Shown here piece by piece: positions 1 through 64,000 of a stretch of 64,000 nucleotides of DNA. Origin of the DNA: Halichondria panicea (taxonomy: Eukaryota; Porifera; Demospongiae; Suberitida; Halichondriidae). A program made the translations under genes and the position numbers. The notes below the pieces were generated by a model. It worked only from the letters and a program-made list of their open reading frames with translations. It searched no databases and was not told the DNA's origin. The stretch is taken from positions 3,078,800 to 3,142,799 of the forward strand of contig NC_087388.1 of NCBI RefSeq assembly GCF_963675165.1. Direction: 5' to 3'. Position 1 is the stretch's first letter, and each line of letters begins with the position of its first letter.

Positions 1-3000
1 ACAAAATGAACCGCTTCTTGTACATCAGACACATAGACTCTGTTGCCCATGGTCTGTATGTCCACAATCAGATTGGGAAGGTGCTTGTTCTCACACTTTC
101 TCAGCATTTTCTTCTTCCCAATGTCGTATATCCTCAGCAGCTTGCCCATTCCCACTAGTAGGCGTCCTTGGAAGGGCGCCAACGCCACAGGTACATCATC
201 AAGCGGAGTCTAGTAGATAACAAGCTACCTTTATAGGTTATATTTATAGAAAATCTCTCAAAAATATTACAGAATTGATAAGAGCAACACAATGAGAAGT
301 AGCTGACGTACTAAGATTCACAATTCTGTACCATAAAACCTATGTAATTGAGAGAACACTACTTGGAGCATAATCATTATTACATGTATGAAGCTTAAGA
401 GGGCACTAGAAAAAGTATTGTAAGACAATCATTAATATTTAAATAAATTATGCCTCAGACATCTGTTGGTCGTGGGAAATACACTACTAAGTACAGTACA
501 AGTACAGTACATGATGCTGGTACACCTGTGTAGCAGTCTAACACTTTATAGGTAGACTGGTAAGTATGTATATACATGTGCATTGACAGTACTGACTATA
601 CAGTGTCCACGTACTGAATAGACATGATTTAGACATGATATAGGAGTTAGTACTCCCATGATTACACTCACAGTATGCACATGCTCCAGCTTGGATCCAT
701 CAGGGTTCAGCCTGAAGAGCACCAGTGCACCACCAGAACTGGTCCTGGGCGAGAGCATCATGTCTTTGGCTGTACCCACCACCACATACCACTCTGTGTC
801 AGCACGTGATGTGAACGTGCACACAGCCACACTGAATGCAGCAACATTCTGGTCAAATTGAACTAAATCCAAGGTTCGACCCTGCAGCAATAAATAACTG
901 TTCTTGTGTGTGCACCGCACCCCATATTGTTCACACAATGGAACTGATTTTAGAAGGGTATTATCTACATTGCAGTATGTGCATTGAGACACAGCACACT
1001 ATTCATAAGTACACTCTACAAAAAATAGTTTGAAACCTGCAACATTAATTGTGTACAACTCACATATGTATGCACGAAATCTTACGACAGAGAGTCAAAA
1101 TTAATTGAAGAGTACACCAAACAGTATCATACTATGCCACCTACATGTACACGCACAAGCATGCACTTTTCCTTTACCTCTGCGGGGTGCATGAGCCTAA
1201 GGCAAGAGGCCCACATTCCAGCACCAGCCTTGGGGGCTCCAAACATAGTCTCTGGCAGCTCTTGAGACAGAAATGACTCAGCAGCTTCTGCCGCGGCAAC
1301 CTAGACCGAGGAGTAAAATCAATTACTAAGACCTCTGATACACAGGTATAATTTATGTGCCAAGGCTTCACCTACGATACTTCAATACTAAGCTGCTGTT
1401 TTGCTATGGTTTACAGTAACATGCACTGATTTATAAATATTGACAGCACCCACCTGTTCTTCGTCACCAGCAGTCTGAACCATCTCCTCAGCCATAGCCT
1501 GCTTTCGATGAGCTTTGTACGACTCTGTGAAGGCATTGTGATCAGTCTCTATCAGCACCAGAGTTCGGCTAGGGGGGTGGACTGTGAGACGACGAGGGGT
1601 GAGTTGAAGGGGCGTTGATACTTGATTAAATACAACCCCTAGTTTTTCTAGAGAGAGGATACGCAGAGTGTTACTGGCAATGGCAACAATGCCTTCAGGG
1701 CACTGCTCAGAGGAGAATCCTGAAGCAAAGTCGAGGACATCATAAGAGAGTGGAGTGAGATGGAATCGAGACTGATAGTTGTAGCTGAGCCAACTCCTAC
1801 TTGATACAGCCAGAACACTCTCTGCGGATTGCATGAGCACTCGAAACAGCTTTACAGGACGAGTACCCATGTACCTGCACAACCACATAATATAAAATTA
1901 TGTTGCACTTAAAGTGAATGTTTACAAATTTTCCGCAAAGATTCATAGTAACTCTATCGACAGTTAGTCTAAAGCCTTCCAACGTTACATAAACATTGTA
2001 CGTGTTCGCAGCACACACACACACACACACACACATGTAAGGCTTAAAGACTAATAATTATATACAGTCATGTACATGTAGACTAATGCACAATCAGCAT
2101 GTACAGCTGTAACAGTGGTTTAACAACCTTGTTCTGGTGTCAGAGAGATCTCCAGTAACCGAGTCCAATGCAGTACGCAGGAGGACTCCATTCTGTAGGC
2201 CTATGTTGAGGAAGAGTCCACCACTACTGCCCATTTCTCCCCCTCCTCCCATCTCCACTATACATAGACTTTCTGCCCCAGCTGGCAGTGCCTGCATGCT
2301 CAGTGGCTGCAGGGTATCCTGTAGGCATGGTAGGGAATATACTTGACACAGTACAAAACACAGCACATATATAACAGGGGAGGCAGAAAAAAGTCAAAAG
2401 GTAAGTTACTGCTCCCTACAATCACATGTACAATAGGGGGAGGCAGAAGAAATGTCAGGGTAATTAAGTTACAGCTTTCTACATTCACATGTATAATAGG
2501 GGGAGGCAGAAGAAATGTCTTGCTACATTCATAGGGGAGGCAGAGAAAGGTCAGAGTAAGTTACAAAGTACATTGCTTGTAGCCAAGAGGTATTTACAAG
2601 TTGTGAGAATTGCTTTGATGTCTGGTTGATTGGCATGACAGACATGTACATTCATATTATAGTGAAACTACACAGGCTCTTATGTCTGGAGATCTAAAGA
2701 GGTCACAATTTTTTTTACTAGTAAGTACATGTGATGATTGATTGTACGTGAGTAGATTATAGCATAGATAAAAGAGAGAGGGATTGGAAACGGAAGTGGT
2801 GCACGTGACCATTTAATATTGGTTCTACACAGAGGCCTTGAAAACTGTCCGCTTTTCGTCCTATTTTTGCCAGGTAACTCGCTCAAAATAAGAAAGCTGT
2901 GTTTCTCGAGACATTATCTCCTTCAGCAATTTATAACACGCCTATTCTGTGAGCCACGTGTGGTACTAGCTAATGACTGACCACACCCAGTAAAAGGAAA

Positions 3001-6000
3001 CATTCAAAGTAAGCTTCAAAGTGCTATTTTAGGGTCTTCGATTGCTATAACATGTAAGCGTCCTGGTAATAGATTTGATCTGCACAGAATAAGCACATCT
3101 GCTAGTGGTTTATTCTCCACAATGTGTAGAAATAGGCATCAGCTTGGCTACCTTGTAGCCACGCCCCTTATAGATGGCTTGCTAAAGACAGCCTCTATTG
3201 AACCACGGGGAAAAGCGGATGTTCATTCGAAGATACTTCTGTTTCCAATCCCTCTCTCCTCTATCTATGATTACAGTAAGCCACACAGCAATCGTAACAA
3301 TCATAAGCAAATAACCCTACAAGTACTGCACTTAATATACAAGTACCGTGTAGCGGGAAATTTTCGTGAGGTGCAAAATTTTGCGTTTTTCGAGGGCAGA
3401 GCAGTTAGTTTAAACTGGGATAAACTCCCACGCACCGGTATTTTACATGCAAAGTTCTTGGTAGGTGTGGTTTCCAAGAAACGCGACTATTAAAACCCAC
3501 GAACATTTCTGCTGAGGGCTCTGGAGCCAAAGAGCGAACATTTCCCGCTATACGATAGTAAATTCACACCAGGTTGTACATGTTTAAAAATGGTAATGTA
3601 CTGCACTTACTGAGGGATCGAGAGAGATGATTCTGACAGTCTGGTCAGTCAGCCCAACAGCCAGGAATCTTGATCTTTGCTCCCCAGGGGGCACTGTGCC
3701 GAGGCTCATACATGACACCTCAGAAGCCATGTCTTTCCTCTCAGTGTACTCATTCAACTGGCCGCTCTGTGGGCACATAAATGTATTTGTATACACAGCA
3801 CATAAACATACATGTAACACTAGTATCCTAAGCGTGACAATGGGAGTACCTGTACATGCACATACCATGTGACAATTAACATCAAACAATAAAACCAACA
3901 ATGCAGATGCCACAATGACTCCCTTGCAAGTGTAAGGCATGCAACTGACCCATGAGTAAGACATTGTTACATCGGTAGCAAGTGCCGAGTACAATTATTG
4001 TTAACAGTGGTTTTGGTGTATTTAAATATGCAATACAGCCATGTGCAAATAAGAATACAACACTCCCAACGAAGTACATTGCCTGAACTTTTCAATCACG
4101 TATACACAGACAAATGTGGGTTCGTGAGGCTAACCAGGTCCATTTCAAAGTAGACGATCTCCCCGCCATTGAGAGCAATGACCACCTGTCGCTCATTGAT
4201 GGCACACTTTGTAATGACTCTTTTGCCAGGTGATCTCCACTCGTTCACACGTTTGTCGGCACGGATGTGACGAATACCATCTGGGTATACCTACAATGTA
4301 ACAGTATATGCATGCACAAGAAGCATTCAGTATCACAGGCTTTCACAGTCTAGTGTGTTACAACAAAGAAATTAATGTTACACGTATACAGGTACTAAAT
4401 GTACATGTTTAAATCAATGACATGGTGCATGGGACAATAAAAACGAAAAAGCATGCACCGTGACAATACAAACATACCTTAAGGTGACAAATATTCACAG
4501 GTTATATTTTACCGTATAGCGGGTAATTTTCGTGGGGTAAAATATTCGTTATTTTTGTGGGCAGGCTGACTTCCACGAAATTTTAACGTAGGCGTGGCTT
4601 ATCGGAACGTAGGAATGCCATGCAGCTAACGAGACTAAACAAAATTTTTACTCACGAAAACCACCTTTTCTCGAGTTGAACGAATTTTTTACCCCACGAA
4701 ACTTACCCGCTATACGGTACAGCATAAAATATAATCTTACTTGTGTCATGTACATTTTACTGATTACAATCAAAGCGATAAATTTCATAGTGGACATAAT
4801 CAGCAAGCACACACTCATTTGGAAACATAATAATACCAAGGGCGTACGTATAAAAAGAGAGAGGGCATGCAACTGACTATCAACCCTAAAGCCACAGACC
4901 GTAGTAATGTAGTGCTGTATATACACAATCTATTAATAGAATTTTATTTTTAGATTTTACTGTACTTTTCACCGCCCACTTAGTTTTTGCTTGCAAGCTG
5001 TTGCATGCCTTCTCTCTTTTTCTACGCCCTTGGTAATACTACCGCAGAATTGTCACCTTAGGGTGTTATTGAATTCAAAGTCTACGAGCTGTGCATAAGA
5101 ACGAGATACATGTACACATGATGTATATGTATGTGTATCTACACGTACTTATTGTGACTGCTAAAAATCACCTGTATAAGGGCATCTTCACCAAGCCTGG
5201 AGCAAGCGAGAGTAGGTGAAGTCCCCAGGAAGCCGGAGTCGGTCACTTCCTCAACTGTCTCTCCAATAGAGAGTACCAGGGTGGCATTAATAAAGGATAC
5301 CACAATATACGAGTCATACTCCTCTGGAGGGGAAGACAATAGACATTACGTTTAAACCCTCATTATTGCATTATTGAATCAGGCATTTACTGACATTTAA
5401 CTGAGGAAGTACGGTACACTATTCACAAGCACTGTACAGATGTTGCATGTACGTACAGCACACTGAAGAAACAAGTACATGTGTGTATATAGCCACCTGC
5501 AATGTTTGTCTTGACTGTCCACACGGCATTAGGATTACCAGGCAACTCAGACACAGCCATTTCACTCACCTACACACCCATGTACACAGATTGACCTACA
5601 TGCATATACTGACACCACTGCAGCTGTCTCATACACTAAACAGCAAAAAGGCTATATATACATGTACCAATGATTGTCTGTATAATTATTTCCGAATTAA
5701 CAGTCAGACAACGAAAACTGATCAGTATAGCTAGAAGATAGACCAGAGATTCGAACGTTTGGTCATGCACAAATTGACCGAGCAGAATTATCACGGGAAT
5801 TTAACGTTCGTGCAATAAGATAAAAACAGGAAATATCATAATTGTGATTGATTGAAGTAGCCATTTTGTGATAGAATCACAGTGCTACCTGGTTATTTTT
5901 GAGGCACGAGGTTTCTTTAGTGCCTCAAAATTGGTTTACTTCCGGTTAAAGACCTCTCTACGGTAGGGGTATGACCATTTGAACCTCTATCCTCGAAAAT

Positions 6001-9000
6001 AAAATTTTTAGTTTGAGCAATCCACAAAAATGTAGTGCCTCGAAAATAACCTTAATTGTAATTGTAAGTAGCACTTTCACGGATGGCCAAGACACGTACT
6101 TTAAGTGATAGCTCTAGCAAGAAAAGGTAGCTAATAATTATGGTCGAATTCCTACGAGCGAAAATGACTTCACATTTCGACTGACAATTTGTGCTATGGT
6201 CTGACATTTGTCAGTTCACTTGGAAAATGTTATTAATGAGGCAATTAAAATATAATTGGCGATTCTATTAATTTTGGCGATGGCATTACTGGCATGTATT
6301 AGGCGATCCTCACTTACGCCAATTGCAGGGTTTCATCTAGTGGGGGGGGCGGGAGGAAAGCTTCCCCCCCAAAAGAGAAGTGAAAATAGGCCCGAGGAGA
6401 GGGATAGGGAGAGAGAGAGGGGGAGGGGGAGAGAGGGGTACTATACCCAACATTATCTAGACACGGTCTTTTGTTACATGTAGCTTTGCTAGAGCTAGGA
6501 TGATTGGTCATCACCTATAGTCTTACAAATATATCCATTGCTTTTGTATATACATGTGGTTTCTATAGTATTCTATACATACGGTGTCCACAATTTCATA
6601 CCAGCATACCAAGTTACATGGAGTTGCCTGTCAATGCACATTGCCAGAAATACATCGCTAATAATTATAGGCACCAACAACAAACAAAATAGGGAGTGCG
6701 GTGACCGAAAGTGGGCGTGACCTCACATTTTTCGCGCTAACGCGTGGTTCCTTTTCAAAATTCCCCCCCAAACTTAAAATCCTTGATGAAACCCTGAATT
6801 GTCAAACCTATTTCCTACCCAAGTACATTGTAGTAGCTGATATATATACAGTGTATGTACATCATGTAGAGCATATTCCTTGAAAGGACACCATTATTAT
6901 CATTGCAGGGACTTCGTTCATGATGTCACACACACAAACAGTTTTACTGCTCGGTTTAATCAACTACAGTGTATGCACCACATGTAGTTTACCTCAAGTC
7001 CATGCCTGAGTACTCTTAGAGAGGACTGTGGGCCACGCCCACAGGCAATATAGAGTTGAGGCGTGTCTTCAGCAGCAAGGTCGGCCACAAGACATGACAT
7101 TACGGGTGAAAGACTCTCTAACTTGTCAACCTGAAACGTACATGAAATGCGGTTAAAAACACAAAAGCAGTGGCATTTATGCTAGTCACTAGCTACTAAA
7201 CAATGTATAATAACAGACCTGGACAAGGTTTTTGAGAGGCCTGGGGGCAATGAAGAATGTTTCTCCCTCTTCCAAAGGCATGGCTGACGAGAACTCTGGC
7301 TCCCCATCATCATCTCCCAAATGGGCAATCTGGTACAAAGCACTAGCAAAGAAAGGCAATAGAACATTATTTTAAACAAACTGTTAGAATCCGGTAAAGG
7401 GCATGCAAGAAATAAATGTGCAACAGTATATCCCAATGCATGTACATAAACACTACTGTTTATACATGTAGAAAAGATTGATTATACTGAAACAAACGTG
7501 CATTGCCAGACGAATATAATTTATTATATTAATGAGCATACTGATTTCCAAACTCTGAGGCACAGAAGAGGAAGCCTGTTTTGAGCACACACATCGATGC
7601 TGCCACTGGTACAGTGTCAAAATACTTGATTCTGATCTCAGTCACCTAGAGTAGAAATGCATGTCACATTGTAATAACCACAAAACATAGCAGTATATAA
7701 TCAGCATTAAGTTTGGTTTGAAAACATTAATTGATATCCGTTCATTTACTCATTGAAAATTCTATTAGCTAGTTAGCAAGATACCTTCTCATTGGGTCTC
7801 CAATATGCTCACTAACTCCTGCGCTGGAAAGCCTAAAAGACAGGCATCTGCAACCATTGAAGACCGTACATGCTCAACAGTTAACCCTTACGTGCTTTAG
7901 TTTTATATTATTGATGCCACGCATGCGCAAAGTGAATACATGTACCAGCTAGGCTCTCTTTTCGTGAGAGCCTGAAATCGAGGCTAGTATACATGCTACA
8001 GACAATATGGTATTTTATTGTTACAGATATGACCAACAAGGACAGCAGTCCTATAGATAACAACAGGTTTACCGTAATCCTCGTGCAGCTGCGCGTCGAG
8101 GCATAACAACTACATGTTTGGTAGCCAATGCATGATCAGCACACTTTTTTCAACTGTTAGCTACGACAGCTTGTTTACAGTGAGTGCAACTTTGCTCCAA
8201 CACTTGAAACTGCTTGGCCAATCCTAGCTACAAGTAGTACCTACTGAATTTGACAATACAATGTAAGTCGTAGTGCTAACATACCGTATAGCTAGAAATT
8301 TCTGTGGCCCAAAAATTCTGCGAATAGCTGCAAAAAGACCTTCTGCAGATAATATTTCTGCGAATTAAACTTTCAAATTAGGCGTGGTTAATAAGCATTT
8401 GCGGATAATATTTCTGCGTTTACTCACTCATTCGCAGAATTCGCAAATTTTTGGGCCACAGAAATTTCTAGCTGTACGGTACTTACCAAGTCATCATCGG
8501 TCTCAAGGGTCACTTTGAAGATGTCCCCTTGCTCAGTTTGTAGCAGGAAAAAAAACATGTGCTGTAGTCAGATAAAACAAAAATTAATAGTTAATTTCTT
8601 ACAGCTTCAAAAATCGACACCAGCATATATAAAGATTATATACACACAGATGAACATAAAAATATCTATATTATAATTATTATAATTATGCACACTATAT
8701 ACATACTGATACAGCTAGAGAGTCCATAATAAGAGAAAGAATATTGAACGCATGCATATACTTTGCATCAGAAAGTAACATGGCTTCCTATCTGTAACGC
8801 ATGGTACAATGACAATTTGGTAATTTATAAGCAATAATTATAACGAGGCATGTGATGGCTCCAGGCGGCCAGGAACCCACGTTACTTGAAACATGTGATG
8901 CAAGGTATTGCTTTTTTCAATACTCTCTCTCTTTTTCTTGGTATAATGTACAGCAGAAAATGTGGTGGCGTACCTTTGTTTTGTGAGTTGCACTAGACAC

Positions 9001-10170
9001 AAAGAGGATACTTCTCTCAGCATCATCAAGATCATGCTGTCGTCGAGGTATGGGGCAGCGGAGGTCGGGCTGATCACCAAAATTCTTATAGACTAGGTAG
9101 TTCTCACAGGCTAGGAGCACTCCACTGGGACCATCATTGCCTCCTGGGACAGCCAGCAGAAAATTAGCTGTGTCTTCAAGAGGCTCAGAGTACTTGCGTA
9201 CAACATGGTTGAGACCGAGGTCCAGCTCATAAAATGTAAGAGTTTGCTGAGCAACTTGAGCAGCTTCACCGGTAGGGTCACCATCAGCCTCCTGTTTGTG
9301 GAGTGATCATACGCACAAATAATTGCTTTGCATCACAATTTTCAAAGGAACAGGCAAACATATAATGTTGATTTTTAACTTTCACACACCTCGTAGTCGA
9401 GCTCAAGTGTGGCGAACATAGGGTTATCGAACCCCACATCCACTCCCACCATGTGGTAGACCAGATTGTGTGACTTGTGTGCTTCTAAAGGTGAGGAGAT
9501 GGTTAGTCTGGCTGCAGAGTCTCGGTTGAGGATGTACACCAGCTTCTGTTTCTCAATGGCTCCTATCATGGCCGCCCTGCCTTTAGGGTCAACAGCAAGG
9601 TATTGCCCAGGCACAATACGACGGCACCCACTCTTGCCAAATGTCTCCTGATGGACCTGTGAATGTTTAGTTATTAGTGCACTGCACATACACCTACACA
9701 GTGTGTCTTGCTAGTATTAAACATACACAGACCTTTTCGAACATATTTTTCTGAGGGTTGTAATCCAAGATCACAATGCGCCCAGAATCACTACCAACAA
9801 TGAGGAAATCTGTAAAAGTAGCAGACTCTGATACACATACATACGTGTACGATATTTACACGTACAAAATCAGTGATTTTTGAATTTGTTAGCAGATCTA
9901 GCAATTTATAATGTGTCGTTCATAAACGTTGTAAAAATGTGTACCCTTAGAGCTCCCAGTGAGTCTAAATGGTATGATGGACCGGATCATCCCAAACACG
10001 TCACAAGAGTGGAGGGAGTGAAGTTTTCCTGTATTTGGGTCGGGACGAACAATTTCCAAACTCTTTCCACGACTTAGGACAATTTCTTGCTGCTTACTAC
10101 CAGCAAAGTTTCCATGAACAGCCTGAGTGATGGTGGACGCCTTTTGCAGGGTGAGTGAGTATAAATGCAT
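1..10170 (-). CDS. SF3B3: Splicing factor 3B subunit 3 (SF3b130), N-terminal ~1006 residues; C terminus outside window
   Basis: SF3B3 is the WD40-like propeller scaffold of the SF3b complex of U2 snRNP, acting in branch-site recognition in the nucleus. Read on the minus strand the exons are 10170-9945, 9809-9733, 9656-9390, 9291-8974, 8561-8487, 7645-7542, 7342-7219, 7130-6993, 5569-5497, 5323-5172, 4290-4135, 3766-3611, 2318-2128, 1874-1454, 1300-1178, 881-672 and 209 to the edge; all junctions keep phase. The protein starts [12 protein letters not shown] and carries stretches nearly identical to animal SF3B3 as I remember it, such as [19 protein letters not shown] (exon 3), [14 protein letters not shown] (exon 4), [18 protein letters not shown] (exon 10) and [20 protein letters not shown] (exon 14). 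About 1006 of the family's ~1217 residues are present; the last exons lie left of position 1. It is divergent with PDCD6. Introns carry several MITEs, one touching the exon-5 donor. Confidence 0.97.
2012..2034. repeat. (CA)n microsatellite
   Basis: About eleven uninterrupted CA dinucleotides in an SF3B3 intron. Confidence 0.9.
2376..2572. repeat. Minisatellite, unit ~35-63 bp, four partial copies
   Basis: Units beginning near 2376, 2436, 2499 and 2533 share aggggaggcagaagaaatgt. The first two also share ttacagct.tctacaatcacatgtacaat. It lies in the SF3B3 intron between exons 12 and 13. Confidence 0.8.
2764..3269. mobile_element. Family-B MITE (~506 bp)
   Basis: The ends are inverted: atagataaaagagagaggga at the left and its complement near 3269. 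The second copy is 11834-12349, with the same internal words (ggtgcacgtga, ttcagcaa, tgagccacgtgt, tgaccacacccagtaaaa). It lies in an SF3B3 intron. No coding capacity. Confidence 0.8.
3344..3557. mobile_element. Family-A MITE, diverged copy
   Basis: Left end taccgtgtagcgggaaattt, right end aaatgttcgc complement reaching tttcccgctatacgata. It lies in an SF3B3 intron. Confidence 0.65.
4511..4719. mobile_element. Family-A MITE (~209 bp), well preserved
   Basis: Terminal inverted repeat accgtatagcgggtaatttt, with right end aacttacccgctatacggta, and interior 'aacgtaggcgtggcttatcgg'. TA at both ends suggests a TA target. It lies in an SF3B3 intron (exons 10-11). Confidence 0.85.
5889..6052. mobile_element. 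Family-A-related MITE, 'gtgcctcgaaaat' subtype
   Basis: The inverted ends are tggttatttttgaggcac and gtgcctcgaaaataacc. It shares its interior (aagacctctctacggtagggg) with 50974-51163. It lies in an SF3B3 intron. Confidence 0.6.
6326..6794. mobile_element. MITE with CAGGGTTTCATC ends
   Basis: The inverted ends are cagggtttcatcta and tgatgaaaccctg. The interior has G- and C-runs and a gagagaggg tract. A shorter relative is at 46529-46743. It lies in an SF3B3 intron. Confidence 0.7.
8282..8481. mobile_element. Family-A-like MITE abutting the SF3B3 exon-5 donor
   Basis: Ends taccgtatagctagaaattt and aaatttctagctgtacggta form a ~24-bp terminal inverted repeat. The interior differs from standard family A (ttctgcgaat repeated). 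Its last base, 8481, is also position +6 of the minus-strand donor GTAAGT (8486-8481). Confidence 0.8.
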
Positions 10171-10425
10171 GTTGGGGCTAGCAAAGACTAAATCTATGTG
10201 CTTGGGTTATCAGATTATCATAACTTCAGGCTTGATCCTCCGGCAGGTAAGGAGAGCATTGATTAGAACACAACGTGGCCACCTGGCTAATCGTAATATT
10301 TGAAGCTGTTCGTTTATTTGAAGAAAATTAATAGCTAACCTTTAACCTTTAGATTTGTATTACCAATACGGACACATATACATCATATCAATTTTGATAT
10401 TCTGCTTGGAACTTAACAACTGAAG
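10171..10425. promoter_or_regulatory. Shared intergenic region between divergent SF3B3 and PDCD6 start codons
   Basis: Only 255 bp separate the two ATGs, so the region must hold the 5' UTRs and core promoters of both genes. I see no convincing TATA box and no mobile element in it. The bidirectional-promoter role is inferred from geometry alone. Confidence 0.55.
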
Positions 10426-16542
<6,117 letters not shown>

Positions 16543-16665
16543 ACAAATTAATTATATAAAGTTATTTTTAAAGGACAATCTTAGAATAGTTGCATGATCA
16601 CTATAATTGTATGTTTAGGACTGGCAATGCTATTTAAAGCATCTGTACATCTAGCTTTGAAAAGT

Positions 16666-19153
16666 CTATTTCTTCAACGGAAACCTGCATAAAAAGTAAT
16701 TATAGGTACAATAATAATATTGAACATTATTCCTACTTCGTTTCTTTTTCTTGGAAGTTCGTTTACTCTTACTTTTCTTCTTTGGTGGGTACTCCCCAAA
16801 CTGCAATTGACAACAGTTTTACATTATTAAATTTTTTATGTCTAAAATTATATATAATTATTATACATGTATAGCTCTTACATCTTGAGTGATGGATTTC
16901 AACTCTGAAAATTCAGCTAAATCGTCCAGCTCTTGTCGGTTGCTACGACCTGTGTCATGTGACTTCCTTTTGCGAGATAACCTCATCATATTATTCTCTT
17001 CAAACCTACAGAAACAGCAAAAAAGACAGATTGAGTGTCATACCGTATAATATACAGTGGAACCTCTAAAACGGACACCATTGGGGAATAGCCTTTTGGC
17101 CGTTATAGAGAAGTGGTCTTCCTTGGGAGGTTTCAGCTATGTATGCTCTACGAGTCATTTCTTGCTACAATTAATTGGAGCTTTGCTAACTGCTTCTTTA
17201 TAGCTCATACAAGCTACAGCTAGGTTTTCACGATTGTGCAAAATAATGCTATCTCAGCAATAATTTTCCAGAGCTGATTTTGCGATTTTATTGTTGCGAA
17301 TTGTTTGATGCTCGCAAAACGTTCTAGTAATACGGTAAAAAATGGACTTGAGTTTGCATGCAAGCATATTGTGTGTTCCTTATAATTATACTATGCTCAC
17401 AACACTATAATTATAGTAACTAAAACACTATATTCCATAGTTATAAGGAATTAATGCTCTATGTACTGGTGTGTACGTTGCAAAGATTAACTCCAGTTCA
17501 AACAAGTTAAAAAAACATAAGTATTAATTTTTATGGGAAGAAGTATAATTATAGATTTGGGTAAAATAGAGGATCTGCATTTTCTCTTGCATGAACTAAT
17601 TTGCCTTTTCTGCATGCTTTGCTCATGAGCGCTATATACGCCTTTTATGTAATTTAATTAACGTTGATCTAATCCTGGTACGCATGCCATCAGTGACCAG
17701 CTAGGGAATCAATTATTTTCTCTGACACCGGTATAAAATCATTTACTAAAGTCGTAATTACTAACTAACCATAATGGTAACACGTACGTATGCATGCTGT
17801 GCCATACACAAAAATATGTCTTACATACCGCTCCAAGTCTTTTTCTCTAGCAAGTTCTCTTCGTTTTTGAAGTCCACCAACTACCATAGATGTCTGCAGA
17901 TATGAGAAAAGCCATACAATATGAAAGCGGGTGCTGATGCACCTCGGTGGAGGTGCCAAAGCTAAATAACATAATATTATAAAGCTACTAATTAATAATG
18001 ATTTAGAAGCTCTCAGCCACTTGTAGTACCCTCGCTACGCTCTGGATACTAAATCAGTGCCTTAGGGCTTCTAAATCACATGGACAACGGCCGACAAAAC
18101 AGTCATTTAGATACTACAGTCTACACAAATACACTACCGTATACCTCGCTTGCGCATGCGCACCGAGGTGTAATTAATACATGTACGTAATTCAAGTATG
18201 TGATTGAATCCACAAACCTTCACTTCACTTGGCATATCTAGTACTTCTTCCTTAAGCTCCTCAATTAGAGCTGTTTGATTTCTGTTTTTCTTTTCCCGCC
18301 TGCCTGGATTCTCATCATAGGGAGTAGACACCACTTTTGGAGGCATGTAGAGTTTAGGATTTGAGGTTGGTCGTTCTTCATCACTGCTCTCACTCTCGTC
18401 AACTTTAGACACCAGATTGGAAGGGTTGGGTTTAAAGCGTAGAGGATCACTAGCAGACGCTGGAGTAGGTATCAATAGTAATACGTACATATTAATTATT
18501 GCGTCATACCCATTCCAGTTGTTGCTGTTCGCACGAGTTTTTCCATTTGATACTTGAGTTTTTGATCCAAAGGTCGAATTTTTTCTAGTACCTTATACAG
18601 ACAAGGAGGTAGAAGTAGTTTTGTTTATTATAACAACATAGAACAGAAGTGCATGTACTCACTGTTCGGATCTCCACTATCCTATGTAAGGGAGGAGTGC
18701 AATTAATTGATTGTCCATTCAGTTTCATCATCACCACTTGCACAATGTTGACCAGGTAACTGCAGGTATAAAAATTTAAAACTAGTGACTACCTGCAAGT
18801 GTAAAAACCAGCCGGTGGTAAAGTGGGTACAATTCAACATTCATAGGTGGCACTCGATTTTAATATTGGGATGGTGTGGGTACCGTAATTCGACCTATTA
18901 GTAAGTTATACCTCAGTAATAACTGAAACTTCAATTCTAGCAGGCTAATACCAGCCTCAGGCTTGTGACCTCCAGTCAGAGCATGTGCTCTTATCTTGGC
19001 TACGTGCTCTCTGACGGCCTTCACCCTGTCTGTGATTTCACTCAACAACTGGTGTCCCTTTGGAAGATCTTGGGCCAACATCTATAAAATCATTATTATA
19101 GTGAGCCAATTAAAGGGTCTTATTTATTATACCTTGACACCTAGTGTCTCCAT
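16666..19153 (-). CDS. NGDN: Neuroguidin, Sas10/C1D-family protein
   Basis: Exons on the minus strand: 19153-19133, 19081-18912, 18759-18663, 18591-18510, 18459-18218, 17893-17829, 17005-16882 and 16800-16666, in phase, giving 311 residues (human neuroguidin 315). The Sas10/C1D domain occupies roughly residues 10-120 and contains HRIVEIRTVLEKIRPLDQKL, an almost invariant family signature. It is followed by DPLRFKPNPSNLVSK, an acidic Ser/Glu stretch and YMPPKVVSTPYDENPG. Family members act in small-subunit processome/18S rRNA maturation and as eIF4E-binding translational repressors. The basic tail ends oddly: after KKKKRSRNN the frame runs another 16 residues rich in Tyr, Phe and Cys before TAG, where human ends in a basic cluster. 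A different last splice or polyadenylation site is possible. Confidence 0.93.
17052..17255. mobile_element. Partial CAGTGGAACCT-ended element
   Basis: It begins acagtggaacctctaaaacg and continues ggacaccattggggaatagc, matching 15114 onward, but lacks the matching right end. NGDN intron 6. Confidence 0.65.
17922..18174. mobile_element. Short family-F element (~250 bp)
   Basis: It starts gaaagcgggtgctgatgcac and ends cgcttgcgcatgcgcaccga followed by ggtgtaatt; outermost tgatgc.cctcggtg and caccgagg are inverted. NGDN intron 5. Confidence 0.6.
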
Positions 19154-19301
19154 TTCCAACTTTGAGACTCCTATATAGACAAGATCTACACGTGTTTCAC
19201 TATTAACTGAGACGATCAATAGACTAGAGATCTACTATAATCACTTTACGATCACAGTATACATGTAGTACACCTTTAAATTTTATTACTGAGCGCGCAG
19301 G
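19154..19301. promoter_or_regulatory. Shared promoter interval of NGDN and GMPR
   Basis: Only 148 bp separate the two divergent start codons, the tightest head-to-head pair in the window. No TATA box or repeat is obvious. Both 5' UTRs must be very short or overlap here. The role is inferred from spacing. Confidence 0.55.
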
Positions 19302-24175
<4,874 letters not shown>

Positions 24176-25460
24176 GTAGGTGTATGCAACATGATATAAA
24201 TTCTAACTATTTGAAAATGTATGTATGATTATTATTATTGTCCATAGGTGCAGTGGATGATCACAGTTTGCATAAATTAATGTGTTCGTCTGAGGATAAA
24301 TGATGCGATATGTACATAATTATGTTGTGAAAGATACCTGTTGTGGATATACGTGTTTTTACACATAGACATAATTATAGACTGATGGGTACTATAGTTT
24401 GATACTGCATGTGATGCATGGACAGACTATACCAATGGACAGACTATTATACTGTATTGCTTTCTTTTAATCTTCTATTACCAGAGCTATAATTATGGTA
24501 GCCAGTTAAGGCACAGCTGAAAATTAATACCGTATAGCGCGAAATTTTCGTGGGTTAGAATTCTACACGAAAATTGTTCTTTAATTAGAATTACCTGCTA
24601 TCATGCAAATATTTAAAGGCGTGGCTTCCGATAAGCAGTCATTCCACGAACATTGTGCAACAAAATGGCGTTTAGAGGCCAATCCACGAAATATAGTGCC
24701 TCGAAAATTTCGCCTATACGGTATTGGAAAGCTCGTATTGTTATGAGCGAAGGACATGATTTCTGAGATACAAAAAGCGTCACAGCTATTTTATAGCTAG
24801 GGTGTAAATGTCTTTCAGTAAGGCACTAGATTGCTTAAACTAAAACATTTTGCTGATGTATAGGTTTAAATTATCACACTCTTACAGAAATTTTTTTTCA
24901 ATAATTATACTGCTACGTCAACAATAATATTATTCGCAAAATTCTTCAATTAAGGTTTGAGGTCAATTTGCAAAAACTTCAAAATTCAATGCCTCGAAAA
25001 TAACATATCACTGTCGACAACTAGCCTCCTTCACTGGTGTGATAAAGTGCGGCCTGGGATCAAGGCTATAATTATTTTGACTCAGGTGTTAAGATTGTAC
25101 TTGCCAAAAATAACTATTGTACACGAGTTAAAATAATTATGTGAAATATTAATTGCTAAACGTGTACACGCAAACCCACTGCCAATCCTAACTAGTTTTC
25201 AATTTTACTTATTAATCCGAAGTCAGTCTATAAGGAAAGGTGCAGCACATTATGCAATCAGTTTACGCAAGTTTACATAGAACTTGGTACACCAAATGTA
25301 TAGCTACGTAGGTACATAATATAATTATAGGACAAACTTTTTAGTAAAATTTTCAGCTAAATAATGTACATTCAACCATAGATTGAAGACTAACTATTCA
25401 ATCTATGATTCAACTAAAACTACACATAATTCATTACATGTTGTAGTTTTACAATTATGT
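24176..25460. other. Intergenic 3'-to-3' interval between GMPR and the DEAH-RBR gene
   Basis: No coding exon is supported here. It holds the two convergent 3' UTRs, one MITE (24528-24723), degraded relatives around 24890-25070 with the words 'cctcgaaaataac' and 'ggcctgggatcaaggcta', and a small hairpin at 25379-25408 whose arms read atagattgaa/ttcaatctat. Confidence 0.6.
24528..24723. mobile_element. Family-A MITE, intergenic
   Basis: Inverted ends taccgtatagcgcgaaattt and aaatttcgcctatacggta. The interior has ggcgtggcttccgataagc. Confidence 0.75.
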
Positions 25461-28400
25461 TTACGTGAATCCCCCATGGGACTGATGAAGATGACCGTAG
25501 CACTCTCCTGAGCTGCTAAAAAAGGCAAGGCAGTGCCAACAAATGTGCGACTTGCAACTTCTACAAGCCACGTGAGCACATCCTCCATACTTCTCGATTG
25601 GAGTGTTGCACTTAGGACAAAGCTTCCTGTTTTCTGCATCGTCCTGCAACCAAGAAGTCAATCCTTCATCAGGATTACCAGAAGATTCATTTTGTGCACA
25701 GGTAAGGCCACAATGGAAAGGTTGGTGACAGTTGGTGCAGGTCAGTACACCACAGTGATTGCACAAAAAACACTGCCCCTCTTCTGTGACAGTATAAACC
25801 ATACCACAATCTGGGGTGGGGCAATTGTGCACCTGATCGTTGTTTGCTGTTATGTATGCACGGACAGACTCTGTAATTACTGTCTGTAGATTCAATTTTC
25901 CCTTTGATTTGAGATTTTCAAAGTCTTGCCATACAAATGGACGAGAACATCCTTCAGCAGCACATTGGATTGGAATTGTGATTGTATTTGGTGTAAGCTG
26001 TGCTTCTACGCACTCACAGTGGTACGCATGTCCACAGTCCTCAAGTCTATATACACTTTCCGTGTCATCGATTAGAGTGTAGCAAGCACAGCACATAACA
26101 TCACCAGCAAGGGAATGAACAATCGGAGTATTGGTGGAATTTTCTTCACAAAATTGCTCAATAATATCCGTAAGCACTTTGTATCCGGTATCAGAGGCAA
26201 AAAGAATTAGTATCTGTTTGCGAATGTCAACTCTAACCATTTCAATTCCGGACTGTGTCATAAGCAATCTTAAATCAATTCCGAATGTAGTTATAAGGAA
26301 TTTTAAAAGTCCAGGAGGTCTTCCAGTTTTCTTCAACTCAATTTCATAATAACTTATCCCAATTCCAAAAGAAAGAGATTTGTCAAATTCTGCCTTAGCT
26401 TTTGTAATGTTTTCTTTTATACCATACATTTTAATACATTTGAGTCGAAAATCCCTACGAATAACAGTTAAGCTGATCTCCTCAATTTTCTTTATGTCTT
26501 CTTCACATCTTTTTGATCTCATGTACTCAAAACGAAGTTGGTCCGAGCATTCTATCACATCTGGCTGTAGAACAGAGTTCAATGCTTTTAAAGCTGCAAC
26601 GAATTCAGTTGGATTACTTGATTCGACCTTTACAATTACAACGTCTCCTTTCTTGGAGTTGGTTACCTTTACGGACCTATAGTCAGCTTTGACATTTTCA
26701 GTTGCTTCGTACACCGATTTCTGAACAGCTGCGTACAGTGTTGGGGAGAATTTAATGCTTGACGAAAGAAAACGATGGATTTTGATTGGCTTGTAGTTAA
26801 TGCGAGCATTATTTAATGTATCTATTGCTGTCATTCCTTCATCAATGCTTGTAAAATTCACAAAGGCTACAAAAAACTTGTGATAATTTTCAGGCATTAG
26901 AAGTTTGAGGTTAAACTTTTCTTTAGCAATGGGACCCATAAGACTGTGTAGAGTCTCTTGCAGCAGTTCATGCTCTTCTTCGGTAGTTTCAAATACTTTT
27001 GTGTAAGCAAATATCACATCATAACTGCCTCTAGGGTAGCCTAGTGGGGTCAAAATTATATCAAACTCATTTCGGATTGCTTCTTCAGGAATTTGAGGGG
27101 GTACATTTGATGTGTAAATATGGCATTCATTATGCTTTGATATTCGGAATCGCAATACCACACCAGCAATGGCAGCACCATGGTCGGAAAGATGAGTAAA
27201 GATTGTAGTTATATGAGGTGTTCGGAAATCAAGATTCACAAAGTTTTTGCGGTCTCTTCTGTTCCACTCCATCTTTATAGTAAGATAAGATACATTAAAC
27301 CGATCTTTTTTTCTTGGGAGAATCGGCTGGATACAAACTCCAGTTGGGGTCGTTAGTTTACTTGCTTTTTCGGCATCATTAGAATCATAGAAAGTCACGA
27401 ATAAGCGCCTTTCTTTTGTGAAAACCTGTTTCTGGATGGCGCCACAACCGCTAAGCGTTTTTGTGAGCTCTTCATTCCAATTACCAGTTACAGGCCCCTT
27501 AGCAACCAAACAGCGATATTGATGAGGCATCAGAATTTTAACAGTAACGCCTCCACTTCCAACAAGCACTCTGACATTGTCACCATCTGCGGTTACACCA
27601 GCCTCAGAACAGAACATATTTAGCTCAAGTTTGATGTGACTTATATAGTGCTCCAGGTGTTTCTGCACCAGTTTACGAAAACTGTTTTGTACAAAGACTT
27701 TCAGAGTACCATTCTTCTGACTAGCATCAATCTGAACTCGATTCAGGGAAGTAAATGTAGGATGATCAAAGAGAGACCTTTGGTTGTGAACAACAGTGTC
27801 AAGTACATATGTTCCAAGGTGCTCAACAACAAATGGTGATACTTCTAAGTTTGTAAACTGCTCACATTTCATGGGGTGATGTCGTATCAGTCCAGACTCA
27901 AGTGCTTCTTCCACCCACTCTTCTCTTACTGGCAAAACTTGAAGGAGAAAATGCTGAGAGGTTCTTAAAGTTTTTTCATAAATGAGAAACTTGGGCTGGA
28001 TATTCAGTTTACACAAAGAAGATCCTGGGAAAATGACAAGCTTCTCGTCTGGAAGGTTTGGATTAAAGTAACCAACTTTCTCATGCCCAAGAAACACACA
28101 TAGATTGTTTGCAAATGATTTAAAGAAGAGTTTAGCTACCTTGTCTATTGCCCTTTCGAAAGATAAGGTGCTTGTAGCAATTGGTACTTTTAGCTGTTTC
28201 TTGACTATCACAGTGAGATCTTTGATCGTTTCGTCTACGATACGCATGCTCTTTGCATTAATACTGTTTTTCACACACCAAGCATTGCGCTCTTGACGAG
28301 AATTAGATACCCATTGGCAATAGGCATTGAAATCAGTTAGCTGGTCGCCTTCAGGGACGCAAAATGTGCTCTTCAACAAATCACTTTGCTCCTTATTCTG

Positions 28401-31400
28401 ATCCGTTCCACCTCGAAAGAAAATAGTGCTAGCTAGGGAGGAAATAGCTGCCATGGCAATTGCTTCTGACCCAGCTTTCTCAACAAATCCATCTAGTATA
28501 ATCTTTGCTAGTCTTGGATCAACAGGGAGTGCAGCCATTGATCTGCCAATATTTGTGAGCCTGCCGTTACACACAGCACCAAGGAACTCTAGAGTTTCAA
28601 CAGCATATATCAGAGCAGCTTCTTCCGGCTTTTCAATGAAGTCAAAACCGAGTACATCTGTGATTCCAAGTTCATGCAACTTAAGAACTGTGCCAGCCAG
28701 TGACACTCGTAGTATTTCAGGAACCATTCTTTCTGACATATTCTTGTATGTGTCCTCCGAGTAAAGACGGTAACACTTTCCCGCACTTGTTCGTCCTGCT
28801 CGACCTTTTCTCTGTTCAGCGGAGCTCTTACTAATATCTCGAACTTCAAGAGAGTTCATGTTCTTCTTCGCATCAAAGCATAGTTCCTTGACAACACCGG
28901 AATCCACAATGTATTTTACTCCAAGAATGGTAATCGATGTTTCAGCCACATTAGTGGAAAAAATAATTTTTCTTTGAGGATAGTCCTTGAAAACTTTCTG
29001 CTGATCTTCTGGTTGCAGCTTACCGTGTAGAGGCAGAATACAAGCTGTGTTTTTAGTACGCATTTCCAATGTCTGGCAAGCACGTTCGACTTCACCAGGG
29101 GAGGTAAGAAAGACAAGGATATCACCTGGGGGTAGGAGTTGGTAGATAATATGCTCGAGATTTTACCTATTATTTTTTATGCTCAGGTTCTTTTTAAATT
29201 GCCTACAAATCGCCTTATTCCCACATTCCTCCAAAGTACAACACAAACCACACCCCATGTTGTCACATCAAAATGGCCACATGCACGACTCTATCTCTTA
29301 ATAACATTATGATATAGAATGCCAAGGAGATAATTATCCACCAGTATTTCTACAAAGTAATGACAAATTGTTTATACTAAGACCTAAACCTGCCTATATT
29401 CCCATAATTGTTAAAGGTGCCCATCATGCCAGCATAATTCTCACCAAAAACATGTGCATACTATGCTCAAGCATTATCTACCAACCCTACCTGGGGGTTC
29501 ATTCTTGTGCAGTGTATCGGCATAATCTATTGCTCCAGCAACATACACAGGCATCCCTCTTTGCGAGTTCTGACTGGTTGTGATAGGGCAGTACGTCACA
29601 TCTACAGGAAATAATCGACCTGGCACAGTCTTTACTGGACAATCCTGGCCGAAGTACTGCACAAAATTCTTTGGGTCAATAGTAGCTGATGTGATGACTA
29701 CTCTAAGGTCTGGGCGTGTTGGAAGACAACGCTTGATGAACGCTAGTAACACATCAGTGTTCAGGTTCCTCTCGTGAGCTTCATCCACTATCAGGCAAGA
29801 GTACTTGGAAAATGTTGGATCTTCAACACACTCATTTAGTAAAGTGTGATCAGTTACGTATAGCATGTCAGTATCCTCTGAATAGTTACCATGGATGCCT
29901 GTTTTGTATCCAACAATTGTTCCAAGAGAGGCAAACATTTCTGAGCTAACATACTTAGCAAGAGAGATAGCAGCCACCTTTCTCGGCTGTGTGCACACAA
30001 TAACACCTGCACTTGCAAAGCCATCCTCATAAATGTACTGAACAAGCTGTGTGCTTTTTCCAGAGCCAGTTTCTGCCGTTAGAATGCTAACCTGGTTATT
30101 TCTGATAATTTCCATTATCTGCTGTCGATGTGAGTATATCGGAAGTCCTTTATTATACCTCAAGCATTCACACTTTAATCTCCTTTCAAATAGTTCTGGA
30201 GGAGGAGATGGTAAGCTATAGCTGCGAGCAAATTCACACAATTTTTCACAGGCTGTGTTAAACTCAAATTGTCTGCACTGAATCTCTGACATCTCAAGTG
30301 CTATTGATGTCTTTTTCTCTTGCAATGTTTGAAATAAAGTTAATGAGCATTTTTTCGGAATCAGAATCTGAGTTTGCTCCTGTTTGAGCTGAGAAATTCG
30401 TTCTTTGCATTTTGTTCCAGTGCTTTCTTGCTCATACTTGATTCTAAGTAATAGATTGTCAACAGACGAACACTTCTGATCATATTCAGGCTTGTTGGAA
30501 GCTGCAGAGTTAATACGTGCAACGCTCTTGTGCCTTTTCTTTTTCTGTGGTATGTCTTTTCCATCAACAATGACAGACTTCAATACTTTCTGTGACACTT
30601 GATGTGCAAGTTGTTGATCAGTTGGTGTATTGGAGGGACGTTTTTTCTTTTTCTGTGGTAAGTCACTTCCATCAACAATGACAGGCTTCAATACTTTCTG
30701 TGACACTTGATGTGCAAGTTGTTGATCAGTTGGTGTATTCGAGGGTTGTTTTTTCTTTTTCTGTGGTAAGTCACTTCCATCAACAATGACAGGCTTCTGT
30801 GACACTTGATGTGCAAGTTGTTGATCAGTTGGAATATTCGAGGGTTGTTTTTTCTTTTTCTGTGGTAAGTCAGTTCCATCAACAACGACAGGCTTCTGTG
30901 ATACTTGATGTGCAAGTTGTTGATCAGTTGGTGTATTTGAAGGTTGTTTTAACAGTTCTTTCTTTTTCTGTGGTATGTCACCATCCAGAATGACAGACTT
31001 CTGTGATAAATGATGCGGAAGTTGTTGATCAGTTGGTGCTAGTGTGTTCAAGGGTTGTTTTAAGGAAGCTGTTATAGTCCTGCCATCCATACAATAACCA
31101 TTAAGATGTGTCACAGCTCTCTCGGCACCTTCATTTGACTTAAAGTTTACCCAGGCATACTTGTTTTTGGAGCCCTGAATAAAGGGCTTATTAACAAGCT
31201 TTCCATGTTCCTCTACCAGTTTAGTGAGCACATCTTGTGTTACACTTTTTGGAAGGCAAGTAATTTTGACTGTTTGTGGCGTCTTTGTTGAATCAGATTG
31301 CAAAGTTGAGCAACATTGTATTGCGCTTGTAACTGGTTCTATGTTTTCACTGTGTACCACTGAAAAAATGTAAAGCTTAATTACTAAGGAGGCAACCATA

Positions 31401-34400
31401 AGATATTGATCATTCCTGTACCTGTTGCACTTTGATTCACTTCACAAGTATTGTTGAAGTCTCCATTCTCATCAGAGACTACTTTCTAAAATTGAAAATA
31501 ATAGCAATAATTAATTCGTACAAGTATATGGTTTAGGGTTTAGCTTACTTTATGGGGGTCATAACGACAGACACCATCAACCAGAAATTTGTACTGGTAT
31601 TGACCAACAGGCAGAGAAACTTTGATGTAGAATCCTTGTTCACCTCTGTATTTATAATTATACTTGATGCGATGGTAACGTAAATAACTGTCATACAGAT
31701 ACATTGAAAATCAATACGAACTGACTATAATGCTCGACCAGAGGACGCTCCTGTATAAAGGCCGCTTCTCAAATAGTAGCCTCCATTAATTACCAGCAAA
31801 ATGATTAGCAGCCGCTCTCAAATAGTAGCTTCAGTGAATATTAACTCAAGCATTTCTGCACGTGGAAGCCATATTTACTATAGCTACATGTAGCTATATA
31901 GAAGCCTATAGAAATTCTTACTTATACTTCATTGATCTTTGAGCAACTGTAGCACTCCACACACACACCACACACGTACACACACACACAGACACAATAC
32001 TACCGTATACCTCGCTTGCGCATGCGCACCATAAAGGCATTAATGAGTGCGGTCAAGAAGTCACAGCAATTTATAGCTTATTCTGCCTTGGTGCACTCAC
32101 GCACAGCAAAGATAAAGGATTGGAAACGGAAATGACCTCGAATAAACCATCTGTGTCGCCCCGGTTTTATTCGAGGCTGTCTATACACTCCAACGTGGAA
32201 AGAAAATCCAGGCTAGAAACGGTCCGGTTGAGGAAACAAATGATAACAAAACTGCTGCTGCATGAACGTATTGGTTATGTATATCTACTACCCAGTCAAT
32301 AATTAAACCGCTTGTAGCACGAATTGCCATGTAATGTACTTCGTTGTCAGTTACGGTAATACGTTTGGTTTTCTTGTTGATTTTTGTGAACTATAAATGC
32401 TATATGCTACATGTAGAAGTTTGTGGCACATATATAATAGGTGTATCATTCTGTATGACAAGTATCAATCTTCAAAACATCTTGCAGTGGAAGCTCTGAG
32501 CGATCATCAAGTTACTAGAAACAACACAGACTATAGTAGTCATTTTAGACGTCCAAAAACACTTCTAGTTCTGTGTTTTTGCTCTTATGCTTGTTACGAT
32601 TCTGGAGGGTGACTCAAAGCGTTTTTTTCTTTCCAGGCTATTAAATAAACGAAGTAATAATAATTATGTAGACTAACTACAGTCAGAGCCAAGGATAACA
32701 GCCTTTTGTGAGCTTTCAGTAGCCTTTTTCAAAACATCTCTTTGAGCCGCCCTGCATATACAGTAGACAGTAGACTGTACTTACAGTGCAACAACCAAAG
32801 AGAGTAGAACTTTTGTTTTTTTTTACGTTTTTGTGTATATCTTCTAAACTAAATGTGATTGGATCAATTTGAGTGCAGGTACTGAAAGTTCAACTATTGG
32901 CGCTTCCAGTGGACCACCACCTGTTACATCATATGACATTATCATTCCAAAATGGCTGCTAGAATATGTGTACATTGGAAAATATGTTAGGCATGGAACT
33001 ATCTTATTTGTTTGAGTTAAGATCTGAAATTTGTTGTGCAAGTACTTCATTACCTTGCACATCTTTTGAGCTCCAGCGGAAGTGCAGGCTACTGGTAGGT
33101 TCTGAGATACACAGAATTTTGCAAATTTTTAGTAGCAAATGTGCTAGGCATTGATTTTTTGAGTTTATGCTAGTTAAGGTCTGATTTTTGAGGAGCACGA
33201 ACTACAATAGTAGATCTATACTTTTCATTTGTACTAACTTACAGGAGCTAGATCAGTCTCTTCTTTGCTAGAGGGGAGGCCCTTTTTGTCAAAAATGGTG
33301 AGTTTAGCTGCGTAGTAGTGTAAATTGCCACGCCCCTGTGACACATATGACTGATCAACTGGGTGTAGTTGCCAGGTTAGACATCACATGAGCTTGGATG
33401 TAGCAAATAAAGACAAGATGATTTGTGATGTCACAAATCAATGAATATCATTGCTACGTCACAAAATGGGCAAAGAGCAGCAAAATCATTTTTGACAAAA
33501 AGGGCCGCTCTAGCAAAGAGACTGGTCTAGCTCCTGTAAGTTAGTACAAATGAAAAGTATACTATTGTAGTACATGCTCCTCAAAAATCAGACCTTAACT
33601 AGCACAAACTCAAAAAATCAATGCCTAACTCTACTAAAAATTTGCAAAATTCTGTGTATCTCAGAACCTACTAGCTAACAGCCTGCACTTCTGCTTGAAC
33701 TCAAAAGATGTGCAAGGTAATGAAGTACTTGCACAACAAATTTCAGATCTTAACTCAAACATATAAGATAGTTCCATGCCTAAGCCATTTTGGAATGATG
33801 ATGTCATATGATGTAACAGGTGGTGGTCCACTGGAAGCGCCAATAGTTGAACTTCAGTACCTGCACTCAAATTGATCCAATCACATTTAGTTTAGAAGAT
33901 ATACACAAAAACGTAAAAAAACAAAAGTTCTACTCTCTTTGGTTGTTGCACTGTAGCTATCTAGTAAAAGTATCTATTTAAGCCACGAAATGTCTACTCG
34001 ATCTCCGTTTCAGTTGGATCTTACGATTACTAGATCTAGCTAGCTCATGAATAATTAATGAGCAAACGGTTTACCGTAACTTTAAAACAATAATTATTAT
34101 TGCACTATAACTGCATGGAAACCATGCATATAAAATCCTACTATTTCTGCCTTACTATTTTAATGGCGGTTTTTCTCAATAATGCAATTTCATAGCAACC
34201 AACTTCAAACGATCATAAACTTAGTCATAGAATGAGGTATGTACACACTTAGCATAGCATTGCGTAGGCGTTTGTGTGCTCTATCACCACATACATGTAC
34301 AGAGATCTCGATCAAGCCAATTAAGTGGTCCCTATTCTCAAATTGCATCATTAGGATAGAGTAGTACAGTAGTTTATCCGGTCACCCGTGCAGGTTGACC

Positions 34401-36653
34401 GGAATAGCGAGGTAGCTGTATATTTCAAAACATAGCCACGGCTAAATAACGGTCCTACGTCGAATCTAATAGCAAGCGAGTGGCCGCATTTCAGGGCGAG
34501 TTTTGCATAGTAAAGATCAAGCAATCTGTGCCAAAAAATAACAAGTATAATTATGGAGGTGATCGTACTTCAGAGAGCCGGATTAGCGAGAGTCTACGGT
34601 ATAGTTCAGCTTAGGGTGCTGTATGTAGTTTGCACTGCAATGGCTGGCAAGAATCTAGTAAACCACAGTATGCACTGATAACTCCCCAGAAAAAGGAGAT
34701 CGTTGGGGATTGGGTTGCAGTTGGTTAACCCTTCCCCTCTGGCCTCTGGGAGGTTTTAGGGCAGCTAAAAAGCGAGAACATCAATGCTTTGTGAGTTAAA
34801 GGAGGATCATAACTACATGTAGATAGGAAGCTACCTTTCAGAGGTCAAGCTAGAGACCATGTTTCTGGACATGGACAGTGGTACGTTACCATTTGTAGCC
34901 CTGATAGGGTTTGCTTAGGCTAGTTAGTACACAATTAAGTGAACATCATTGAATTTGTAGCCTAAGTGTATGCATTTCCTGGGAAAAGGGCGTCTGCCAA
35001 TAGGACCTCACACACAAGTTTCTGCAGATCTTATAGAGAACACTTATAATAGTGTCTTTAGTCCTTAACACACACTTAATTATTGTTTGAGTATGTTTCA
35101 ATCTATGACTAATTATAACTAGTGTTCAAGCTGGCGCTGTGCTAATGCCTCTCGCCATGTTTTTGCTTTCGCTTAAAAGTATTAGAGTGTTATATTAGTA
35201 TTAAAGTTAGCTTATCTATATAAAGTCACTGAGAAGAAAAGACTTATTTACATGCATCTATTGTTGTATTATGTGGCTTACCAGGATCTCAAGAAAGAAG
35301 AAAATTGATTCTTCCAGGATCTGTAGTTCAGTGTATATAATATCTAAGAAGAAAAGACCTGTGTACATGCATATTGTTATCTATATTGTTATATGGTAGT
35401 GTTTTGTGGCTTATATACCAGGCCCTCAAGACAAAGATGATTCTGCCAGGAGGATCTTGGGATATTATTTTCTCACACATGGGGAATGAGCGCGCATGCG
35501 CATTACATCCACAGGAATAATTAAAGGGTGTGTCCAAAGAGATCAATTTCACAAATGGCTACTGCTAGCTAGCTGTTTTAAAAGATATTTTCTGAGTATT
35601 GTAGCTAACAAAAAGCTAGTGTTTTAGTGCAAGGCTAACTCATATGTTGAATAGAAAGTTTGTGCGGACAGATGATGCTATGAAAGATTCTGAAGAGACT
35701 GCAACAGCCTTCAATGTGAGTCAAACTAGCCATAACTCGAGAAAGAAGCTTTAGTTTGCTAATCCACGAATCAAAATCCAAGAGAACGTGGCTAGAAGCC
35801 TATAGAAGCTGTTAGTTTTCGTTACATTGCAACCGTTGAGCAGTTATAGCTGGAATACACACACACACAGACACACACACAGTCAGCTTTACCGTATCCC
35901 TCGTGCGGCTACGCCTCGAGGCATAATTAGTGCGGGTGGTTCGTTGCTAGGTAATAATAATGGTGTCGAGATACCCCTGGGGTCTGGGCTATTCAAAGTA
36001 GCCAGAGAGGCACATAAATTTACCTTCAGCTAGTAAGAGGGTTTGTCTCACTGCAGAAAATTTATAGCCCAATCAGATTTCAAGCTGAAGGCGTGGATAT
36101 GAATGAGCCAGTAAGTAGTACTATACCGTAAACGTTCTAATTATAGAACCAGTAAAAAATAATTATTTTTCTAGAAACAATGTACCCAACAAAATGATTT
36201 TATATGGTGGTATTATGGGCGTTATAAAAGAGGGCGTCCTACCCGAGGCTGGTTCTATAATTGGAACGCTTACAGTATTCGAGCTTTGCCGTTAACGCCC
36301 ACCATGATTAATAATCACACCCTAAGTATAAAAACTCGTACCCTGATATGCATGGCATGGCGTGGTTCTCAATCCTACGTGAGCGTCCAAGGTTGGGCCA
36401 TTAAATCACAAGCACCTTAATTAATTAATAATTATTTAGCACAAACTAGGTCTAGCACAAACTGTAGCTACCAATACCCAAACAGTCATGCAGGGACACC
36501 ATAAATTATACAGATATAGAGATATATAATTTCTAGCTATACAACTTCTTACTTCTTAGCCATTGGTCTTCCTGGCTGTTTCCAGTCATCAAAGCTTCCA
36601 AGAAGGAAAACTTCACTACCCTCAGCCTCCCAAACGAAAGTATGCAGCGCCAT
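25461..36653 (-). CDS. CBM48-RRM-DEAH helicase-RING-IBR-RING fusion (DEAH11/12-like)
   Basis: Minus-strand exons 36653-36553, 31645-31549, 31485-31422, 31359-29491 and 29125-25461 keep phase at all four junctions and encode 1931 residues. Order: residues ~3-85 AMPK-beta-type CBM48 (VFLLGSFDDW, YQYKFLVDG, DPHK); 117-189 RRM (RNP2-like KITCLP, RNP1-like KYAWVNF); 190-365 five basic repeats; helicase with Walker A AETGSGKST (516-524), DEAH (613-616), SAT (645-647), FSTNVAETSITI (766-777) and QRKGRAGR (815-822); HA2 from ~859; OB-like and KH/RRM-like middle; RING1 ~1722-1770, IBR ~1812-1853, RING2 ~1880-1908 with catalytic-type Cys1893 in KYGGCAH. The DEAH-plus-RBR core matches plant DEAH11/12. 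Expected activities are ATP-dependent RNA remodelling and ubiquitin transfer; substrates are unknown. The two 3' exons are certain; attachment of the CBM48 exons rests on splice-site and phase agreement. Confidence 0.9.
30527..31054 (-). repeat. Five-copy tandem repeat inside coding exon 4 of the fusion gene
   Basis: The protein unit is about 33-36 residues with core PTDQQLAHQVSQK, then VDG.D.PQKKKK. Copies 2-5 are nearly identical; copy 1 (PTDQQLPHHLSQK) has diverged, and two copies carry an extra VLK. DNA similarity between copies is high, so the expansion is recent. Each unit ends in a lysine run, giving a regularly spaced basic linker between RRM and helicase. Confidence 0.92.
31422..31645 (-). 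other. Exons 2 and 3 of the fusion gene: second half of CBM48 and linker
   Basis: Exon 2 (31645-31549) encodes GFYIKVSLPVGQYQYKFLVDG then a DPHK end; exon 3 (31485-31422) encodes KVVSDENGDFNNTCEV. This follows AMPK beta order exactly (LPEGEHQYKFFVDG, then DP, then GTVNN). Lys53 and Asn77 occupy glycogen-contact positions (human beta1 Lys126 and Asn150), but the second tryptophan (beta1 Trp133) is Cys60 here. Exon 3 ends in ACA G, and exon 4 opens TG GTA CAC, so phase is kept into the RRM. Confidence 0.8.
31905..32042. repeat. Family-F repeat terminus
   Basis: cctatagaaattcttactta, a CA-rich microsatellite, then ccgtatacctcgcttgcgca with gcatgcgcacc. It lies in intron 1 of the fusion gene. 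Confidence 0.55.
32782..33955. mobile_element. 1.17-kb near-perfect palindrome (foldback element)
   Basis: The left arm (~32782-33300) starts tacagtgcaacaaccaaaga and the right arm (~33485-33955) ends in its complement. Arms of ~470-520 bp match closely along their whole length, separated by a ~185-bp spacer containing cacaaatcaatgaatatcat. TA lies at both ends. Long ORFs inside are unrelated to known proteins and appear on both arms. Confidence 0.85.
34367..34602. repeat. Dispersed repeat, copy 1
   Basis: It shares gaatagcgaggtagctg-type blocks, atttcagggcgagtttt, caatctgtgccaaaa and tcagagagccggattagcga with 59405-59672. Fusion-gene intron 1. Confidence 0.65.
35640..35935. repeat. Family-F repeat, 3' part
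   Basis: It shares cataactcgagaaagaagc, aatccacgaatcaaaatcca, the CA-rich tract and a taccgtatccctcgtgcggc terminus with the other copies. Confidence 0.55.
36553..36653 (-). other. Exon 1 of the fusion gene: first half of a CBM48 (AMPK-beta glycogen-binding) module
   Basis: It encodes 33 residues plus two bases, beginning MALHTFVWEAEG. The motif VFLLGSFDDWKQPG matches the YLSGSFNNW strand-turn of AMPK beta, with Trp24 at the sugar-stacking position (human beta1 Trp100). The donor gtaagaagt follows 'AA', and exon 2 begins with a single A, completing Lys34. Intron 1 is 4.9 kb. The ATG is the first in frame and no earlier coding exon was recognised. Confidence 0.8.
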
Positions 36654-36762
36654 AGCTAGTTAGACAGTTATTTCTATAGTAGCAATGGATCGAAATGACA
36701 CCCGGCAAAATAAATAGTAAATGCAGTCACGCGACTGCAGTGATTGTAGTAGCGATCGTAGT

Positions 36763-37558
36763 ACCGTATATATAGCGTGTAATTTTCGTGGGGGCAAAAT
36801 ATTCGTGGTACCTGCAGTGCACGCTCCAACCTAGCCTCGATCCCAGGCCGCACTTCCCACTAGGGAAGTGGGCCTGGTCGACTGCTTGCGCATGCGCTAA
36901 TATCTGGGGGCTTTGGATAACATCATTATTTTATGCTCAGTAAAACTATGACATCACAACGAAAGGAAGTGGATTTAATTAATGAAGGAAGTAGATAGAA
37001 AGTTCGATTGAAGATTGCATTCTCTCTGATAGCTACCCTTAGCCTGCTATGTTAACAAAAGACTCACAGCCTGCAACTAGACTCGCAAGCCGCCACTGTT
37101 GCACGCGAACATGCAACAGTGGCAGCTTGCGAGTCTAGCCTGCAACAGTGTGGATGACGATCATCTGAAAGGAGTGACGGCTGATAAGAGCCTATAATTA
37201 TGGACAGGCCACGCCCATTTAACACTAACTTTGGTGAAAGTCTACTATACTACTGCTACTGATTCTACAGAAGAAAATAGCAGTACAACAAACCTACACA
37301 GCTCTGTCTCTAGCTAGCTAGCTATAAATTATAGCTTTGTGTATGACTTTTAGGAAATTATTTTCTCTGCAGTATTATAGGAATATTTATGGGGAAAAAT
37401 CCAATAATTTGGCGCATGCGCAAGCAGTCGATAGCAGGCCTTCTTTCAAAGGCCGGTGAAGGAGGCAAGCTCCAACCACGAAAATATTCCCCACGAAATG
37501 TCTCAATATTGCTGAACCACGAATATTTTGTCCCCCGAAAATTACCCGCTATACGGTA
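36763..37558. mobile_element. Split family-A element (~800 bp) with inserted material
   Basis: The left terminus is near 36763 (accgtatatatagcgtgtaa, ttttcgtgggggcaaaatat). The right terminus is at 37490-37558 (tttgtcccccgaaaattacc, cgctatacggta). Ordinary copies are ~200 bp, so ~600 bp between the ends is probably inserted, including a TAGCCTCGA fragment (36832) and a hairpin (37077). Whether both ends belong to one element is inferred. Confidence 0.45.
37077..37139. repeat. Hairpin with ~27-bp arms
   Basis: ctagactcgcaagc..ccactgttgc and gcaacagtgg..gcttgcgagtctag are inverted, with a short loop containing gcgaaca. Confidence 0.75.
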
Positions 37559-37623
37559 TCTGTTTTTGTTACTGATTTTTCAACCGTAAAACTCTTACCC
37601 TAAATTTAACGCATTCCAATCCT

Positions 37624-37881
37624 TAGCCTTGAGACCAGCCGTTCGTTATCTGAAAATAATGGTCAAGTTCTAATGTGCAACTTGTCCAGCTGAGTCAGCG
37701 TTTTATAGCATATATTCATGGGTAATATATTCATGGGTAATACACCTTGGGCGGACCTTGTGCGGGCAATTACCGGTCCAAGCGTTCAATTAGAGACGGA
37801 TCGGCCTGGGATCGAGGCTAGTGCTACGTTGGAACTTGACTAGGCGTTCTTTCAGATAACAAATGGCTGGTCTCGAGGCTA
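37624..37881. mobile_element. 258-bp TAGCCTCGA-family element with 9-bp TSD
   Basis: It begins tagccttgagaccagccgtt and ends gctggtctcgaggcta. Perfect direct repeats TCCAATCCT flank it (37615-37623 and 37882-37890). The internal arms cgttatctgaa/ttcagataac are also inverted. Confidence 0.85.
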
Positions 37882-37980
37882 TCCAATCCTGAGGCACGCT
37901 TATATTAATTAAAACACACATGTGTGATAACCTTCCAGTGGAAAAAACATACACATTACAAAAACAATTTAGTCCACCTG

Positions 37981-38039
37981 TAGCCTCGATTCCAAGCCGC
38001 TGAGAAAGGCCACTATTCAAGGGGCTGGAGTCGAGGCTA
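37981..38039. mobile_element. 59-bp TAGCCTCGA element with 9-bp TSD
   Basis: It begins tagcctcgattccaagccgc and ends ggagtcgaggcta. Perfect direct repeats GTCCACCTG flank it (37972-37980 and 38040-38048). Confidence 0.85.
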
Positions 38040-38072
38040 GTCCACCTGTACCTTCGCCATGACAGGTTCAAC

Positions 38073-38299
38073 TTCCGTATAGCGGGTAATTTTCGTGTGG
38101 TAAAAAATTCGTTCAACTCGAGAAACGGTGGTTTTCGTGAGTAAAAATTTCGTTTAGTCTTGTGCCTGCACTAGCTGCATTCCTACGCCACAGCCACGCC
38201 TACGTTAAAATTTCGTGGAGGTCAGCTTGCCTATGCACAAAAATAACAAATATTTTATAAATTACCCCACGAAAATACCTGCTAAACGCCATTACGGTA
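38073..38299. mobile_element. Family-A MITE (~227 bp)
   Basis: Left ttccgtatagcgggtaattt, right gctaaacgccattacggta. The interior matches 4511-4719 in the opposite orientation. Confidence 0.75.
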
Positions 38300-38713
38300 T
38301 TGCAACATTTAACGCTAACAGCTCATGTAATGCAGCACTGATGAACACCATCAATGAACATTTGCCCATTTTGTGTGTGAATAGTGAAGATCATCAAGAT
38401 GTTCAGAAAGGATGTCACGCTCATGTCTTGCAAGTTCTAACTATAATGAATGATTTGATTTTTTATACATGAAAAATGTTTGTTAATTTCATCTAGCTGG
38501 GTACAAAGTGTACTATTCTCCTGGGCAGTTGAATTATTGTTACACTTGGACCGAGACAGTCTCTGGCGAAAACAGTGAACCTAAGTAGTGTGGGCAGTTT
38601 GTAATTGAGTATCAAGGTTGTGTATAGTCTTATCTTGGACGGTTCTTTCTCTTTCCATTTACTTGGATTGAGTCTGAGATTCTACCAACTTACGTTTTTT
38701 AACATTTTGCACA

Positions 38714-39037
38714 TCAAGTGTCAATATATAGTTTAGTAGATAATTCTTCTATCGTAGCCTTGTCCTTGGAAAGAGCAGTGTCTTTGCATAGTAGGGGTAA
38801 TGGTGTGCACACCACAAAACGGTTTTTTAAACGAAGCCCCGACATCGTCCTTTTTTTGTTTTGTACTAGCTCAGACCTTTTCTTCTCTAATCTGCCAACA
38901 AAAGGAGCCGTGAATGATGAGTCACAAATTGCCCTAATAGCTTCATAAAAGTTCATCGAAGTAGTATACCAGCGCATTAATTTTCGTCTTTGACTTAATT
39001 CATACACGGGTCCCTTCCAAATATTAGTAATCTTCAC
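38714..39037 (-). other. Unidentified 107-residue ORF, possible decayed gene fragment
   Basis: An uninterrupted reading frame rich in Lys, Arg and Glu (for example FVGRLEKKRSELVQNKKR) sits in otherwise repetitive DNA. I do not recognise the family and see no flanking splice-linked exons. It could be a remnant of a transposon or host gene, or chance. Confidence 0.15.
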
Positions 39038-39196
39038 AGTTGGTGGAGTCTAGGTGCTTTTCATCAATAGTTAAGCCTATTAATAACTCCTACAGTGTTC
39101 ACCAGCATACTCAGCAACTGCAGCCATTGTCCTTTCACAGACAATGGCCAATTAAGGGTTATAAGCAACAACTTTCTGGAAAATTATCCTCCCTAT

Positions 39197-39531
39197 AGTA
39201 TACTTAGTCTCATGAATCAGCCGCACCTTTGGTGTTCGTCTGAGCACTCTTTACGTGAACTCATGGGCCACGGTGGATTTCCAACGTGACCAATGAGATT
39301 GCTCACAAGCATCAGGTGACTTGAATAGGAGGCAGCAAATAGTGAAACTTTACATGCGGTTGAGCAGCAAGCAGTGATGTGGCTGAGCAGAGATAGCGGA
39401 TGTGGTTGCATTTTTATGGTTTTGTTAGCTTGTACAGTGACGTAATACATTCCATTGTGAAATGATTTCACGTAAAGAGTGCTCAGACGGACACCAAAGG
39501 TGCGGCTGATTCATGAGACTAAAAGTATACT
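39197..39531. mobile_element. 335-bp foldback with ~60-bp arms
   Basis: The left arm agtatacttagtctcatgaa continues through cagccgcacctttggtgttc to acgtgaa. The right arm (39469-39531) is its near-exact complement. The middle is unrelated to other elements in the window. Confidence 0.85.
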
Positions 39532-39666
39532 TGTCTGAACTTGAGCTGCATAAACGCTCCAACCAAAACATAATTATAACTTTGATCAAAACAATCAATA
39601 ATCGACTGTCTAACAGAACTTTTAGCTAATAGAGGACAGCTGCAACTTGATACTGTATATTGATAG

Positions 39667-40259
39667 CAGGGGCGTAGCTACCATTGTTTCCTGGCCCAGA
39701 AACCCCCCCAGGAGCTGCTGAGAAAATTGGGCAGGGCTCCCTATAATTGAAATCATGCAGCCCTGCCCATCTTTTCACACGTGGCTGCAAATCAATAATC
39801 AGAGCAGCACCGTGAAGCGTTTCACTTTGGCTTTGTCTCAGCTAGTTAGTCTCAGCTAGCTAGCTACCTCAAACAAAGAAGACCAAGACTTAAGTTCTAG
39901 ATCTAGTATCAATCCTGAATGCTCCAGTATTCTCAGACTCAGCTCTAAGCACAACTTTATTCAGGAAGTGTACAAGTTTAGAACAATCTCAGCCACATGA
40001 AACCTCTCAGGTAAATGACATTTAATTGTTGCTCAGCTAGACTAGCAATACACAATTGGCACCTGCATGCCTAGTATGTTACGTCTATAGCTAGCTAGCT
40101 TCTCACAAACATGTAAAAAAGTCATGAACAATAGTCAATAACAGTAGGTGTGCCCCAATCAAGAGGGTGTGGTACCGGAAGTGGGCGTGGCCACAAGAAT
40201 TTCGCGCCGCTGATTTTTCTGCAGAAACCCCTGTCTCAAAAGTCTGGCTACGCCCCTGG
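39667..40259. mobile_element. Element with CAGGGGCGTAGC ends
   Basis: Left caggggcgtagctacc and right ggctacgcccctg are inverted. The interior includes gaagtgggcgtggccacaag and ttcgcgc, like the CAGGGTTTCATC elements. Confidence 0.65.
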
Positions 40260-40839
40260 ATAGGCTAACACCTTGGCTAGGCTACATGCAGAGAACAAGT
40301 TTGGGGTGCATGTGTATAGCAATCAATAATCGGTGAGTATAGTGTGCGCATGCACGCTCAAATCCTGTAATTCCCCTAAAATTCCAATTATTAGTTACGC
40401 ATGATTTTGGAAACACAAAAAAGTGCATGCAATTAATTTACGAGATATTACTTTTTTACAAGAAATAATTATTGGAAATAATAATATTATTGTACACTAA
40501 TTTTAATAAATATCGGCCTTGAGCATAGCGAGTGCATATTAGTCAATCGATAGCATTATTTATCCCAGTGCACCAGCATTAAAACATTAACTACAATCTG
40601 ATCTAGCTAGCCTCTTTCACAAGGCTCATCTTCCAGTGCGGCCAGGGATCAAGGCTAATACTGATCATGAATCTGAAAAAACATGTTCAAGCTACATGTA
40701 CTCAGGTAGGCTCCTGCACACATTAAAACACTTATAGCTAGCTAAGTGATATGATTATTGTAGATAGAGTATCAAAATGAAAAGGCAACGTGCACCACTT
40801 TGTATGTGTGTGTGCATGAATAATTATTGTGTTCTAAGT

Positions 40840-40955
40840 CTGCTCAGCCTGGTAAGTGCTGCGCTTACAGCATTGATACAGCTACTCAACACAAGCCCGT
40901 ATTAATATTGGCAGATTTTGATACTAAAGCTAATTCTTTGTTGAGTAAAGGAGAG
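40840..40955. repeat. Diverged family-G segment
   Basis: gcgcttacagcattgataca, attggcagattttgatacta and ttctttgttgagtaaa match 11740-11830 and 12880-12980. Confidence 0.5.
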
Positions 40956-41663
40956 TAAGAAGCGTATCTCGCAGTTATAAGAAGCGTATTTTGCATGTAC
41001 ATGTATGTACAATGTCATGTAGTTGGACAGATCCCAACTATGTTACATATGCAAACGATTGTGAACCGATAATTATAGTTTTGTTCCACTGCAAGAATCA
41101 GATTGCAGCGTTCAAGTGCATGTTCTTTGATGAATACATACCGTGGATTCTATTATGTTGTGCTATTAGAGTGACTGGAGAGTGTACTGCAATTAATCCC
41201 GTATCACATCCGCCGGTCCAGTAATTGCACGCTGTCAATGAAAACGGGTTGTTTTCGAATAACGGGAAAATATTAATAAAAACTACGGAGAACTTACAAT
41301 TAGTATGGTTACTTGTGCAATAAGGGATTAATAGCACGAGTAACAAGCAATGGCAAGGCTACTAATTGCGCGAGGCGTACCCATATTGCACTCTTAGCCA
41401 TACTATTTTTCGCATGCATCCTTGCATGACACAGGATTTTTAAAGTTTGTTCCACTGCAAAATCAGAGTGCCAGCGTTTGATTCTTGTGATTACATGCCG
41501 CGGGTTCTATTCTTGCAGCATACAGGTTTAAGTTAATAACTATAATAACATCATAAATGATTACTCAAAAACAAATAATTCACTAACATCACCATGTTTA
41601 TAAAAGAGTGCACACACTATAAAAGATCTTACAAAAGTTACACAAAATTATTTTTTGTTATCA

Positions 41664-44600
41664 TTACACTAAGGAGTCTAAGGTGTCTGTATTGGGCTCT
41701 GAAGTGGCAGGCTCGACATCTGCATGTAAAATTATTATTGACTAAATTAATTACTGTATAGCCGGTAATTTTCGGGGGGACAAAATATTCGTCACTTTTG
41801 TGGTTGAAGCTCTGACCACGAATGATTTACCCACGAATGAAGCGACCTTGACTGCCTTTACCCACAGTGCAATTAGCAACCACGAAAATATTATCCACGA
41901 AATGTCCACGAATATTTTGTCTCCCGAAAATTACCCGCTATACAGTACAAAATAGGCACTCTACATTAATTTTACAGAATAACAAGTATGACAGCAGAGT
42001 AAGAGCCTATAATTATACTCATGGAAAGTTTTGTACATGCCAATAAGACTCACTCTGATTTTCAGCAGGTTTCCTTATAGTGCGTGGTTTCGGACGTGGT
42101 CTAGGAGCTGGTGGATCCATTGTTGTCCTGCGCTCTGGTTTAGGTGAGCCACCAGCTGGTTTCTCCGCTGTTGGCGGGGGTACCTGCATAATATGCCGTA
42201 GTAAGTATTTAATAACGATGCCTCAGGCGTACTGCTGCAGGACACAATGCAGTAAAGCTGTGTATCTGCCTGTAACTGCTCAACAGTTTCAATGCGACTA
42301 CAACTAAGAGCTTCTATATATAAGATTTTACTTTGTTCGAAGTAAACCTGTTCTTCTTTCTATTTAACTTATCCGCATGTGCACTTAATTCCACGTGCAT
42401 GTGTGGGAATCCTGTTTTTCTTTCATGAGCCACACAACACTACAACGCTAAACATGCACCGAGGCTGTAAGCTAGCGCACCGTGGTGCTTGAATGCTCGT
42501 TAATTTATATTGCACATTCATCCAATATTAACCTTCGGCTTTTTCTTTCCAAATGCATTGGCTAACTCGTCCATGTTAACATTGGGCATTTGCACTCCAC
42601 CAGGCAGCCTCTTCATTGGTGTTGGTTCAGGAGCAACTGTCGAGGTATTTTCTGTTTCAGTAGGTTGTGGTCGTTGCTTGGGTTTGACAGCAGGCTTTCC
42701 TTTTGTAGCAGGTGGTTTCTCTTTGACTGTTAGAGACTCACTGTTTGGTTTACTCTCTAAAACCTCCCAGTCTCCACTTTGACGAGATGTTGTCACTACT
42801 GGTTCTTGAGCTGGTGTGGGTTTTTCTTCAGGTTTTGACTTTTTACTAAAGATTTTTGAGAGCCCATGTCTGCAAAAGAAGAATATTAAACAATCAGATA
42901 GTGAGCAACAAACAATCAATGAGTACAAAACTGTATAAGCATCAAGCAGAAGAATACGAGCACAATTCTGTTAATTTCATGTACGTACATGTACATTGTA
43001 GTTTACACTTCCAAATGCTTGCATATTTTGAAACTACACGTACCTTTTTCGTTCTTTTGTTTTCTTGCCATCAGCAGAGCCACTTCTTTCCTCCACGGTC
43101 TGGTTTGGGCTTGGTGTTCTCTCCATTTTGGGGGGAGTGACTACTTCCTCTCGTGAGGACTCACCAGAAGCACTGTCAGGAGGCTTGGATGCCTGGGGAC
43201 ATAATTTTGAAACATGTACTATACATTGTACATGTACTGCATAAAAAAGTGTGCCGAGAAATTCAGCGTTGCTTGTTAAATATACATCAGAACATACATG
43301 TACTATACATGAGAATATTACATGTACCGTACACCCTCACACATTCTTTTGCTACAACCTCCTTGCACGAGGGTATTTTGACTCAAAAAGGTATGTGAAA
43401 TATTACATGTATTAATTAGTTATTGTAGCACGAGTGCAACATGCCATATTATTGCACTGGAGTGTACGAGGGCGCCTGCAATAACTAACTTGTTGCCCAA
43501 TGACGCCAAACTCTTCTGATTGGTCAAGTTTTTCCCTGAAAGACATGTGTTTTGAGTGAATTCATTAGATTTGCTGAATTCCATAGTAAATTCTTAGTTT
43601 GTTACCACAACTAGTGCAAAAGGAAGTAGCATAAGTCGAAAAGCAGATTTCATTTGCTACATGTACATGTACTGGATTGCTTTGATCTGCCCACCCACTG
43701 GGCAACAAGTATATAAACAGCATGTGTTAGGAACTCTACAGTGTGCTGGGAGTTATTAGTGATGGCTTCTAGAAAGCTAATCCAAGAAAGACAGTATGTG
43801 GCTCTGCTTGCCCTCAACGATGTTAAATGCAGGAAAAACTAGGCTAGTCTTTCACTACTCTCAGAATGATGTCGATCACCCATGATTTGCAGCTTGTCTT
43901 GTTCTTCCTCAGTGGATAAAGTACTTACATGTACCAATGACATTGTGCTACTATACATACACATGTAGCTAAGTTGATTTATGTATATAATACGCATTTA
44001 CATTGTACGAGCCTCGAGACCAAGTCGTGGGGTATATTTTCGAGTATAACTACGCCGTTAGCGAGTCCAGCCCTATCTCAAGTCTAAAGTTCTTCGCGAG
44101 TGTAACGTTAAACGAACAGACATGAGCTGGGTGCATCTAATGGGAGTACTTACAATTGGGCTCATTGGAAGGATAATCTTTGGCTCTGAAGGTGGTAGCT
44201 GATTGACTTGCTTGTGATCATCTTCACTATAATTACATGTACAAGGACAAATAGTCTTACACTTACACCATGAACATACAGAGCAAACGTACCTCACACT
44301 CAGTGATTGTAGCTTTGAAGTGCTCTCTGTCACAGGCAGAGGATTTGAAGGTTGCTTGTGCTTGTCCGTTTCAGTATTTTTGGGTTCTTCTTTAGGAAAA
44401 GGGATTGTCGGAGTTTCTTCAACAGGTGGAGTAGCAGACATCTCACCAATTGGAGGACTGTCAAGTTTCTCAGGTAGTGTAGGTGTATTACTGTCTGTGG
44501 AGGATGGTTGCAAGTTTTGTTCTTGTGATTTTGTAGTTTCTGCTTCTGTTGGTACTGCTGGCTCTTGGGGCAGTGATGAATCAGCAGGAGTATCCTCTGT

Positions 44601-47600
44601 TTTATCTGGCTCCGGAGACGTTTCTTTGATAACTGGTTTGTCATCCTCATTTGGTTTGTCATCAGATGAACCAGCAGTATCTGGGTCGGAGGAAGTGGAA
44701 GCTGGAAGTTCAGGTGTTGAAGGAGACTCATCCGGGGAGGTTGCAGATAATTTATCTGGTTCAGCCTCGGCAGATGTACATGTATCATCTTCCTTGCTAG
44801 GATCAGTCTTAGGTGGCCGTGGACGAGGGGAAGGTTTTGGGGATGCTTTAGGAGTTGCAGGTTTTTCCTCTGTTGAAGCCTCTAGATGTTCATCTTCTGC
44901 AGGTGCTTTAGCTTCAGTAGGTGGAGGACTATGTTCTTTTTCATCAGCAGCCTCAATATTAGTACGCTCTGGCTGGTCCTGTGGAGAAGGGGTTCGAGTC
45001 AATGCTGATGGTGGGAGGAGAGGGGACTTCGACTGTGGAGGAGACTGTTGTTCCTACGTACATGTACATTGGACAGAGTAATTTTAACGAGTCACTTTCA
45101 TCATCCACATGTACATGTATTGTAAGTTGCACCAGGGAATAATGCATGGATCCCTCAAATGTTACAAATGCCACCATTGATGCGCTTTTTAACAATGCTA
45201 TCTTAACAGGTTAATATAACTATTGTGCTTTTTACCTCCGTGGGTCCCTCTTCTTGAACAGCTGTTGGGGTGTTTAAATTGGGACTTGGTTTGACAGTCG
45301 GTCGTGATTTCCCTCCTCGCTGCATGCGCGCAGGCTTAGGTCTAGTCTTGCCAAGATGTTGGAGAGCAGGACCCACGGCCACTAGAGGCTCGCTGGGAAG
45401 ATCAACTGCAAGAAGTGTTTGTTAACAAAGGTACATGTACATGTATCAGGAAATGTCGCACAAAAGTTTGAAGATACATGTACATGTACGTGATAAATTT
45501 ACATGTACACGTGCCTGAGGCACCTCGCACAATACTATCATAGTGAAAGTTTAGTTGTTTAGTTGATCAAATAAAATCGAAGTGAGTCTATGGCTAGAGA
45601 TAGTGAGTTAATCAGCAGCTGAAAACTGTACTCTACCTTGTTCCTCCTCATTAATATCGTCAGGGTCAGGACGACGAGCTCTCTTTTTCTTAGTAATGGG
45701 AGTGTTCTGTTCCACACGGAATGTAAAGTTTCGTGAGACCTTTGTATCAGGAGTGGCACTGCTGGCACGAGCATCTTTGTGCATCTTCATCTACATACAT
45801 TTAATTATGAGTGATAGCACTTTTAAGCTTATACATGTACATGTACGTCTATTAGAGCATGTATGGTACAATGCACTGATGTACACATGCATACATAGTA
45901 CAAGGGATCAGTTGTCGTCACCAATAGTTTAATTTACCAGTTTGAGATTAGCTTTGTCCAACTTCACCAATGTTTGCTCTACAATCAGCTCCGTAATGTT
46001 GGCAGCCACATCCAGGTTGATAGCACTGACATGACTCACAACCTCCGGAGCAGATTTCTTCGTTACAGCTTTTTTGGCGTATGTGAAGTCCGAGGAAACA
46101 GAGCTAGAGAGCACCATACCCCGTATCATTGTTTTAGCTTCATCAGTCAGGAGGGAGGGACATGCTCTCAAGGTTTGCTCCACCATACGGTCCGATGTGG
46201 CCTGATAGATATTAGTTAGTTGCGTTACATGTACTGTCCAAAATAATATGATGTACATGTACATGCATGTACGTGTACACAGTACATCTTGTTCTAATAT
46301 TGAACAGAAAATGAACCTTGATATGCTCAGTGTAGACTTGATCCATGAAGGACTCAAGTAGGATTTTCACTTGTGTTGAGATGGCTTGTAACTGATCAGA
46401 CTCAACTTGAGGGTTGTACAGTCCATCCGTAAGCTGGGGGGACACAAGTTAAGAGTCTGGATAGACTCAATTATTTATACATTGTGTGCCCACTGCAACT
46501 ACAAATGTACGTATAGTTACATGTGCATCAGGGTTGCATCTAAATGTAATAGGGAGGGCAGGGGTGAACCCACCTCCCAATGTTTGTAGAATATTGATGT
46601 GCAATATGTAACTAGATCTACCGTGATGCACTATAATTATGTAATAGAGGGTGTGGTCAACAATTGTGGGAGTGGCCAAACATTTTGAGGCGCGCGTAAC
46701 AAACCTTCCCCCCAAAACTTTTAATCCTAGAGATGAAACCCTGAGTAGCATGTACATGTATGTACCAGAGTACATTGTAGATGTACATGTATCAAGATCG
46801 AATAAGCGAATTTACAGGGCCTCACATGTACTTGAAGGCGTACACACAAAGTGGGGAATTAATTTGGCCAACACTCATATCGAGAAAGCATAATAAATAA
46901 CCAAAATTCAGCAATGAATGAACCTAAGTACATGCATGCATGTATGTACCTTGAGGACGTTGTTGGCTTCACTTTTGACTTGAGTGGCCTCCTTTACATT
47001 GTCATGGGAGGTCCCGTGGGCAGATTCTGCCCACTGCAAAAGGTCCTCCAGCTGTACCAGCTCACGACTCACAACAGACTACATGTATATTGATAGGTGG
47101 TTGGTGAGATTCAGATATAAATGAGTGTAAAAGGCATAATTGACACTTACACTCTGCTGTGTAGCCGTAAGCAGTCTACCTCTGTGTCTGGCTGCGAGCT
47201 CGACCTTTAATCTTTCATCAGAATGATTCCTACAAAGGAGCAGCTGGATCTCCTGCACAATTTTTTCAGTCTCTTTGCCAGCTCGGCCAATGTCTGCCAG
47301 GGGGAGGGGCATCACACGCAGAGTGTAGTTGCTTAGGGAAGAAGTAGTACATGAACATGTAAGTTATGGTTGAAAAAAAGGAGCACCTCATTGACCCAAA
47401 ATGCATAGGCGGCGCAGCGGATTATACAGCGTAGTAATCGTCAGTGTTGGTGAGACTGTCCACATTAATTATATTGTTTGTACAACACTCGTCCTATTGC
47501 ATATATAACTCGTAGAAAAAAGCTGATTGCATACACAGTCACGTATCCTAGTGTATATCACTTGCATCAAAAACAATTCACCCTTGCACTCACTGTTTGA

Positions 47601-50600
47601 GAGCAGAGATGACGTCCTGCAGTCCGCACAGAGAAGTATCATTGTGGTCCCAGCTGACCTCACGAAGATGATAGTTTGTGAGTAGGACCTTTGCAAGGTA
47701 ACGAGCTCCATGGTTACCCATCTGATTGCCACTGCACGAACAGACAACAAACAGCAATATAGTGACGTAAGTTGAAAGTGAGAGATGTATATGTATATTC
47801 ACGGAAAAAATTCCCCTACTGTACGTTCTACAGAACATGAAACAAGTTACATGTGCATGTACGTACACTTGGATCTGCACATACATGTAGCAGAAAACGA
47901 TAAGCTTCAGTTACATGTACATGCACATTTACCACACCTGATGTTGAGCTTAAGTAATGATGTGTTGTCTGAGACAGCTGTAAGAAGGGCAAAGGTAAGG
48001 TCTTTCAGTTTGGAGTCCTGCACACTCAACGATGACAAGTGACAGTCGTCCTTCTTAAGAAGGAAGCACAGTTTGTCCATGGCATCCGCACGAACTCTAT
48101 GTGTGCATACATGTAAGTGCATGCCAATAAACGTGTTTACATTGAAACCTTAATTCCTACACTGAAGGTTTGCTCAAGTATTGAAAATAACACAGATGGG
48201 TGATAGAGTTTGTTGATATTAACAAAGTATGTGCTTCAGTAATGACAAGAGAATCAAAACAATGGCTATTGGGAATATAACATTGACTAAACAATACACA
48301 TTGAACACACGTTAATATACATGTAGTCATGTAACTCGTGAGTGGAATGAGAAGCACAATCATGCATGTACATTGTATATGTATTTGCATTTATAACAAA
48401 ACCGTTTTTAGTAATCAAATATCTGGCTTCAAAAAAGTACGTACCACTGGGGTGAGGCGGGGCAATCAGGGCTGTATATATTATTATGTACCACTGTAAC
48501 AGTAAGGCACTTCACTTACATTTGCTTGCCACTGAAGTTCCTGCCAAGTGCCACATGCCTGAGCTTACTGTTTCCAGCAACGGACTCTATGATGATTGGC
48601 AGACACTGATCCAGACCACAGTCAGAGATATCGAGTTTGTGTAGACACTGGGTTCGAGAGATAACTTTGGCCATTACTCCAGGGTCATGGCCGCAACCCA
48701 GGTCATTGGACGATACGTTCAAGTTAACAGAAGTCACATTGGGATTAACTGAAAGGCCTTCCAGTATGGCACTGTGCGGTGGAGGGATCGTTACTACATG
48801 TACATGTACTGTACGCAATAGCTAGCCCAATACTATTAGCAATAATTATGATACATGTACATGTACAGGAAACCACAATGTTAGTGTTCAGGTGCACAGA
48901 ATGTGATATGAATTCTAGGATAATAAAAGCACAGTAACCAAACTCAACAGCGGCATACATGCACGTACATGTATCTATATACACATTGTATATGTAACTT
49001 ACGAGACAATTTCATTGGTGAGCCTGCAATCAGTTAGGTCGATGTTACTGATGGCAATGCACGAGCTGCAGAACTGTTGCAGTTTTGCGGCCACACCGGC
49101 AGACAGTACACCTTTCTTGCCTTTACCACTGTTGTGGGACAGGTCCAGCGTTCTAAGATGTTGTTGACAACCTCTGATCAAAACCTGTAGAGTGTACATG
49201 TAGTTATGGCGTACTTCCAACATCCATAACATTTCAGGTTAGTGAGTGCAAAATCATACACTATAATGAGAGAGATTAGATTTCCATACACTTCAGGAAT
49301 AGTTGAAAAAAGTTTGCCTAGAGTGATTTCAGTTCCATATTAACCTGAACGACTGAGTCCAGAGTTAGGCCACACCCAGAGAGGTTGAGGTGGGAGATAG
49401 TTTGTGGCTCCTGGATAAAGGCCAGGGCACCCAGTGGGTCAGGGCCAAGAGGATTGCTAGATAGGTCAAAGTGCACAAGGGAGTATTCCATGTGCTTGTT
49501 TTGTTTCAACGACTGTGCCAGCATTGATCCACCTACAAACATGAATGTGTGTAAGCAAAGGTAGTCGTGCACATGCAAGCACCAATGTGCACATCGCTAT
49601 GTATGCACGATTGTCTATGTATTGTACATGCATTCATAATAATTATGGCGCATCGAAAGAGCCTGTTTTGATAACAGGCATAATACCTCATTGTCACCAC
49701 GTGGGTACCCACCTCTGTTGGAAATCTTGCAGTTGGCTAACACAATATGTTGGAGTCCGTGTGGGAGGTTATCTAAAGCACTGCCCAGTGACTCAATAGC
49801 TGCATAAAGGATCAATACGGACACGATTAAAAACAAAAGACAGCTTTTCCTAACACATGAAAACAATCTTAGCTTTGTAATAATTATAGTACAGTAGTAC
49901 ATGTATAATTTTTGTACTGTACAATATATTTATGACATGAAATTGCTTCAGCATCAGCAATGTACATCGTATGTACTGTACTATGATATAAAAGAACGTA
50001 CACAGTGAACATACATTTGTCATCAAAGTTGTTGTCAGATAGGTCCAAATGAACTATTGCTGACCGAGGGTTGTTCTTCAGAGCAACAGACATTCTCACG
50101 AGATTCTCACTGTGTATTGACAAGAGGTTGATTGATAGCACACATGTATGGCATACAAATTATATAGCACATCATACGTGCAGATGCATGGTAATACACT
50201 TACGGTCTAAGAGATGCATTGCGAAGAACAATCTTCTTAATAGCTCGAGACACGTTGATTACATAGCAAAGCTCTTCAACTAGTTCAGCAGGCTGGATGG
50301 ATGAATCGGGAAAAATATTTAAGCTTATAACATTATTATACCAAGAGTAGATAAGAGTACTCTTATCTACTTTTGCATATACATACATACACATACGTGT
50401 ATTGTGTATGTAGAACAAGTGCTTACCAGTCTGTCATTTCTAACAATAATACCCTCAAAAAACTCGTTGTGCCTGAGCGTGCTCAAAACTGGAAGGAGAT
50501 CTCTGCATTGAGTAAAAAAACTTTCAGCAATGTATCTACAGTACTGTAGTGGTACCCTCACAACATAATTACGCCCACCTACCCTTTTCTGCAAGAACTT

Positions 50601-53600
50601 TAGGCTTAATTGAGAAGGTACTGGAGGACCCATTTTAACAAACAGCGAGTTATAGTTACAAAACCAAATACCCGCGGCTTATGCTTGTGGACTGTGATCG
50701 TACCATATAAAATGCATTGTACCTTGTGAACAAAATATAATATTGGTATATACAGAATAATGTACATTTGAAGCATGATTAAAGTACAACAGTCAACTAC
50801 ATGTACATAAAGATCTACATGTACTTGCATGCTCTACACAATCATCTTTGGGGGCGAGCAGAATCACAGAGAAAAATCATGTCCGTTTTTAGTGCATATT
50901 ATACCGGCCAGCATAGATAAAAGCTGTCTAACACTGATTTGCTTGTTTCTACTTCACAAACTCAGCATTTGATATGGTTATTTTCGAGTCTTTCGAGGAT
51001 TGACCCAGAAATACGAAAATTTAGTGCCTCGAAAATTGGTTTTACATCAGGTATTGAAATCTTTCTACTGTAGAGGTGTGGTTATTTGAACCACTATCCT
51101 CGAAATGTTCTGTTTGGGCAGTTCGCGAAAATTAGTACCTCGAAAATAACCCGCTATACGGTAGCTATGTACAAAAAGAGGGGATGGGTGTATTTTTGCC
51201 ATAGGGTATATATACAATAACATAAATGTTTACCTGGTGGAGAGGTGATTGAAGTCAGACAAATTGAGGTCTCGAAAACCATGAGCCAGGTACACGTTCT
51301 TCAAATACTATTGGGTGAGCAAATTGTTTACAAAACAAAAGGAAAAGGTCCAACCACAACTACTCCACTTAACTACCTATAATTATGTAATAGCAGGAGT
51401 ATTCATGTAATAGTGATAACCTATACAGTTATAGACACCAGGTTTCGAATGTGTTTTCAAATAGATAGCGAACGTAATTAATGCAAAGACTGAACATTAG
51501 CATAGTTAGAAAGGCATAGGGCTTGTGCAACGTCATTCGCAAACGATAAATTCTAAATCGGGTATTATATAAATGCTGTACTAACCAATCAGATTGCGAT
51601 TCTATACTACGAGTAACTAAACGACTTTAGTACAATGTGCACCATAAGCGTGCTGTATATATATAGTGAGCATATTTTGCATTTCAGGGAATCAGGTGAA
51701 ATAAAATTCCCTCCTGATAAGTAATCACGATCGACCAATGGTTGCTGCAATAATATTATACATTGTGTATGCAGTACTGGTAGAGCTGTGGATATCCCGT
51801 GCAGTGCATATTTGCACAGTAAACATTCCCCCCAAACACATTCGTCAAATAATCATAATGCTTGCAAAATGTAAACATACCCGCTATACGGTATTATATA
51901 AATATAGAGACAAACTGCATACACATGGAAGATATGCTTTGGGCCAATACGGTAACAGTGGAAAAATGGGATCAAGTGGCTTATACAGCACCGGATGTGC
52001 ATTTTTCCTTAGCTAACCTAAATCCCTCCCCCTTCCAAAATTCCATCCGGTGCCGTATATGCCACTTGATCCGATAAATGTAGCTTTTTCTCTACAAATT
52101 TATTGTAGTACATAATCGTTACATACCTGTAAGTAAAGTCATACTGAAAGAGGTACGAATGACATGATCGACATACGTGTACGTGTAACATTGCACGTAT
52201 ACTTCATAAGCGTTGAGGCGAACACACAAATTATGATTATTGATGAGACATAATTATACTGTACAGTAAGAGGTACATTGTACATGTACGAATGACATGA
52301 TCGACATACATTGCACGTACAAATCATCAGCATTGATGTAAACACATAAATTACGATTATTGATAGGGTCTACTACTTATTTGATCGACAATTTTACATG
52401 CACAGGGAGTATAGCTTTGCACTTACCCAAACTACTTCACTGCTGAAGGACACACCAAAGAAGTCACTGAGGAAGGCATAAGAGGTGATAAAGCCTTGCA
52501 GACTAGAGGCATCACTACGATCCATTGCTGAGAGAAGACTGTCTCGTAGTGACGTCACCTCTGACCGAAGTGAGTCAGGGTCAAAGGTCAACTTCAACAC
52601 CATCCTGGACAAAATAGAACTTGCCGTGCACAAATGTGCATAGATGACGTACATGTAAGCTACTACTGGATGCACCTGTAATTTACTTGCACCTTACTGT
52701 ACACGCAGACAGACTTTTAAGAAAACACTTACTCTAATTGAGTAATAGGAAACACATTCTTGAGCTGGGCTGTGATTAGTCCAATGATCTCCACTGAGTC
52801 ACGCCTAGTTGAGTGGAATTCTCGTGGTTTCTCACCCGGAAGTTGGAATGTAAGCTGGGAAAAACATGTCGAGTTGTTTGCATAGACCATTTTGCTTTAC
52901 CAACACAATATCTACGTGGTAACATGTATGAGTTATTGAGGGCTCTTTCTCACGACTATTGTTGATGAAATTCCATGATCCCATGGGAAATTGGCTATGA
53001 AAACAAACTGCTCACGAGCATACTATTATTATGTGGGAGCGGTGTGGCATAATGAGCATGTGAACACTATATTAAAGTAAACATCACTAAAATGATAATG
53101 GTAAAAGTTAACAAAGAACTATACTGTTAATGCAACGTGCAAATACACGGCTGTGTGTATACGCAAACACATCATTCACTACAAAACTATACCTTTGATT
53201 CAGTACATTCTAGTAGTTGAATCTTGAGAAAGTTGAAGCTGATCTCCAGCTACAATAATGAAGCAGAACTAAATTCACATTAGATTATCACGACGATATT
53301 ACCTTAACAGCTGGTCTATGGGAGAGGATGTAGCATCTGCTGTTGGTGATCACCTTAGAAAAAATAAAGTGACACTAGAATTATAATTTTGTGCGTAATT
53401 ATTCTCTCACAAATTACAGCTACAAACATTTAATTCTTGTGTTGATAGGTGAGCCAAGTTACCATACCATTGCTAGCTTCTGTTGCATTTGTGTAACAGA
53501 AGCCACAACCATGCCAACATACATGAGCCTGCTTACTGCCTTGAACCAGATCTAGTCTATGTATAGTGCGCCCAAATGCAATTTTTACCAGTGTCTTGGG

Positions 53601-53895
53601 CTCAGTGGGGTCTCCTTTCTTTGAAAATGTGTCTACTTGCAAAACTTTTCTCAAAAATATCTCTCCAGCTCCAACCAGCACACTGCGCTCCGCAGCTGAG
53701 GAGTCAGACACATTCATATACATGTAGTACATAATACATTCGCATAAACTGTACCAAATGCAAAATCACATTAATAGGCCAAAAAACCTGTTATAACACA
53801 TCATGTAGAGATCTACTTCCACATGTTTACTTACAGGTAAGTCCTAGCTCTTTTCCAAAGATATCCAGATCCTTGGGAGGGCTTGATTCCGTCAT
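41664..53895 (-). CDS. CARMIL-family actin regulator (capping protein, Arp2/3 and myosin-I linker)
   Basis: Twenty-eight phase-consistent exons give 1478 residues (human CARMIL1 ~1371): 53895-53835, 53695-53589, 53353-53303, 53249-53193, 52854-52733, 52604-52427, 51307-51234, 50502-50427, 50292-50204, 50109-50015, 49799-49713, 49532-49345, 49184-49003, 48771-48520, 48096-47938, 47731-47594, 47331-47151, 47078-46950, 46433-46317, 46201-45938, 45790-45637, 45405-45236, 45053-44293, 44226-44154, 43192-43044, 42869-42533, 42183-42054, 41719-41664. Residues ~25-120 form the PH-like N domain; ~215-640 are leucine-rich repeats (IVHLDLSDNNFDD, LHKLDISDCGL, LRHVALGRNFSGKQM); ~640-870 a helical dimerisation region (NYTLRVMPLPLADIG); ~935-944 the capping-protein motif LQHLGKTRPK. 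The rest is an acidic, Pro/Ser/Thr-rich tail ending NTDTLDSLV. CARMILs act at the plasma membrane to uncap actin filaments. The vertebrate paralogue number cannot be assigned. Confidence 0.9.
41752..41947. mobile_element. Family-A MITE in the last CARMIL intron
   Basis: Left tactgtatagccggtaattt, right gaaaattacccgctatacag followed by ta. The interior is different (accacgaatgatttacccac), a distinct subtype. Confidence 0.75.
46529..46743. mobile_element. MITE with CAGGGTTGCATC end (relative of 6326-6794)
   Basis: Inverted ends are cagggttgcatctaaatg and cctagagatgaaaccctg. The interior is aggcgcgcgtaacaaacctt, ccccccaaaac. CARMIL intron. Confidence 0.65.
50974..51163. mobile_element. Family-A-related MITE, 'gtgcctcgaaaat' subtype
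   Basis: Left tggttattttcgagtctttc, right cctcgaaaataacccgctat acggta. It shares its interior with 5889-6052. CARMIL intron 7. Confidence 0.6.
51968..52074. repeat. Inverted repeat with 29-bp arms
   Basis: ggatcaagtggcttatacag..accggatg and catccggt..gccgtatatgccacttgatcc. CARMIL intron. Confidence 0.7.
52147..52375. repeat. Tandem pair of ~115-bp units
   Basis: Both units contain gaatgacatgatcgacatac, attgcacgta, then acacataaattacgattatt. The second is slightly diverged. CARMIL intron. Confidence 0.75.
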
Positions 53896-54769
53896 AACTT
53901 AACTATAAAGAAGGCCTCTCTTTAGTTTTTAATTTGAGCTAAACTGTAACAGCTCAGCTAGCTAATTATGTATGGGTGGGGCAGGTGTCCTGAGGTGAAA
54001 CATTCGCTCCCCCTCAATTCAGGAATTTCGGGGGGTTCCAAGCATTTAATCTCCCCTAGTTGGGCGGAGTCCAACCAACACACGACTCCGCCCAACTAGA
54101 CCTCCCCAGCCCCCCAGCCCACCAGCTAGTCTCGAGGCCAGACTCCTCCCGGGGAGAGAGTCTGGCAAACAGAGTCACTTTTCTTGGTTTTCAGACAGTC
54201 AAAAGTGGGCGTGTCGGAAATGGGCGTGGTGACGATGCTAAAACTGGCTGGCTATTATCTCTACTCCTATACAGATTTAGTGAGATTTGAAAGATTCTCT
54301 GTACTTGAAATAACATTTTTAGTTGATGTATACAGGAATTTAAGTTAGCCATTGCCTACTGGCATAGTTTTAAAAATGACAAAGGTCAAGTACTATCAAC
54401 CTCCTCTGTGAAGTGGAATCATGTGACAGTTTAATTGCATTCTTGCGAATCTGATTGGAGATGTCAAATTTTGACATCTGAACCAAGAAAAGTGACTCTA
54501 AATGCCAGACCCCTCCCTGGCACATGTCAGATCACGTGCAAGGGAGTGGTCTGGGGCCAGACTACCCACCAGCATTAGGGGTAGTTGGGCGGAGCCCGAC
54601 CGGTCGGGCTCCGCCCAACTACATTAGGGGCTCACCAATTGGAAAACATTGAAGCAGCCCCTTCAGCTAGCTAGCTATCTCACTGCATGCCGCGCCGCAG
54701 TACCTTCACCTTCAGCTGATCAGATAAAGACTACACGACTGTGGCTGTTGCATTGGTTTTTTTTCTCCC
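53896..54769. promoter_or_regulatory. Divergent promoter region of CARMIL and CNOT10, carrying an inserted inverted-repeat element
   Basis: The two start codons are 874 bp apart. About 570 bp (54056-54622) is an element whose two ends are themselves palindromes. Host promoter sequence is therefore left on only ~160 bp on the CARMIL side and ~150 bp on the CNOT10 side. The promoter role is inferred from geometry. Confidence 0.5.
54056..54622. mobile_element. Foldback element with palindromic ends in the CARMIL/CNOT10 promoter
   Basis: The left end is a hairpin (54056-54099, ctagttgggcggagtc / gactccgcccaactag). The right end is a perfect 42-bp palindrome (54581-54622) with the same gtagttgggcggag core. 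Inside, gccagactcctccc/agagtctggc and cttttcttggttttcaga/gaaccaagaaaagtgact are inverted between halves. Confidence 0.8.
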
Positions 54770-57700
54770 ATGGACAATGAAATTGAGCTGGCTAGATTGG
54801 CTAAAGAGGCGTTCGATAGCCACCGGTATGAAAGTTGCCTGTCCTCTCTAAACAAGCTACAGGAGCACCGCAGAAGTGATGGGCGTGTAGCTCACAATAG
54901 AGCAGTTGCACAGTACCTTTTGTCCAACCTAACTCTAACAGATGGCTTTAAAAAGTCTCTGCTGTCAGTCAATGCACAGGTACTATTCATTACTTTAACT
55001 GTGTTTTAATTTTGAATACCGTCTTTGTAAAAACGGTGATAAAACGCATTCCGTATAGTTTGAAGGTAAAGTTTTCAATTAATTGCACCTTTGAAAAACG
55101 AAGGTAAATCTGTAACTAGTTGCTTTCTACTGTCCATATTATTGCAGCCGGAGCTTTGATCTACATGTCTGCAATCTTGAAATTAATATCTCTTTTTAAC
55201 TGAAGGCCTTCAATTTCAGCGCCACCCTAATATTAAATTACTCTCTAATAAGGCGCCACTTTTTTTATACATGTAATTACAAGGATTCTATGGGAGAAAT
55301 GTCCCGGTGGCGCCATATTAAAAGAGGCCTTATTTCGAAAAATTACGGTATAGAGGTAAATCACAAACATAAAACGGGCGTGTTAAAATTTGAGCTAAGG
55401 TTAGAGTTGCTACACTGTTGGTAGTGCAATCAGACACTCTAAAGGATCAAGCGTATCAATGTATTGCTTTCTTGTATACAGGTATCTAGATTTAGTTTCA
55501 GATGGTACCTTCAGCACAAAAGTTTACAAAACTACGGTTTTATTATTGACTTTATCACAGGCAGGACTCTCTCTCTCCAGAGATGCTGAACATATAAACA
55601 TGATAGTGTGTGATATGGAAACAGAAATCAGTGCAATAGATAAACATTTGCTTGTGCTTGTGTGTGCAGCTCGGACTACAATTGTTGGGTGTGTGAATCA
55701 TCCATTATCTTGCTGTCTATGCTTATTTTCTTGACACGATAGCTTCTTAGCACTTAGTTCTAGCTGAATTTTCTTGCATCATACTCAACCATACATGTAG
55801 TAGAGCTACAAATGTAAGTAACATTGCTACAGCTTGCCACTCATGCTTTTTACTACTCAGAATGGGCTGCCTGGCCAGAAGTAGATGGATCTGCATAACC
55901 TCTATAAGCACAACTTCAAAAATTGATTGAGCGCATTTTCATAAATACATTTAGCTGCAGCCGTTATTCAATTCCCGTGCAACAGCTCTTGACAGCAATT
56001 ACTGGTCCTAAATATAATATGAAATTAATGCGAGTACTGATACCTCGGGTGGAGTCGCCAAAGCTCTATGGCATCAAGCTACTAGCTATTAAATACACAC
56101 AATGATATGATTGTACTTCTATTAATGGCTGCTGCTCTCATAAAATCGAAACAGTGCAGCTTTGCAGTTTTTTTTTTACTCTTGCAGTTATAATTATAGC
56201 CTCCTTCACAGGCCTTCCATTGAAGAGAAGGCCTGCTACTACTGACTGCTTGCACCAATTATTGGGTATTCTGACGCAGGATAACAATGTGTAGGCTAGC
56301 AACACTCTGTGGATATGATTTGCTACACTTGAGCCCGAAAAGGCTGCAATGGCAAGTACATTGTAAGCCAAAACAAGCCATAACTTGAGAACAAAGCATT
56401 ATTTTGCAAATATTCACAAATTGAAATCCAAGAAATTATGAAGGTGAAAGTATTTGCCAATTTAGCGATACCATGGATTATAGCCTATAGAAGCTCTTGC
56501 ACTTCATTGGTCATTGAGCAACTATTACATGTATATAAATAGCAGTCTACATACACACAAACACAGTACCGTATACATGTACCTTGCTTTTTTGCATGCG
56601 TACAACCGAGCCATATTAACACGCTATTAATAACAGCTTCGCTATGCAAATTCCAGTGCAGTAATAGTATATCATAATTGTATAAGCGTAAATTAGTTAT
56701 GCAATGTTGTGTTTGTAATCAGTGCAGTGCGTTGTACTCTAGCCTCGAATTCTAGCCGATTCTCATTGTAGCGTGGGAGGGAGAGAACCGTTTGGTGACT
56801 CTGGGCATACTTTTCTGTCGTCAGACGGAATGTTGGTAGAGTACCTTACCCACAAGAATGTAAGATAGCTTTTCAAGAATACATTTCTATTTAAATTGTG
56901 GGTTATTATCCACCTGGTTAACGCATTTCTGACTGAGAACAGAATGCCCAGAGTCACCAGACGGTTCTCTCCCTCTCATGCTACATTGAGAACTGGCTGG
57001 AATTCAAGACTATGTTTTACCCAATCCTACCCACATCCATGTCGGCACAAGTTCAAGATCAATTTTTCATGTTTGTATTATTTTTAGTTCCACTAAATTA
57101 TTTGTTGCATTGATAATTATTGTTATGTGTTCCTTTTCTGACAGTTTGACCGTGATAGCGAGAACAGTGGTGTGGAAGCTACCATTGCTGACAAGGCAGT
57201 GCTCTACTTCAACCAGGCGCTGATCCACATGAGGCTGCATCAGTACAAGCATGCCACATTCCTCTTAGAGCAGCTTTTCCAGGTTCACAATACCTTGCAC
57301 AGTGAGTTGTTGATTGCTGTACGAGTGTCTCACCTTCTCATACAATGTATGGTATGTATGGTGATCCAGTGACGGATTTAAGGAATGGGTTTTCTGGCGC
57401 GAGACTGATACATGTACGTGTATGTAATACTATAGATAAAGGAGAGAGGGATTGAAAACGGAAGTCAAAACGTGTTCTTTTGTGCAGGAGGTGTGGCTTA
57501 AATTGGAAACTATCCGCGTTGCCAGCCCAAACGCAGGAAAATAAGTTTTAGCCTATTGATTTTCACCGAGTGTTGCTACTGTACTTAGTTTAATAGCTCT
57601 GCACTAGTCAAAACGTGTATTTTTGTGCAGAAGTTGTGATTTCCGTATTGCTCCTCTCATTTTTGTACAACCTGATCATCAACGAAGAAAATGTCGAGGT

Positions 57701-60700
57701 CAAAAGCCCCTGAGTTCTTGCAGTCGATATGATATTGCAGTGATATTTTGGATTAATACGTTAGGCTATATATATTATTCTATATTCAACAATGTATAAT
57801 TTTCTCAATTTAGCGGACTCCTTGGCAGTGGAAGTAAGTCTACTGCTCATCGAGGTATGTCTCCGTACCAACCAATTGGAGATGGCTAGCAAGTACATCG
57901 AATTCCTTGAGAGCCATTACTTCAAGAGTAGCAATGGGGGACGAGGGGAGGAGCTATCTGGAGATGGTGGAGTAGAGAGTTATCGCTCCAAGATGTACCT
58001 GTTCAAGGCATGTCTCAGCGTGCTTACCGGAAACATCAAGACTTGTAAAAAAGAGCTGAAGAGTTTGACAAGTATTTCTGGGAATGTAAGTTTCATATTT
58101 CACGTATTTTGAGTATACATGTCCCTTACAAAAATACAATATGAGCAGCACGCATGCAGCACATATCAGCAGCACACGTGCATGCACTTACATCTTGCAC
58201 ATATCTGGCATTTGTTTAGCATTTGTGCTGCTTGTGTGCTGCATGGTGTATTTTGGACATAGGCGTGGGACGAGTGCAGAATGAGTGCAACTGTTATAGC
58301 TGTGGTACATGTGCTGCACGTGTGCCTCATGTATGTAGCCTGCTTGTTTGCTGCTCATAATTATTTGAAGGTTGTGTGCTTCCCACATGTGTGCAGCACG
58401 CATGTAAATGGCATGCAATGTACATGCGTGCTGCACACATGCCACTTACGATTGGTGCTTTCATTTTGCACCTATATTACGCGTATTGGGCACGCGTGCT
58501 ACCCATATTTCTACATACATGCAGCATACGTGCCATTTGAATGCCAGTATTAAAAGTTGCTGCCATGGAAACACACATACAAATCCATAATTATGCACTA
58601 GAAGGGTAACTTTGTTCAAAAAGTATCATTTGGGCTAGTTTAAAGCTCTTTTGGTCTTAACTTGTTACTGTTACGCTTTGGCTGTGATCAACTGTTCGCA
58701 GTGCTTTTCATATTTCTTTGAAGCTGGTAGCTCTTCGGTTTCTTTCTCTTCTCTCAATTTGAGTATTGGATTTTCAGCCTGTTTGTTGCCTTCCACTACG
58801 TGTTAATCAACTACGTAACTTTTAGTGAGCTCTTTCTTTGCACTGAAGTGCTAACCCTCGGCTGTTGACATGAGAATAAATAGATCTAGTATAAAAACCG
58901 AACGAGTGTTCAAGAAGCAATTACAAATGTAACTAACTTTTAATTAATAGAGACCGGTAAAGGATCACTTCAGCTGCTAATAAATTATGTAGATTTACAT
59001 TGAATAAAGGTCGCGTGTAGAGCTAGCCAACACGTGCAAGTTCAAGCTTCTTAGCTTTTGCTCGCTTTTATATGACAATGAAGCTTTAACATCGAAATCT
59101 GCCATTGTTTAAAAGTAATAACTTGTTGTGTGAAGGCTATCCATGCTGTAAACGCAGTGCTGTGGCATCCAGGTGAGTAGGCTCAGATCTGACAAACAGA
59201 CAAACAAACAAACAAAAAACGGACTACTGTACCCGCTAGTAATGATCGAATGATGAGTATAATTATGCTTGGCTGTCCTACATGTAATTGTAGAAGAAAG
59301 ACTTTGGACTTATACGCATTGGATCACCTAATCTAATAACCTCACTTTCCCGTTTCAACGCAATAAATTATTAAGCCCTTGTTTGATTTTCATAATCCAG
59401 GAGGGAGACTCGTTAGTGTGGTCACCCTTTAGGACAGTGCAGTTAATAGCCACAATAGCGAGGTGGCTGCAATTCAGAAAGTGGCCGTAGCTAATTTGTG
59501 GTCCTACCTCGAGTCCAACCATGGAGCAGTATACGGAATAGTGAGGTGGCTTCATTTCAGGGCGAGTTTTATGCAGTAATGCTAGCTAGCAATCTGTGCC
59601 AAAACAAATCGGTCGGTATATCGAGGTGACCATAATTCAGAGAGCCGGATTAACGAGAGGCTACAATGTATAACTATTGTATACTGTTAAAATTGCAAGT
59701 ATCACAGCTACTTATATATGGCTCACTTAATTGTTTCTAAACTTTCTCATACGTAGTCATATAATTATAATTATAGCAACAAAACATATATAATTATTAT
59801 TTGCACATAATAATATTATTGTAAATATTTTTCTGGTGAGAACGAATCTAATGATGGCACACTCAATATAGAGCTCTGCTGCTCAGTTTCTGAAGGCTAA
59901 CATTGAGTTTCTGAGGGGAAATTTCCAGAAATCATTAAAGGTTCTCGGCTCCACACAAAAGTCTCCCATGGTTACAGAGTCTGGAGAGTGTCTCACAGCA
60001 TTCAGCTTGAACAACATTGGCTGTATCCACTATCAGTTGGGTAAATACAGCCTGGCGGCACACTACCTCAGGAAGGCCATAGAGGAGAATGATGCTGCTC
60101 TCAATGGATTCCCTCCTCTGGATAAAGGTGGTTATGTGTAGTAAATGACATCTATCATCCTCTGAGTGACATGTCAGCAGAATACTATGGTGGTATTCTC
60201 ATTCACTTAATCCTTTCCTATACCTCTAGCCACCCCTCTCTCTGGTCGTCCCCTTGCTGTGTTGGGGGTTAACTGTCGACACATTCTGCTGTACAACTTG
60301 GGCATCCAGCAACTGTTTAGTGGCGCCCCCATGGCTGCCTTTGACTCTCTCCTGGAGGTGGTACAGGTGTACCATGCAAATCCACGGCTCTGGCTTCGAC
60401 TGGCTGAGGCCTCTGTGTCTGCACACACAAAAGTAAAGTTTCCCACACCTCTCTGCATGCAAGTCCATCTTGCGAGCATCTCTGGGTGGAAATACTGCTG
60501 TGAACGCTTTAGTATAATTATGTGTGTGCGTGTACATGTAAAGGTTTATACACGTATATAATTATTGCAGTAGTTTTGATATGCTTACAGTACCATACAT
60601 CCTGCTTTTCCCTCCAATAGGTGTCCCATGATTTAGCCGCAGGTCAGGTGATGAAAAGTGGTTCTGTGCAGCTGGTGGTAGGCTCTGGCATCAATCGCAA

Positions 60701-63146
60701 ATTGGTAGTTTCTCCTCTGCAGCAGACTAACAAGAAAGGAAGGTCAGTGTTGAACCATATGCATCTGCCAGAAAACGTTACTAATTAATGTTCTGCATGT
60801 TCTGCTAACGGTTCTTGCTTCCGTTCTTTTATCCTTTAACTCTATCCTTACTTTAAACAAACATAACTGCTAATGCTGCGTCGTTCTAACCTGCCCTAAA
60901 CTCTTGTCTGGTTTTCCTGGAGCAGATTGATGCTAGATAACCAACTGCTTCTCTTGGTTTTTTGTTTCTAGCCCCGTTCTTGCACATGCTACTGATTCCA
61001 TAACAAAATTAGTGGTTCTAACATGCCGTGCAATTTTTTCCCATCATTTGCAGCCCATAAAAATGTTGGAGGGCAGTTAGACCAATAGCCACTTGTTGTG
61101 CATAACAAAAAAACAGGCTGTGATCGCAAAAAGTTATGAAGCTAGAGCATGCCAAAAACACTGCATGTGTGCTTAGATCTAGCAGTCTGGTTTTCAAAGA
61201 AATCTGCAAGAGACACAAGGACTACACTATTATAATAATAAGATCGTAAGGCAACCTTTAAACACATTGGAATAAGGATGATAGGTCATGAAATGAGCCA
61301 GTTCAGAGCTGACATATTTTTTGTTTACAAACAGAAAGGTGGGACGGGCTGAAGACAGAGAGGAGATCGATTTGCAGTAGTACACAGTGCATTCTCTCAT
61401 GATGGTCATTGGTATGGCCTTACTTCTTTAGCAGAGACACTGGTGGAGACTTGGAGGAGTCAGCAGAAAAATAAGAAGAAAATAACAACATGGAGACAGA
61501 CTGCGCTGTGCATAAATAACTTTGTTCCATCATAACTTTTTTGTGCATCTCATCACAAGCTGCAAAAGATATCATAATAGATCTACTCTAAATCCAAGAT
61601 ATTAAATGGTGGGAACAAACTTTTTGCACGGTAAGAAAACATCCACTACAGCAACACTGATTTTAGTGGGTGCTACTCAGGTTGGATTATCTTCATGCCT
61701 TCTTATCTTGACTGTGGAAACGACTGCATTAATATTACACTTCCATATGATTAGCCTTCACCTTCAAACTGTTCAAAGTTGTAGTTATTGGTGCTGTCAT
61801 CCACAAAAGACAGTAAAACAGACAGCTACAGATCGCCCATTTTTGGCACGGATTGATAAATGACGTAATGATAAATGAATATTTAACATAGAAATTGGAC
61901 CTTGGCCATCCGACTGTTTAACAACAATCATGGTCATTCATAACCCACTCTTGAGTTTCCCTGTGATTCTGGATTCTGCCTGCTTGCAGCAAAATTAATT
62001 AATGCAAAATGTTCATCATGATAATTATAATGTGTGTATAAAAACTATTAGTAGCTTTACGTTATGTAGCTTTAGTATCTCCACCGAGGCATCAGCACCC
62101 GTGGTGCTTTCAGTATACTGTATTACTAGAATGTTTTGCAAGCATCAAACATTTGCGAACTTTGCTAGGTTAATCAATTCGCAACAATAAAATCTGCAAA
62201 ACTACTAGTAAATACACACGATCCTTGCTAGAATGCGATACCGTATAGTGGGCAATTTTTGTGGGGTAAAATATTCGTTATTTTCGTGGGCAGGCTGACC
62301 TCCACGAAATGTTAACGTAGGCGTGGCTTATCGGAACGTAGGAATGCCGTGCAGCCACGAGACTAAACGAAATTTTTACTCACAAAAACCACTGTTTCTC
62401 AAGTTGAACGAATTTTTACCCCACGAAACTTACCCGCTATACGGTAGCTAGATCGCAAAGGGTCAAATTTTCTGCTGATTTGGCTTATTCGCAAAGATTT
62501 TTCACCAGCAAAATATTCAAGTGAAACGGTACTACACATGCGCTGTGCAGTATTTACACACATACCTACTGACTTACACGCTTGATTGCATGCATTCTCA
62601 GTTATTGAGGCTCTGTGCACCACTTCAAATAACCTTTCGACCACTTACAGCTCTGACACCCACTCCCAGTCTGCTGCGATGCCAGCTCCTACTTTGGAGT
62701 TTGCTGCCATTTGTCTCCGAAATGCCCTTTTCCTAGTCTCCCCAGAAATCATTCCCTCATGCTCAACTTTGCCAGGACCAACCCTACATGAGAATTCTGT
62801 ACTTGGACTGAGGTACGGAGGTGTACATGCATTATTAATACATGTACTTGGCAATAAATTGTGAACTCAGCTGGTTAGTGTTGCAAAATTGTGCGACTGT
62901 TCTGTTGCAGGTGTAGCATTCTCTCCTATCTGTCATATGTGTCTCTTGGTCTGGGGGACCCCCTCTCAGCGTTATCCTATGCCACTCAGCTGCTTGCTTC
63001 TCCGACGCAGCCCAAATGCCTAGAGTTTTTAGGCCACATTTATTCAGCGGAGGCTCTTGTTCTATTGGACAGGATCCCTGAGGCTTTGCATCATCTCAAT
63101 CCCGAAAATAATTTGTCTGACAACACTTTTACAATCACATCTTCTG
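54770..63146 (+). CDS. CNOT10: CCR4-NOT transcription complex subunit 10, N-terminal part; 3' end outside window
   Basis: CNOT10 is a TPR-type scaffold that binds CNOT11 and the CNOT1 N terminus in the cytoplasmic deadenylase complex. Exons: 54770-54979, 57145-57301, 57814-58085, 59887-60127, 60230-60432, 60621-60742, 62651-62812 and 62911-63146, all in phase, giving ~534 residues (human 744). Family signatures: [76 protein letters not shown] and [20 protein letters not shown]. The ATG lies in tctcccATGG, with G at +4. The last exons (family region SARTVMLFNLGSAY onward) are not visible in 63147-64000 and must lie to the right. Intron 6 (1.9 kb) carries repeats. Confidence 0.94.
56032..56610. 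repeat. Family-F repeat in CNOT10 intron 1
   Basis: It starts gagtactgatacctcgggtg, contains gcctatagaagctcttgcac and a CA-rich stretch, and ends in a taccgtatacatgtaccttg relative of the terminus. Confidence 0.55.
56738..57015. mobile_element. Larger TAGCCTCGA-type foldback in CNOT10 intron 1
   Basis: Left tagcctcgaattctagccga ttctcattgtagcg; right catgctacattgagaactgg ctggaattcaaga. A second inverted block is gagagaaccg/cggttctctc. No clear target duplication. Confidence 0.65.
57431..57530. repeat. Partial family-B end
   Basis: tatagataaaggagagaggg attgaaaacggaagt matches the 2764 terminus. The right end is not seen. CNOT10 intron 2. Confidence 0.5.
58130..58560. repeat. GCAGCACAYGTGCATG-rich cryptic repeat region
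   Basis: About 430 bp is dominated by permuted copies of gcagcac, acgtgcatg, gtgctgc and catgcgtgctgcacacatg on both strands, without a fixed period. CNOT10 intron 3. Confidence 0.6.
58940..59235. repeat. Family-G repeat, reverse orientation
   Basis: gatcacttcagctg, cttagcttttgctcgctttt, tgttgtgtgaaggctatcca and caaacaaacaaacaaa are the complement of 12360-12460 and 11690-11836. CNOT10 intron 3. Confidence 0.65.
59405..59672. repeat. Dispersed repeat, copy 2
   Basis: Same blocks as 34367-34602 (tagcgaggtggctgcaattc, tttcagggcgagtttta, gagagccggattaacgaga). CNOT10 intron 3. Confidence 0.65.
61380..62117. repeat. Family-F repeat, reverse orientation
   Basis: The right end tatctccaccgaggcatcag, acccgtggtgctttc is the complement of the family-F start. 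61919-61995 is the complement of 13262-13372 (gaatccagaatcacaggg). CNOT10 intron 6. Confidence 0.5.
62239..62446. mobile_element. Family-A MITE (~208 bp) in CNOT10 intron 6
   Basis: Left taccgtatagtgggcaattt, right aacttacccgctatacggta. The interior is nearly identical to 4511-4719, so the two are recent relatives. Confidence 0.85.
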
Positions 63147-64000
63147 GTTAGTTGATGAGGTTTGCAATAATTATACGCTAGCTATATATACATGTATACC
63201 AACGGTATTACGCATATATTATATTGATAATTACTATTGCACGTTCTGTGAAATCCTGTGCTTGACTATTACTGTATAATTTATCACTATGGTTGAAGTG
63301 GTATGTTGTCCAGCCTTGTTCTCTTGGCTGCAAGTAAGCGAGGTTGTTTAGACATCACTAAATCCCAAAGTAATGCAGTGCTCTGGTTAATGAAAGCACT
63401 GCGGGTGCTGATGCCTTGGTGGATGTGTTAAAGCTACATGTACATAACACAAAGTAGTAGCTATTATAGGCATTAATCAGAGAAACTCGGAAATGATTGA
63501 CCAGCTAAAAAGGATGCCAATTAAGTACAAAGTCTAAAATGAATGGCTGCTGCTCCCAGTACAGTAGTTGAATTGCAGTTATCAATAGCTAGCGTTCTAG
63601 TGCAGAGCTAACTACTAATTTATGGATTGGCAACGGATCACATGCTCACATAAGCTGCATATAAAATGCACATACTGAGCTAATATACAGCCGTGTTTCG
63701 CTCCCTACCCCCGGAAAAACTACTTATATGGCTGTTTTGGACCTTTCCAAGCCCCCTCACAACCTCTATTATTTTAATAGTACATGCAGGTATCATTAAT
63801 TTTTTATTTCTAGGAAGTAGCTAGAGGTACAGACCATTCTTTTTTCACTATTAATTTTAGCTGTGACAATAACACCATAATTATTATACAATGTAGCTAG
63901 AACTGGCTGCCTAAATAATTATCAAACAGAAGATTCTCACACTGACAATAAGACCATCATTTGGCCATTTTTTCCCACATAATATAGTATAGGCAGCCTC
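63147..64000. other. Right edge: intron of CNOT10 with a repeat copy, no exon seen
   Basis: From 63389 to about 63620 there is a copy of the family-F repeat, with 'aaagcactgcgggtgctgatgcc' at its start and 'tagctagcgttctagtgcagagcta' inside. The rest is AT-rich. No continuation of CNOT10 is recognisable, so the next exon is presumably beyond 64000. Confidence 0.6.
63389..63620. repeat. Family-F repeat start
   Basis: aatgaaagcactgcgggtgc, tgatgccttggtgg at the left; tagctagcgttctagtgcag near the right. CNOT10 3' flank/intron. Confidence 0.6.

Follow-up and report, generated by a model that had tools for sequence, protein, structure and literature searches.

Two questions are raised by the minus strand of this window (the whole stretch of DNA that was analysed, 64,000 nucleotides): whether a glycogen-binding-type CBM48 module, an RNA helicase and an RBR ubiquitin ligase are encoded there as one protein, and what such a front would do on such an enzyme. 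When spliced conceptually, the helicase-RBR gene (36653-25461, minus strand) consists of five exons with 1,931 open codons and a TAA stop codon at 25461; an in-frame TAA lies three codons upstream of the ATG at 36653, and all four introns have GT-AG borders. The exons are arranged as follows: exon 1 (36553-36653), an open frame ending at a GT donor, with the ATG and the first third of the CBM48 (residues 1-34, including W24); exon 2 (31549-31645), the CBM48 middle (residues 35-66, including K53 and C60); exon 3 (31422-31485), the CBM48 end (residues 67-88) with the GDFNN motif; exon 4 (29491-31359), the RRM, a lysine-rich repeat linker and helicase domain 1; and exon 5 (25461-29125), helicase domain 2, the HA2/OB region, RRM-like and KH domains, the RBR and the stop codon. 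Intron 1 spans 4,907 bases (31646-36552); a Pfam search at E 0.01 gave no match for any of the three stop-to-stop frames of at least 80 residues that it holds. Elsewhere in the window, minus-strand frames matching CPSF_A and the second beta-propeller of RSE1/DDB1/CPSF1 (546-1897) form part of a DDB1/CPSF1/SF3B3-type gene, a weak CytochromB561_N match lies under its curated cut-off on the same strand (42521-42970), and long overlapping open frames of 326 and 282 residues occupy both strands at 44073-45081, with no Pfam match at E 0.01.

The five exons very probably encode a single protein from the CBM48 through to the RBR. This proposal of the initial annotation is backed indirectly, by the length of intron 3, by conserved intron phases within the CBM48 and by the fronts of two PARP genes of the same genome. 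Intron 3 measures 62 bases and is therefore hardly long enough for one gene to end and another to begin between exons 3 and 4. The frame of exon 3, when read onward, meets a stop after 12 codons. No AATAAA or ATTAAA is present in intron 3, a result without weight because neither is present in the 300 bases 3' of the stop codon. The junction 29491/29125 is crossed without a break by P0002, a protein of 88% identity, and the junctions 36553/31645, 31549/31485 and 31422/31359 are backed by intron positions and phases that recur in the genome's other CBM48 genes. Exon 2 matches PF16561 by itself (31.2 bits, cut-off 26.8); it was picked up by the genome search with the CBM48 profile, and exon 1 alone was missed.

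A Pfam scan of the whole spliced protein gave 19 matches at E 0.1. The AMPK1_CBM match (E 2.7e-21, 76 bits, cut-off 26.8) extends over residues 5-85 and positions 4-82 of the 85 in the profile, so that the CBM48 is complete only with exons 1, 2 and 3 joined. Behind it, all on the minus strand, are located an RRM (residues 120-184, 31070-31264; RRM_1 E 6.5e-15, 55.2 bits, cut-off 20.7), the repeat linker (30512-31038), with a unit of about 33 residues, five copies of PTDQQL and lysine-rich patches, and DEAH helicase domain 1 (29666-30127), recognised by Pfam and by its GSGKST, DEAH and SAT motifs. The helicase motifs present are ETGSGKST (517), DEAH (613), SAT (645), TNVAETS (768) and QRKGRAGR (815), and both Helicase_C (E 4e-13) and DEAD (E 1.3e-8) score above their cut-offs. 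Between the helicase and the RBR, two elements absent from the initial annotation were identified: RRM-like folds, and a KH_DEAH11 domain (residues 1638-1705, 26142-26345; E 5.4e-13, 48.8 bits, cut-off 27). The RING1-IBR-RING2 unit (residues 1721-1914, 25515-26096), found by Pfam and motifs, includes IBR (E 1.8e-12, 47.6 bits, cut-off 24.3) and IBR_1 (30.8 bits, cut-off 27). Its C1893, within GGCAHV, occupies a column identical in at least 90% of 34 alignment rows and is presumably the catalytic cysteine, a role carried over from RBR enzymes. The best Foldseek match of the RBR is the RBR ligase ARIH2 (E 2.7e-6), but at TM 0.11/0.20. With the presumed catalytic cysteine and the helicase motifs intact, ligase and helicase activities are both likely. 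Among the 19 matches at E 0.1 there is no AMPK-beta C-terminal subunit-interacting domain, nor do the Pfam matches include the ADP-ribosyltransferase domain that is present in one of the PARP genes (PARP B, below).

The reading made from the letters was reproduced to the exact coordinate in its five minus-strand exons, canonical splice sites and matching phases, and its CBM48, RRM, basic repeat linker and complete RING-IBR-RING were recovered. Its complete DEAH helicase holds for the core motifs and for DEAD and Helicase_C; the matches to HA2_N (19.6 against 21 bits), HA2_C (16.4 against 21.3) and OB (26.5 against 29.5) stay under their cut-offs.

In the search with the back part of the protein, 36 of 4,560 candidates match residues 940-1931, and the named ones include a coral DEAH12 and plant DEAH11-type proteins; these homologues and the KH_DEAH11 score bear out the suggested relation to the plant DEAH11/12 helicase-RBR proteins. 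KH_DEAH11 has one match genome-wide, in this gene, and the next-best genome match to exon 5 is a helicase with 33% identity over 408 residues; at no other place does a match cover much over one third of this exon. The helicase-RBR gene seems to be single-copy in this genome.

The combination of the CBM48 with this back part had been put forward as unreported, and it was not met again: PF16561 is listed for none of the 36 homologues, none of the five scanned among them has a match at E 0.05, and no report of a CBM48 joined to a helicase, RBR or PARP was found in the open-licence literature. The missing PF16561 is not proof of absence, since the CBM48 exons are of 21-34 codons, with the first one kilobases upstream, and since the gene call of P0003 seems to open with intron residues. 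Homologue gene calls begin within the RRM exon or just before it, and that of P0003 is probably cut short; by eye, and from the protein only, its initial residues resemble a read-through splice acceptor before the RRM exon. Residues 1-120 gave 28 candidates among database proteins of about 1,062-3,379 residues, and residues 1-125 gave five among those of about 127-404 residues, none at E 1e-3 in either search, both of which reach only relatives with exact five-residue words in common. The P0003 scan of viral and of bacterial/archaeal contigs gave no relative.

The profile search of the genome revealed 10 AMPK1_CBM matches in seven genes. In six of the seven, the introns within the CBM48 share position and phase (2, 0), which supports junctions 1 and 2 of the window gene; these are the window gene itself, PARP A, PARP B and the genes on C6, C11 and C5, with the sites in the last three read by eye. 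The C6 gene has the best AMPK1_CBM match and is taken to be AMPK-beta. In the C11 gene (L013:5367-5765, plus strand), the remaining scanned ORFs yielded nothing above the Pfam cut-offs. The C5 gene (L015:9458-9982 and L016:325-3834, minus strand) possesses two KH and two Tudor domains with the CBM48 behind them, an order that we take to be TDRKH-like; in this unspliced gene, one open frame has the first CBM48 exon after a stretch read as the end of the Tudor region. The seventh gene, on C13 (L002:640-1791, minus strand), is a single frame of 384 residues with no CBM48 introns and a remainder that is esterase-like by eye.

The two remaining genes lie in tandem on C16 (L009-L012, C16:2972000-3011999; concatenated positions 7218-32767, minus strand) and carry CBM48-RRM fronts; they are tandem duplicates. 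In both, the CBM48 is divided into three exons with phases 2, 0 and 1, followed by one small exon and then the RRMs; the third intron is of phase 1 in the window gene as well. The spliced model of PARP B (2,209 open codons) contains AMPK1_CBM (E 5.4e-22), three RRMs, a macro domain, two WWE domains and PARP, and it is named PARP14-like for this domain order. PARP A (1,602 codons), judged by comparison with PARP B, is without the macro-WWE stretch. The first introns are long, with 8,576 and 3,787 bases in the PARP genes as against 4,907 in the window gene. By eye, a short sequence around GGACGCTCAC is similar at window position ~36380 and in the first introns of the PARP genes, and in one PARP intron the GGACGCTCAC-type sequence is part of an inverted repeat; it may be a small mobile element whose insertion made these first introns longer.

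The likeness of the fronts extends to the RRM. When the window RRM was compared with the genome, three matches at E 0.001 were obtained among 13 scored candidates, namely itself and the two CBM48-PARP genes (E 2.4e-9 and 3.0e-9, 42% identity); the matching PARP RRM is not the first one behind the CBM48. In a two-sequence database of the C16 PARPs, 13 of the 36 homologues, which come from other assemblies, matched at E 1e-3, 12 of them in the RRMs and seven of these across several RRMs, with a best E of 5e-15 for the RRM stretches. The RRM-front likeness of the two enzyme families thus extends beyond this genome; the CBM48 on both families was observed in this genome only. Several genes of the RNA type seem to have taken up a CBM48 cassette, namely the helicase-E3, the two PARPs and probably the KH-Tudor gene. 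The presence of this cassette with an RRM on PARP14-like genes, which lie outside the window, turns one odd fusion into a common module, and such a front on a ubiquitin ligase as well as on ADP-ribosyltransferases suggests one address for both.

The gene structure, the domains, the common front and the integrity of the motifs are the observations to be explained. On balance, it is somewhat probable that the helicase-RBR gene gained an N-terminal CBM48, and that the CBM48-RRM front common with the two PARPs is a common address. The AMPK-beta-type CBM48 would have been acquired through capture of three CBM48 exons. The RRM, the RRM-like and KH domains and the helicase may then engage RNA or ribonucleoprotein, while the CBM48 would position the E3 at a putative site common with the PARPs, either the surface of an alpha-glucan or a complex organised by CBMs, where neighbouring proteins, the presumptive partners and substrates, would receive ubiquitin from the catalytic cysteine of the RBR. 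As an E3 and two PARPs have RRM and CBM48 in common, we infer that all three are directed to one place by the front; this shared-address mechanism, taken for itself, is advanced only tentatively. A fuller version appears improbable, in which the CBM48-RRM would be an address tag gathering the E3 and the ADP-ribosyltransferases at glycogen particles or microbial glucan, as a glycan-anchored counterpart of PARP14-DTX3L, with the RBR ubiquitinating RNA-binding proteins at that site or the glucan itself.

In rat AMPK-beta1, mutation of W100, K126, W133, L146 or T148 is reported to lower glycogen binding markedly (PMC2642990); W100G and K126Q abolish it and W133L disrupts it partly (PMC6274970). 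Aligned with chain 1z0n of AMPK-beta1, the window CBM48 shows no gap from before K126 to after T148 and retains two of the five contacts, W24 (W100) and K53 (K126), with C60, N73 and D75 in place of W133, L146 and T148. The rat residue numbers were placed on the aligned chain by motif and are presumed to correspond. Elsewhere in the genome, three of five contacts are kept in PARP A and PARP B (W, K, W) and in the C11 gene, and four in the C5 gene (W, K, W, T) and the C6 gene (W, K, W, L; third exon by eye). Weak or altered carbohydrate binding is thus a fair expectation for the window protein, and better binding for the PARPs. The glycogen tether imagined in the initial annotation keeps W24 and K53 in its favour and is weakened by the three replaced contacts, and the interpretation given there is, as a whole, partly supported.

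These contacts also bear on a rival that agrees with the shared-address reading on the architecture and differs from it in the ligand. The CBM48 may no longer bind sugar and may serve as a docking or folding module, with E3 and PARP partners joined by protein contacts; this is conceivable, though it falls short of an even chance. Only two of five AMPK contacts are left, the W133 equivalent being a cysteine, and the AMPK CBM region also binds debranching enzyme, on which two glycogen-blocking mutations are described as having no effect (PMC6274970). However, the two residues kept are those at which mutation abolished glycogen binding, and the W133L effect was partial (PMC6274970); moreover, the PARP CBM48s retain W, K and W, and the window CBM48 scores far over the Pfam cut-off.

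A special case of the shared-address reading, modelled on RNF213 and on PARP14 with DTX3L, is that of an intracellular defence factor, in which RNA of foreign origin or microbial carbohydrate would be sensed by the RNA and glycan parts, the target then being marked by the RBR, with a CBM48-PARP as partner. PARP14 and the E3 DTX3L are described with similar RRM/KH scaffolds, mutual binding and joint interferon-induced foci (PMC13224862), RNF213, which has a CBM20, acts as a ubiquitin ligase on LPS (PMC12203941), and the tandem duplication of the CBM48-PARP genes would fit. On the other hand, the helicase-RBR gene is seemingly single copy, unlike many defence genes, and the KH_1 match in PARP B stays under its cut-off (E 0.021); a defence role is rather unlikely. 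It is highly improbable that the helicase-RBR begins in exon 4, exons 1-3 forming either an alternative leader or a short CBM48 gene of their own: the stop 12 codons past exon 3 and the start of homologue calls within or shortly before the RRM exon fit such a split, but the 62 bases of intron 3, the identical phases in the two PARP genes and the probably cut P0003 call, with its apparent read-through acceptor residues (by eye), argue against it.

With HOIL-1 and RNF213 as examples, a review describes ubiquitin as attachable to carbohydrate and LPS, and calls it open how such ligases find their targets. A ligase of the RBR type that carries its own CBM48 would be a natural test case for such targeting. 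The CBM48 on several RNA-type genes suggests that, in this animal, glucans are linked to RNA control or to defence in a way not described so far, and two further genes with the same front on another enzyme hint that RNA-control proteins tethered to sugar form a set that is likewise undescribed.

The known systems resemble this protein in parts. To our knowledge, HOIL-1 has neither a helicase nor a CBM48, and RNF213 has a CBM20, not a CBM48, and is not a DEAH-RBR protein. HOIL-1, the RBR E3 of LUBAC, is glucan-linked; its in vitro substrates include maltoheptaose and glycogen, polyglucosan builds up in mice with a ligase-dead form, and the presence of a carbohydrate-binding site is called unclear in its literature. 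Ester-forming RBRs of the HOIL-1 type are characterised by a catalytic C-terminal histidine and a 2Zn/6Cys cluster (PMC11962058). RNF213 is an E3 with a carbohydrate-binding module, CBM20, and carries out ATP-dependent LPS ubiquitination (PMC12203941); CBM_20 has no match in this genome at E 0.001. In human PARP14 and DTX3L, which bind each other, RRM and KH-type scaffolds precede the ADP-ribosyltransferase and the E3, and the domain lists given in that report name no CBM48 (PMC13224862). In contrast to DTX3L, with its RING-DTC, the E3 described here is formed from an RBR and a helicase. The window protein resembles AMPK-beta in its CBM48, with a 76-bit match to PF16561, and in the two intron positions in common with the C6 gene; it differs in keeping two of the five glycogen contacts and in that its 19 matches do not include the C-terminal domain of AMPK-beta. 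In domain order, the likeness is to DEAH11/DEAH12 of the Helicase (Plant I) RBR subfamily, whose members are known from both unikonts and bikonts (PMC2904391), with the same succession of DEAH helicase, KH_DEAH11 and RBR and with homology along residues 940-1931; no CBM48 is listed in the 36 homologues, and RRM_1 is unlisted in the three plant proteins among them. The back part adds a member to the known Helicase/DEAH11-12 RBR subfamily, and the CBM48 front is new.
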